Below, in pieces: positions 1 to 64,000 of a stretch of DNA of 64,000 nucleotides (position 1 is the first letter of the stretch; each line of letters begins with the position of its first letter). The translations under genes were made by a program, and so were the position numbers. Below the pieces are notes generated by a model that searched no databases, was not told the DNA's origin, and saw only the letters and a program-made list of their open reading frames with translations. Source of the DNA: Chlorella sorokiniana (taxonomy: Eukaryota > Chlorophyta > Trebouxiophyceae > Chlorellales > Chlorellaceae). Location of the stretch: NCBI GenBank assembly GCA_025917655.1, contig CP084613.1:992001-1056000 (forward strand), written 5' to 3'.

Positions 1-1627
1 CAGAAGCGGAGGAACACCAAGAGGGGGCACGCAGAGCTGAGGGAGCATTCCACGCAGCTGCTCTGGGCAAGTCTTCTATGAACAAGTTCCATCTTGCATC
101 GAGCTCGGCGGTGGTGACTGCGTGCATGCCACCCCAACACCCAACACACACACACTCACGCACGGCTGGCCCCCTCCCCCCCAAAAAAAAAAAATCGCGC
201 CGCCCCACCGCTGCAGCTCCTCAAACAGCCAGCGCCAGGAGGTGGCCGGGAAGAGCCAGTGCGCGGCATCCGCCAGCGCCAGCATCGTGGCCAGGTCAGC
301 CGACACGGCAGACTGCAGGCCCGGGTACTGCGCACACAGGCAGCAGCACGCAGGGCAGCGGAGCAGGGTCGCGCGCTGGCTCTCCGGCGATCGTGGCGCC
401 GCTGCTCAAGCAAGCAGCGGCACGCCACACAAGGCCCTGGGCACCCAGCATTGCAACCCCTGTCCCCCCCCCCAAGAAACAAACCAAAACCCACATTCTT
501 GCAGTGCCCCCTTCCTCTCCCCCAGGCCCCCCAGCACGCACCTGCACCTTCACCGCCACCTGGGTGCCGTCGTGCAGCCGAGCCCTGTGCACCTGCGCCA
601 GCGAGGCCGCCGCCGTCGCCAGCGGCTCAAACTCGGCAAACAGCTCGGCGGCGGGGCGCCCAGCTCCGCCAGCAGCACGCGCTCCGCGTCGGCGGCGGGG
701 CGGGGCGGCACCCGGTCCTGCAGAGACTCCAGCGTGCTGCGCAGGCAGCAGCGCGGGCACAGGGCGGGCGGGGGAGGGGGAGGTTGGGCCAGGCCAGCAG
801 GGGCTTTGGCAGCGGCAGCACATGGTGAGGGGCTGCATGTTCACGGCATGGACGTGCTCCAAGAGCCACGCAGCAGCTGCGGGGCCTGCGCGACATGCCA
901 GCCTGGCAGCTCACGTGCGGTACTGCGGCGGTACGGCGTTCAGCGACACCGCCAGCTGGCCCGCCTTGATGTACACGCCGCCGTTGCCCTGCACCATCAG
1001 CAGCAGGCGGGCGGCGGCGTGCTCGTGCAGCTCGGCCAGGGCCCGCTGGTAGGCGTCGGCGTCGCCGCTGTACTGCGCCGCCAGGGCCTTGTACTGCACC
1101 AGGGGGAGGGCAGACTGCCGGGCAGCTTTGCAGCATGCCGCCAGCCGCGACTCGCCAGCCCTCGGCTGTTCATGTGGACAGGCCCGGCGGCGGTCCTGGA
1201 GCGCCGCCAGTATCAAGGGGGGCCCTGGACCCTGAGGGCGCACCTTGTAGGAGGCCCAGGCGCCCCACCACACCACCCGCGCGGTCCTGGGCAGGCTCCT
1301 GATGATTTCCGCCGCATCCGCGTCGTCCCGCCCTGCCACCACCAGCGCAGCGATGCCCGCCAGCGGCACTCCCACTGCAGCCAGCCCCGCTGCAGCGCCG
1401 GCGGCGGTCGCCGCGCGGCGCACCGCACTGCGCGGGGCCGCTGCTTCGGGGGGCTTGGGCGCGTGCCGGGTGCGGATGCTGGCTTGCTGCATGAGGCTGG
1501 ATGCGGAGACGCGCCAGCTCGCCGCCTGAGGCTGCGCCGCAGGCTCCCACAGCGGTGAGGAGCGCGCCGACGAGCGGGCAGCGCAGTCGAGAGCCTGGCC
1601 CAGCAGCCGCCACACACCCCGCCGCAT
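1..1627 (-). CDS. ADCK1-type ABC1 atypical kinase, N-terminal part (runs off left edge)
   Basis: Probable mitochondrial or plastid ABC1/UbiB-family atypical kinase; family members act in quinone and lipid homeostasis. Four exons are visible: 1627-1244, 1093-915, 736-542 and 327-209, all with GT-AG junctions; the rest lies beyond the window. The protein starts at an ATG (1627) with a basic, Ala-rich leader and a hydrophobic stretch. It then shows the family's N-terminal motif GVYIKAGQLAVSLN (KxGQ), the Ala-rich nucleotide loop ATAAASLAQVHRA, the VAVKVQ lysine strand, and a YPGLQ segment followed by FEELQR, matching the order in ADCK1. The third exon changes frame once near 655, at a run of four G on the plus strand, so one base is probably missing from the consensus. 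Assignment to ADCK1 rather than ADCK5 is from memory of the family. The neighbour upstream on the same strand ends only 52 bases before this ATG. Confidence 0.88.
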
Positions 1628-1679
1628 CCTGCAACTCCTTTCGCGTTCAGCCTGCCGCTGCCGCTGCTTGGCTCACACC

Positions 1680-2124
1680 TCACGGCTGAGGCAGCTCCTC
1701 AACCGGGTCAAACAGGTAGGGGTCTGCAGCAGGTGCCGCCTGCGCATCCGGCTGTGGCTGCAGCGGGGATGGCGCCCGAGCTGGCTCAGCCCCAGGCCCA
1801 GCACTGCCAGCCGGCTGATCTGAAGGAAGCTGATGGGCAGCTAGCTCCTGCAGGAGCGACGCAGCGAGGCAGGAAAAGGTGCAAACCTTGCTAGCAGAAG
1901 AGAAGCTAGTCAAGGTTGTTGGCGCCGCTGAGCTGGCAGCCCCACCCCCTGCAAACAGAGCTCAGGTTACGTTGCTGACCCACCTGTCGCAATTGATAAT
2001 CTGCCCTCGCCACGGAAATGCCGCGTTTGCTGGCAAAAGCAGTCAGCAGCGAGGGGTTGCACAAAAGTTCAGCCACTGCTGATCTCTGCTCGCCCACCTC
2101 GTAAGCAGCAGGGCACCTGAACAT
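1680..2124 (-). CDS. small unknown protein, two exons
   Basis: I do not recognise this gene. An ATG at 2124 opens a 47-codon exon (2124-1984) that ends at a GTGGGT donor. The second exon (1847-1680) follows a CTCCTGCAG acceptor and ends in TGA, giving about 102 residues with matching phase. The N-terminal half is mixed polar and helical (SAVAELLCNPSLLTAFASKR); the C-terminal half is Pro/Ala-rich and ends in the acidic, aromatic stretch DPYLFDPVEEL. Such a tail on a short protein suggests a peptide docking motif, but that is inference. It is transcribed in the same direction as the ADCK1-like gene and stops 52 bases before its ATG, so this gene's 3' UTR and the kinase's 5' UTR must nearly touch or overlap. 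It faces the desaturase gene across about 400 bases. Confidence 0.45.
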
Positions 2125-2523
2125 GTGAAAACGAGCACAATACTTTGATGAAAGCTGGAGATCTCTCAGCGCTCGCTTGCTGCACCCCGGAAGCCGCCCT
2201 CAAGACCTGTGCTCTCGCTGGCTTTGCTGGCGACCAATTCGCCTTTGCACAACGACAGCAGGCGTTTACCACCAGCAAGAGTGGAATTTTTCGACTGGCA
2301 TGCTGCGCTACGCCACAGCACGCAAGCCTCACTATCTCTCCGCTCTCCTCAAGCTGGCAGTCACAACCGCCAACCTGCGCATTCACAGATTGCTTGTCCC
2401 AGTTTGCTGGCTGAATTCAGGGGTCTGCCCGCGCCGCACCTCGCGATATCCAAAGGCGGGGAGTGCACCAGCCTAGCCCAGCGCCACCGCCTCCCTCGCG
2501 TCACCCCGGCCAATAGCAGAACA
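2125..2523. promoter_or_regulatory. divergent intergenic region (unknown gene / desaturase)
   Basis: About 400 bases lie between two outward-facing starts (minus 2124, plus 2524), so both promoters must sit here or in the 5' UTRs. I see no clear TATA box and no coding signal. Confidence 0.4.
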
Positions 2524-4786
2524 ATGGTGGCAGTTTCTCTGGCTCCCCAGATGGCCTCAGTTTCTGGCCGTGTGCAGGGCCTGCGCGCCAAGCCCGCAGC
2601 AGGCCTCGTGCGGGCACCCCGCCTGCATGCAGTGAGTTCTCGAGCCCCAGCTCGCCTTATCACCTGCCAGGCTGCTCGTGACAACACCCGGACCAGGTGA
2701 GCGGCGGCTGTGGCCCCTGGGCAGCTGGCTGCGTCATCGGCGGCAGCAGCCGCGAGGTCGCAGCTGGCAGCGCCGCCAGCTTCAGCCCCGCAGCCTGCCC
2801 AGCCAGCAGCTGCTCGCTGCCAGCAACCATGTTGGCCCCGTGCAGCGCCAGAATGCGGCGCATGGGCCAAACCCATGGGCTGGGCCCTCCTGCGGTGCCG
2901 CTATGCAGCGGCGCCCGCCAACCGAACGCCGCCACGCCCACCCGCCACGCCGCCGCCGCTCTCCCCACCCGCAGCGCCGCCGCCGCAGAGCCCCTCACCC
3001 TGGAGCAGGGCGCCACCGGCGAGATCACCGTCCCCGAGTGGGCTGGCATGAGCTACGACGCCCAGTATGACGACATCTTCTCCAAGCCGCTGAACCTGCG
3101 CAAGGTCACCCCCAAGCCCGACCCCGAGGCCCAGGCCCAGGTGCCCCCCCGCCCCTCCTGACAGCCAGCTGGCGAATGCAACGCCCGTCCCAACGCAGCG
3201 GGGCCGCTCCCCGCTCCTTGCGTCGCTGCCCACATCGGCAGGGAATCTGGCGATGCCTGCCTGCTCGCTCCAACCGCCAGCGCCTGCGCCATGCTGCCCC
3301 CGTCCCTGCTGCCCTTGCACTCACGCGCCCTTCACGCCCCTGCCGTCCGCAGGTGCCCGGCGCGCGGCCGGTGCCCTTCAGCGACGTCTATGCCAAGCCC
3401 AAGTCGCGCCTGTTCTTCAACCGCGAGTTCACGGCCAAGGACAAGATGTACATGGGCTACATGGCCTTCATCCACATCGGCGCCCTGGCCGCGCCCTTCT
3501 TCTTCAGGTGCGGGCTGCGAATGCGGGCTGCGATGCGGCGGCTCGCGCACCCCAGTCTGCTTTCGACGAGGTCGACCAGCCGAGGCGGAGGGGGAACGTG
3601 GAGCTCGGGCGCTTCAAGCGCGCGCCCAGCGCTGCGCTGCGGCGCGGGTTCTGCAGGCTCTCGCCGTGCCTCTGCTGCTGCTGCCCCCGGTTGCCCACCC
3701 GCCCCGCGGCTTCCCCCGGCTTTTGCTGCAGCTGGGCCAACGTGGCGGAGTTCCTGCTCATGTACTTCATCACCGGCTGCCTGGGCATCACGCTCTCCTA
3801 CCACCGCCAGCTCACCCACCGCTCCTTCACCACCCCCAAGTGGCTGGAGCGCGTGCTGGCCTACTGCGGCGTGATGGCGGTGCAGGGCGACCCGCTGGAG
3901 TGGGTGTCATGCCACCGCTACCACCACCTGCACTGCGAGACGCCGCTGGACCCACACTCGGTGTACGAGGGCTTCTGGTGGTCCCACATGGGCTGGCTGC
4001 TGGACGACCGCGCCACCCAGTCCCGCGTCCACGACACCTCCAACGCCACCGGTGCGCGCCGCGCAGCCGCCGCGCCCGCTGCGGCAAGCTGCTGCTTTCG
4101 CTGCCGCAGAGCCCGTCATCAGTTGCCCCGCGCGCCCGCGCCCCCTTCTTAAACTTTCTCGCTGCCAATCGCTCCCCCCCCCAACCCCCCATCATTTCGC
4201 GCAGACATTTCCAGGGACCCCTTTTACGCGCACCTCAGCAAGCACTACGGCCTGCACGTGGTGGGCATGTTTGTGGCCATCTTCCTGCTGGGCGGCCTCG
4301 ACTCCCTGCTGTGGGCCGGCTGCCTGCGCTGCGCCTGGGTCTACCACATCACCTGGTTCGTCAACTCGGCGGCGCACGTGTGGGGCACCCAGGAGTATGA
4401 GACCGGTGGGTGCCCGCTGCCCTCCCTGGAGACGCGCTGCTGCTGGCTGAAGCACCCGATGGGGTCGACATGTTGAGGGCGGCCGTGGTGGCGCCTCGCA
4501 AGCCCGCAGCGCTGCCGACCGCCGCCCTGCCGCCGCCCCTTGTTTCCTGCGCGCAGGCGACCAGTCGCGCAACAACTGGTGGGTGGGCCTGCTGGCGTTT
4601 GGCGAGGGCTGGCACAACAACCACCACGCGTTTGAGTTCTCGGCGCGGCACGGCCTCAAGGACAGCCAGTGGGACATGACCTGGCAGGTCATCCGCTTCC
4701 TCAACTGGCTCGGCCTGGCCGACAACGTCAAGCTGCCCACCGAGCGCCAGCTGGAGCGCCTGCGCCTGCCCAACGCGGCGGCCTGA
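2524..4786 (+). CDS. chloroplast acyl-lipid desaturase (delta-9/FAD5 class)
   Basis: Membrane di-iron desaturase that inserts a double bond into acyl chains of plastid lipids; it belongs to the FAD5/ADS-like family (MGDG palmitate desaturase or acyl-lipid delta-9). Six exons: 2524-2696, 2975-3140, 3353-3507, 3732-4051, 4205-4405 and 4557-4786. All junctions are in phase with GT-AG ends and give 414 residues without a break. The first exon reads as a transit peptide (ATG at 2524, basic and Ala/Ser-rich). The three histidine boxes are HRQLTH (near 3805), HRYHH (near 3913) and HNNHH (near 4612). Hydrophobic segments lie before box 1 and between boxes 2 and 3, as in the family. Which lipid and which position is desaturated cannot be read from the sequence. 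A TGTAA signal at 5506 gives a 3' UTR of about 720 bases, converging on the large minus-strand gene. Confidence 0.95.
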
Positions 4787-5676
4787 GCCCGCGGCCCCCA
4801 CCAGCCTGCCTGTTGCCTCCCTCCGGGCGCACGTGTGCGGCCAGCGTGCTGCGCCCACGGCCTGCCTTGCCTCAACCAAGGCGGACCCGCCCCCTTCCCT
4901 GTTGTTGCCGCGCTGGGACTCTCCCTCGATCAATCGCCTTCTAATTTCATGGGATCGCACATGTGCCCGCCCCACGACACTGCTCTCCTTTCGCCCCCTC
5001 CCAAACAAATGCCCGTCGATGCCTTCGCCTCGTATCGCCCTCCTGTGCCCTCTCCCTCATCCACACAACAAGGACGACCTGCTGCCTTTTTGCTTCGCCC
5101 TCCCCCCTCCGAGTGTACCAGGCTGGGTCCCTGGCGGTGCGTTGACTGCTGCCGCCCGCTGAGCGGCGGCGCAGCTGCCGAGGCAGCCCTCGGCACTGAC
5201 GCCCTCTTTTCCACCCTGCCTGCCCCTTGTGCGCGCACTGAACCCTGCTGTATCCAATACCCATGCATGCACCATTTTACCCCGCTATTCCTTGGCCCGA
5301 TTGCGCCGCTGAGGCCCTCTGCAGCGGCGGGCAGCTGCCCTGTGCCGCAACCTGCCGGCCAGAATACATGTTTCAACAAAACGCCTCCAAGCCTTGCACC
5401 CTGCCAGCGCATTGTGATGCTGTTGTTGTTTGAGCTCCACCCACCCCCACGATTGATCGCCCGCGTGTGTCTCTGGCCTCAAGTGCGCACTCAGATCCGC
5501 TCGTGTGTAACCAGGCAGCACAAGCTGAGAGGAGGGCTGAGCACAAGCTGACGGGAGGGCGGGAGGCACGACTCTGCACCGTCAAATGAAAGCATCGAGG
5601 GCAGGCACCTGTTGCAAGTGGTCCTGCGCCGATCAACGTGCCTCCAACTGGGGTGGCCCAGTGCGTAGCGAGCGGC
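4787..5676. other. 3' UTR and convergent gene boundary
   Basis: This stretch between two convergent stops is pyrimidine-rich and has no convincing reading frame. The left 720 bases fit the desaturase 3' UTR up to its TGTAA. The last 170 bases must hold the minus-strand gene's 3' UTR, but I found no TTACA (reverse TGTAA) there. Confidence 0.5.
5506..5510 (+). terminator. TGTAA poly(A) signal of the desaturase
   Basis: TGTAA is the usual green-algal poly(A) signal. This one lies about 720 bases past the desaturase stop and just before the convergent gene's end. Confidence 0.6.
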
Positions 5677-8600
5677 TTAGCGCTCGCTAGCCGCCGAGCG
5701 CCCCGGCGCTGCCTGGACTCGCCGACGCGCCGCGTCCAGCGCGAGCAGCAGCGGCCGCGCATTGCCCTGCGCAGCAGCACTGACGACCTGCACCGCAGGA
5801 GCCAGCCCGATCGACGAGGCGGCGCGCTCAGGGCGCTGAGCAGGAGCGAGCCGAGAGCCCGACAGCATGCAGAGAGAGCACGAGTATGCAGAGGTCGCTG
5901 GTCTCCTCGACGCTGATCCCCCACCTGCTGCGCCTGAGCCGTGGTGATCCGCTGCTCAGCCACCATCTGCAGCAGGTAGCTCAGCTGGCGCTCCTCCAGC
6001 TCCAGCGCCAGAGGTGCCCCACCCGCCGCCAGCTGCGCCCCCGGGGCCAGCAGCCGCGCCAGCATGGCGCTTGTGGGCGGCCTGCTGAGGCTGTCGTCCG
6101 CGGGCGAGGCAGGCGAAGCTCCGGTTGAGTTGCTGGCGCCGGCTGCATCCTGCTGCTGCAACTGCTGCTGCTGCTGGTGCTGGTGGGGAGACAGAGGTAT
6201 GAAGGTGGCTGGGGGTGATGCCGCGCCAGGCAGCGCGCAGGCACGCTCATCGTCTCGAGTGGAACTCGCCTGAACAGAAGCCCGTCTGGAAGCGCCGCTG
6301 GTGCCGGGCACCAGCGGCAGAGGAGAGGGAGGTGGGTAGGCCGAGCGCTGGCAGAGGGCCGTCGGCGCAGCACAAGCAGGCGCTGAGCCTGCGGGCGAGC
6401 CCACATGGCTGCCCGGCCCCCAGGCCGACAGGGCATCCAGCTGCTGCTGCAGCGCCCGCAGGCGCTCGCCACGTGCCGCGTTCTCGCAGCTCAGCGCCTG
6501 CATGGACGCCTCCTTGAGCAGGTGCTCAGCCTTGAGCGAGCGCAGCAGCTGGGCCAGAGACTGCGCGCGGTCGTCGGCAGCCGCCCTGCAGGCACGGCAA
6601 GGCGGCGGCAGGGCAGGGCGCACGTTGAGCCTTCTGCTGGCTGATCGAGCCAGGGGCCCTGAAAGCCATGGCATGGGACCAGCAACAACTGGCAGTCGGC
6701 TGCCACACTCATTGATCAGCGCACCCACGCTGCACATCCGCACTCGCACTTGCAAGTCAGGGCCCCCACCAGCCCACCTGGCCGCCGCACTCTCCTCCAG
6801 CATCTGGCGGCACGATTCCAGCACCGAGTTGCTTTGCTGCAGGTGGTCCCGCAGGCGCGCCGAACCCGCCTCCAGGGCCGCGTTGCCCTCCTCCAGCTGG
6901 CGCACGCGAGACGCCAAACCGTCTCGCTCGCCACGCAGCGCCGCCACGGCAGCCGTCGCCTCCTGCAGCTGCGCTGCTGCGCTCGAGGCGCCGGCGCGTG
7001 CCTCCGCCAGCTGGCCCTCAAGCGCCGCTTGTGCCCCTTGCAGCCCGGCAGCCAGCTGGGACAGCTTCTGGGCGGCTGCCTCAGCCTCCAGAGCCCGGGC
7101 CTGCAGCCGCTCCTGCTCTCGCCGCAGCTCCGCCACAGAGGCCTGCAGAGCCGATTGGTCATCCTCCCGCCGCCGCAGCGCCACCGAGCAGCGCTCCAGC
7201 TGCGCCTGCATGCTGCGGTTGTCGGCCTGCAGCTGCTGGTTGCGGTCCGCCGCCTGCGGCATGAAGGGGGTTGGTACCGAGGAAAACTGCATGCTGTTGT
7301 CACCTTAAAGTAGCATTCGGCTGGCAAACGTCGAGCAGAGAGTTGGGGACAGGAGCGCGGCAGGCGCGCGAGGGGCAGCCCTGCCTTGCAGCAAGCCTCA
7401 CCGCACTCAGCTCGCTCTGCAGGCCGCCCTGGCTGCCCGACAGGCCCTGCAGCTGCGCCACCTGCTCCAGCAGCTGCCCGCAGCGCTGCTCCCTCTCCTC
7501 ACAGAGCGCCGCCAGCCGCTCAGCCTGCTTCCGCGCGGCACGCTGCTCCCCTGCCGCGACTGCGCTGCCCTGCTCAGCCAGCTCTCGTGCCCGACGCAGC
7601 CGCCTGCACTCCTCCCGCGCCTCAGCCAGTAGCCCCGCCGTGCGCTGCGCATCGTCCGCCGCCGCCGCCAGGTCAGACGCCAGCCGGCGCCGCTCCTCCC
7701 GCTCCTTCCGCAGCTCCCCTTGCACCTCGCTGAGCTCCTCCATCGCTTGGCCCTGCTCCCCCAGAACGGCCTCCAGGGCCGCAGCCGCGGCCGCCGCCTG
7801 GGCCACAGCCATGGCCGCCGCTTGCGCAGCGTCGTCCGCTCCAGCCCGCGCGTCATGTGCCGCCTGTTCCGCCGCCGCCTGGGCAGCATAAGCTGTCTGC
7901 CGCTCCGCCTCAGCCTGCCGCTGGCCCGCCAGGGCAGAGTCGCGCTGCGCCAGCGCTGCGGCGCTGCTGGCTTCTGCCGCTTCACGGGCAGCCACTGCGT
8001 ACTCAAGGCCTGCTCTGCCCGGCTATGCTGCTCGCTCGCCTGGTCGGCGGAGCGCTGCAGCTGCGCCTCACGCTGCCGCGCCGCCGCCAGATCGGCAGCC
8101 AGCCTCTCCACCCGCAGGCTCAGGCACTCGCTGTGCCCCTCCACTTCCACACGCACCGACTGCAGCGAGTTGACCTGCCAGGCAATGCCACGAGGGCAGA
8201 GATCAAACCAAGGAGCGCAGGGCAGGGAGCCGCAAAGGAAGGTGCGCAGCCAGGCAGCCCAAACCTTGCAAGGAGACAGCTAGGACAGGATCGCACAGCC
8301 AGGCCACCTTCAGGGCGGCAGCCGGGCCCCACCTGCTCCATCTTGCGCTGCAGCTCCTGCCTGACCCCCTCCACCGCCCCCTGCAGCTGCCACACAGCAC
8401 CCAGCGCGGCGTTCAGCCTGCCAGCCATGGACGCGAGCCGCCAGGCCGCCACCACGCGCCCCAGCAGGCGGCCGTGCAGCAGGGCGGTGGCGTGGCCCAG
8501 CCGGCGGCGGCGGCGGCGACGGCACGCGGCTGCGGCGCGCCAGCAAAGCAGGCAGGCGTGGAGGCGGCGCCTGTCGCAGCTCTCGCGGAAGGCATCGGCC

Positions 8601-11600
8601 AGCCTCCTGCACATAAGGTGTCACCATCATGGTTTTCAGGGCACAGAACAACATCTGTGGTGGCACTGACCTGCCTGCAACCCTGTCCAGGCCTGCCCCC
8701 TCACCGCTTCTCGGCTGCTTGGGCCGCCATGCGCCACGCCCCAAGCGCCGCCACAAGCAGCCTGCCAGAGCTGCGAGCGGCCATCCGGCGGCGCAGCAGC
8801 AGCCAGTGCTGCCACCCCTGCCAGCTGGCAGCCAGCACCCGACGGCGGGAGTGCTGCTCCGCCGACGCCAGCTGCCGCGCCTCCACCCGCTGCTCCCGCA
8901 CGCGAGACCGCCAGGCGCGCCAGGCGCGGCACAGCAGCGCCGCATTGCTGGCCAAGGCGCCGCGCAGGGCGGCGGCGCGCTCCTGCTTCTCAGCAGCGGC
9001 GGCGACTCGCCAGCGGGACAGCTGCCGCCGCGAAAAGTGTTGGTCGGCGAGGGCCTGCGGAGGCAGGCAGCAGAGGGGCCTCGCGTGCATGAACACACAC
9101 GGCCCAGCTGCCAGCCTAGGCTGCTCCCCGCCCAGACGCTCCGCACCTTGCGGGTGAGGGCGTGTTGCCGGCACCGCACGTACTCCCGCCAGGCCACCAG
9201 CGAGCGCCGCTGGCTGCCCATGCACTGCTCCAGCACGCGCAGCTGCACGGCAGCTACCCGCGGCAGCACATGGTCCTGGATGTATCGCAGCCAGGAGAAG
9301 AAGGAGCTGCGCAGGAGGTGGGCGGCGCCGCAGCGCCGCCGCCGCTTGCATGGCGGGGTGCTGCTGCGGCAGGTCCAGCTGCCGGCAGGCGGCAGCCCGG
9401 CGTGCCCAGGCCGCAAAGCAGCGCCGCAGCAGGGCACCCCGGCTGTGCATGCCTGCGGCGGCACGCAGGCCCCGCAGCAGCAGGGCCGCTTGGCAGGACG
9501 CCCGCCACCGCTGCCACGCAAGCTGCAGGCGGCGCCGCTCATGCTGCGCCTGCCTGGCTGCCACAAGCTTGCTGCGCTGGAGCGCCAGCTGCCAGGCGGA
9601 GACGCAGGCAGACAGCAGCGCCCGCCGGCGCCGCAGCACCGCGCCCTGCTCTACGACCCGACAAGCAGAGGAGGCGACAGCCGCCGCGCGCCAGTGGGCC
9701 AACGAGCGGCGCAGCGCGGCACGGCACCCAAGCTCGGAGCTGCAGAGCAGGGGAAGGTGGGCAGGGTGGTGGGCAGGGTCGCCTGGCTGATGGCGGAGCC
9801 AGTGCCATCACCAACGCCCCACCTGGCTGCTGCGAGTCGCTGGCCGCGCTGTTGGGCTGCCAGCATGGCTGCCAGCTGGCTGTTGTGGGCCTCCAGCGTC
9901 GTGGCCCGCGCCGCCGCCGCCCGCCACTCCTCCTCGTGGGATGCCACCGTCAGGCGCAGCTCCACCGCCCTGCGGCCCTCCAGCTCCGCCACCCGCCTGC
10001 GCAGCTGCTGCTCCAGCGCCGCCGCCGCCTGCCCCTCAGCCTGCGCCCGGGCCACCAGCCGCTCCCGCTCGGCCTCAGCTCGAGCTGCTAGCCGCGCCAA
10101 GTCGGCCTCGGCTCGGGCTGCTAGCCGCTCCCGCTCGGCAGCCGCTTGCGCCGCGGCACGATCCCGCTCGGCAGCCGCTTGCGCCGCGGCATGATCCCGC
10201 TCGGCCTGCGCCGCCGACAGCTCCCGCTGGAGCGCCGCCCCGCTGGCCAGCAGCTCCACCAGCCGGCCATCCAGCTCCTGCAGCTGCTCCCCCGCTGCTG
10301 GTCCCGCTCGGCCGCCGCTGCCGCCGCCGCCTCCGCCTCCTCGCGCTGCTTGGCCAGCTGCGCCTCGAGGTGGGCCGCGCAGCCCTGCACCTCGCGCAGC
10401 GCTGCCGCCAGCTGCTCGCTGGAGACGCGCACCTGGGCTATGGTAGCGTCGCGCTGCGTCAGAGCATGCTGCAGGTCCTCCAGCTGCAGACGGCGACAGG
10501 ATGCGGGCAGGCCTCCTCAGCCAACAGAACTCTGGGCGATCGGCACAGGTGTGCATGATGCAGCGCTCTGGCCGCAGCCGAGGATTCGGACGGGTCGCAC
10601 CTGCTCCCAGCGCCCCTCCCCGCTTGCCAGCTGCAGCACAGGCTGCGGGCCGCTGCCGCCCTCCGCAGGGCTGCCTGGCCGTGGCGACGAATCACCGCCG
10701 CCCCTGCCGCGTGCCAGAGGGTCGGGCAGCCGCCGCGCCGGGGGCTGCCCTGAGGCGAATCGCCGCCCACGCCTGGGCTGGCCGCGCGTGAGGCACTGCT
10801 GGCCTGGCCATCAGATGCACTCCGGGCTGAGGGGGCGGCGGGCGGGGTGGCAGCCTGGTGCACCTCCCGGTGCTGCCGCGGAGGGGTGGGGAGGGCTTGT
10901 AGGGCACGCGCTCCGTGGACCGCTCGTAAGCTGCCAGCCCATCGTCCGGCTGCCACCTCCTCGCCGGCTCCGTCCCTTGCCCCTCCTCCTCCTCCGCCTC
11001 CTCAGGCTGCTGGTGCATGGACTGTTGCCGGCCCCCTTCGCACTGCCGGCCAGGCCGAGCAGCGACCGTGCCTGGCAGGCTGGGATCCAACTGAGGGGCG
11101 GCCTCACCGCCTGCGCCTAGGCCAGCCGAAGGCGGCCCCTGTGCTGCTGCGGGCGTCAAGCTCGGCTGCTGCCTCAAGGCGGCCTTCGCGGGGCTGTCAG
11201 CGAGTGGTTGGCCTGCTGCCGCGGTCGGCGCTGCCTGGCCGCGGCAGGCGGGCCGGTCCACCTGGCCGAGCCGCACAGCAGGGATGGACCACTGGTGTGC
11301 CTGGCCGCCGCCTGCCACCTGCTCCTGCTGCTCCTGCTGCTTGTCAGCCTGCGGTGCCGCCGCGCTGCCCCCGCCGCCTCCAGCGACGCATGCAGCCGCC
11401 TGATGCGGGCCTCCAGCTCAGCCGTTCGGTGCGCCGCATGCTGGTGGGGGCGGCGTCTGCCAGGCCCAGCAAGGCGTCTCGCAGCTCCTGGATCAGAGCC
11501 TCCCTGCCGAGTTTATGGGAGCTTCAACCTCACGTTTGGCAAGCAGGGAACAGCAGCGCAGACGCGGTGGGGGCGAACTGTGCAAGGCGTGCTTGCACAC

Positions 11601-12838
11601 TGCTGCTGCTGCTCCCATTGCCTGTCGGCCCACCTGTCCTCGCGAACACGCCCCGCCGCCTCCTGCTCGCCCTGCAGAGCCTGTCGCTTGCGTGGCGAGG
11701 GCGGCCGCGTGATGGGGGCCAGCGTGGCGGCGGCCTCGGCCTTGGCGTCTTCCAGCATGCCCATCAGGCCGGCCATCGCTTCCTGCTGCAGCAGCATCAC
11801 CTGCGCGAAAGCCTGCAAGCGGGCAGCGGCGTACAAGGCTCTGGCAAGCTCAAACCTGAGTGCAGCCAGAGAAGGCTGACAACCGTGTGCAGAGGCCACG
11901 CCCCAGTGCTCCACAGAGCCACCCTCAAGCGCCGCAGCCAGGCCCCACCTGCTGCCACATCTTGCCGCTGCACTCAGGCTTGCCCCCGCCAGCGCCAGGC
12001 GACGGTAACGGCGCGCCACCTCCCAGCGGATGGCCAGAACGATGGCGTGCCGCTCGCAGCGAGGCAGCCCCCCTCATAGTCCCACAGCTGCAGCAGGCGG
12101 CTGACGCCGGCGCCGCTGCATGCCGGCGGCCCGCCGGCAGCTGGGCCGCCCGGGGGCACCGTAGCTCCCGCCCAGCACAGCGCACTGCAGCTCGCAGTGC
12201 AGGCGCACCAGCTGCACGGCGCGGCCCAGCTTGTGGACGAGGCACGCGTTGCTGGCCATGAGGGCGAGCATGGTGGCTTCATGGCCCACCGACGCGGCTG
12301 CCGCCCGCCGCTCCTCCTCCGTGACCGGTCGGTTGTCCAGCATGGACAGGGAGGGGCCCAGCGTGGCCACCACGTGGGCCCGGTAGTAGGGCAGCTCAGC
12401 CATGGGGTTGCCCTCGAAGGCAGCGGCTTCGAGGGCGATGCCGGCTGCCGGCAGGCGCCGCAGGCAGGTGAGGTCTGCCAGGCAGTTGTCGGCGGCCGAC
12501 AGCAGCGCGCAGGGACCTGAACTGCTCGATGCCCTCCAGGCTGCGCAGGGCGTTCTTGCTGATGTAGAGCGTCTGCAGCGGCAGAGCGGCAGGGGCGCTC
12601 AGAGGGAACGGGGAGGCGCACGCGTCACTGTTGCTCAGCGCACCTTCACTTGCGCAAAGAGATCTGGAAGGGACCCCAGCATTGTGATGTTCTTGTCCAC
12701 CACTGACACCTTCTTGCCGTCGAAGCAGGCCGGCTGCTGCGCCAGGACAGCCGACAGAGCGGCAGCACCAGAGCGGCGGCCAGGGCGGGCTGCCCCCGGC
12801 ATGCGCTCGCTGTGCTGCCCAGCATGTATCTTTCCCAT
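5677..12838 (-). CDS. large LRR / Sfi1-like / coiled-coil protein, probably centrosomal
   Basis: A long multi-exon gene from an ATG at 12838 to TAA at 5677. The N-terminus (12.77-12.3 kb) holds leucine-rich repeats (LQTLYISKNALRSLEGI) closed by a cap, GNPMAELPYYRAHVVATLGP then LDNRPVTEEER, as in cilium and centrosome LRR proteins. Next come Ala/Gln-rich and Pro-rich stretches. A Glu/Arg/Ala coiled coil follows (10.44-9.85 kb). From 9.7 to 8.4 kb it has many segments with regularly spaced Trp and Arg (LRRCFAAWARR, LQLAWQRWRAS, CRAWRAWRSRV), like the centrin-binding repeats of Sfi1. Further coiled coils run from 8.15 to 5.9 kb (QLSYLLQMVAEQRITTAQAQQ), with a short last exon. I could not fix every splice site, and some frame changes may be consensus errors. 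Role inferred: scaffold at the centrosome or spindle pole. Confidence is good for one gene, moderate for function. Confidence 0.7.
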
Positions 12839-14244
12839 CCTCGTTTCTGTGCTGTTTTCAGGATTGTCACGCGCGCGAGGCGCGCAACTTCGAAAGCGCT
12901 GTCAGTTTCGAATAAAGGTTTCGGTCAAATCAGGTCTCACAACAGTACAACAACAATTTCTAGGCGGCACAGCTCAACTGCCCAACCGGGAGTTGAGACA
13001 GTGTCACTGCGTGGCGGTGAGGTCTCCATCTCCCCACGCGATAACAACAACAACATTGCGATTGTAGTCGCTACACAATCGGACGGAAACGGCGAAGCAG
13101 CCTCAGTCCAGTGAGCAGAGCCCTCAGCATGACACAGCGTGAGGCGGGCCTCCTTGCCGACAGGAGCTGACAGCCAGAACCAAGGCGCGTGACAAAGAGG
13201 TGCTGCATTGCGAGGTAGCGCATTGCCAACTTTATATGTTGCTACGTCCAGTTTTGAGGGCTTTTCGGGCCAAGGATTGTCTACTTAGGCCAAGGGTAGC
13301 GCTGACCGAACTGCAGCAGAACTCCTCCATCGCTGCTCCCCAGCCGTTGCAGAGCATTCGACAACGACACAGGACGTCAACAGTTCACGCATGTTGCTTG
13401 ATTTGCTCACTGTGAGTGTCTTGAGAAGCCGTGATTGATGAAGTTGACTAGCTGGGCGCCGCCGCCAACTTGGCGCACGCTGCGAGGGATCACCTGGGCT
13501 ATTGCTAATGGCCGCATAAAGCTGCTAACCAACGGGTTGAAATGAAACGCAGATGCAAGGTCTTCATCACTGACGCGTGCAGAGATTCCGCACTTTTTCG
13601 GTTCCACAATGCGCTGGCCCAAGTTTAGGTCATGCCCCGGCTCGCTGGAGGAAATTCGCAGGGACCTGCAACACACAGTCAGGTGCCTGAACTAGCCTGG
13701 GGAGGGGGCGTAGAGTTGATGTGCACACCGTGCCCACTGGCTGGTGGAGGCCTGGGGACCTGCCACGCGACCCCACAGCATCTGTGCAAGGTGGCTGCAG
13801 GCATGAAGGCCCACGCACCCAGGCAGAGATTGAGCAAGAGAGGCGCATCGTGCGCAATGAGTACGGCAAGCTGAATGACCAGCCCACCAGGATACGCAGC
13901 GACGCACCGCGGGGACGGCAGCCCTGGGACTGAGATGCTGGAGGGGGCGTTGATGGTAGCATGCCTTATGACTTCCTCCAACAGCATTTTTGTGGTTCAC
14001 CTTTGTGATGTGTGTGTGACTGTAAGTGTAATGTCGGCAGCCTTGTTCAAGGCCACGGCTTTCGCCGTGGCGACGATGACAGGCTGCACATGATGGGACA
14101 GCAGGACAGGGGTTGAAACGCTGGTCCGTGGATAATCGTTGGGGTTCTCTCTGCAAAGTGTTGCAGACTTGGCTGCAAAGGCTGTCCTTGTTGCTGGGAC
14201 ACTGCTGACCCTCCGCCTCCCTGCCCTCGTGAGCGCTTTGCGGA
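12839..14244. other. intergenic region, one weak minus-strand exon candidate
   Basis: Less GC-rich than its surroundings. It must contain the 5' ends of the large minus-strand gene and of the J-domain gene. One minus-strand stretch (about 13663-13407) follows a TGTTGCAG acceptor-like sequence and stays open for 85 codons with a protein-like composition (DEDLASAFHFNPLVSSFMRP), but no ATG exon or homologue is apparent, so I do not call it a gene. Confidence 0.3.
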
Positions 14245-17200
14245 ATGGCGCCCACACGGCCGGTGGATCCATGGGGTCAGGTGATCTGCGAATTTTAGGT
14301 GTCCCGCTGCCCGGGCTGCCCGGCCCATGACCTTCTGTCGGTGATGCCCGCAGGTGGACGACTTGGAGGGCAACGCTCTGTACGCAACCCTCGAACTGGA
14401 CCCAAAGGCAACCAGCGATGAGATCAAGAAGGTGAGCGGTAGCCCGCAGAGTCTGCTGCGGGGCCGCCGCCACTGCCGCCGCCGCCGGCTCGGCTGCTGT
14501 CCCCTCCTGGGTCCCACTGACGCAGTCCCCCCGCCTTGCAGGCTTACCGCAACCTTGCCAGGAAGCTGCATCCGGACAAGGGCGGCGACCCGGTGGCGTT
14601 TGCCAAGCTGCAGGCTGCGTTTGAGGTGCTGTCTGACCCGGACAAGCGCCAGGTGTACGACAAATGGGCCAAAGAGCTCGAGTTCAGGTGGGGTCCTCAG
14701 AGTGGCAGGAGCCTGGGTGCTGCGATGTCAGGAGGCCCGAGGGGAGGCACGAGGCCTCAGGGTACCAAGGCACGTTGCGCAGCCGCTCAAGGGTGGCTTG
14801 CTCAGCCTGCCCTCAAGGCCCCTTCTTGCAGGTACGTGCGCACAGGCGCGGCGGCGGGCGGCGCGGGCATGGGTGGCGAGGATGTGCTGCTGGATGAGTT
14901 TGAGAACCTGGGGCTCAAGTGCGACCCAGCCACGCAGGTGCGGCGGACGCCGCTGGGTGCGTACGCAGGGGCGGCACGGCGGCCTGCACGACGCGCCCTC
15001 CCGTCTAGGCCTCGGCGTGCTGCCTTGCCGCTGCCTGCCAGCCGGCTCCAAGGCATGCTCACGTGGGCTGTGCTGCCGCCGCCAGCCGTGCACTGATCAA
15101 TGCTGCCGCCCGCCGCTCCTGCCCTGCAGCTGGTTGTGACGTGTGAGGTGTGCCGCCGCCCCGCCACCAAGGAGTGCTGGACGTGCGGCATGCAGATCTG
15201 CGAGTTCTGCACCCTCAAGCGCCACTGGAAGGTGGGAGGCAGAGGGAGGGGAGGGGACAGCGGGAGATGTGCGACGTTCGTCACGCATGGGCTGAGGCTG
15301 CGCTTGTGCGCAACACGCCCTCACGTTGCCCGCGGGGTGGCAGCCCCAGCGTTTGTAGCATGCCTGCGAAGCATCGCGGCTGCGCCCGCTCTTTCCCTCC
15401 CCCGCAGGGCCGCTTCCCGCTGCACTGGCCCCTGGTCAACAAGGCGCACATGCTGGAGAAGCTGGGGCAGAAGGAGCTGGAGGGGAAGCGGGAGGACGAC
15501 GCTCGGCGGCTCGCCCTCGAGGACCCCAACTTCCGGTGAGCGCCCGCTGGCCTTCCAAGCTGGCTGCATCCACCTGCACGTCAGACCCCAACCCCCAGCC
15601 TCTCCGCCCTGTATCCTGCTATTGAGTCCTTCAAACTGCCCCCACCCCTACGCCACCCCAACCCAACCCCATTCCCAGCACCGAAGCGGAGCTGCACGAC
15701 ATCCGCGAGTTCAAGGAGGCGGCGCAGGAGGCGGTGAAGCTGGAGGAGCGCGCCCGCCGCTTCCACCCCCGCCTCGCCCGTTTCTACATGTGGGCCCAGA
15801 CGCAGGCCACCGTCTGGCTGGCCTGCCGCGTGCCCTGCGGTGGGTGCAGGGTGGGCAGGGGCTGAGGGGACGGGCATGGGATGCAGCAGCAGGGGGCTTG
15901 AAGCTCTTTTGCCGGCGCCAACGTGTCGGCGCTCAGAGCGAGTGCGCCTCAAAGTTGGCAGTTGCCCAGTCCTGGCAGCCTTCCTGTCCTGCCTCTGCAA
16001 GCTGCTTAATCTGTGTGAAGCATACCCCACGCCACCCGCTTGCCCCTGGCCCCTGCAGGCTACGGGGATCGCGAGCTGGTGGTTGAGGTGCGGGGCTCGC
16101 AGCTGCTGGTGCAGAGCGAGGATTCGCCGCCGCTGATCGGCGCCAGCTGGCCGGCGCGGTGGACCAGCAGCGGGCGATAGACATCTACAAGTGAGCAGGC
16201 AGGGGGCCTGGGGTGGCTGAGCCTGGCGAGCGACGCAGCATGTGCGCGGCGGGCATCCTGTAGCTACTGCGCATGTCCGCAGCACAGCGTGCTACTGAGG
16301 CAGCTGACCAGCTGCAGGAGTGGTCGAGCCAGCAATGCTTACGCTGCCACCCTGCTTGCTGCTGCGCAGGCCTCCCGACAACCGCGTGTGCGTCTTGGGG
16401 CTGCCCAAGGCGGAGTATGGCAAGCACTGGCCCCGCCTGTTTGAGGGCGACACCGACGGCGTGCGCTGCATGCAGCCGCCCTACACCCTCTCCCGTGAGC
16501 CCCAGCCGCCGCTCGCTCCTCCCCTGCCCGCACCGCCACCCCTGCCCTGCCCGGCCTGACCTCCCCCTCGCTGCCCCAGCTGGCGTCGCCCGCGTGACTG
16601 CTGCCCTTCCTCAAGTAAGTCTCAACACCCTCCGGCCTGCTGGCGCCTGGGCCTCTGCCGGGCTGCAGAGGGTGAGGACGATGTGCTGCTGGAGGCCGAG
16701 CTGCCCTTCTGGATTGACGCCGAGGACGTGTGCGTGCGCTTCGGCCCCCGCGAGCTGCTGGTGGGCGTGCGCAACACGCTGCACCTGCGCCGCACCTACT
16801 GGCGCAACGCGTGAGCCCCGCTGCGGCACAGCCGTGCCCTTGACCTGCGCCATGCACAGCTTTTGCAGCCCAGCGTGCCCCTGCATGCGCTCAGCTGCCG
16901 TCGGTGTGTGGTGCTGCTGCGCTGCGCTCCGCCTATCCGTTCTCTCGGAGGATTGAGCCGCAGCGTGATGGACAGGTTGACGCCTTTGGGCCCTCCGTCA
17001 CAGCCCTCGGCCCCACCACCACGCATTTGATCTGTGCACGCAGCGAGTACGACGAGCGCATGCCCGATTACGCTGTGCTGGACCTGCCCCGCTGCGCGTG
17101 GTCGCTGGAAGAGGAGAGCAGCCCGACGGGGGAGCGGTGTCGCACGCTGCTGCTCACCATGCCGCGCCCGCCGCCCCTCCAGGAGGAGATCGAGTACAAG

Positions 17201-17584
17201 AAGGGTGGGTGCGGCTGCTGCAATGGTGGGGGGCTGCTGCAACGGTGGGGGATTTGTGCGCGGGCAGACGAGTTGGATGCAGGGCGGGTGTGAACTGGCA
17301 GAGTCGGGGAAGCGGGATCCAGGACCACTAGGCGCAGGGCTTTCAGCAGGGAAGATCAAACGTCGCGGTGGCCTGTGTGTGCTTACCTGTGCCCCGACTG
17401 ATTGTGCTGCCCGGCGCTGCTGGCAGGCGTGCGCCAGGACAACCGCGCGGCTGGGCGCCCGAGGATCGCCACATGAAGAAGGGGTTCAGGTTCTTCGCGG
17501 AGGACGAGGACCTGTACCAGCTGGAGGACATGCTGCAGGTGGGTGGGTGCGTGCGTGATGGTGGTGATGGTGGGGTGGGGTGGG

Positions 17585-17633
<49 letters not shown>

Positions 17634-18045
17634 TGTGGGGGGTCCTTCGATGTCATATGTGTGCGTCTTTGAGGGGATGGTGGGCACGGCTGATGGTGGA
17701 AAGGAGGGTGGGGGCGCGCAGGTTGGAAGGGCTCCGTTATGAGTGCTGCAGCGTGTTCATCTCGTTCGGTGCCCCACCCCTTGCGAGCAGGCGGTGTGCT
17801 TCATCGAGGCAGGGAGCACCTTTGTGCCGGCAAAGCCTTGGGAGCCGCAGCGGGAGAGCCTGTGGGTCTCGCAGCTGCACCTGCTGCCCGCCGACGTTCA
17901 GCGCCTGGTGGCAAGCTTCAAGGCCCAGGCGGCAGCTGCAGACGCGGATGGACCCAAGGGCCCCGCTCAGCGGCGGCGCAGGCCGCGGGCTGTGCATGAC
18001 GTGAGCGGGGGCCTGCCTATTTACTATCTGCTCTTTGGATGCTAG
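14245..18045 (+). CDS. J-domain / Cys-pair / CS-like domain co-chaperone
   Basis: Probable Hsp70/Hsp90-linked co-chaperone. Thirteen exons: 14245-14280, 14354-14431, 14542-14687, 14832-14937, 15130-15231, 15408-15535, 15679-15839, 16059-16190, 16370-16494, 16669-16810, 17044-17208, 17427-17538 and 17791-18045. I chose the ATG at 14245 because its exon (MAPTRPVDPWGQ) ends in phase with the next. Residues about 15-75 form a J domain with the HPD triad (KLHPDKGG). Then comes a Cys-rich motif of CxxC pairs (CEVCRRPATKECWTCGMQIC), then helical and beta-rich segments that look like one or two CS/p23-type folds (GYGDRELVVEVRGSQLLVQ, AELPFWIDAEDVCVRFG). The C-terminus is basic. Exon 8 shifts frame by one base near 16140: the downstream AVDQQRAIDIYK is in frame only if one C is missing. 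Function is inferred from domains; I know no named orthologue. Confidence 0.72.
17587..17629. repeat. (GT)21 microsatellite inside an intron
   Basis: An uninterrupted GT run starts about 49 bases into the twelfth intron of the J-domain gene and is followed by further GT-rich sequence. It would be expected to vary in length between strains. Confidence 0.95.
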
Positions 18046-18076
18046 CCCTCAGTGGACCTTACTATCTCATGGCTTG

Positions 18077-18081
18077 TGTAA
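18077..18081 (+). terminator. TGTAA poly(A) signal of the J-domain gene
   Basis: TGTAA 32 bases after the TAG stop; this close spacing supports the choice of last exon. Confidence 0.6.
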
Positions 18082-18326
18082 GACGGTTTCACATGGCTCT
18101 ACAACTTTCGTAGACCCTTTCAGGAAATGGTGCAGTCAAAATCCGGCATGTTTGTGCATCAGGCTTGCCGGCGGGGGCAAGGGGGCCTGGGCAGGGGGAC
18201 GTGGGAAACGGCTGGAGGAATGGGTGCAGTGGCAGTACACGGCAGGCGGCAGCTGCTCAATATAAGTACACAAGGTGGGTTCATACAGCGAAAGATGGGC
18301 CCCTTATTCTTTTTGTAGTCACAAGT

Positions 18327-19338
18327 CTAAGCAACAGACGCATGCTGCAGGCGCCGGCTGCGCCGCACCGCCGGCAGGACCAGAGCGGCAGCGGCAGGCT
18401 GCCCCTCTGCCGTGGGCTTGGGTGGCGCTGCAGTGTGCACTGCTGCCGGGTTGGCTGGCGGCGCCACTGCAGGCGCCGCAGGTTGGGCGCACGGACCTGG
18501 TGCAGCTGCACCTGCTGCCCACTGCCGCTGGAGGGCGGGGAACAGGTTGCGGCGCACAGGGTCGGAGGTGACGATGGCACCGCTCCACTTAATGCGCTTT
18601 CCGGGCTGCACCAGCTGGCTGTCTGGCGAGCTGTCGCACCAGCCTGATGAATCCCCGATGCATCCGGAGCAGCAGCAGGCGCTGGATGACCCCGAAAGAA
18701 GCTCTGCATCTGACTCGAGAGAGGAGGGCGGGTCTGCGGCGCTGCCTGCACACGGCTCCTGCGGCGGCTGCTGCTGCGCTGACGGCTCGTCTGCCTCCTC
18801 AGCCAAGCACTCATCAGGTCCCAAGCCCCCTCCGCATCCAGCGGCGGCAGCATCTCCAGCCCCGGCGGCCGCTGGTGTGGGTAGAGGTCCGGGAACAGGG
18901 TGGTGGGGTGGAGGTGGGAGAAGCCCCAGAGCGCGTCTGGCGGCAGCATCGAGCAGGCCCACTGCCACAGCAGGGGGCGATCGGGGCAGAGGTAGCTGGC
19001 CCAGGCCTCCCGCACCGCCGCCTTCTCAGACGCCGACATGGCGGCCTCCAGGCGCCGGCGCGTACCGGGCGAAACCAACAAGGTCGGCCGCCCCGGCGGC
19101 TGCGCTGCGGGCGCCTGCGCTGCGGGCGGCAGCTCGCAAAGGGTTGTGTCTGGGGCAACAGTCTCAGCACTGTGCTGTTGGTCCTGTGCTGCTGCTGCTG
19201 CTGTTCCTCCTCGCTGAGTTTGCTGCTGGTCGGGGCGGGCTTGGCTGGTGGCGCACCAGGTGGCGGCGCTGCAGCCTCCGCTGCCGCCTTGCCGCCCACC
19301 GTCATGCGTCGCTGCCGCTTCTGTCGCCTCGTGAGCAT
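18327..19338 (-). CDS. unknown Pro/Ser/Ala-rich protein (frames uncertain)
   Basis: I do not recognise this gene. An ATG at 19338 begins a basic leader (MLTRRQKRQRRMTVGG) followed by a Glu/Gln run. From about 19140 a different frame reads well, with the ordered-looking stretch SASEKAAVREAWASYL and then WQWACSMLPPDALWGFSH. From about 18800 to the stop at 18327 a third frame carries acidic/Ser-rich sequence, then GKRIKWSGAIVTSDPVRRNL and a basic C-terminus. No splice sites explain the frame changes, so either single-base errors or a mis-modelled intron must be invoked, as in several neighbours. It may therefore be one gene of about 330 residues or pieces of something else. It is divergent from the GT8 gene. 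Confidence 0.35.
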
Positions 19339-20178
19339 GGGAGAGGGTGCCCTGGCTGCGTAGGGAAGAAGTTCAAGCATGCAGGGTTCTTATTACGAGC
19401 CGACACCGCATGACACAGCGGTGGTTGAAAGCTGCTAGCCGCGGCACACTGGGGCAGGCTGCTTCAGCCGCGACTCAGCAGAATGGGATATGCAGCGGTT
19501 CGTGCTTGCCTATGCGTCGCTCCATACTGCCAGGGTTTGAGTGGAGGCAGTTGGTTGGGCGTGCGCACCCAGTAACAGCGGCGGTTCTGGGGTGCGCTAG
19601 AGTGATTTGTATGGTTATCGTTGGTTACAGAGCGCATTCAAATGTGCGGGCCATTAACGATTCTGAATTTGCGCGCGTGAAAACATCCGAGCTGGCGCTC
19701 AGCACGCAGCAGCAGAAACCTCCCGGGTGCAAGGGGCCTTGGATGCTCGCCAGGCCTATCTGAAATTACGACATACCTGCCCACCGTGTGCACCAATCTT
19801 GTGCTGCTTCCCAGCTCCCTCCCGGTCCCTTACCTTCTGGAACCCTGCGCCCTACCAGGTGCTCCCTCTGCGGCTATCTCTCCAGGCACGTGGCGTCGCT
19901 TATTGCCAGCAACCAGAGTTGACCATTTTCTCAGGGCCCGCCTGCCTGCACAGGATTCGTCCCTCCCCTGCCATTCTGCTCGCTCATCCTCAGGTCCGGC
20001 CCCAACTTTTCGGGCCGCTGCAGTTGGGCACCCCTCATAGCGCTCACAGCCAATTCCACGAGCCCGGCAGCCATGGGGCAGTTGGTGGGCAGCTGCACTT
20101 CCAGTCCGTTGCTGACCCACGTCTGTCGTCTTGTGTTCTTTCTCTGTTCAGGCCCCCGCACCATTGTCTCTGGCAAGC
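19339..20178. promoter_or_regulatory. divergent intergenic region upstream of GT8 gene
   Basis: About 840 bases without a convincing exon, lower in GC in its left half. It should contain the 5' UTR and promoter of the GT8 gene and perhaps that of the minus-strand neighbour. No clear TATA box seen. Confidence 0.4.
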
Positions 20179-23153
20179 ATGGCTCCCTCCCAGTTGCTGC
20201 ACACCAAGGCGCACCGTCGAGCGGTGAGCTCCCACTGCAGGGCCGCCTCCGCGCCAGCTTCCGGCGATTCCGCCGCCAGCCTCCAGAAGCGGTGTGCCTA
20301 CGCATACGTGACCTTGCTGACAAAGTGAGCCTGCCAGCTCCCAGAGTCTGATGCAGGCTGTGCTGCCAGCCGCTCACTGCAGTCCTCCTACAAGGGGGTG
20401 CTGGGCGTGTCCGATGCTCCGTCGCTCCACAGGCTGATCCGTGCGACCACCCCTCGGTCAAGGGTGCTGTGGCGGCGGCTGCCACTTGCTCATGGCACGC
20501 ACATGCTTCACTGCTTCCCCTTCTATGTAAATGGACTGAGGCACCCTAGCATTGGACTCAGCTGCAACAGCTGCTTGGCACCGGCCCACTCTTTGCGCTT
20601 GCCTCCTGGCCGCAGGGACGCCTACCTGCCAGGCGTGCAAGCGCTCTATCGCTCGCTACGCCTGGTGGAGAGCCTCCACCCACTGATCGTGATGCACACC
20701 AGGGGCGTGAGGTAGGCTCGGCAGCGCCACCGAGGTGTGCCATGTTTTTCAAGGGTATGACGTGGCCGGGCTGCGAGTCCTTGACGCTGGTGGCAACTCC
20801 CGCACTGCTCTGTGTTGTTGTTTGCAGCCAGAGCGCGTTGGATGCCCTGGCAAAGGAGGGCATGCAGCTGCAGTTCACGGAGCAGTTTGAAGCGGAGGGC
20901 GGTGAGCAGCGGGGGGGGGGCTTCCATGGCTGCCGTGCTTCAGGGATGTGTGCCAGTGTAGGCTGTTTCTGCTCGATGGCCCCACCTGGAAGCTTCTGGC
21001 CGCTGCTCTGTGCCGCAGTCGACCACTCGGAGTACAAGCGCTCGCTGTACCTGGAGTGCTGGTGGGTGGAGGGAGGGGTGCTGGGAAGGAGGTGCATTCA
21101 TGGGGGCAAGCGTGGCCTTGTCGTGCGCGGCCACAGCGGCAGCAGCAGCCACTGCAGCGCCCTTGCGCAGGGCGGGTGTGTAGCAGCCTGCCGCCGGCTC
21201 TCCACCCCGCAGTTTGGCCTGCGCATCCCCGCACGCTCGCTCACATGCCCCACCTTCGGATGGGCTGGGTATCGCTGTGTGTTGACCGCCACGCAACAGG
21301 AACAAGCTGCGCATGTGGGAGATGACGAAGTATGACAGGCAAGCCGGCCTGCCAGGCCGCCGTTCTGCTGCTCACATGCGAGACTTGTGCAATGCGTACA
21401 ACGCCTGTGCAGGAGTTGCTGCCTCTGCTGTGTTGGTCTTTTCCTTCTGCAGGGCCTGCATGCCCGCTGGCCAGCAGCAGGGCGGCTCCTGTTGAACACC
21501 TATCTACGATAGGCTTGCTGATTGTGCCGCAACGCGCTGCCACCCCGCAGGCTGGTGTACCTGGACGCTGACATGATCCTGCTGCGCAACATCGACCACC
21601 TCTTCTCCCTGCCCCCAGGCTTCTACGCCGTGGGCGACTGCTACGGCGGGCGCGAGTATGGTGAACCACTGCTTGCTGCCCCATGCATGAGGACATGCTA
21701 GCGGGCCAGCCCCTTCGCTGCATGGCGTTGCATGCAGGCTTGTCAAGGATGCCAGGTGCTTGTCGTGGTTACAACATGCCAGGCTTGATTGACACGCAAT
21801 CAAGGACTTTCTCTCCCACTGCACACGCAGCTGAGGAGCGGGATGCTTGCTGCCACTTCGCCCCCGAGGCCACCCCAGACTACTTCAACGCAGGTACCTG
21901 CTCCCCAGCCTTTCCCTGCCAGCTGGCTGGTAGCCGAGTCACGCTCGCTGCTAGGCTCGTCCAAAGGGTGTGCCCAGAGGGCCGCCTGCCTCGCCCACGC
22001 ATTCCCTGCGCCCCCTCTTGCGTCTGCTGTTCCCCCGCTCAGAGCGCCCCCCCCTTCAACCCGGAACACCTGCAGGCTTCTACGTGATGACCCCCGACCT
22101 TGCTGAGCTGGAGGGCATGCGTGCTGCGCTGCGCGAGAACCGAGTGCCCGTCCGCTTCTTTGCGGAGCAGGACTTCCTCAACGGATACTTCAAGGTGGGC
22201 CCTGCGCTTCCCTCGGCAGTGCTGCACACATGTGGCCACGCTCAGCATTGTGGCGAGGCGACGGGCTGCCGGCAGCCTCAGCGAACCTTCGGCTGGCGGG
22301 TAGCAGGCAGCGTGGCTGCCAATGTGGGGATGCGATCCTGCCTTCTGGCGGTCGTTCCACGGTGTCCCGATTCATCTATCCGCTGGCTGCCTCGCCTACC
22401 TCGCATGCAGGGCCGCTGGCGGCACCTGCCCTGGAGCTACAATGGCCAGAAGCGCATCAAGTGGCACCACCCAGACCTGTGGGACCTTGCCAACGTGTAC
22501 GTCATCCACTATGGTGCGCTGCGGCCGCCATGTTTGGCAGAGAGGCGTGTGGGCACGAAGGTGCAGTGCAGGCATGCCAGGAGGTGGTAGCTTGTCAACC
22601 CTTTCCTTGCTCTTGGGTTCGACATGTTTCGCCCTGCTGGTTCCCCCCAGTGGATGAGAAGCCGTGGAGCCACCGGTACAGCGAGGAGAACCTGCAGTAC
22701 AAGGAGGAGTGCGACTACTGGTGCGGGGGAGCCTGTGTGTGGGGGCGGCGGGGGGCGGCTGTGTGCAGGGGCGTGCTGTGTGCAGGGGCCTTGGAGGTGG
22801 TGCCTGCGTAGTGTGCAGACACTGCAGCTTCACGCTCAAACGTGTTCCCTTCCCTACAAACAGAAGCTGCATCATTGATCCAAGACTAGTTCTGCCAAAT
22901 CATTCGGTTCGCTAACAATTTTCGTAGCGCCTGCAGGTGGGATGTTTACGAGGGTCGCCAGGCGCCTCGCCAGCCAACCGTGCGTCAGATGAGCACCGGG
23001 TTGGGCTCTGCTGTGGCGGACGAGGCGCTGCCAGTCCCGGCTCCATGCGTGGTTGCTGTGGCTGCTGCCGGGACCGGCCTTAATGTGAGCGTCTGTGGCA
23101 GCGGCATGGATCGCACCAGCTCGCTCACCGCCTCCCTGCCACAAGTCAGCTGA
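20179..23153 (+). CDS. GT8-family glycosyltransferase (galactinol synthase / glycogenin-like)
   Basis: Retaining glycosyltransferase of the GT8 family using a nucleotide sugar and Mn2+. Eleven exons with consistent phases give 359 residues: 20179-20324, 20616-20711, 20828-20901, 21019-21061, 21300-21338, 21551-21660, 21831-21893, 22076-22194, 22411-22513, 22651-22720 and 22937-23153. Family landmarks in order: AYVTLLT (first strand), YLPGVQALYRSLR, NKLRMWEMTKYD, then LVYLDADMILLRNID with the DxD metal site, FNAGFYVMTPD, AEQDFLNGYFK and the late VIHY plus KPW. The fifth intron begins with GC instead of GT (21339) and its position is fixed by the conserved sequence on both sides. Glycogenin, galactinol synthase and plant PGSIP proteins share this pattern; I cannot tell which acceptor is used. 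The C-terminal 50 residues are variable and Ala/Ser-rich. Confidence 0.9.
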
Positions 23154-23777
23154 ACACTGCGGGCCCTGCCCTCGCGCCCAGCCACAAGGCGACTGCTCAA
23201 TGCCTCGTCAAAGAGGGTGTTCACGGCGGTCGTAGGATCTTGACACCACCCAGTTTGCTAGGTTGCCACTTGATTTGTGCTCCGGTGAATGCAGCTAAGG
23301 TCAGCTCAACAACTTTTGCCACGCTGCTAGCTGACCGTGACTGCAATGCAAGTAGAAAGTGTCGCCCACCATAGCAAGCTTTTGACCTCCGCTTTCTCTG
23401 CGGGACCAGCTATCTGCTGAGATTGTATTTTAACCATGCCAGAGCCGCTGCATCATTGCGCATGCAATGCCTTGCCTGCCCCCATGACCTGCACCTTCGC
23501 CGGCGCTGCTTGTGCGTCATTCGTTGTTACCCTGCAAGCCAGGATCCTGTTGCCAGCCATAGTATCATTTCCCTTGTTTTCTTAACCATTGATGCCCATA
23601 CTGTCTCTTGTAACACCGCGGCTGCCGGTGACCGGACGGCGGCAGGACGGAGGGTACACAAGTGACAGCCCGTTTCTATAGGCACCGCATCCTAAGAGTG
23701 AATGCTTTTGCACTCGTTGCTAGGTTATTAGGCTGAAACGCGGTTTCCTGTTTACTGCAGCACATGGCGCAGCGCAG
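23154..23777. other. intergenic region, GT8 3' UTR and IMPACT promoter
   Basis: About 620 bases with no coding signal. The TGTAA at 23609 marks the probable end of the GT8 transcript; the remaining 165 bases precede the IMPACT ATG. Confidence 0.5.
23609..23613 (+). terminator. TGTAA poly(A) signal of the GT8 gene
   Basis: TGTAA about 455 bases after the GT8 stop; the only clear copy before the next gene. Confidence 0.5.
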
Positions 23778-25461
23778 ATGTGCGAGGGTGAGCGGGTGGG
23801 CAGTCAGCGCATTGTGTAGTTTTCCTTTACCACTCATGGATTCCTTGTTCAATCGCAGAGTACACCGGCTGTAGCGCCGGATCCCCTTGCTGTCGCCACC
23901 GCCTACCGTCACAGCCCTCTTGCAAACTTTCTGCTTGCCCTGCAGGCAACGAGCAGCATCAGGCAGACGAGCTATGCGCGCTGCAGGCCATTTATGGCGA
24001 GGAGGCTGTGACAGTCGTGGATGCTGCGTCCTACAGCTTTGCCATCCCGGATGCATTCGCCACCCCCACCTGGTGGGCCGCTGCAGTTCACCCGGCTTGC
24101 CTCCTCACAAATTTGTCTCGTGACTGGTGACCCTCCCCTTCCTGTGCTTGCCACCCACTACCTTTCCGCTCAATTTCCTGCAGTTTCTGCGGGTTCACCT
24201 GCCGCCCAGTTATCCAAGCGAGCACCCGCCCGTGTTGGAGCTGAGCGACAGCTGCGACTGCCTGCCAGGTGATGTGCTGTTAGGCCTGGCAGCTGAGCTG
24301 GAGGCCATGTTTAGCCCCGGGAGGTGGTGCTCTGGAACTGGGTGGAACACCTGCGGGAGCGTTGGCCCGACATAGCACCCCAGCAGCAGCAGCCGCAGGC
24401 CGACGGGCATGCGGCGGCGGCGGCGGCAGGCGCCGATGCGGCGCTGGCTGCTGAGCTGCAGGCAGCGGAGCTGTTGGGTGGGGGAAGGGGGCGACCAGCA
24501 GCAGCCGCAGCAGGCACAGCGGCGGAGCCCGGCTGATGGGGCTGATCCCGAGCTGGAGGCGGCTATGGCGGAGGTGGTGGGGTCTGTGGTGCACGGGGAG
24601 CCCTTCACAGAGAAGCGGTCCACGTTCCAGGTGCCCTGCATCCTGGCTTGCCTTGTTCCCTGGCTTGTACTGCATGCGTGCCTTTCAGCGCCGCACGAGC
24701 AGACTCTTGAGGCCAAGGCGGTGGGCTGCTGGCAGTCCTGACCCGGCTGTCGACCCTTGCCGTTATCCCTTCCCATGCCCCCGACTGCTCCACCGCCGCA
24801 GGCCCACCTAGCCCCTGCCCACAGCATGCGCCAGGTGGAGGCCCTGATGGAGGTGCTGCTGCAGAACAACAAGGTACGGGCGGCGACACACAACATCATG
24901 GCCTACAGAATAGAGCAGCCAGAGCGAGGCACCTTCCTGCAGGTGGGCGCCTTCCTGCCGGCACGTAGGTGGACGGCTTGGAGGCCAAAGCCAGAAGCAC
25001 ACCAAGCTGGGGTGCTGTCTCTGCTTTGAATCCCCGCCCGCCGCCCCTTTCCCCCAAAGCAAAACAACGACTTCTGCTCACACACCCTCGTTATCCCCCC
25101 CTCCCCAACAGGACTATGACGACGACGGCGAGCAGGCTGCGGGCGGGCGCCTGCTGCACCTGCTGCAGATGACAGATGCGCGCAACGTGTGCGTGGTTGT
25201 CAGCCGCTGGTGAGGCTATCCTGTCCCGCTGTCGCCTGTCTCGGTGAGATGGGTCAAGTCTGCTTTGCAAGGGCTCGCCGCCTACCTGCATTCTTGAGCC
25301 GGCGGATCAGCGTGCCTCGCCCTGCCAGGTATGGCGGCATCCTGCTGGGCCCCGCGCGCTTCACGCACATCAACAATGCAGCCAGGGAGCTCTTGGATGC
25401 TTGTGGATACATCGCCAGCAAGGACGGCAAGCCGGGAGGCGGCAAGGGCAGGAAGCGGTAG
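23778..25461 (+). CDS. IMPACT / Yih1 homologue (RWD + UPF0029)
   Basis: Cytosolic regulator expected to bind GCN1 and restrain the eIF2alpha kinase GCN2. Exons: 23778-23787, 23946-24072, 24184-24630, 24802-24942, 25112-25209 and 25329-25461. The start is inferred: a 10-base exon (ATG TGC GAG G) joins in phase to the RWD domain (QADELCALQAIYGEEA). The UPF0029 part is unmistakable: KRSTFQAHLAP, ATHNIMAYRI, DDDGEQAAGGRLLHL, VVVSRWYGGILLGP and HINNAAREL. A Gln/Ala-rich linker separates the domains. Frame problems: the join into exon 3 is one base out of phase; one base is missing near 24321 (CCCGGG before AGGTGG); one extra G lies near 24483. The last two cancel out. Since the domain after these points is fully conserved, I favour sequence errors over a decaying gene. 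Confidence 0.93.
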
Positions 25462-25700
25462 GGCGCGCCGCTCGAAGCACGCTGTTGGACACTTGTACGG
25501 CGGGCAAGCCGGGCATTCAAGTCTGCAATGGACTTCATTTCTCAGCTTGAACAGCAAATGCAACACTTTCCGCATGTTGGCTCGAAGGGTGTGGCAGCAG
25601 AGGAACGGAGATTGCCGCGGGCGAGAGGCAAGCAGCCAGCAGAAGCTGGGGGTTGTTAGGCTCTGATGTGTGGCGCTGCCCCCGATCACAGATGGAGCCC

Positions 25701-26391
25701 TCACTTTCGCCTGTACACGGCGCACAGGCGTGGCGGCTGGAAGACCTTGGCCTTGAACATGAAGGGTGGGGGCACGTTGATGATAGTGTACTCCTCCCGC
25801 CCGTAGTACCGCTCCTCCACATCCGTCGGCATGCCCTTCTTTGTGGCCACGCTCCATGGCACTGCGGGGTGGCACAGGCAGGAGGCCCTCACGCGCAGCA
25901 GACCCCTGGCGACAGCCGTGCACGGCGGGCAGTTCACCCCGCGGCAGCACCCCGCTGGGCGCCATCTCCACCTGTTGGCTGCAGTCACCTGGTTGGAAAA
26001 GAACGCCTGTGAACTCCACCTCACAGCCGTCGGGTAACTGGCACTCCCTCGCCACCTGCACGTCAAACCAGGAACGCCATTGTTGGTGAGCACCCCACCA
26101 GTCGGGCGGCCTGCTGGGGCTGCTGCAGGCACGCACAGCCAGGTCCACCTGCTGGCAGAACAGATCGCTGTAAAGCAGGTCATCAAGCGTGGACTGTTGC
26201 GCCTCATCCAGCTTGAAAGTGCCGTCAAAGGACTCCACGCCCTTGACAGCTCTAGCAACAAGCCTGCGATGTGGACGGAGGTGCACTGCCGGCCGACAGC
26301 GTGCTGCCACTGGGGCAGCCTGACGCAGTGTTGCTGCACCTGGTTGCCGCCCTCCGCTCATAATTTGCGGTGCTGGCATAACTACGAGCAT
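25701..26391 (-). CDS. conserved plastid-type protein of unknown function
   Basis: Three exons (26391-26137, 26055-25938 and 25861-25701) join in phase into 177 residues. Introns are 81 and 76 bases with GT-AG ends. Possible starts are the ATGs at 26391, 26379 and 26361. The N-terminal 50 residues are Arg/Ala/Gln-rich with almost no acids, like a chloroplast transit peptide. The mature part starts near VESFDGTFKLDEAQQSTLDD, carries LYSDLFCQQVDLAV, and ends in a compact Tyr/Arg-rich segment (EERYYGREEYTIINVPPPF, then YRRK). I do not recognise the family. No transmembrane segment is evident. It shares a 249-base divergent region with the phytanoyl-CoA dioxygenase gene and ends tail to tail with the IMPACT gene, 239 bases apart. 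Confidence 0.65.
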
Positions 26392-26640
26392 TTGGCGGGG
26401 AACAGAGAAGCCAGCAGCACAGACGATGGCGGTCAAACGACAATACAGCCCAAAATGGCTGCCGAAATCCTGAATTACGCGGCGAATGGCTTTCTCGAGC
26501 TTATTTTGAAGCCTGCATGATGGGTTTTGGGAAATCGCGGGCTAGCCAGGGTGGCGCCACGTCCCCGCACGGAATTAAAACTGCAGCACCCCCATATAAG
26601 CACCATAACGCCCAGTAATTATAAGACATCGAAGAACACG
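26392..26640. promoter_or_regulatory. compact bidirectional promoter, TATA-like box at 26595
   Basis: Only 249 bases separate two outward ATGs. A TATAAG at 26595-26600 lies 41 bases upstream of the dioxygenase ATG, closer than usual unless transcription starts very near the ATG. Confidence 0.45.
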
Positions 26641-27700
26641 ATGAGTAGTCAGCTGGCTGCCAAGTGCACGCTGGACTTGCAGCAGCAGGGCTTTGCAGTC
26701 CTGCACAAGTTCTTGACTGACAGGCAGCTCGAGGAGCTGAGATTAGAAGCAGACACTTTGTATGAGGTCGCATGTGAGGCGCAGCAGTCTTGCAGCGACG
26801 TGTGCAGCAGTGGCCACCACGGCAGCTGGGGGCGCGATGCGACAGCTAGCTGTATCTTTGAGTCCATCCCAGGCCATTGCTGCACACCCGAGCTGCGCAC
26901 TAGGTACAGCGCGTACCAGCAAGAGCGCAGCACGTGGCCGTTGCGGGCGGGCGTCTGGCGGATCCTGTTCCAGTCACAGCTGACCCAGCTTGTGACGGCT
27001 CTGCTGGGTCCTGATGCCGTGCTTTTCAACGACCAGGCAAGCTGAGCGTCTGTCCTCTGCTGATTCAGCACGCTATGAGCGCTCCAACAATCGTCACTCG
27101 AGAACAACTGTGCAGTACATCATAAAGCCGCCGTGCACCCTGTCGGCGTTCCCTTGGCACCGCGACTCAGATTGGTGTAGCAGCAGCGCTGTGTGCTATC
27201 AGCCATACCTGTCAGGTGGGCTGCCTGATCCTGCACCCAAATGGAAGCCATTTCCATCTGCGTGCGTCCCATGGCCGCTGAAGTGGCCCTGAACTGATGC
27301 CCCGGCGTGTGTTGGCACAGTGTGGTGTGCGCTGGACGATATGAATCTAGCAAACGGCTGCTTTGAGGTGCAGCCTGGCAGCCACTTGGAGAGCTCATCA
27401 TCAGGAAGAACAACGCAGCAGTGCCGGCTCGGAGATCAGCGGCATGCTGTGCCGCTAGAGATTGCAGCCGGCACAGCCGTCATCACCAGCGACGTTCTCC
27501 TGCATCGCAGCGGTGCCAACGGCAGCAGGCACATGCGCCGTGCATGGATGCCGCAGTTTGCTGCGGGTCCTCTGACGTGGAGCGCAGATGGGTGCTGCGT
27601 GGCGCTGGCAATCCCAGTGCGCTTGGAGAAGAGCGGTGTAGCATTTAGCGGCGCCTGCAGCGGCAAGCCCTTAGGATGGCAGCAGCAGCCGTTGCAATAA
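26641..27700 (+). CDS. phytanoyl-CoA dioxygenase (PhyH) family oxygenase
   Basis: Fe(II)/2-oxoglutarate-dependent oxygenase; the substrate cannot be told from sequence. Three exons: 26641-27036, 27116-27215 and 27321-27700 (291 residues). ATG at 26641 fits the family start: LDLQQQGFAVLHKFLTDRQL is the usual first helix and strand. The metal ligands are visible as the HRD of FPWHRDSDW (HxD motif) and the distal His in VLLHRSGANGS, followed by the Arg-rich RRAW that holds 2-oxoglutarate. LANGCFEVQPGSH precedes it, as in PhyH proteins. The first intron has a GC donor (CAG|GCAAGC at 27037); reading through would stop two codons later, and NDQ joined to YIIKPP restores the conserved core. The C-terminus has no clear peroxisomal signal. 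Confidence 0.9.
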
Positions 27701-28171
27701 TGAGCTGCTCTTGAGAATGTGAGAAGCCACATACTGCTGGCAAACAAGCCTGTAGGCAAGCCAGGCTGAACCCTAGGACGTCGATGGCAGGCAGCGCAAG
27801 CGCGCGGTTGGTTGTATAATTTTTGCAATCTAGGCGTCTAAGGGACAGGAACCACGGCGAAAACGAGGCTGCGGCGTCTCTATTGGCACGGGCGGAGCAA
27901 AACGTGACTGCCAGGCTGCCCGCACGTTTTGAGGCAGCAAACCGTTTGATAAAAGCATATGACCCGGGGCAGATGCGCTCCAAAGACAAATTGCTGCCCA
28001 GCTCCCGCGCCTTCGCCGGGGCTGCTGCCCCTTTTTGGAAGGCGGGCATGGTTGATGCAACGCGATGGTGTTCTGTACACGGCACCATTCTTCCCATCCG
28101 CCCCACATTTATTGATTATTGTACGCAATCATTCTTGGAAGTTGCGCTGCGGGGGCTGACGGGCAAGAAGC
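27701..28171. other. intergenic region between PhyH and uricase genes
   Basis: About 470 bases. AT-richer patches near 27815 and 28110. No convincing exon and no exact TGTAA close to the PhyH stop. Confidence 0.4.
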
Positions 28172-30159
28172 ATGTCATCCCAGGGCAAGGGCGAGCTGGC
28201 TCTCCACCAGCACGGCAAATCGCGCGTGCGGCTGGGGCGTGTGTGGCGCCAAGGCAGCGGTGAGTGGCCCTGTGATTGAAGCACCCTTGCCTGACTCACC
28301 GCTCTGCCAGTGCAGCCACTCGCCGGGGGTCTTTGGCAAGGCTCCGAACCAGCAAGCTGCAAACCTGCTTGCCCACGACTGCCAGACTCATTCCAACCTC
28401 TTTTGAGAAAAGCGTTGCATGCTGCAGAGCATGCCAGCTTTTGCGTCTCCTTCTCCCTTTCCAACTGGGTTCTCTCGTCTGCAGTGCACCACTTTGTGGA
28501 GTTCAATGTGTTCACGATGCTGGAGTCTGACATGGCGCACGCCTATTACACTGAGAGCAACCGCGGCATGACTGCCACCGACACGCAGAAGAACGCTGTG
28601 TACTATGTGGCCAAGCAGGTAGAGGGCTGCCTCGCAGCGCTGGCAGGGGGCTCCTTCAGTTGCAGGATGGTGGCACTGGCGGTGCACGATGCCTCTGTAT
28701 GCGCTGTGCAGTATGTTTGCTGCAACTGCTGGCCCCTGATACCCGCGCATCTCGCAGTTCGACAAGCCCTGCTCGCCCGAGGAGTTTGGGGTGGCGCTGG
28801 CGCAGTTCTTTGTGCGGAACTACCCGCTGGTGTGGAAGGCCAAGGTGCTGGGTGAGTGGCCTGTCAGCTGCAGCACAACGGCACCGCCTGATGCCACTGG
28901 GCTCCAGGCGCCCCCAGCTTGTGCAGTGCAGCCTGTTGCGAGGCAGGGCTGCTGTCCCCCATTCATCCCTGCCACGCCTGTGAATCCAGCAACAGTCGCC
29001 GCCAGCAGCGTGCTGTCGGGCAAGGCGGCACCAAGTCCGCCGTGCTGGTCCTGCCGCCTGCCGCTCGGAGGGCCTGCTGCTGAACACGCCCTTTGCTTCC
29101 CTGCCACCGCCACCCCCTCGCGCGGGCCGTAGATCCAACCCCGCTTGACTGGCCTCTGGCATTCCACAGTCGAGATGATGCCGTGGAAGCGCGTGAGCGT
29201 GGACGGCCAGCTGCACGAGCACGCCTACACGCAGCCGGGCGAGGAGGTGCGCACCGCGTACGTCACCCACGATAACCAGGGGCGCACCGAGGTCACGGGC
29301 GGCCTCAAGGGCTTCAAGGTGCTCAAGACCACGCAGAGCGGCTACGTCGGCTTCCTGCACGACCGCTTCACCACGCTGCCGGATGTGGAGGACCGCATCG
29401 TGGCCACCACGGTCACATCCACCTGGAAGTGAGCCGGGGCTGGTCGGGTCCCAGGGAAACAGGGTTTCATGCTCTCCACGACGGTTGCAGTTGCTGTCCT
29501 GCCGTGTCGTCGTGCCAGCTCTGCCCCCGCCAGCCGGCGGGCCCACGTTTCGCTGTGCTGCAGCGTGCAGCCAGCCTGCGTTGCCCGTGCCGCGCCACCT
29601 CAGCTGCTTGCTGCCTCTTGAGTCTTGAAGTGTGCGCCCCTTCCATTTTCAGGTACTCCACTCCCCCGGCCTCCTATGACGCTGCATATGCCGCCGTGAA
29701 GCAGGCCTTTGTGTCTGCGTTCTTTGGGCCCCCAAGGGCGGTGTTTACAGCCCGTCTGTGCAGTATACGCTATTCCGCATGGGCCAGGAGGCTCTGGCCA
29801 GGTGCGTCGTCAGTTCAGCTCTTGCTGCACGGCATGAAGGGGTCACCCTGGCTGTGCTGTAGATTGGGGACGCCTCTTTCTCTGCTTGGTCTGCCTTGCC
29901 TTGCACTGCCCATTTTAGCGTCTCGTTGCCCTGTCTCACCTTGCGCTGTTGCCCCCTCCCTGCTTCCCTGTGCCGCCCTGCTTGCAGCGTGCCCGAGGTT
30001 GACAGCGTGTTCCTCAACATGCCCAACCTGCACTTCATCCCCTGCGCCCCAGTCGCGTCCCGCTTCGACGACGACGTGTATGTGGCCACCTCAGAGCCCC
30101 ATGGCAACATCGAGGCCGTGGTGACGCGCCCCAAGGCGCAGCCGCACTGCCGGCTGTGA
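28172..30159 (+). CDS. urate oxidase (uricase)
   Basis: Oxidises urate to 5-hydroxyisourate in purine breakdown, in peroxisomes. Six exons: 28172-28259, 28485-28618, 28758-28851, 29170-29428, 29653-29801 and 29988-30159; expected length 298 residues, normal for uricase. Landmarks: the N-terminal GKSRVRLGRVWRQGS, the Thr of GMTATDTQKN, VEMMPWKRV, the TQSGYVGFLHDRFTTLPDVE core, VTSTWKYST, and FLNMPNLHFIPC near the end. The C-terminal tripeptide CRL is an acceptable PTS1 peroxisomal signal. Exon 5 is one base short: after FFGPP a run of five C at 29729-29733 should be six for KGGVYSPSVQYTLFRMGQ to follow. All else is intact, so I regard this as a consensus error and the gene as functional. TGTAA lies at 30609. 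Confidence 0.95.
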
Positions 30160-30898
30160 GCGGGTTGAGGCCCTGTGCTTGCTCGCGCCTGCCCGCGTTG
30201 AAGGACGCTGCTTTGGAGGGCGTGATGCACCCTCCCCATGAATGCTTGGCTTTCTTGCCCCGCTTGCTGACACAAACCCCCAACAACCAGCTGCTGAAGT
30301 GTGAGGGTGCCTGGGCACGCCCACAACGGACTGTCTGCCTGCAATCCTTCCTAGTCAATGGCTGCTGGCTGTCGGTGCTTTCCATTCCCGCGGCGTGCTG
30401 TATCTTGTGATCAAGTTGTCCCGCTGTTCTTCTCAAAGCTCCTTCAATCCTTGCTAACTTTTTTTCGACACTCATTTTTAGTGCGCTCCAATCCTGCACG
30501 CCGGCCTCCAGCCGCTGTGTGCCGCATGTGCACATGCAAGAACGCTTGCCTTGCCAGCATATACCCTCGCGTGTACTTTTCAACTGATCCGCATTGCCCC
30601 TGGGATCTTGTAACAGGCCTCCAGACTGACCCATGGCACGTTGAAGAAACCGAAGCTCACCGCGCTGTTTGCCAACTAGGCGGGCGCTAAGAACGCAGGG
30701 CGTCCGGCAGACTGGTCGTTATTTGCGCCTGCCTTGCACCGCCAAACGGGGTTTCATTGTCACTGTAGCAAGCCACAGGGCCAAGGGCAGCGCCTGAAAG
30801 ACTGGGAAAGGCCACTGCGCCGATCCGCGTCCTTGACGGCCGTTGACGTTGCGGCACACGTATTGGAGGCGCAGGGACAGCCATAGGGGCCTATCAGT
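30160..30898. other. uricase 3' UTR and Sar1 upstream region
   Basis: The 3' UTR runs to the TGTAA at 30609. The next 285 bases hold the Sar1 promoter and 5' UTR. No other coding signal. Confidence 0.5.
30609..30613 (+). terminator. TGTAA poly(A) signal of uricase
   Basis: TGTAA 450 bases past the uricase stop, in the sequence CTTGTAACAGG. Confidence 0.6.
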
Positions 30899-32441
30899 AT
30901 GTTCATTTGGAACTGGTGCGTGTTGCGGCTTCTGGCTGCCCCCATCTCCCGCATTGCGGTCGCGGCAAGGGCTGGAGTGACGAGCGTAATTGCCCAAGCT
31001 TTTCGGAGCAGTCGCCTCGCAGCTTGATCGCCGTGCACAGGGCCAGGGCGCTATGCACCCACCCTCACCTCCGCTGCGCGCCTCCTCGTGCAGGTTCCAG
31101 AGCATACTTAACTCCCTTGGACTAGGTGAAGAGCGGGGTGATGACCGGATCGGGGGCGGTTGCTACCTTCACAGCAGACGACGCCGCCAGTGCTGACCTG
31201 CGCCCCTCTGAACTGTGCTCTTTGCTGTTGCAGCCAACAAGAATGCCAAGATTTTGTTTTTGGGGCTGGACAATGCGGGCAAGACGACGCTGATGCATAT
31301 GTTGAAGGATGAGCGGCTTGCGCAGCACCAGCCCACACAGTACCCCACATCGGAGGTGCGTCGGTTTTGGGCCACGGTTGACCGTGGCGCGGCAGCTCCT
31401 CACCCTTTTCTAGGACGTGGCAATTAGCATGATGTGCATGCCCAAGCACGCTGTTCCCTGGCGCACAAAAGAGGGAACTGATTGAAGTGCTGCCGGCACC
31501 GCGCCCCCAACCCGCACCTGTTGTGCAGGAGCTGCAAATGGCTGGCATCAACTTCAAGGCCTTTGACCTTGGCGGCCACGAGATTGCGCGGCGGGTGTGG
31601 AAGGACTACTATGCCAAGGTGCGGATGGGGAGTGCAGCACATCTGCAAAGGGGATTGGGTCGCAGCGGGCATCTTGCGCTGTGGGGTGCCCCGCGCGGCT
31701 GCGTTCCCCCACCTTGACGGAAGGGAACCCCTCGCACATCCTTCCTCTCAGGTGGATGCCATCGTGTTTCTGGTGGATGCGGCGGACAGGGAGCGGTTTG
31801 TGGAGAGCAAGAAGGAGCTGGACTCGCTGCTGGGCGACGACGGGCTGAGCGACGTGCCCTTCCTCGTGCTGGGCAACAAGATCGACATCCCCTCGGCCGC
31901 CTCGGGTGCGGCCTCCTCCCCCAGGACGCGCTGTCGTGCAGCAGCTGGCTGGCACGTGGTCCCTTCCGGTGGCGAGCGGCACCAGCATGCAGCCTGCACA
32001 CGGAGGTGCCGTGATGCGCCTCTGGCTAGCTGACCCCCTGCCGCCCCTGCCGCCCGCTGCCCACAGAGGAGGAGCTGCGCTACGCGCTGGGCCTGGCCAA
32101 CATGACCACCGGCAAGGGCAAGGTGGACCTCAAGGAGAGCGGCATCCGCCCCGTGGAGATCTTCATGTGCTCCGTCGTGCGCCGCATGGGCTACGGTGAG
32201 GGCGCAGCGTGCGCAGCGCCCCTCCAGTCCGGGCGCCGCCCAGCTCAGGCTTGCACGCCTGTTGCGCGGCACGCGGCTGCTCTGCGTGCTGTTGCAGGTC
32301 CGGACGTCGGTGCCTGCTTACGGCAGCCTTGCGGCGCTGGGCGGGGCGGGAGGGGCAGGGGCTCTTGCGCTGTGCTGATCCCATCCGAGCTTCCACCCTG
32401 CAGGGGAGGGCTTCCGCTGGGTGTCCCAGTACATCAAGTGA
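30899..32441 (+). CDS. SAR1: Sar1 small GTPase of the COPII coat
   Basis: GTPase that starts COPII vesicle formation at the ER. Seven exons: 30899-30915, 31094-31125, 31234-31355, 31529-31618, 31752-31905, 32067-32195 and 32404-32441. They join in phase to 193 residues, the usual Sar1 length. The first exon is only 17 bases (MFIWN plus part of the Trp codon) and the second 32, together encoding the amphipathic N-terminus ([16 protein letters not shown]) that inserts into the ER membrane. GTP-binding motifs: GLDNAGKTT (P loop), PTQYPTSE (switch 1), [16 protein letters not shown] (switch 2, with the catalytic His), and NKID. The C-terminal [12 protein letters not shown] is diagnostic for Sar1 rather than Arf. 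No glycine for myristoylation, as expected. TGTAA at 32723. The gene is free of frame problems. Confidence 0.98.
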
Positions 32442-32968
32442 GGGCGAGGCCGCTCCATGCGCCGGGCCACCGCACCCTTCCTTTCAAATACCGCCAGCTG
32501 TCCCTGGCGCAGCGCGGCTGCAGCAGCCACGGCCGGCAGCCAGCGGGCACAGCGCCTGCACTGGCATGCTCCCGCCCCTTGTGTGCGCCCCAGCGCTGGC
32601 ACCTTGCCACCGATTTCATTTTGATCTCGCCCTTGTGCTGTCATAGCCGTGCTGTCCCTCCTTGCGCTCCTGCTGCCCTCTTGGCTCTTGGTGTTGATTC
32701 ACACGCCCAGCATCCTTCTTCGTGTAAACATCATTGTTAGCAGGCATTCAATAGTGGGGCGGTGCAGGGACAGAACTGGAGGTTTACCAGGTGTAGGAGG
32801 GCGGCCAGCGCTGTGTGTTTAAGAGGAACGAGGGCTGGCTGGTCAGGGCAAAGCATCTAAGTGGTGTGATTCACGACAAAACCAAAAGGCAGCGGGAACA
32901 TTTGCAAGTCGCGACTGACGTCAAAGGTGTGGTCAAATCGAAGTCCCAGGAAAGGCCGCGGTCAGCCA
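32442..32968. other. convergent boundary, Sar1 3' UTR
   Basis: The Sar1 3' UTR continues to the TGTAA at 32723. The right part should hold the 3' UTR of the minus-strand unknown gene; I see no reverse TGTAA in it. Confidence 0.45.
32723..32727 (+). terminator. TGTAA poly(A) signal of Sar1
   Basis: TGTAA 282 bases after the Sar1 stop. Confidence 0.6.
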
Positions 32969-33523
32969 TCAACGCGGGTTGCTCTTCTTGCTCTTACTGC
33001 TGCCCCCCTTGAGCACGTAGCTGGGGATGGATGCACCTCGCTGACAGCAGCCTGACCTGGGCGGGGGCCGGGCGCGCGGGCGGGTGGGCGGGCGGGCGTA
33101 GGGTCCAGGTTGAGCGTGCGGCGCTGCCCAGCCGTCAGCACGGGGGGGGGCGCCCTCGTCAGTCAGCCGCCCGCAGAACCAGCGTCGCTCCTGGTCATCG
33201 CCGGTGTCCCCCAGGTAGCAGTGCACGGAAAGGTCAAAGCGCTGCAGCTCGCGCTGGCACAGCACGCATGGGATGGAACAGCCCAGCTGGCCGTCGCCGC
33301 GGAAGCGCAGCACCACCACAGCGGGGCCCAGCTTGCGCCGCACCCAGGGTACAACCTTGTGCTGCGGGACGCCATGCCGCCCGCGCAGCTGCAACCCAGG
33401 TGTCCAGCAGCCTGCAGCGCTTGCAGGTGGAGGGGCAGCGGACGTCAGCTGAGGAGGGCGGGCCGGCAGCGGAAGACGGACAGGCAGCCGCCATGACCCT
33501 TGCGCCCACGCAGGTGCCACCAT
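32969..33523 (-). CDS. unknown Cys-motif protein, 184 residues
   Basis: I do not recognise this gene. A single open frame from ATG 33523 to TGA 32969. The first 65 residues are Pro/Ala-rich and basic, transit-peptide-like. The central block is clearly ordered: HGVPQHKVVPWVRRKLGPAV, VVVLRFRGDGQLGCSIPCVL, then CQRELQRFDLSVHCYLGDTG. It has CSIPCVLC (Cys spaced by three and two) and a further Cys in LSVHCY, possibly a metal site. The C-terminus is Pro/Arg-rich and ends in GGSSKSKKSNPR. PCxxC recalls the zinc site of cytidine deaminases, but the HAE half-motif is not seen, so I do not assign that function. Additional 5' exons are possible. It lies on the same strand as, and downstream of, the glutathionyl-hydroquinone reductase gene. 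Confidence 0.5.
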   Translation of the reverse strand: MVAPAWAQGSWRLPVRLPLPARPPQLTSAAPPPASAAGCWTPGLQLRGRHGVPQHKVVPWVRRKLGPAVVVLRFRGDGQLGCSIPCVLCQRELQRFDLSVHCYLGDTGDDQERRWFCGRLTDEGAPPRADGWAAPHAQPGPYARPPTRPRARPPPRSGCCQRGASIPSYVLKGGSSKSKKSNPR

Positions 33524-34097
33524 GCCAGCACGATTTGAACCTGGTTGACACCAAACCTCCCACACACCAAATTTCATCATTTTCAAAGTCAAACAAAGTT
33601 GCAAAGATGGCTTGCCAGTGCTTTGCCAAAGTTCCCCGCGGGCAGCAGCAGGCGGCAGCACCATTCAGCTCAAGCTCGCAGCCCGCCGGCTTCCAATGGC
33701 CGTGGCACTCTTGTGAGTCGAAACTTGATTCACCTGCGCTCGGCGCAACACCTGTGGTTGCTGGAGACGGGGTCGCATCTAGCAGCCCCGTTGTAGGCTG
33801 CCTTGGGATAGTTCGCCAGCTTGTTGATAGCACTCTTCGAAGGCCGCCGCGGTGCCGGCGCTGCACCACACCTGCTTGCCGGCGCGGTTCCAACTGAGGG
33901 GCGTGTGCTGGTTCGACTGCTTCTGCTGCATTTTTGGCTGCAGAAAGGCTTGTTTGACGCCGGCGAGGCTCAGGGAGTTGAGGGGATAGGGATGGAGCGG
34001 GTGCTGCTGCTCCTCGGAACATGTTCGCTGGCGGGACGCTGACCCGCCTGGCTGCGTCGCCAGTACACTCGTGCCTCGCACTTGCATGCTCTCGGCA
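33524..34097. other. spacer between two minus-strand genes
   Basis: Contains an open minus-strand stretch (about 33940-33779) with protein-like composition (NQHTPLSWNRAGKQVW) but no usable donor site or link to either neighbour. Otherwise it is the reductase 3' UTR and the promoter of the next gene. Confidence 0.3.
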
Positions 34098-36032
34098 TCA
34101 GCACAGATGAAACACATCCTCATATGCAGCAGATCCGCGCCCCGCTGGCTCGTCAAAGCCCAGATCTGCCGCAGTGGGACCGCTGGGAGTGATGCCTCCA
34201 GGGTTGAGCGGGAAGAGCTGCTGGAAGTAGCTGCGCCGTGCATCCTCCAGGTCAAAGCAGTCCTGCAGGTGAACCAGAAAAAGGCCTGATTGGCCTAGTG
34301 TTGAAGCTCGCCATGCTGTTGCAGCAAGCAAGGGCAGCGGCCGTCCCGCCCCTCCATGTCGGCTCCGGGCTGCGCCAGCCATCAGCCAGGTCAAGGCCAT
34401 GCCCGCCCACTCACCCGTATCTGCATGCCGCCGCCTGGAAGCTGCAGCTGCTGCACGTCACGCATCCAGGTCTGCAGGTGTCGGTGGTCCGCCAGCCGGC
34501 GCTTGCAGCACTTGAACAGCACCGCGTACACGGCATCAAAGCGCGCCAGCGTGGGCAGCAGGCGCAGGTCCGCCTCTGTGAAGCGCTCGCCGCACACAAA
34601 CCTCTGGCGGCTGCGACGTGAGGGCGGGCAGAGTAAGCACAAATCGCGCGGTGAAGGCTGAGGGCTCAGCATGCCCCCAACGTAAGTCGTCAGCCTGACC
34701 TCCACCCCACAGCCTGCCGTCCTGCAGAAGCAGCTTGCCACCCACCCCAGCAGAGCGTCCAGGTCAGCCAGTGTTTCGAAGAGCGCTGCTTCTGCCTGCT
34801 GGAAGGCCGCCTGACTGGTGCTGAAGCCGCATTTGTAGACGCCGTTGTTGACTGTATGAAGGGAGAGAAGTTGGAAGGAGCCACGGGAAGGAGCAGGGAG
34901 GGAAACAGGAGTTGACCTTCGGGCAGAGACGGCCAAAAGGACGAGGAGGGCTGTGCGTGGCGCACATTGAGCAACATGGCAGCAGCAGCAGCCTGCCCGC
35001 AACGCCCGGCATCCACGCACCGTTTTCGTAAATGCGCTGGTTCCAGGCGTCGATGTCGCCCCGCAGGTGCACCGGGCAGAGGTCCACTGCGCGGCCGCCC
35101 TGTGTGCCACCTCCACCGCCCAACGGCTGCGCCAGCTCCGCGAAGTTGCGCACGATGAGCGCGCTCTCGTTGCACACCGCCCGACGCGACTGCTTGTCAA
35201 CCAGCAGCGGTGCGGTGCAGCGCCCAGTGAAGCCAGGGCTCAGCATGTCGTAGACCTCCCTGCCAAGCCCGGTGGAGGGGTGGGTGATAAGTAGGGGGCG
35301 CACATACCACTCAGCAGGCCCGGCAGCAACGCTCCACGGTCCGAGGGCCCGAAAGGTTGAGTCAAGGTCAGCAGAGCAACCGCCCATCGTCAAGTCAAAG
35401 TTACGGGTGCAAAAACTCATCGCCGCTTTACCGCCGCCGCCGCACCTGAGGTCCCGACAGCCGAAGATCGGGTCCCGCCCCTCAAACACCCAGCCTCCGC
35501 GGCTGGCCCGCTCTGGGTCATCCAGCACGCGGCTGAAGCTGCAGGCAGCCAGGCAAACGTGACGCCGTCGAGCCATTGCAACGGAACGGCGAGGCCACCC
35601 CACTCTGCATGCCCACCCCCCCCGCAGCCCACCACCAACCTTACGCTCCCCTCCAGTCCGCACACCACGAGGGCCAGCAGGGTGCGGTGGCACCAGGGGC
35701 AGGCGTTGCCGACATACAGGTGGTACCGCCCCGCCTCGAAAGGGAAGTCGGGGCTGCCGACGCGCCCCTGGAAGCTGTACGAGGGCCGTTGGTAGGTGCC
35801 GTCTTTGGACTGCATGACGCGGGCGCAACCACAGCGGCGTGAGGGTGCCATGCCACCCAGGCTCGGCAGGGGGTGGGGAGGCCAGGCAGCGCAGCCATGT
35901 GGCACAGCCTGTGCAAGCTCAGCTCGACGGCGCGGCACAAGCGCTGCCCGCCTGCGGCGCCAGCTCCTGCATCAGTGTCTGCCAGGCGGTGCGCCATCCA
36001 AACTTGGCTGTCTTCACCAGCGCACCCTGCAT
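34098..36032 (-). CDS. glutathionyl-hydroquinone reductase (Xi-class GST)
   Basis: Reduces glutathionyl-hydroquinones with GSH; the family is known from bacteria, fungi and plant plastids. About seven exons. The first visible one (ATG 36032) carries KTAKFGWRTAWQTLMQELAP; a TTATGCAG acceptor just before it means an extra 5' exon is possible. Next come SKDGTYQRPSYSFQGRVG and the active-site strand YLYVGNACPWCHRT-like segment (near 35690) with the catalytic Cys-Pro-Trp-Cys, then DPERASRGGWVFEGRDPIFG, EVYDMLSPGFTGRCTAPLLV, ESALIVRNFAEL, the NNGVYKCGFSTSQ motif and ERFTEADLRLLPTLARFDAV, and the family's late ITPSGP. The first intron seems to start with GC (CAG|GCGGGC). No frame breaks were noticed. 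Confidence 0.92.
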
Positions 36033-36685
36033 AAGGGTGAGCGACAAACCGGGCGTCCCTGGTGCTGCCCAGGAGCCTCTGGGGCACCTTGGGGTTAATG
36101 AGCGCACGCCACACCGCCCACCGCTCCTCACCTGTGGGACCAACGAGCCGGTCCACTCCAACACTCGGAGTCCGCCCTTTGGTGCAGGCCCCCTGCAATG
36201 CAGCAAAGCCCCACAGGCAGTCGTGCAGTCGGCAGGAGCACCGGCGGCGGCGACGGCAGCAGGGTGCTCAGCCCAACAGCTGCTGTTTGGCTCACCCTGC
36301 TGACATGTTGCAGCCACAGAACCCTGGTGATCTCGTCTGCCGCGCAAACCACTTTGCAGGCGCAGGGTGTTTGGCGTTTGTACTAGATAACCTTTCATCC
36401 TCGTTTCTGATAGAATTCGAATATGACGCGGTAGAAGCAGATCCCGGTCGCAGTCAGACAGCGGGTGAAGGGCAATCAAGGTTTGGAAGGCCGTGCATGG
36501 TGACACGTGGCTGCTCCACCTGCGTGGGAGGCCAAATTCAATGGTGATCCAGTTCTTCTGTCGTGACTGCGACTGTGACCAGAAGTACAATGCAGGCATC
36601 GCGCTGTTGCGCTCCTCCCTTGCTTCCCACCTTGGTCCCGCGAGCTCCCGGGCTTTCCCGACGTCATTCCTCGATTTCAAGGTCG
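36033..36685. promoter_or_regulatory. divergent intergenic region (reductase / GNAT)
   Basis: About 650 bases between outward starts. It may contain an unlocated 5' exon of the reductase. A patch at 36380-36430 is AT-rich. No other gene seen. Confidence 0.35.
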
Positions 36686-38116
36686 ATGACAGCTGGAGTG
36701 GCGACAAGCGCTGAGGAGAGCACTCATCTACCGGACAGGCAGCAACCACCTCCAGCCGTCCGATGGCCGCCCACCACCGCACCTATGCCGCCTGTCATTG
36801 TGCGCCCCTACAGCCCTGACAGGGACCACGCAGACGTGGAGGTCATCTGTCGCAACGTCTGTAAGTGCAAGCCGTTGCCAAAAGCTGTTGCGCCGCAAAG
36901 GTGCTCCCACATGTTCAGCACACCGCCAGGCAGACACAACCAACCTGGTGGTTACAGACCATCAACCCTCAAACTGCCTTGACACATCCAACCCGGAATT
37001 GTGCTGCTGTTCAACGCTTCAACTGCAGACGGCGGCACTGATGATCTGCCAGCGACGATCAATACCTCAGCAGCGGAGCCTGGCACGCACATCCTGGTTG
37101 CCGCAACCAGCGCAGGCGCGCCCATGGATGCTGTGCTGTGCTGCCAACAGCGAGGCGACGTGCTGTGGCTGTGGGGCGCAAGGACGCGCGAGAGGAGCGG
37201 CGCGGCCGCGGCCTGGCACGCCTGTTGTTGGTGGGTCATGTCGGCTGCCAGTTTGCGCCAAATGTGTGCGGAGTCCATGTGGGGCCTGCCCTGGTCTGCA
37301 TGCGACGCTGCCCTGAGTTCAGCAGCCTGAACCCTCTGCTCCCGTCCCCTGCTGGGTGCAGGCTGAGGCCGAGGCGCTGGCGAGGCGCTTGCCGGGATTC
37401 GGGCGATGCTGTCTGTGACCGTTCCCGCCAACGCCGCCATGTGCCGGCTGTTTGCAGGCTGCGGATTCAGGCAACAAGCTTGCATACTCAGCTGGCCAGC
37501 CACCACAGTTGCGCAAGCTAGCAGCCAGCGCTTGGCCCTGCGACAATCAGGGGTTTCAACGTTCTTGGAAGCACAGCCTCGGGTGGCAGAAATTGTTGAC
37601 ACGCCAGCCGCCAGGCAGCTGGCGGCCTGCTGGCGGCGCTGCCGCTCCGCCGATGAGGTGATGCTTGTCCTTCTGCGGCGGCTGCGCGAGCAGCGAACTG
37701 GCAACGAGGCAGCCTTGCTGGCGTCGCAACGGCAAGGAGAGCTGTCGCCCAGGTCGCACGCCTATGCCTGGCTTCCGGCGGAGTATGCCCTTGTCCCAGC
37801 TGCTTGGCCATCGTTTGAACGGCTTGCAGAGGAGGGCCATGTGTGGATGCTGGATTCAGCGCAGCCTGCGGGCAGCAATGGCTGCGATTCGGCGGCAGTG
37901 ATGGTCTTGTGGGGCCCTGGATTCAGGTCTGTCAGGCATGCTGGAGTGGTGGCAGGCAGCGCTGAGGCATTGCATGCCGCGTTGCTGCATGCGGCTGCGG
38001 TGGATCCTCATTGCAGCAGGTTTTATGTCGACTGTTGCGGTTTCGAGCACGAGCAGCTTTGGAGCAGCACTGGCGGGGAACGATTTGACATCCTGCCTTT
38101 CTACAAGCCATTGTGA
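36686..38116 (+). CDS. GNAT-family N-acetyltransferase with extra C-terminal domain
   Basis: Acetyl-CoA-dependent N-acetyltransferase; substrate unknown. Exon 1 (ATG 36686, or 36785) holds PPVIVRPYSPDRDHADVEVI and joins at 36860 to exon 2 (37029) to give ICRNVYGGTDDLP, a good GNAT start. A following strand ends in RGDVLWLWG. The acetyl-CoA loop EERRGRGLARLLL is present but in another frame, which needs one extra base near 37195. RAMLSVTVPANAAMCRLFAGCGF, the usual last GNAT motif, again needs one base near 37391. A last intron probably ends at about 37362. The remaining 220 residues are an ordered domain (WLPAEYALVPAAWPSFERLA, ending ILPFYKPL). This two-part layout resembles NAT16-like histidine acetyltransferases, but I am not sure. 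Confidence 0.75.
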
Positions 38117-39127
38117 CGTTGTGGGCACTAACAGCTATGATGCGGAAGAGGCAGTGGGAGGGGATTTAGGCATGTGGCCTGATTGGCCCCTTCACTTGAC
38201 CGTTACCGTTACTGAGACCAGGCGCAATAAGGCGCTGGGGACACACAGTATTGCCTCCCACTAGCTCTGGTACAGCCCCAACCTTTTGCTAAAGATGCGT
38301 TTGGGGCCCCAAACAGCGGTGGCAAATGGTTGCAGCAGAAGTGCGGCGCGGCGGCGGTGGGGGTTTTGACTTAGCGAGCGGCACAAGAAGGTTTCGGGGT
38401 TGATGTGCTGGCCTGCGCTTCATAGGCCAGCTCAGCTGCTGTCGAGCGGCTGCGTACGAAGGGTAGTCAAAGCACACATGTATTGCAAATCTACGATGCT
38501 GCCACGGCCGCCGAGCGGGCACGACCGCTCCGCACGCTGCCTGCCTGCAAAACCGTCCTTGTTCTAAGGCCCTTGTTCTAAGCCTCGAGGAGCCTGAGCT
38601 CAATGCGAACCGATGCAAGCCCAAGGGTTTCTTGCTGTGCAAGGGGTTGCCGCCACGCCAATTGAATCGCTTCCGCCTAGTACAACAGCAAGTTGTGGCC
38701 TCCAAGGAGGGCGGGCACCGCAGACTACCAACAACTGCCGAGCGCATGCGCCCAGTTTGAGGAGACGCCATGCGTTGCAAGTGGTGGTTTCGCTGCTAGC
38801 TTGTCGGTGCAGGTGCGCCAAGTTCGGGCGCCGGCTACAGACATTGATGCCGACTGCTGTGCCATGGCACTGCGCAGTGCTGCCATTGCCGAGGATGACC
38901 ATGGGTCGCTGCATGATGTTGTCGCCCGCCGTCAGAAACGCAAAGATCCTTGCGTTCATGTGGCGGCCGTGCGAGAATCTCAGCACGTGAGAATGGTTGG
39001 GACAATCTGATGGAAACACCAATGCGGCTGGGTGGATTGATATAACAATAATAATGACAAAACATACTCATACATACAATAAAAGAGTAAAACAGAAAAC
39101 TCAAAAATTGAGTGCAGAACAAAAGGT
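38117..39127. other. intergenic region with element-derived fragment and AT-rich end
   Basis: No convincing exon. Contains one copy of the dispersed sequence listed at 38216 and a short direct repeat (CCTTGTTCTAAG twice, near 38558-38582). The last 90 bases before the tRNA gene are strikingly AT-rich. Confidence 0.45.
38216..38276 (+). repeat. dispersed repeat copy (degenerate)
   Basis: Sequence from GACCAGGCGC through CTGGGGACACACAG to CCCACTAGCTCTGGTACA. The same unit occurs at 42655-42732 and, inverted, twice at 39291-39496. It probably marks an end or flank of the element in the fold-back structure. Confidence 0.6.
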
Positions 39128-39226
39128 TGCGCTCACCGGGACTCGAACCCGGGCCCTATGCGAACACCCTGAGACGATCAGTTGAGCGAATGGGAAGCAT
39201 AGATGATACCCTTTCACCATGAGCGC
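39128..39226 (-). tRNA. tRNA-Gly(CCC) with a 28-base intron
   Basis: Read on the minus strand from 39226. Acceptor stem GCGCTCA pairs fully with TGAGCGC, followed by discriminator A. D arm GTGA/TCAT with GGG in the loop. Anticodon stem TATGC/GCATA; loop TTCCCA..C, so anticodon CCC. Variable region GGGC; T arm CCGGG-TTCGAGT-CCCGG, an excellent B box. Between positions 37 and 38, the normal place for nuclear tRNA introns, lie 28 extra bases (39190-39163). A TTTT run just past the 3' end (39124-39121) is a Pol III terminator, so this copy looks functional. It points outward from the inverted repeat, with its 5' end toward the LINE fragment. Confidence 0.87.
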
Positions 39227-39290
39227 ATGGAAACACCGGCGTATTATGCAGCCTTGATGAGGTCCAGTGTTGTTTTGCACCCCTTCCGCT

Positions 39291-39496
39291 GCGATGCTTA
39301 GATGTTGTACCGGAGCTAGTGGGATGCACTGCTGTGTGTCCCCAGCGCGTTACCGCGCCTGGTCTCTGTAACAGTCAAGTCAAGTCAAGTCAAGTGCGAT
39401 GCTTAGATGTTGTACCGGAGCTAGTGGGATGCACCGCTTGTGTGTCCCCGGCGAGTTACCGCGCCTGGTGTCCGTAACAGCCAAGTGATGTCAAGT
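39291..39496. repeat. tandem duplication of about 100 bases with (CAAGT)4
   Basis: Two head-to-tail copies (39291-39395 and 39396-39496) begin with GCGATGCTTAGATGTTGTAC. They are joined by four CAAGT units (39376-39395). The right arm has only one copy, so the duplication arose after, or was lost since, the arms formed. Confidence 0.85.
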
Positions 39497-39913
39497 CTGC
39501 CGACCCTTTCCAGTGCAGGCTGCAACGGCATCCAAGCCGGTCCGCCCAAACCCAGTTCCGGGCCCCGGGTCACCGCCCCACCGCTATTGTTGATTGCCGG
39601 GCGTGTGTGCGACCGCACGCCTTGGGTGCCGCTGCCAGCCCTTCCACCCTGCGCCTGCTCTTTGCTGGGCTGCACCAAGACCTGCCATACATGCGTCCAG
39701 CTGACTGCTCTCTTCGGCACCGCTCTGTTTATCCAAATCTTTGCATGCGATGCCCGCCGCCTTGAACCACCTCATCCCCCTCCCTCTCTCCTATCCCTCC
39801 ATTACCCCACAAGGGCAGCGGCCTCTCTCAATCCCAACACTTGGCCCCGCTGCTAGACAGCCTGCCTCCATTGCGGCCAGCTCCCGCCTTCCCGCCGCCA
39901 CCGTCCCGGCACG

Positions 39914-40640
39914 GTGCCAGCACACCCCCAGCCTGGCCATCAGTGGAAGGCTACCAGAGCCACGCCGTCAGCCGCCGGGATGGCCGCGGCGGCATGGCAC
40001 AACACAAAGCAATACCATCCCGGCAAAGGGTATGCCGCCAGGGCAGGAGACGGCGTGCTCTGGCTGCAGCTGGGCTGCACCCTGCCTGGCAGCAAGCGCC
40101 CTGTCATGACATGTTGTGCATGGCATGCCTGCCCGCGCCGCGCAGCTGCGGAAGCATTTGAGGTCCAGCTGCAAGAGCCAGCGCTCCTCTGCACCTGCTG
40201 GCTCTTGCAGCTGGACCTCGAGATCCGTGCGGCAAGGAGCACCGGCATCCTGCTGCTTTGCGGCTTCAACGCCAGCACAACCTCCCTGCCCGACTGGCCA
40301 ATGGATAAGGTGGAGCCTTGCAGCCGCCGCAGCGGGGCCGTGCGCAACGGCAGCAAGCGGCTGCTGCAGCTGTGCAGCAAACTCAGCCTCCACATCTGCA
40401 ACGGACGCGGCGATGGCTACAACGCTGGCGCCCCAACCAGCTTTGGCGTGAGCGACCGCAACAAGGCGGTGGTTGACTACGCGCTGGTCCCAGCGCACCT
40501 CGTGCCGCTGGCCGCCCTAAACGTGCTACACAACGCAGCGAGTGACCACGCCGCCATGTTGCTGCACAGTTCTGCCCCACAGCTTGCTGGGCAGCCGGGC
40601 AACGGCGGGCGGCACGCTGCCCTGCGCCATCGACACAGGC
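39914..40640 (+). mobile_element. LINE (non-LTR retrotransposon) endonuclease fragment, left copy
   Basis: An open frame across this arm encodes an apurinic-like endonuclease (EEP fold) of the kind found in non-LTR retrotransposons. Recognisable pieces are GILLLCGFNAST (metal/Asn strand), RLLQLCSKLSLHICNGRGDG, TSFGVSDRNKAVVDYALVPA and ASDHAAMLLHS, the final Ser-Asp-His catalytic motif. No reverse transcriptase follows: similarity between the arms stops just after the endonuclease, and the spacer shows no RT motifs. The fragment is therefore 3'-truncated, unlike the usual 5'-truncated LINE copy. It reads toward the centre of the palindrome. Confidence 0.75.
40160..40219. repeat. perfect 22-bp hairpin inside the endonuclease frame
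   Basis: GAGGTCCAGCTGCAAGAGCC+AG at 40160-40181 is perfectly repeated in inverted form at 40198-40219, with a 16-base loop. The same hairpin sits in the right arm near 41920-41978. In protein it reads as the near-palindromic VQLQEPALL...CWLLQLDLE. Confidence 0.9.
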
Positions 40641-40655
40641 GGCGGCAGCACCTTC

Positions 40656-41486
40656 TGCAATGCTTACAACGACAGGCGCTCAGAGCTCGTCGCCCTTGCT
40701 GCCTTGGCCAGCAGCGGACCCACAGCGGGTCCGCTTCCACTGTGACGGCCAGCGCGCCGCAGTTGCTGCCGCCAGCCTGGCATCCGACAACCGGCTGGAA
40801 GCGCTCAAAGCGCGGGCAGCTGCAGCCATGACCCATGAGCAGTTGGCTTGGCCCGTTGCCAGCTGATAGCGGGCCACATGGAAGCAGCTGGGCTTCCAAA
40901 CAGCAAGCAACAGCACCAGCAGCTCCTGTGGCCCCCAGCAGTAGCGAATGGTCGTACCCGGCCACATTCACGACAAGCGGCAGCTAACGCAGCTGCAGCT
41001 CGATGCCCTAGCTTCACGCAGCAAGGCAGCGACACGCGCCTTGAGGCGCGCGCAACGGCTGTTCAGCGCCCGCAAGGCGGCACGTCGTGAAGGGCAAGGC
41101 ATGAGCAGCAAGCATTCACAGATCCCGCTGCCTTCGCCAAGGCCTTCAACACCAGCAGCGGCGGCAGCCACAGCGTGTTGCAGGCCGACCAAGAGCGGCA
41201 TGTCGAAGCTGCTGGCGCTTCCATTAAAAGCCAGTGCCCAGCCCTGTCCTGACGGGAAGCTGTCGAGCAGCTTACCGCCACCACGCAGTGAGGAGGAGCG
41301 GGCGCTGCTGGCGGCAGGGGCCAGTTCAAAGGGTAGCGGAGGGCTGGGCGGCGGGGAGCGCTGAGAGCGCTGGGGGGGGTGGGAGGGGCGGAGGCGGGGG
41401 AGGGGGGCGCGCGCGGAGGGGAGGCTTCCTCTTGGAAACTTCTCGAGGGGGCAGACCCGCCGCCAGCAGGCTGCAGAAGGTCTTTG
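40656..41486. other. unique spacer of the inverted repeat
   Basis: Central segment not shared by the two arms. The left half continues in plausible retroelement style on the plus strand (ALASRSKAATRALRRAQRLF, then ARKAARREGQG, a basic helical segment like the endonuclease-RT linker of LINEs). The right half (about 41360-41450) is very G-rich. No RT domain found. Confidence 0.5.
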
Positions 41487-42925
41487 CCGCCGCCTGTGTC
41501 GATGGCGCGGGGCAGCGTGCCGCCCGCCGTTGCCCGGCTGCCCAGCAAGCTGTGGGGCAGAACTGTGCAGCAACATGGCGGCGTGGTCACTCGCTGCGTT
41601 GTGTAGCACGTTTAGGGCGGCCAGCGGCACGAGGTGCGCTGGGACCAGCGCGTAGTCAACCACCGCCTTGTTGCGGTCGCTCACGCCAAAGCTGGTTGGG
41701 GCGCCAGCGTTGTAGCCATCGCCGCGTCCGTTGCAGATGTGGAGGCTGAGTTTGCTGCACAGCTGCAGCAGCCGCTTGCTGCCGTTGCGCACGGCCCGCT
41801 GCGGCGGCTGCAAGGCTCCACCTTATCCATTGGCCAGTCGGGCAGGGAGGTTGTGCTGGCGTTGAAGCCGCAAAGCAGCAGGATGCCGGTGCTCCTTGCC
41901 GCACGGATCTCGAGGTCCAGCTGCAAGAGCCAGCAGGTGCAGAGGAGCGCTGGCTCTTGCAGCTGGACCTCAAATGCTTCCGCAGCTGCGCGGCGCGGGG
42001 CAGGCATGCCATGCACAACATGTCATGACAGGGCGCTTGCTGCCAGGCAGGGTGCAGCCCAGCTGCAGCCAGAGCACGCCGTCTCCTGCCCTGGCGGCAT
42101 ACCCTTTGCCGGGATGGTATTGCTTTGTGTTGTGCCATGCCGCCGCGGCCATCCCGGCGGCTGACGGCGTGGCTCTGGTAGCCTTCCACTGATGGCCAGG
42201 CTGGGGGTGTGCTGGCACTGTGCTGGACGGTGGCGGCGGGAAGGCGGGAGCTGGCCGCAATGGAGGCAGGCTGTCTAGCAGCGGGGCCAAGTGTTGGGAT
42301 TGAGAGAGGCCGCTGCCCTTGTGGGGTAATGGAGGGATAGGAGAGAGGGAGGGGGATGAGGTGGTTCAAGGCAGCGGGCATCGCATGCAAAGATTTGGAT
42401 AAACAGAGCGGTGCCGAAGAGAGCAGTCAGCTGGACGCATGTATGGCAGGTCTTGGTGCAGCCCAGCAAAGAGCAGGCGCAGGGTGGAAGGGCTGGCAGC
42501 GGCACCCAAGGCGTGCGGTCGCACACACGCCAGCAATCAACAATAGCGGTGGGGCAGTGACCCAGGGCCCGGAACTGGGTTTGGGCGGACCGGCTTGGAT
42601 GCCGTTGCAGCCTGCACTGGAAAGGGTCGGCAGACTTGACATCACTTGGCTGTTACAGACACCAGGCGCGGTAACTCGCTGGGGACACACAGCAGTGCAT
42701 CCCACTAGCTCCGGTACAACATCTAAGCATCGCAGCGGAAGGGGTGCAAAACAACACTGCGGACCTCATGGGCTGCATAATACGCCGGTGCCTCCATGCG
42801 CTCATGGTGAAAGGGTATCATCTATGCTTCCCATTCGTTCGACGATTCGTTGGCACCGATGTTCGACTCAACTGATGTTCGCATCGTGTCAGGGTGTTCG
42901 CATAGGGCCCGGGTTCGAGTCCCGG
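41487..42925 (-). repeat. right arm of the large inverted repeat
   Basis: Reverse complement of 39136-40655, slightly shorter because it has one copy of the 100-base unit. It carries a second endonuclease fragment on the minus strand (about 42220-41500) and ends in a damaged tRNA-Gly copy. Confidence 0.95.
41500..42220 (-). mobile_element. LINE endonuclease fragment, right copy
   Basis: Mirror copy of the left fragment with the same motifs (LLLCGFNAST, VVDYALVPA, SDHAAMLL) but with small changes that interrupt the frame between the hairpin and the C-terminal part. It reads toward the centre, so the two copies face each other. Confidence 0.72.
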
Positions 42926-42932
42926 TTGCATT
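42798..42932 (+). pseudogene. tRNA-Gly(CCC) copy with lost 3' acceptor strand
   Basis: Same as the tRNA at 39128 from the 5' acceptor strand to the T arm: GCGCTCA, GTGA/TCAT, TATGC/GCATA, loop TTCCCA..C, T arm CCGGG/CCCGG. The intron is enlarged to 65 bases (42834-42898). After CCCGG the sequence is TTGCATTGAG instead of TGAGCGCA, so the acceptor stem cannot form, and no T-run terminator follows. Probably a non-functional copy made by the inverted duplication. Confidence 0.75.
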
Positions 42933-44105
42933 GAGACCCAAAGGACGCTGCCATACGCGGGGCCGCATCCACTTGCCACGCAGAGGGGCATCAACCCCCT
43001 GACAGCATCACATGCACCAACGAGCCGCCCCAGGCGTGGTGATTGCGTGGTGGGTCCAAGGTGCCTACCCCCTCTACAATTGCGCTGCCCCCACATCGCT
43101 TGCCGCTTGTCCGCATCCCTCCACATTCACCAGGCCAGCACACCATGCTGCAGAGCTGCCAAGACTAGCGCAAGCCACCGCACGCTGGCTGCTTTATCAC
43201 TTGCAACAGCCCAGATCGCTTGGAGGTCGTGTTCATATGTTCCTCACTGGCGGCAATAGGTGCAGCCGCAGCAACAACCGAATCTTATCACGGCTCACCT
43301 CAGCTGCTAAGCGCAGCGCTGTCCTACCTCGGCTATCACTACCTTGGCTCGTTGTAATTGCTGGGCTGGGATGAGCAGCGCTGCGCCGGCCTGACTGATT
43401 TGCAACAGTGGATGTTCCACCTACAACTGCACACGGTGGCGGCGGGGTCGTGCAGGTGCCGGCGGGGTGACCTTGGCTGCGGTGCAATTTACGTTCCCGT
43501 TGAAGTCGTTGATGGCAACTTGAACCCCAGTGAGCCGCTGCAAGCTTCGGTGTGGCATGGACGAGCCAAGGCCTGCAGAGCGTCAACGACGAAAGAATAC
43601 AAAATTTTGGCGCAATAATTGGCAATGGCACCGGTCTTCAGCCCCCGCCCAGAGCATCCAAAGGGCTCCCGCGCTGCCGCCAGTTTTGCTGGTCTGGCAA
43701 GCAATCCCTGTACCTGCATCACCAAAGGTCGCATCGAGTAAAGGTACTGTTCTGCTTCCCTACGCAAAAATCTTGCAGCCGATGGAAGGCAAACACTCGA
43801 ACGCATGCTGAAAGTTCCTGGCTGAGCCGCCCAGGTGCTGCCAATCGACCGGTGTGCGGCGTGCCTGGCGTCCTGCGTGGTGGCGAAAATGCCCCCTGCT
43901 TCTATAAGGTAGGGCCTGGTCAAGCATGGCCACCTTTTTGCAGAGCATCTCATCACGTCACAGCGCTTGCTTGCCTTCTGCATTACAGGTCGGCCACGAG
44001 CGCATGAGCGCTGCCGTCATATGAACTTCCCAATTGGGAAGTTTGCCAGTTGCAACTTGCAAGCGCATGGAGATGAAACACAGATCTGGAACAGAAAAAT
44101 CATGT
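42926..44105. other. intergenic region right of the inverted repeat
   Basis: Mixed composition, lower in GC than the genes. One ATG frame of 120 codons (43012-43374) lacks any family signature or codon bias, and I do not call it. The last 120 bases are the 3' UTR of the acidic-tail gene. Confidence 0.4.
43983..43987 (-). terminator. TGTAA poly(A) signal (minus strand) of the acidic-tail gene
   Basis: TTACA on the plus strand, 119 bases beyond the minus-strand stop at 44106. Confidence 0.55.
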
Positions 44106-45965
44106 CTAGTACTGCTCGCCATCATCGCCATCGTCCTCCTCTTCCTGCTCCTCTCCATCCTCCTCCTCCTCGTAATCAGGCTCCTCTCCATCCTCCTCCT
44201 CCTCCTCATAATCAGCCTCTCCCCCCGCCCTCCTCCTCCTCCTCATAATCAGCCTCCTCCCCATCCTCCTCCTCCTCCTCCCTCACAATCCTCCTCATCA
44301 GCCTCCTCCCCGCCCTCCTCATCATCATCATCATAATCAGCCTCCTCCCCATCCTCCTCCTCCTCCTCAGCCTCCTCCCCATCCTCCTCCTCGCCCCCGG
44401 TCTCCTCCTCAATCTCACCGTTAATGTCGCTGTTCTCCCCATCGATGTCATCCACGCCTGGCTCCTCGTTATCATCAAGCTCCTCCCCAGTTCCGCCGCC
44501 GTCGTCCGATCCGCAACAACCGCCGCAATCGTCATCGGTGTCGTCGCCATTATCTGTCTTTTCAGCCTCCTTCAGCTGCTCCTCCGTCTCTGCTAGCTTC
44601 TCTCGCGTTTCTGCCAGCTCATCCTGTGTCTCCCCCAAAGAATCCAACGCCTTGCCCCATCCACCTAATGCCTTGCCCCATCCGTCCAATGCCTTGTCCT
44701 CGCCTTCCTGCGCATCCTCCAGCGCCCTATCGGCCTCCTTGTCTGCCTTGTCTTCAGCCTCAGACGGCTTGTGTTCCTCCTTCTCCTCCTTTTCCTCCTT
44801 GTCTGTCCCCTCCTTCTCCTCCTTGTCTGTCCCCTCCTTCTCCTCCTTTGGTTCCTTGTCGCGAGCTGTTGGACTTTCCTTCTCCAAGCTGCTCTTGCCA
44901 CCAGACTTGCTTGCAACAGCTTTTTCTTTCCTGCGAGAAGTGAAGGATGTGGAAAGACATCTGGTATGCCCAAAAAGCACAACAAAGTAAACACCGAGGC
45001 CACGCCAACCACTATGCAACCCAACAAATCAACGCCCGCCTCACCCTTCTGCAACCTTGCTAGGCGCCTTGCTGGGCGCCTTGTTGGGCGGAGCCTTGCC
45101 AGTCGGCTTGCTCGGTGCCTTGCTCGGTGCCTTGCTGAGCGCCGCCTTGCCAGTTGCAACCGCCTTGCTGAGCGCCTCCTTGCCAGTTGCAACCGCCTTG
45201 CTGAGCGCCGCCTTGCTAGGCGCAGGTTTGTCAGCCGGCTTGCTGGGTGCCGCTTTGCTGGGCGCTGGCTTGTTGGGCACAGCCTTACTGGGCGCCGCCT
45301 TGCCAGCGGGCTTGCCAGGCGCCTTGTCGAAGCTGGCGCCAAAGAGGGGCTGCCCTCGCACCCGGCATTGCAGCAGCAACCGCCGCCGCCGCCGCCGCCG
45401 CTGGGGCTGCCGCCGCACCTGCTGCCACGGCTGTAGTGTGCACAGTCACCGGGGCAGCGGTGGACATGTGGATGACTGGGGTGGAGGGTGCTGCCGCCGC
45501 ATACACGGCCTGCTGCACGGGCCGCTGGCCGTAGGCAGCTATTGGCGCGCTGTAGGCTGGCGCCAAGGCTGGCTGCCCGCGCGCCGGAGCAGGCATTGAA
45601 GCAACTGGGTAGCCAGGTGGTGGGGGCCGTAGATGAAGGGCGCGCTGGCGGCCTGTCCCATCATGGGCACGCGGGTCCCGCCTGGCTGCCAGCCCATGCC
45701 AGGCCCTCCCATGCCCATCATGGGGGCAGTGTGCACCACGTTGGGGGCAGGGCTGGCGAGACGCCATACATGCCGCCAAGCATGCCGCCCGGCATGGCGC
45801 CCGGCATCAGCGCTGCGCCGCTCTGGCCCCAGTTGAGGCTGTGCTGGTGGGCCATCATGGCGGCGGCCCGCTGCTGCTGCCCCTGCTGGGCCATCATGGC
45901 GGCCACCTGCTGCTGCTGGGCCATCATGGCAGCCTGGTGCTGGTGCTGGGCCAGCATGGCAGCCA

Positions 45966-46012
<47 letters not shown>

Positions 46013-46729
46013 GCCGTCGGAGGGGCCGCCGCCACCCCCGCCTGCTGCATGAAGGCTGGCACAGTTCCCACGCCGCCCTGTGCAGCACCGGCTGCCGGCT
46101 TCATGAAGTCTGGAACCTGCGTCTGCGGCTTCATGAAGTCCGGTGGGGAGGCTTGCGCGGGCTGCATCCAGGCCGGCATGCCGCCGCCGCTGGCAGCTTG
46201 GCCAATGGACGCGCAAGCATCCCGGCCTCGGCAACCGCGGTTGCGATTGCCAGGGAGCAGGGTTGCCCGCTGCCTTGGGCGCTGCCGCGCCTTTGGCCGC
46301 TGCGGCGGGCTTCTTGGCCAACGTTGAGGGCTGAGCGCTGCTGGCGGGGGACGGGCGCTGTTGCTTGAGGGCACCTTCTTGGGTGCTGCCGCTGTGCCGC
46401 CGCCAGCGGCTGGCTTCTTCGCGGTACCAGCACCATTCTGCCCTGCTGGAGCTTTTGTCTGGGAAGGGGGCCGTACTTTGGAGCCTGAGAAGCAGCAAGA
46501 AGACGAGCAAGAAGGTGGGTCACGGCACAAGGCATGGTAAGCGTCGCTTCAAGTGGGGTTAAGTGGACGTGCAAGGGTGAGGGCGTGCCCGCACGGCAGC
46601 AGGTGAAGGGGCCAGCATGGCGGACACATGCAACAGCGGCTGCCCCGCAGCCTCACCAGACACACCAGTGGAAGAGGGAGGCTTGTCCTGAAGCGCGTCA
46701 CGAGCGACAGGAGCAGCCGAGGAAGTCAT
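44106..46729 (-). CDS. low-complexity protein: Met/Gln-rich, Lys/Ala/Pro-rich, acidic tail
   Basis: Unknown function. ATG at 46729 (MTSSAAPVARDALQDKPPSS), donor near 46656, next exon from 46484. Zones in order: basic Lys/Ala (GAGTAKKPAAGGGTAAAPKK); repeats of PDFMKP; a run of 15 Gln (45967-46011) among MMAQQQQ units; Met/Gly/Pro-rich sequence (TAPMMGMGGPGMGWQPGG); an Ala/Val stretch; a histone H1-like zone of APSKA and AVATGK repeats (45.34-45.05 kb). A GTGAGG donor near 45043 joins in phase to an acidic exon starting at about 44939 (KEKAVASKSGG), which ends in repeats like EEEEDGEEADY and in DDGDDGEQY. Several frame slips occur at C runs and in the acidic repeats; the zones agree in style across them, so I treat them as sequence errors. 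Possibly nuclear; a condensate or chromatin role is only a guess. Confidence 0.6.
45967..46011 (-). repeat. (CAG)15 polyglutamine tract
   Basis: Fifteen uninterrupted CTG units on the plus strand, read as Gln on the coding strand. Likely length-variable. Confidence 0.97.
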
Positions 46730-47565
46730 GGCAGGAGCGGGTGACGGGAATGGCGGCGGACCGCTGCCAGCAGGAGTGCTGGCGCCGCAACCCTGCAGAT
46801 TGGCGGGGTGGCACCGCCCGATCAGTGCATCTTGGGGCATCAATTGCTTGCACAGTGGGCGCAGATCCGCCCTGAAGCAGCCCTCTGAAACCGGCCGATG
46901 GCAACCGAAGACCTGTAGTGGCTTGCCGCAAGCCGGCGGAACCCGCCACACCTCCCCATTAGCTCACCATGATTCCTTGCGCTTGAATGAACAACTGGGG
47001 GCGCCTGGCGAACGCGTAAGCCTTTCACAGAGTGAAGGGGCGAATGAGCCGGGTCTCGCATGCGCCGGCTTTTCGACACATGACCGTGCGAACAACCGGA
47101 TTTCACCAATTCAGCCCTGTGAAAACCCGAATTGACAGTGCAACGGCCCTGCAAGGGCTGCAAAAGTCGTCCCCACTCACCCCGCCATCACCTGCCCCAC
47201 CTGAGCAGACGACAGGCTTGCAGGCTTTAAAGCCGACAGTTGTGCAACACACAAAACCCACCCGCAAACATGGTGGGTGCCGGCGTGGGGAGGGTGGCCA
47301 CTCGAGGTTGCCGTCCCTCCCCCGGTCGCCTTCTGCCCATTGCACAGTATGTTTGCGCCATGTTTGCTTATTATGCTCGGTGACGCTGCTGGGAAGAGCG
47401 CAGACCCACTTCCGACTTCTCTGGTGCCAGTCAGTGACGTCGACGCCGCTGCCGCCAGCTGCCGATCCCGCATCGCCCTGCCAGCATTGCCGCTGTTGGC
47501 TGTTGATCCTTCCTTGCCCGTCCTTGCCGCAGGGCTGCTGCTACTCTGAGCCTGTGGACCCTGCA
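46730..47565. promoter_or_regulatory. divergent intergenic region between two Met/Gln-rich genes
   Basis: About 835 bases between outward ATGs (46729 minus, 47566 plus). No exon signature. Both promoters presumably lie here. Confidence 0.4.
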
Positions 47566-49971
47566 ATGGAGCGCTTCAAGCGTGCATCCAATTATAAGCA
47601 GAAGTCTCAGAGTGGGTCGCGGCAGCCATGAATCCTCCCTCTTGCCCAGCCTGCTCCTGCATTTTCCCCAACGGAAGCACTGTGTCGCTGGCCGGCTGGA
47701 GTGCTGGAGGGCTTGCTCATGGGCGGCTGTAGTGCGCTACCTGGCCGGCACTGCGCTGGGGGTAAGCGCGATGTGCCGGGTCCCCCGCACCGAGGCGCCC
47801 TGCTACCCCCATCGCCATGCCCGCGCCCACAGTCATTCTAGAGATCGGGTCGCGCCAGGAGAAGGCACGCCACTTCGTGTCAGCTATAGGCTCCTACTCT
47901 ACCTACATCCGCTGCATGGCCGTGCACTGCTTCAAGGTGCGCGTAGAGTGTTGTGCTCTTGGCGGGTGCCCATGCGGCGGCGGGGGGGGCCCACAGCGCT
48001 GTTTATGGGGCCGGCAATTGGTGCTGGGTGCGGTGAGGGTTGCAGCGTTGATGTTGGCGTCGGTGGATGGTGCTGTACGTGGGTGCCTGCACCAGTGGCA
48101 GCGGCGCTGGCAACCTGCTGCCCCCAGCCATCGGCTCTCTCATGCTTGCCCACGACGTGACGCTGGACCTGCTGGGCGCGCCCCTGCCGCACCGTGCCCC
48201 GCAGGAGGCGGATCGCAAGAAGAGGGACGACATGATCAACATGGCACAACATGTAAGCCTCGTGCCCCCACCTGCATGCTTGCCGCCTTCTTGCGGCCAT
48301 CTCGCAGCCATCCAGGGCCAGCCTCTCAACCGTGGGCCTGGCCGCGCTGCTGCGGCGCCGCCATGCCGGGCGCGCCCAACCCACCCACCCCACTCCCGTT
48401 CATATCCCTCCTCTCCACAGTGCCGCACTATCTACAGGCACCGCCTGTCGCTGCGCAACGCGGCCGTCCAACAGTGAGCGGTCGACTTGCTGCCTGCTGC
48501 CTGCTTTTCTCTGCTGCCTTGTACCCCAGAGGCACCGTTCTTGCACCTCCCCCTGCCGACCTGCTCCACCCATCCGCAAGCGCAGGGCCAACTCCCAGTG
48601 CTGCGGGCCCAGCTTTGTGTTCGCCGAGCCCTCGGCGCCCCATGATCGCCCCCTACGAGTGGTCGGCCTGGCTGGAGATGTGCCGCGGCACCGGCGACAT
48701 CGAGGCCGCCCTGAGTGAGCGCTGCCGCCTGCCCAGCCCAGCAGTTGTGCGCTTCTGCACCACGTACAAGGCGCCAATGGAAGCCTGCTCCCATGAACAG
48801 TGCGGGCCCACAGCCGCCCTTGCACTAGGCGCTGCTGGGGGGCTGGGCCAAAGGGCCTCTGGGCTGGCAGGCGCGGGTCAGCTGCACACCGTGTGCCGCC
48901 GTGGCCCACCCTGCTGCGCCGCGCCTGCTGCCCCACCTCCCGCGCAGAGAAGATGGGCCTGATCCGCATCGAGTCCAAGGAGACGGTGGCCATGCGTCTG
49001 GCGGTGAGCCCCTGCAAGCAGGGAGGAAGGGCAGGACGTGCCGTGCCGGGCTTCGCCGCATCTCCCGGCCTCAGCCCTTGCTGCGCGGCCTGCCGACGTG
49101 CAGCGACTGCGTCCTGCCGAGTGCAGCCTCGGCTTTGCCTGCCCCCTCAGCCTGCTCCCGTTCGCCGCTGCCGCCCCTGCAGGAGGCATCCAAGAGCACG
49201 GTGAACGTCGCGCTGAGCAACAACGTGACCAACCAGAACGCGGTCAGCCCCAACATCAACGTGGCGGGCCCCACCACCAACATCTCCGGCCCCAACACCT
49301 CCACCAACATCGCCGCCAACCCCAACATGAACAACTCACCCTCCATGGTCAACGCCCAGGTGACGCCTGGGAAGGGAACGTCGGGAGGCTGCCCAGCAGC
49401 TGCAGGGCCGTGGTGCGGCTGCCCTCTCACAAAACCCTCCCAACCAGGGACGGGCTGCATGCTCTGCCTGCTGAGTCAGCACAGTGCCCTGCTGCTGGCC
49501 ACAACCGGCGCTCATCCGCATGCTGCGCAGACTGGGGAGGGCAACGTGGCCCCCAACAGCGCCGTGGGCGGAGGGCCCATGATGCCCATGATGGGCCCCG
49601 CCGCCAGCGGCGCCTTCAGCCTCGGCGGCGGCAGCTCGCTGGGCAGCGCGGAGCTGGCCGCGGCCATGGCGGCCCAGCAGATGCAGATGGCGCAGCTGGT
49701 GCAGCAGCAGCAGGCGATGCTGGCGGCGCAGCAGCAGCACATGATGGCCATGGCGGCGCAGCAGCAGATGGCGGTGGCGGGCAGCGGGGTCATGCCCCAG
49801 ATGGCGCCCATGTACTACCAGGGGCCGGGCGGCATGGCCATGCCCCAGGCCACCATGCCACAGATGGCGCCCATGATGGCCATGCCTGGCGGCGTGCCGG
49901 TGCCGCCCACACCCGCCCTCGTGCCCGAGGGCTACCCGGCCACTGGTGTGCCGGTGCCCAAGGTCGTGTGA
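47566..49971 (+). CDS. unknown protein with Asn/Thr-rich and Met/Gln-rich C-terminal half
   Basis: I do not recognise the family. Eight exons: 47566-47611, 47833-47936, 48205-48252, 48421-48473, 48586-48714, 48948-49003, 49183-49359 and 49531-49971, about 350 residues. The N-terminal 165 residues look ordered: MERFKRASNYKQKSQ, LEIGSRQEKARHFVSAIGSY, RCMAVHCFK, CCGPSFVFAEPSAP, then APYEWSAWLEMCRGTGDIEA and KKMGLIRIESKETVAMRLA. Then an Asn/Thr/Pro zone (NVTNQNAVSPNINVAGPTTN), and a last exon of Gly/Met then Gln/Met/Ala repeats (QQMQMAQLVQQQQAMLAAQQ). Exon 5 needs one C fewer near 48641 to join its two halves. Its tail resembles that of the divergent neighbour, so the pair may be related or co-functional. 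The only TGTAA I see downstream is at 50269. Confidence 0.62.
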
Positions 49972-50386
49972 CCGCGCAAGGGCTTGAATGAGATCATACG
50001 GAAGCCCCGCCCCGCATGCCGTGCCGCCCCACCCAGAGTGGCAGCGTCAGCACACGGCGCCAAGCAGCACTTCACAGCGCCCCACCCCCGTGCCCTCCTA
50101 GCAGTGCCGTGCGCGACGGCAATAATCTAAGCACAACATGACCCATGCACCTGTACACCTGTGTGATGCCTCAACGAACCTGCTTGCAATATTTGGGCTG
50201 TGAGGGTTCATCCGGCTTTTCCGCAAGAATACCTGGACATTGATGGGGCCAACAAGCTTGGCTGGGCTGTAACCTGACAATGGGCTGTGATTGTTAACAA
50301 TCGCAGCAACGTTGCTGCGAAAGCTGGGCCAGGCAGAAAGGAGAACTGCAAATCCATGGCCGCCAGGATAGAAACAACACGGCGAG
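49972..50386. other. convergent boundary
   Basis: 3' UTR sequence between two convergent genes; TGTAA at 50269 could serve the plus-strand gene. No coding signal that I trust. Confidence 0.4.
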
Positions 50387-51735
50387 TCATTCCTTCTCTT
50401 TGGAGCCAGCTTCCCCTGCACCTCCTTGCCCTGCTGCATCCCGCTGCTGCTGTTGTGGCCGCTGCTGCTGCTGCTGCTGTGGCCCTCGTCGCCTTCCGAG
50501 TCTGAACCGCTGCCATACACCCCAAGCAGGCCGCCCAGGCCGCCGCCGCTGCCGTCGCTGGCCTCCTGCTGCCCGCCCGCGGCCGGCTGGCCCGCCACCT
50601 GTGCCCCGCCCGCCTCTGTGGTGCGCTGGCGCTTGGCAGCGGCGCCGTCGTCGCCCTCGTCCACACTGGCGCCCTCTGTGGTTTGGCCACCTTGCCCCTG
50701 TGCTGCAGGCTTCACACGCACCAGGGGCACCAGCTTCCTCCGCCTGCAGCGGCAGGGGCCGCGCAGGTTGAGCAAGCGCGATGGCCGGACCCCATGCCCT
50801 CGCTTGGGTGGGTGCCACACAGCAAACAGGAGCTCCCCAGAGCCAGCGCGAGTGACAGCGGCAGCCAGAGTGAGCCGATGCGGCTGGCATGACTGCAATG
50901 CCCCGCAGCAGACTCACTTGTCTGCATCTTGCTGCCGCTGCCTTGCTGCTGCCGCCGCCGCCGCTCGCGCTGCTGCCTCCGCCCTGAGCGCCTCCTCCGC
51001 CTCCAGCCGGGCACGCTGCTGGAGGAACTGCAACATTGTGGAGCGAAATCGAGAGTCATCTCGCCAGCCAATGTGCAATGCTGGCACAGCGCTGCGCGCA
51101 ACGCGTCCAGGCAGGCGGGTCCGTACCGCAAGCCGCTCCGTCTCTTCCTGCTCCTGCTCCACAAACCGCCGCTTCTCCTCCTCCTTACGCAGGTACAGCA
51201 TGTCGCCCTTGTCAAAGGCGCCACGTGCAAACAGCCAGCCGCGGACGCCTGCTTGAGCGTCTTGCACCTGCAGGCGTGGGTAATGCACCGCTTGGTGAGC
51301 GGGCAATGGTGACGTGAGGAGCACGGCGACAACAAGCACCGCTCACGTCTTGCACCATCTTCTGATATTCCACATCATTCTCCCCGTCTGGAGCCGTCAT
51401 CTCCTCCACCTTGAAGCGCCCAGGGTCGGGCTTGCGGACGGGAGACCCTGCAAGCAGGCCAAGGCCACCAGGCAGGGAGCGGTGATCGCCGCGGCGGCAG
51501 GGATTGGTGCAGGGGGCGGCGCCATGGGGGCGTTCTCCTCGCCAAAGCTGCAAGTACGTAAACTGGGGGTGCCCAACGAGCGCGCAGGCGAGAAGCCAGC
51601 AGGGCGAGCAGCGGGCATAGAGCCTTACCGCCATCTTCTGGAAAAGTCGTTGTGCCTTCCCCACAAGCTTGAGAATGGATGCAGAGATGGAACAATCTGC
51701 AGCGACTGCGGGTGATAGCGCCTCATGCGAAGCAG
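50387..51735 (-). CDS. unknown coiled-coil protein with basic and Ser/Asp-rich tail
   Basis: I do not recognise the family. Reading from the right: an exon with SASILKLVGKAQRLFQKMA ends at a GTAAGG donor near 51628; its ATG is not located. Next, FGEENAPMAPPPAPIPAAAA, then RKPDPGRFKVEEMTAPDGEN and DVEYQKMVQD. A Glu/Arg coiled coil follows (GDMLYLRKEEEKRRFVEQEQ, then LQFLQQRARLEAEEALRAEA). After a GTGAGT junction near 50918 comes the basic RRKLVPLVRVKP, a Gly/Ala/Gln-rich stretch with AAAKRQRTTE (a possible nuclear signal), and a tail with GLLGVYGSGSDSEGDEGH. The stop could be at 50387 or in another frame further left. The YGSDSE-type ending and basic patches suggest a nuclear, possibly splicing-related protein, but this is inference. 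Confidence 0.5.
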
Positions 51736-52081
51736 TGATGGTCCCCGAAGTTCACAACGGGCTTGGCCCCAAACCGTTGTCCACATCTCGCTTCGTGGGT
51801 ATCTCATCGTCTAAGCCTTTCTGTGCGCCTGTGTAGTGGCAGACCCCATGTGGCCGTGCTAGCGCTGCCCCCTGCTTGCTGGCCCCAGCTTGCACGGTTT
51901 CCCCTCAGGCAGTTTCGCCGTTTTACAGCGAGTCCGCGCAGAACGGACGGGGGCGTGGCCCGCGCCCCGGTCACTTGAGGTGGGGAGCGTTTGCGGACGC
52001 TCTACGCGTGGCAAACAACGCCTGTGCAGGCTCATGCAGCGGGTTGATCACAGGTGTCGCCCGTGTATGGCCTTTGCAGGT

Positions 52082-53926
52082 ATGGACCTGCACGCTCAGG
52101 GTGGCCCTGCCCTACATCAGCTGCAGCCTGGCCAGCCAGCTAGCGATCTGGGCTGGAGCACGCGGGTGGACAAATGCGGGAGCCCAGACGGGGGCGGCTC
52201 GCTGGACACCAGCGCCACCGCCCTTGCCCCTCGCCCTGTTGCACCCAACGCGCCGCCGCTTGCCACTCTCACCGACTCGGCGTCTGCGGGAACGGGCAGC
52301 CCAGGGGACACCCCCACCTCGCTGCAGCACCAACTGCAGGGGCGGCAGCCGTCTGGCAGGGTGCGCCAGCAGCATAAAGGGCGGCGCTGCCCAAGGCGTC
52401 CACCCCGCTGGCGACGCGTCCGCTCGCCGCAGCAAGCGCAAGGGAGACAAAGAGGTGCCGCGACCAGCCCCCAGGAGGCCCCGAACGCTTCCGAGGGAAA
52501 CTGCAAGCAGCGGCTGGGCAGCGCGTGCGCCCCCGCCCTCGCACCGTTGATGCAGCATGGCCAGCCCAGCGGGGCCACCCCACCCGGCTTACACTGGTTT
52601 GATGGCGGCGTCGGCACCTGCAGCGCTGCCGTGCAGCATGGCCCGGTGCTGGAGCTCCCGGCCTGGAAGACTTGGACGATGGTGAGAACAAAGGCGTTGG
52701 GGGCGCGCGGGCGCGCGAGGGTTCCCCGCAAATGGCCACATTGGGGGAAGCTGGGCGCTCTTTTACTACATACCGCGGCCAGCGCGGCCACCCCTGCCCC
52801 TGGCAGCTGCTGTGGCTCTGCGCTGCCAACGTATCCCTCCGCCTGCGTGTCTTCCATCGCAGTTCCCGGGCTGGATGACCTGCTGTCGGGTCTGGCCGAG
52901 GAAGATCCGTTCATGGGCGACCCCTTCGCGCCCGCCCCCACCGCCCTCGCCTCCCCCTGGCAAGCCGCCGACCCGTTTGCCGCGGCAGCGGCCCCCGGCC
53001 CCCGCGCCGCACCAGCTCGGCGTTACCACTCATCACCAGGGGCTCTTCCGCCCCCGCCGCTCAACCCCTCCAGCCTGCGGGCGGCGTCGCCTGCGCCGCT
53101 GCTGGTCCCGCAGCCGCTGATGGACCGGGCAGCCTCTGCCGACACTCGCCGCAGCATGACCAGCCTGGAGCAGCTTCCCCCTCACCCCGTGTTGCCTCTG
53201 CCCCCAGCATCGGCAGGAAGAGCAGCGGCGTGCTCGCCGCACGCAGCGGCCGCCAGGTGGCAGCTGCTGCAGCCGGGCCACCCGGCCGCTCCCGCCGCCC
53301 GTAGGGGTGCGGCGTTCGGCGCAGCAGCAGCGGGCAGCGCAGCGGCCGGACGCTGCAGGCCGCACACCTGATGTGGCAGGCCCTCAGCTCCTCACCTTGG
53401 GCAGCTCTGGCATGGGCCCTGGCGGCACGCTGGGCGGTGGCAGCTCACGTGAGGCTGCCGGCGCCCCCGCATGGAGAGGTGCTGCCGCCGTCGCAGCCGG
53501 CGTCGCCCGACCGCCAGCTGTTCAGTGGCTGTCACGCGACACGTCCCGTACACGCCCCGTGAAGAGAGGTGGGCTGCACATCAGTGGCTGGTGGCGGCGG
53601 GCAGCGTGGCTTGCTGGCGCTTGTCCGCGCGCCTTGGCGCCGTGGTCCCGCTTGCTTACCCTACCGCCTGTTCATGGTGTCCCGCCTCTTAAACCCCTTC
53701 CTTCTCCCCCCACCCCTTGCCACGCGCAGCTGCTGCAGCTGGCAAGCCGCCCAGGCCGCCCATTGCCGCATCACAGCAGAGCCTGTCTGCAGCTGCTGCC
53801 CTGGTGGCCAGGGCCGTGGCGGCGGCGCCATCCGCCCCTGCCGCCCGCGAGCTGCAGGGAGGCGCCGACTTGCGCCTCCTCCAGTGCGTCTTTGGCGCCC
53901 ACTTCCCTGAGCGCTGGCGCTGGTAG
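52082..53926 (+). CDS. unknown Pro/Ala-rich protein with DPF motifs
   Basis: Function unknown. ATG at 52082 (MDLHAQGGPALHQLQPGQPA) opens a Ser/Thr/Pro-rich exon; frames change near 52370 before a basic stretch (RRSKRKGDKEVPRPAPRRPR). An exon ending in APGLEDLDDG (donor at 52681) joins in phase to VPGLDDLLSGLAEEDPFMGD (acceptor 52861). That part has two DPF tripeptides and a third in ADPFAA, which in animal and plant endocytic adaptors bind the AP-2 alpha ear; PGLDDLL resembles clathrin-box-like acidic motifs. The last exon (about 53731-53926) is Ala-rich and ends LLQCVFGAHFPERWRW. No ENTH, ANTH or J domain was found in what I could read. A clathrin-related role is inference from the short motifs only. 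Confidence 0.42.
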
Positions 53927-55175
53927 GCACTGCACGCCAGCCGTCTCAGTCGCTGGCCAGAGCTGCTTCGTCCACATCCAAACCGATGGACCTCCCTTAC
54001 GCCCCGTTGAGCCTGCTGCCCAGGCCTTTTGCACCGATGCACCGGTGCCTAATACTACCATCCATGTGTCATACAGTGTTGGCCCCTTCCCCTACGTTGC
54101 ACACTGCGTCAGTGCACCCCCTGTGTTTGCACCTCCTGCAGCCGCCCTTCTACGCTGTGCAGCAGGCCAATTGGTTGCGTCCTGTTGGCGCGGCAGTTGA
54201 GCCGTCGCGCGTCAGCGCCACCTGCTGCCCGCTGCCCGCGTTTGCCATGCGGCCGCTGGCTGCACTTTCCTGCTGGCAGCTCGGGCCTGCGAGTGCTCGC
54301 ATGCCCCTGCAGTTACAGCCCTGCTGTAGCGTCACTTTGTTCTTGTACCCGCGTTGCCTGGGGTTTTACGGGCATTTGCACTTCTACTACTTCCAACCTG
54401 TCCTGCCTGGTGCGGCACCTGTGATCTCTTCTCGTACTTGTCACTGGCCTTTTCGGGGTCCTCCCTTTTTGACAGGGGCCCTCGCTGCCGCACGAACGAA
54501 CTCTAGACGCGATGAGCCTGCGCTGCCTGTGCAGCAGCGCGCTGCCTCTTGCTGGCTTGATCCCGCAGCGCTTGCCGGCACGCATACGCGCCTGCCGCTG
54601 TTCACTGCAGCTTGCGCTCGCTCCTTCTACCCCTCGCTTCCTGCGAGGCGGGCAGCTTTCCATCAGCTACACTTCTCTCTAAGCCATCTTGCATGGCTGT
54701 TTTTGGGCGCACGCGCCGCCGTCGAGCGGCTTATGCCTTCAAGCCTGCTCATCACCCAGTCCCCTTCTTCCTGCTCCTCGCCTGGGTTCACTGGCCCGAT
54801 GCAGCCAGTGGGTGCAGCGAGTTACCAACCCTGGTCACCACTTGCCTCTAACGTCCATTTGCCTACCCCCAACCCTCGTTCCCTTGCTATGCCCCAGTTC
54901 TCAGCCTGCTGACCCCATCCTCCGCCGCTCCTCTGCCTGTCTGCTTTCATTAATAACACCTTACTTCTTCTTGTCTTCTTGTCACCCTTTCTGTCCTGCT
55001 GCCAAGGTCAGACTGTGCCGGCTTGCATACTTTGCTTTTACATGCCATGCGCCTGCTTGCGAGCCCTGCCTCTGGCGCAACCAACTTTTCTCCTGCAAAT
55101 GGAATTGCACGATCTGTGACAGTGTTTGCAAAGTCTCGAGGAGCAGGCGCCCAGGGGTGCCCCGCCTTGGCAGCC
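53927..55175. other. long pyrimidine-rich non-coding stretch
   Basis: About 1.25 kb, C/T-rich on the plus strand, between convergent stops. It probably holds the 3' UTR of the DPF gene and, at its right end, that of cystathionine beta-lyase. No exon seen. Confidence 0.45.
55038..55042 (-). terminator. TGTAA poly(A) signal (minus strand) of cystathionine beta-lyase
   Basis: TTACA on the plus strand, 134 bases beyond the stop at 55176. Confidence 0.55.
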
Positions 55176-58100
55176 TCAGGTGGCGGCGGTCGCTGCCGCC
55201 GCCGCCGCTGGCGCGCTCGCCGCTGCCGCAGCTTGTTGGAACGCCTGATCCAGGTCTGCCAGCAGGTCGTCCACATCCTCAATCCCGGCTGCGCAGCGTA
55301 CGGAGAAGCAGGGCGGAAGGGGAGCGGCTGTCAAAGAGTGTTTGGGGCAGGACTTCAGCAAGCAGCGGCAGATCACCAGGCCTCGAGCCGGGACGAGCCG
55401 CCAGGCCGGTACAGCTCCCCCACCCCCGGCGCGTGCCGCCGTGAGCGCGAGGCCCACCCGAGATGCGCACAAGGTCGTCGGGAGGCCCCGCGCTGCCCGC
55501 ACATCGGCTGGGATGGAGGCATGGCTCATGAAGCAGGGCATGCTGCGGAGGGGGGAGGGGGTGCGGGTATGGAGGGGGCCGTAGACCGCACACATGGGCA
55601 GGCCTTGACAGCCAGGCACCAGCACAGGGTCCAGCCTCGGGCGACTATCTTTATCTTTGGGGGCGCAGGCTCCTCGCCGCCGTGCCGCTGGCCGGGGCCC
55701 CGCACCTTATGAGCGAGCGCACGTTGCCAAAGGAGACGGTGATCTTGAAGAGGTGCACCCCTCGCAGACGGCGCGCGACAGGGCGGCGTCGCCCGGTCAC
55801 AAAGGAAATGAGGGAGCCGGGGGAGGAGGCCTGGGGGGGGGGAAGGGGGCAGGCGTGTGTGAAGCGCTATGCGAAGCCAGGCGGGACTGAAGCTGGAGCG
55901 CATCTGCATGTGGCAGGCAGCAGCCCTGGGACGCTTCGCCTGCCGACGCCTGCAGGCGCTGGCCGACGCACCCCCAGCACCCCCAGACCTCCCTCATAGC
56001 CTGCCACCTGCGCATCGTGCACCTCCTTGCCCGGGTGGCCCTGCAGGCGGGGGGTAGTTCACGCGCTTCACAAGGGGGTGCGCCGCCAGCCACTCGGCAA
56101 TGCGCTGCGCATTGGCCACCTGCAGCCGTGGAGTGGAGAGGGGGTGGTTTGGGGGGCTGGCAGGGCAGGGGGCCTCCTCGGTGGAGTGCGGATGCCTCTG
56201 ACACCGAAACGCAACGCAACAACGTTGGCCGCGCCATCAGCCACAGCAGAAGGGGCGCTGCGAAGGGGAGGACATGCGGTGCACACAGCGCATGCAGCGC
56301 GCCTGTCGCTCCATGCGCAGCGCCATGGTCTTGATGCCGCGGAGCAGCAGCCAGCAGTCAAAGGGGCCAAGGGCAGTGCCCTCCGCATTCTGCAGCGGCA
56401 GGCCGAAATGGGGATTGTAAACTTAAAAGACAGGATGCAATCAGGCGGGGGTGATCCGCCGAAAACAGCACACCGTTCACTCGCGCATGCACTGTTGGCA
56501 TGCACTTGTAGCGGCCACGTTCAAACACGCGCACACCACCGCTGCATGCCTGCACAAAGTAGATGCGCTGCGCCAGCTCCGCGTCCTGACGGCCAGGATG
56601 CCCGCCGTCACGTCGGAGTGGCCGCCGATGAACTTGGTGGCTGGGGGGGAAGGAGGGCAGCAGGCATGGCGAGTCACGCGACATATGGGCAGCGCGGCCG
56701 CTGCCGGGCCCTGGGCGCCCGCACAACAGCATGCATTCTCCCAGCACCAGTTGCAAAGGCCTCCAGCAGCAAGGGCTGGGCAAGGTGCTTGGACCCCCAC
56801 CCCCCGCCACACACACTCTCTCCCCCTTGGCCACCCACCTGAGGTCATGGCGATGTCTGCGCCCAGGTCCAGCGGGCGCTGGTAGAGGCAGGTGAGGATG
56901 GAGTTGTCCACACACACGAGCGCCCCCGCAGAGTGCGCCGCCTGCGGGGAGGAGGAGCAGGCCCGGGGGTGGGGGTCGCATTTCCGGCACTCAGCAGCGG
57001 CCATGTCGAATGGCGGCAAGGCCGCTGGGCCGCTCGCAGCACGGTGGCAGCCGGTCAGGACGGCATCCACGTCGGATCTTTTGCACCATGGAGCAGCAGC
57101 ATGGAATGGGAAGGGCTCGGGGGTGGGGGTGGGGGAGGGCGCTCACTTCGCAGATGGCGCGTATGTCGCAGATCTGCATGCGCGGGTTGGTGGGAGACTC
57201 CAGCATGACCAGCTTGGTGCGGCCCGGCACAATGGCGGCGCGTACCGCTCTGCCGGGACGGGAGGGGAGGGGGCGCGGCAAGGGAGGGACAAGAGCAGTC
57301 AATCCAGTGCAAGCGTGGGTGGCAGCGCATTCTGGGCTCGGGCTGCCGGCCCCAGGCGCAAGGGCAGCCCGCAGTTGGCCCACACCGCCAGAGCGGGCAG
57401 GATACTGCGGTTGGACTGACACACACTGCTTGGGGCTGGCAGAAAGCCTGCTGCAGCGGCCACAACAGCTCCCGCCTCGGCGCAGCCGCGCCGAACCAAC
57501 AACTCCAGACTCTCAGCCGACCCCGCCACTCCACACTCCTCGGCCACCCCACAACTCCCGCCCGCTCACTCTAGGTCTGATGTGTCCACGTTGCTGACCT
57601 CCACCCCCGCGTTAGGCACCACCCGCGAGAGCAGGCGGCTGGTGCCGCCGTACAGGTCATCCCCCGCCACCACGTGGTCCCCCGCCGACAGCAGCCGCGT
57701 CACCGCCGCCAGCGCCGCCATGCCGCTGCTGAAGGCAAGGCGCGCTCGCCGCCCTGGGCGGCAGGCGGGGGGTTTGAGAGGGGTGGGTGCAGGGGGCATG
57801 CACACGTAGAGGGCCGTGGACAAGGAGACGGCTGACACATGCAGGCGAACCGCATGTGCATTGCTGATTCTTCTGTAGAGCAACGTCCCAGCAGCAAGCA
57901 TGCGGGCTGGACGTAAGGCAGCCAGGGTGTAGGCCAGTCCAGGTCGCAGCTGAGGAGCCCGGCTTGAGCCCAGCGCGGCGGCATGCCAATACACCCTGCT
58001 GTGCGCTGTTGCTCGCAACAAACCGGCCCCTCACCTCCAGCAGCGCCATCTGCTTCTCCAGCACGGTGCGGGTGGGGTTGCCGCTGCGTGAGTAGTCGTA

Positions 58101-58400
58101 CTCGCCCATCTCGACCGCCCCGGCTGCTGGAAGGTGGCGGTCTGGTAGATGGGCGGCATGCTCGCCGCGTACGGGTCGGGCACCAGCCCCTCAGACTGCA
58201 CCAGCAGCGTGCGTGTGCTCAGAGGACGCCTGGCGGGTTGCCGGCCCTCGTCGCTGGCGGCAGAGCCGCCGTTGCCGTTGCCGGCTGCCGCGGCGGGGGC
58301 ATGGGCGCTGCGTGGCGGCGGGGCGGGGGCTGGCGGTGCCTGTGCTGGAGCGGGGGCGGGCTGCGGTCCTGCTGGCGCTCAGCGATACGCTGAAGGTCAT
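55176..58400 (-). CDS. cystathionine beta-lyase, chloroplastic
   Basis: PLP enzyme that splits cystathionine to homocysteine, pyruvate and ammonia in plastid methionine synthesis. The ATG at 58400 starts a typical transit peptide (MTFSVSLSASRTAARPRSST). Then TLLVQSEGLVPDPYAASMPP, IYQTATFQQP, GEYDYSRSGNPTRTVLEKQM, AFSSGMAALAAVTRLLSAGD, GGTSRLLSRVVPNAGVEV, LESPTNPRMQICDIRAICE, ALVCVDNSILTCLYQRPLDL, the PLP-lysine motif TKFIGGHSDVTAGILAV (near 56630), PFDCWLLLRGIKTMALRMER, ITVSFGNVRSLI, CFMSHASIPADVRAARGL, and the C-terminus EDVDDLLADLDQAFQQ. The order and residues match plant CBL rather than gamma-synthase. At least six one-base slips are needed to join these blocks, for example at four C at 58118-58121; all catalytic parts are present, so I consider the gene real and the consensus faulty. 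About ten exons. Confidence 0.93.
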
Positions 58401-58643
58401 CCTCAGTGATGTAACCAGCAGCTAGCTCTCGGGTTGACGGATGCTGGCACAAGAAGTGGTGGAAGGACAATGCCCAGGTAAGCTGATGGTACAGCAAAGA
58501 ACATGCAAGGCCTGTGATTTGCAGATGTCGGCCTTGCTCAGCCCTACCCATGAGGCCGCGGCCTCCGGCAAGTACAAGCTGTAGTGCTCTGCACAGGAAC
58601 CAGCAGCCATCGGACCGCTGCAGTGCATGATCTCTATCTGCAT

Positions 58644-59442
58644 ATGGTGCGCACATTGGATTTTGGGCCCGACAAGCGGCTTGAGATCGGCGAAGACTTT
58701 GCAGCGGACAACGAGGCTGGTGCTGTTGTTTGGGACGCTGCACTCACGCTTGCCTACTACCTGAAATCCAGGCCAGGTATGTGAACGCGCAAAGGCGTGC
58801 AGCTGGCCACCTGTGCTCGTGCCCTTCGATCAGAGCGTTTGATCACTTGCTGTTCCGCAGAGCTTGTGGCTGACAGCCGTGTGCTGGAGCTGGGTTGCGG
58901 TCCGGGGCTGTGGGCTGCGCAGCTGCCGCGCTGGGAGCGACGTCGGTGACGCTTACCGACCTCCCGCACCTGCTGCCTCTTGTGCAGTCCAACATCGCGG
59001 TGCGTGATGCGGGCTTGTATTGCTGCCGCGTTGCTGTATCGTGGAGTGTCAGGCTTGGCTGGTGTGGTGCGCTTCCAACCTGTGACAAACCCGGCTCGCC
59101 TGCAGGCAAACGGCTTGGCGGGCGTGGCCACGGCAGAGGCGCTCCCGTGGGGCGAGCCCGTGGGGCAGCTGCACCCCCTTCGACGTCGTCCTCGCCTCCG
59201 ACGTGCTGTACCAGGCGCAGGCGCTGCCGCTGTTCGTGCGCACCCTGGCGGCGCTGTGCGGCCCCGCCACGCTGGCCCTGCTGTGCAACGAGCACCGCCC
59301 CGCCCTGCCCTTCCCCCGCCACCTCTTTGCCGCGGCGGGCTTCTCGCTGCGCCGGGTGCCGCTGAGCGAGCAGCACCCCGAGTGGAGCAGCGAGGACATC
59401 CACCTGTACGAGATCCGGCTGGCTGCGCTGCGCGGCAGCTGA
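58644..59442 (+). CDS. METTL21-like protein methyltransferase
   Basis: SAM-dependent methyltransferase of the METTL21/FAM86 group, which methylates lysines of chaperones and elongation factors. ATG 58644; exon 1 ends at 58776, exon 2 starts at 58861, a third starts at about 59106. Landmarks: NEAGAVVWDAALTLAYYLKS (family pre-motif), VLELGCGPGL (SAM loop), GCAAAALGATSVTLTDLPHL, ANGLAGVATAEALPWGEPVG, and FDVVLASDVLYQ (DxxY-like catalytic strand). The C-terminus reads SSEDIHLYEIRL, with the HIYE-like end known from METTL21. One base is missing after CCGGGGCTG (near 58907) and one extra C lies near 59175. Total about 200 residues, normal for the group. The target protein is unknown. The gene starts 243 bases from the divergent lyase and ends 55 bases before the next ATG. 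Confidence 0.85.
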
Positions 59443-59497
59443 GGGCAGGCTGAGCCACGGAACGACGCGCGAGCACTTGCGGTTGCAGTCACCAGCC

Positions 59498-62400
59498 ATG
59501 CCAGCCCCCAGGCCTGGCTCGGCAACAGCGGCTACGGCAGAGGGACAGCTGCTGGAGAGTGCGGCTGACGGCGGCTACGGCGGCCCGGAGGGAGGGGCCT
59601 GGCATGCTGCCGGGCCTGGGGAAGGCCAGCAGGCCCGCGAAGCGGCCGCCTGTGACCACCCTGGAGGGGGCGGCTACGGAGCGAGCGGCAGCGATCCAGC
59701 AGCCGCAGGGACTCCTGCTGATGGCCACGGCACCGCAGGCCCCGAGCAAGCAGCTAATGCGGTGCAGGCGGTGCACCTGGCGGGTGCCAGCGCCGCCGCC
59801 GCGCACGGCGAGGCAGCCACCGACGACGGTTACGCCATTCAGAGCGCTGCGGAGCCCGCGGCGGCCTCCTCCCCGCCGAGTACCTTGCCCAGGTGGAGGC
59901 GCACCTGGCCGCCCTGCAGGAGCAGCGGCGGGGCCTGCAGGGGCAGCTGTCGTCGGCGGCGGCGGCGGCCTACCACGCCCTCAGCGAGCGCCTGGGCAGC
60001 AGCGCCGGCACCGGCCTGCCGCTGCCGGCGGAACCGGCGGGCCTGATCGGCGAGCTGGCGGCGCTGCAGGCGGTACGGCAGTACCTGCAGTACTGCCAGG
60101 AGCTGCAGGCCCTGGTGCGGCACGTGGAGAAGGCGGCCCGCGGGCTGCAGCAGGCAGCGGCGCAGGGCGGCGCCGCCCCCTGCACGAGCTCTCCCCAGCC
60201 GTGGACGCCTTCAGCAGCGCCCAGGGGTATGCGCTGGCGGTGGCGCGCCTGTCGCAGGAGGGCCGGGTGCCCACGCAGCGCCTGCGCCAGCACGCGGAGG
60301 GGCTGCTGGCGCGTGTGGATGCCGCGCAGCGCAGCCTGCGTGCCCTGCTCAGCGTCGCCGTGCAGAGCCGCCTGGCGGCGCGCGCTGGCCGCCGCCGCTG
60401 GCTGTGGCCGGCGGCGAGGGCGGCGGCGGCGGCGGCGTGGACGGCGGCGCCACCTGGCGCGGCTTTGCCGCGGGTGGCGAGGCGGCGGCGGCGGAGCTGC
60501 AGCAGCTGCTGGTGGTGCTGACCACGCTGCAGCGGGCCAGCCAGCACGAGCAGTTCAGGTGGGGCGCCGCTGCTGCACGCTCCCTGCTGGCTGAACCGCC
60601 ACTGGCAGAGGAAGCACCACAGGCTCCTGCTCCTGACCTGCGCATCCAACTGTCTGCTTGCGGGCACCCCCTCCCCTTTCCACCCACCCACCCCAGCCCC
60701 ACCCGCCCCCTGCCGCCCTGCCTGCCCGTGCAGCGCCCTGACCGAGGCCTCCCCGCAGGGCCCGCTGCTGTGGGCCGCCGAGGAGCTGGCCGCCCCGCTG
60801 GCCGCCCGCCTGCGCCACCACTTTGCGGGTGAGCTCTGCCTGCTGCAGACGCTTGGCTGCCGGCCCCGCTTCAAGGCCTCGGCCGGGTACAGCTTCGGCG
60901 AGTTTCGCACCCGCAGGCTGCGCCAGTGGCACCGACTGTGGGCCGTAGGCAACGCCCGCGCGTGTGTTGTCTTTGCATTTCCCCCCCCAAGCAGGCGGGC
61001 TGCCCACTGACCGCCCGACCGGCCAGAGTGGCTGTTTGCCACCGCGCTCAAGGCGGCGCAGCAGTGCTGCCCCCTGGCTCAGGAGCTGCAGCCGTGCATC
61101 GGTGGGTTGCGCGCCGCGCCGTGCTGCGGCGGCAGAGGGGGCTTGCCGCCGGCCAGCCTGCCTGGGTCTGGCGCCGGTATTGCCGCTGCCTGTGCGCGCG
61201 GGCTGCCAGCTTGCCAGCCGCACGCCCCGCCGCCTGTCCGCTGCCGCTCTGGCTGACGGCCCGCTGCCGCCCCCATCGGCGCAGAGGCGCACGGCCTTCA
61301 GGCCTGGTACAGCCTGCCTCTGGAGCTGGCGCGGGCGGTGGAGGCGGTGGGGGTGAACGCGCTGCTGGCTGAGCACGTGCTGCCGCAGGCAAGCCTCCCT
61401 CCGTTAACACGCATCCTCACCGGCCGCCATGCAGTCGGCGCTGCGCCAAAGGGCCGCCCTGTAAAACACTGCCGAGGGGCGCTGTTGGTGGGACGCTGGT
61501 GCCGCGTGGCTGACGCCCTCCTCCTATTGTTGATGCCGCCACGCAGCTGGCCGAGGCCGCCGACCCCGCTCTCTGGCTGCACCTCGCCGACGAGGCGATG
61601 GCGTTTGCGCGGCGGTTTGCCCCCGCTGCGCGGCGCCGCCCCTGCCCTGCCGGACGACGAAGAGTTCCTGGCGGCGGCGCACCCCGGCTCCCCGCTGGAG
61701 CTGCTGCTTGGGCGGGGCGAGTGGCGGGAGGCCTGGCTGGGCGCCGAGCTGGCGGACGCGCGGCGCCAGCTGGAGGCGGCGTGCGAGGCGTACGGAGCGT
61801 GGCGCCCGCCGCCGAGCAGCTGGCGGCGGCGGCGGGGGAGGAGGACCTTGTGCCCGACACGCCGCGCAGCGGGTGGGTGGGGTGGGGCGTGGGGGCCTGC
61901 TGCCTGTGGAGCTGTGCAGGAGGGCGCAGGTTGCGGCCGCTGGTGGTGGAGGTGGGGTTCCTACCAGCCTGAACCCCCCTTGCTTGCGCTGCAGCGGCGG
62001 CGCTGCGTGGCGGCACGAGTTCTGGCCGCCTGTGTGCGCCGAGCAGGCGGCCTCCCTGGTGGGGGGCCTGCTGCGCCGCGCCGGCTGGCTGGCGGCCCGC
62101 CCGCACAAGCTGGCGTACGTGCAGGCGGTACCGCTGGCCGTGCTGCGGGCGTACCGCGAGCGGCTGGGGGCGTGCTGGCGCAGGCGGAGCAGTTCCGGGG
62201 CTGCTGGGCGACACCTGGCTGCCGCGGGTGGGCGCCGCCATCAACGCAGCGCACCACCTGGAGCACCAGCTGCGCGAGCCCCAGGGGCTGCTGCTGCTGG
62301 CGGAGCTGCAGGACGGCCCCGCGGCGGCGGCCGACGCGGCGGCGGGGGAGGGCGCAAGCGGCGGCGGCGGCCTGACGCCACTGGTGGAGCGTGAGGCGGC

Positions 62401-63647
62401 TGCGTTTGGCGCGCTGCGCAAGCAGTGGGCCTACAGGCTGGCCAAGCAGGCGGTGGATGCGTTTGGGCAGCTGCTGGTGCCGTACAAGTGAGCGGGGCGG
62501 GGCCAGGAGCGGGACTGTGGCGCATGCGCCCTGCACCATTGTCCTGCTGAACTGAGCATGCCCTGCTGAATTTGGCTTGGATGCCAACTGTTTGGGGCTG
62601 GTCAAAGTCCTGTCATGCCCAGCTTGCCCACAGAAACTCTGAGCAGCCGCCCCCGCCCGTTCTGACTGCCGCGCTGCAGGCGAGACGCCTCCGCCTTCAC
62701 CGCCGGCTACGTGGAGGGCCAGCCGCCCGAAGAGGCGGCTGCCGCCGCGGCCGCCCGCCGGCCCGCCCGCCCCCTCCCCCGCGCGCTGCTGCGCGCCGCC
62801 GACGGCCTGCAGCAGCTGCTGCGTGCGCTGGCGCAGCAGCTGGATGCCGTGGCGTTCAGGTGGGGGGAGGGCAGGGGGCACCTGCTGCTGTGATGGGTTG
62901 GGCAGCCCCCGCCATGTGAGCGCTGGCTGTGCCGTCTGCCACTGCTGGGGCTGCCCGCTGGCCGGCCTCTCCGCCGCAGCTGGCTCCACGGCTTCCCTGC
63001 AGCCGCGCGTGACAGCAGCCCCCGCCCCGGCCTGCCGTGCTTCCCCGCAGGGATGTGTGGCGCGGCGTGGCTCTGGCCGTCAACGCCGGCCTGTACAACG
63101 AGGTGGCCACAGAGGCGCTCTTCTCGGCGCAGGTGGGGCGGGGCCCGGCGGAGGGGCGGGGCAGCGCTGGCCTGCTGCCTGGGCGCGTGGAGCGACGGCG
63201 CTGAGGGCCAGCTCAAGAGGTGCCCTTGTCCACCGTACACGCGGTGGCGCTGTTGAGGGAGCGCCCATGCTCCCAATGCAAGGTGCTGCATCTTCTTCGC
63301 CCTGCTGACCCCTGCCCTCCGGCTGCATGTGCAGGGAGCTGCTCAGCTGGAGGCGGACTTGGGAGCGGCGTGTGCGGTGTTTGGGGAGTTCACCAGCCGG
63401 CCCGCTTCTCACTTCAGAGAGACCCGCGAGGCTGTGCGCCTGCTCACGCTGCCCCCGGGGGGCTGCGCTGCAGCTGCTGGCGGCGCTGCAGGCGCAGCCG
63501 CGTGCCGCACAGCAGCTGCTGGCACCACACGGCGTCAAGTCGCTCAACGCGGAGCAGGCGGCGGCGGTGCTGCTGCAGCGGCTGGACGTGCTGGGCAGCG
63601 GGGGTGCCGGGGCTACAGTTGCAGCCGGAGACATGGCTGCTGTGTAG
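59498..63647 (+). CDS. RINT1 / TIP20 / MAG2 family vesicle-tethering protein
   Basis: Subunit of the Dsl1/NRZ complex that tethers Golgi-derived vesicles at the ER. ATG 59498 begins a long Gly/Ala-rich, probably disordered leader. Then a coiled coil (YLAQVEAHLAALQEQRRGLQ; LQAVRQYLQYCQELQALVRH), PAVDAFSSAQGYALAVARLS, LQQLLVVLTTLQRASQHEQF, and a block like the RINT1 core: FGEFRTRRLRQWHRLW, PEWLFATALKAAQQ, WYSLPLELARAVEAVGVNAL, HEFWPPVCAEQAASLVGGLL, FGALRKQWAYRLAKQAVDAF, ASAFTAGYVEGQ and YNEVATEALFSAQ. It ends PHGVKSLNAEQAAAVLLQRL and a short tail. About nine exons, several with one-base slips at G or C runs (for example before AEYLAQVEA near 59875). Family assignment is by overall pattern and length, so moderately sure. 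TGTAA lies at 63793. Confidence 0.75.
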
Positions 63648-64000
63648 GGCCCTGCGTCCCAAATGTCACATTTTTCGTGTTGCCAGTTTGGACAAGATCA
63701 GACATGGTGGGATGCAAGGCTGTTAGTGTCAGGGCGGCGCATGACAGCTGCGACAGCTAGGCAGCAGTACAAGGGTGCTACTGTTGCGACGCTGTAAGGA
63801 AGCATCGCGCTCTCCCAACCCCAAAGACGTCGGGGCGGGCCGCCCAGGGACGTTGTTAGCCCGCCACTATGAGCGGCAAGCCGGGCGACCATCTGGAAGC
63901 CGGAAGGCGCAAGGTGCACCCGCAGCAGTATTTAAATGATGTTGGGGTTGCAGTGATCGCCCTGATTCTTTGGAACCGGACGCCAAGTTGTGCTAAGAGT
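63648..64000. other. RINT1-like 3' UTR and right edge
   Basis: Non-coding; 3' UTR to the TGTAA at 63793, then intergenic sequence to the window end. Confidence 0.5.
63793..63797 (+). terminator. TGTAA poly(A) signal of the RINT1-like gene
   Basis: TGTAA 146 bases after the stop, in GCTGTAAGG. Confidence 0.6.

Follow-up and report, generated by a model that had tools for sequence, protein, structure and literature searches.

The window, all 64,000 bases of the stretch analysed, looks like a piece of an algal nuclear chromosome and carries a fold-back in which one arm is an inverted copy of the other. This structure probably arose by a single inverted duplication at the DNA level, through fold-back or template switching, and then decayed. 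Each arm combines a tRNA-Gly(CCC) sequence, a short repeat and a worn LINE-like fragment that probably derives from a retrotransposon. The whole resembles a commonplace error of DNA copying and is no proof of a retrotransposon that seeks out tRNA genes. It is a well-preserved inverted duplication, small and interstitial, one of whose breakpoints falls within a tRNA gene; in yeast, replication forks stall at tRNA genes.

Architecture of the fold-back

Arms of 1,525 bases (left) and 1,455 bases (right) lie inverted around a spacer of 812 bases (Table 1), bearing out the sequence-only reading, which had described reverse-complement arms of about 1.4-1.5 kb and a spacer of about 830 bases. Their alignment falls into a main block and an outer block (indels are counted in the identity of the latter), which have the right arm's single repeat unit in common. 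Two blocks without gaps, 313 and 307 bases long, are 100% complementary when rounded, with one substitution each (40623 and 39758). The complementarity is far beyond chance.

Table 1. Features of the fold-back and its surroundings (window positions)
Feature	Position	Strand	Remarks
Solo copy of repeat-unit core, outside the fold-back	38190-38274	-	85% identity
Intact intron-containing tRNA-Gly(CCC) gene, outer end of left arm	39128-39226	-	Rfam, ARAGORN, acceptor pairing
Left arm	39135-40659	+	tRNA-Gly short of its final bases; a pair of 105-bp units; inward-reading LINE-like stretch
Tandem units U1 and U2 (105-bp repeat)	39290-39497	+	91% identical to each other
Internal hairpin, 23-bp perfect stem, 14-base loop	40160-40219	.	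In LINE-like ORF; copy at 41912-41971
Probable C-terminal half of LINE (EEP-type) endonuclease	40211-40600	+	Motif pattern only
Spacer, 812 bases	40660-41471	.	G-rich stretch at end; only weak, unrelated Pfam rows
Right arm, inverted copy	41472-42926	-	98.6% over 1,267 columns, 83% over outer 296
Single 105-bp-type unit of right arm	42633-42734	-	U1/U2 mosaic (alignment)
tRNA-Gly pseudogene, right arm	42798-42930	+	3' acceptor strand gone, longer intron

Could the palindrome have been made in assembly, by joining one locus head to head with a second copy or haplotype of itself? Four single-base indels separate the arms (left-arm positions 39597, 39905, 40132 and 40334; the junction scar is left out of the count), and all of them lie in or beside runs of two to four C or G, where sequencing errors tend to fall. 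However, an entire 106-bp unit separates the arms too, as do blocks of 8 and 29 bp in the tRNA intron and the acceptor strand, which is gone on the right. The outer flanks, compared by blastn over 37500-43700 (E <= 1e-3), are alike only in the repeat unit, which occurs once more on the left. Since the arms differ in blocks and the flanks differ, a single locus read twice is improbable, and we regard an assembly artefact as unlikely.

The sequence-only reading had placed a short repeat unit in each arm. It is present, but twice on the left and once on the right, with a further solo copy next to which nothing else of the arm is found. Copies in both orientations thus lie less than 1.1 kb apart, which would allow a two-step unequal exchange between inverted dispersed units (for example the solo copy and U1) that moved an arm without copying it. 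The borders of the arms, however, fall in the tRNA and the LINE-like stretch and none falls in a unit, and an origin by exchange is highly improbable. The unit was also considered as a structured RNA: in the consensus fold of its four copies, 0 of 26 pairs are changed on both sides; U1 alone folds with a z of -2.18, and 4 of 200 shuffles do equally well.

The tRNA sequences at the outer ends, which the sequence-only reading took as a tRNA-Gly pointing outward on each arm, are unequal: the left one stands as a gene and the right one is a pseudogene, cut right after the T stem. The left copy reaches 47.8 bits with the Rfam tRNA model (gathering threshold 29) over model positions 1-71 of 71, pairs 7/7 acceptor positions, has an intron of 28 nt right after the anticodon loop, and is followed by a TTTT run starting 4 bases past the acceptor stem. 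It is the sole gene in three of four ARAGORN listings that allow introns; the fourth, the permissive -ps listing, gives 11 candidates, the majority of them interrupted by introns of 148-1,182 bases, and the extra ones are taken as noise. Unspliced, its minimum-energy fold is not a cloverleaf (z -1.33). The right copy scores 22.4 bits, below the gathering threshold of 29, with 3/7 acceptor pairs and an intron of about 65 nt. Nuclear tRNA introns in general lie at 37/38, as the cited excerpt states (PMC3978253). The left copy resembles a canonical intron-bearing nuclear tRNA-Gly(CCC), with a full-length model match, an intron after the anticodon loop and nothing unusual about it, whereas the right copy departs from that type as a pseudogene.

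The LINE-like stretch and the spacer

L1-type endonucleases carry the ordered motifs GDFN-like, (I/V)D(Y/H/F) and SDH. A GFN...VDY...SDH succession with fitting spacing occurs in one place in the six frames of the window; the pattern, written after the sequence had been read, was found in 0/300 simulated windows and in 0/200,000 shuffles of the 130-aa piece. At the first motif the sequence has CGFN instead of GDFN, and the frame is intact only in the left arm, the right arm having a 1-bp deletion between the motifs. Among six ORFs from arms and spacer, 3/6 had no match in Pfam at E <= 1, and the other 3/6 matched unrelated families weakly, with E of 0.12 to 0.72, all under the cut-offs; two pieces searched separately had no Pfam match of any kind at E <= 10. 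A PDB search returned three rows, pancreatic ribonuclease constructs at E of about 0.6, which are chance matches. Structure prediction for 40031-40600 had a mean pLDDT of 35.4, too poor for a fold search.

The three motifs, the one basis of the assignment, weakly suggest an endonuclease, which neither the Pfam nor the PDB search supports. Of the inward endonuclease domain claimed for both arms, what is seen is the ordered motifs in the left arm. That neither arm has a reverse transcriptase agrees with the Pfam search, in which the six ORFs showed no match to one. The claim that the fragment kept its 5' part, against the normal course of LINE decay, holds in one half only: the fragment shows no 3' part, but a 5' end is not recognised either, nor is a 3' end or 3' tail.

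By tblastn, no relatives of the endonuclease stretch or the spacer ORF were confirmed in viral contigs (11 and 24 candidate stretches) or in prokaryotic contigs (40 candidate stretches). In the viral contigs a DNA pattern for the repeat unit had 0 matches, as had one for the tRNA 5' half; a looser tRNA pattern had 0 in the prokaryotic contigs. These blanks say little, because the collections are viral and prokaryotic.

Judged by eye, the LINE-like stretch of the left arm probably continues, degraded, through the spacer, and a frame at 39857-40831 runs open across the border between arm and spacer. Near the spacer's right end, G+C reaches 75% (41340-41485), and G-quadruplex-type motifs lie at 41331-41356 and 41372-41407, a common type with 42 examples in the window. 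The hairpin within the LINE-like ORF was considered as a miRNA; all family matches fell under the Rfam gathering thresholds and are put down to hairpin geometry.

Origin of the inverted copy

One arm reads as the original and the other as its inverted copy, between unrelated outer flanks. The copy took in the tRNA with its intron, the repeat unit and the LINE-like stretch as one piece, with 98.6% identity in the main block, and this sustains the earlier proposal of an inverted duplication at the DNA level. The left arm is taken as the original because its tRNA is complete (7/7 acceptor pairs, TTTT run), because the unit on the right combines parts of U1 and U2 from the left, and because the reading frame runs open into the spacer on the left and is broken in the right arm. 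The indels in the tRNA intron do not tell which arm is ancestral. Two other readings of the copied material were set aside: a retrocopy of an antisense transcript (the intron is retained, there is no A tail, and the copy ends inside the tRNA) and a SINE (the body of the repeat is found 5' of the tRNA, and on the left the tRNA gene is complete).

The sequence itself displays the inverted copy, the pattern of identity and the difference between the arms; fold-back priming, the direction of copying and gene conversion are inferred. The starting locus would have been the left arm plus the spacer, with a tRNA-Gly(CCC) gene followed by two 105-bp units and then by a decayed LINE-like fragment that continues rightwards through the spacer. 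A strand broken or stalled near 41472, right after the G-rich stretch, may have folded back on the left arm and paired through a 10-base inverted match, TGCAGAAGGT (41472-41481) with ACCTTCTGCA (40650-40659). About 1.45 kb of the left arm would then have been copied outwards until synthesis halted inside the tRNA gene, right after the T stem, and the copied strand would have rejoined the original right flank at 42927. Later, the right copy may have lost one repeat unit through recombination between units. The near-identity of the inner 1 kb or so could reflect youth or arm-to-arm conversion.

The smaller 23-bp hairpin within each arm speaks for this scheme, and so do the two G-quadruplex-type motifs near 41472, common as that type is in the window. 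Both junctions bear on it as well. The 10-base inner match is followed by a difference of 2-3 bases, and it can equally be the tail of ordinary arm homology followed by a small mutation, in which case it would be no priming site. At the outer junction, the possible microhomology is just 3 bases (GGT). Unrelated flanks on both sides need a second switch; a simple fold-back inversion gives none.

Long inverted arms around a spacer are also what a fold-back transposon would present, one that had captured the tRNA gene and the LINE sequence and moved as a unit, and a 6-base direct match, GGTTGC, can be seen by eye at the outer ends (39125-39130 and 42924-42929). Only at its right-hand occurrence, however, does that match overlap an arm, and the termini are not equivalent: on the left the end falls within a perfect tRNA acceptor stem, which makes this terminus a host gene as well. 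With no transposase match in the six ORFs and no second copy of the fold-back in the window, such a transposon is very unlikely, and a single inverted duplication is the preferred reading.

Comparison with known systems

The LINE-like fragment lies upstream of the tRNA gene and in the opposite strand sense, a single case (n=1) conditional on its LINE identity. According to the excerpts cited, TRE5 elements of Dictyostelium insert upstream of tRNA genes in opposite orientation, at about 44-54 bp according to the text and 40-54 bp according to the table (PMC5911963), and dictyostelids are the only group for which non-LTR elements targeting tRNA genes are described (PMC5006619, PMC5911963). Could an element of this kind, new in green algae, have inserted before the locus was duplicated? 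The orientation agrees, and the repeat unit starts 63 bp from the tRNA 5' end, against a range of 39-64 bp given in the excerpt for NLTR-B (PMC5911963). However, 63 bp is no insertion distance, because the unit is also found without the rest of the arm and, occurring alone at 38190-38274, is no marker of a LINE end. The tRNA and the first endonuclease motif are 1,036 bp apart, and the fragment has no defined end from which a distance could be measured. The six ORFs show no match to a reverse transcriptase, and a 3' tail and 5' end are unrecognised. Both arms descend from one duplication, so there is one independent association of tRNA and LINE, not two. In the excerpts cited, TRE5 is a population of insertions; here a single association stands, with no element end and no reverse transcriptase (PMC5911963, PMC5006619). 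Among the matches listed in the open-access literature (titles and openings of abstracts), none was a green-algal tRNA-targeting LINE. There is little chance that such an element inserted here, and just as little that an independently evolved, TRE5-oriented algal LINE family left one copy inside a later duplication broken in the tRNA gene; if true, it would be a further origin of tRNA targeting among non-LTR elements.

Green algae do have L1-type LINEs, including Zepp and Zepp-like elements (PMC8226300), and the motifs seen here would fit an EEP-type LINE endonuclease. Zepp arrays consist mostly of 3' ends in that excerpt, whereas the fragment here shows no 3' part (PMC8226300).

The inverted duplication itself finds its closest likeness in yeast fold-back inversions, whose hairpin loops reach up to thousands of nucleotides in the excerpt cited (PMC7467729). 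The large-loop cases there share the inverted copy beside its original and the size of the loop, and perhaps the short inverted match at the inner junction, if that is more than arm homology here (PMC7467729). As that excerpt describes them, however, those events were obtained in a genetic system and are gross rearrangements of chromosomes, whereas the copy in this window lies interstitially and measures about 1.45 kb (PMC7467729).

A partly decayed inverted duplication with a breakpoint in a tRNA

The fold-back is real: an interstitial inverted duplication, decayed in part, that has a breakpoint in a tRNA. Such a rearrangement is ordinary in kind, and its details are well preserved here. The inverted arms around a spacer that the sequence-only reading described are borne out, with 812 bases between them. 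In blastn the arms align in two blocks, the first of 1,267 columns with 98.6% identity and the second of 296 columns with 83%, gaps included in both and the single right-hand repeat unit counted in both. No other repeats of this scale were seen within the 64,000-base window.

Differences between the arms, hand-counted from their alignment with the small inner-junction gaps (40647-40649) excluded, are denser on the outside. The outer part (left 39135-39600, about 360 aligned bases) holds 14 difference events, 8 substitutions and 6 indels, and the inner part (left 39601-40646, about 1,046 bases) holds 7, of which 4 are substitutions and 3 indels (Fisher p = 8e-5; p = 0.003 when only substitutions are counted; rounded lengths, and the 39600 cut chosen post hoc). 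The greater likeness of the inner part may reflect either inter-arm gene conversion or a faster change of the tRNA and tandem units after loss of function.

A tRNA-Gly had been read at the end of each arm, which holds in full on the left only: the arms are unequal, with a complete gene there and a pseudogene on the right. The left tRNA-Gly(CCC) pairs 7/7 in the acceptor stem, has a 28-nt intron and is followed by a TTTT run. It is the only gene in three ARAGORN listings permitting introns, while a fourth, permissive listing (-ps) returned 11 candidates, mostly with very long introns; neither ARAGORN at default settings nor a fast whole-window Rfam scan picked it up. Unspliced, its minimum-energy fold is not a cloverleaf (z -1.33). 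The right copy scores 22.4 bits in Rfam (gathering 29) and pairs 3/7, and its intron of about 65 nt is longer than the left one by 29 and 8 bases (42838-42884), with short repeats of TTCG/GTTCG type. Its homology ends past the T stem, at 42926, and it is therefore a pseudogene.

Features of the fold-back and its surroundings
Feature	Position	Strand	Remarks
Left arm	39135-40659		inverse copy of right arm
Right arm	41472-42926		inverse copy of left arm
tRNA-Gly(CCC) gene, full, end of left arm	39128-39226	-	Rfam 47.8 bits, gathering 29
U1 + U2, left-arm repeat units	39290-39497	+	
Right-arm repeat unit	42633-42734	-	
Solo unit core, outside fold-back	38190-38274	-	inverted, 85% identity
Internal hairpin	40160-40219, duplicate at 41912-41971		perfect 23-bp stem, 14-base loop
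Fatty-acid desaturase gene, part	3094-4149	+	Pfam PF00487, E 1.3e-8

The window is 66% G+C with 0 N. Interrupted frames and a tRNA with an intron suggest the nuclear genome of a green alga, and the desaturase is the sole Pfam family above curated cut-off among 10 window ORFs scanned. TCC-rich low-complexity arrays with periods of 12-51 bp (44098-44438 and 45055-45326) translate in the ORF list as acidic or Leu/Ala-rich repeats.

The repeat unit and the LINE-like stretch

The 105-bp unit occurs twice in the left arm (91% identity between copies) and once in the right. In the alignment, the first half of the right unit matches U1 and the second half U2, one extra base fitting U1 or a new mutation; this pattern most simply points to an ancestor with two units, one of which the right arm would have lost. 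Because its core also stands solo, with no other arm part beside it, the unit is tied neither to the tRNA nor to the LINE-like stretch. Its predicted folded core has z -2.18 for U1, and among four copies compared 0 of 26 pairs are altered on both sides. The unit is a dispersed repeat of 65-105 bp, with and without tRNA.

The LINE endonuclease proposed for the arms is suggested by three motifs and finds no support in Pfam or PDB. GFN, VDY and SDH occur in order once in the window's six frames, inside a frame open for 324 codons from left arm into spacer (39857-40831), at spacings like those of L1-type endonucleases. Neither 300 Markov-simulated windows nor 200,000 shuffled versions of the 130-aa piece contained this pattern, which was written post hoc with the sequence already seen. 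Pfam had no match for the ORF or its pieces; of five other arm/spacer ORFs, three gave weak rows to unrelated families (E 0.12-0.72) and two none. A PDB search of the stretch returned three rows only, all chance, and its single-sequence AlphaFold2 model was unusable (pLDDT 35.4). The stretch is probably what remains of a LINE endonuclease's C-terminal half, and the spacer part, judged by eye, is presumably linker sequence after it. As had been claimed, reverse transcriptase left no sign, here among six arm/spacer ORFs scanned; nor is a 5' end recognisable, which makes this an internal fragment and not the 5'-retained element first described. The 23-bp hairpin inside the endonuclease-like ORF resembles a short inverted duplication lying in the coding frame, and may be a smaller-scale lesion of the same type as the fold-back.

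Probable origin of the right arm and comparison with known systems

The inner borders are ACCTTCTGCA at 40650-40659 and its inverse TGCAGAAGGT at 41472-41481; past this match one arm has GC and the other CTT, after which the homology picks up again. At the outer border, CCCGGT leads into the acceptor strand on the left side and into TGCATTG on the right. A single event of fold-back copying is the most likely origin of the right arm. A strand ending in TGCAGAAGGT would have folded back over a loop of ~800 bases, copied the left arm up to the T stem of the tRNA and rejoined the old right flank, GGT possibly being the 3-base match. For yeast fold-back inversions, loops reaching thousands of nucleotides are reported (PMC7467729). 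Synthesis might have stalled at G-rich motifs (41331-41407), a weak argument since 42 such motifs lie across the window.

Could an algal LINE that targets tRNA genes account for the association, as the sequence-only reading proposed? We consider this very improbable. Orientation is the sole positive point: the LINE-like stretch lies to the tRNA as does TRE5, a non-LTR element of Dictyostelium, as described in PMC5911963. According to that paper TRE5 insertions, oriented opposite to the tRNA, lie ~44-54 bp upstream of it; here the first endonuclease motif is 1,036 bp from the tRNA. NLTR-B is listed in the same paper at 39-64 bp and the repeat unit begins 63 bp from the tRNA, but that is a unit-to-tRNA spacing, and the unit, which also occurs alone, need not belong to the LINE. 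PMC5006619 describes TRE targeting as unique to dictyostelids. Both arms count as one observation, and a lone association weighs little unless set against a genome-wide background.
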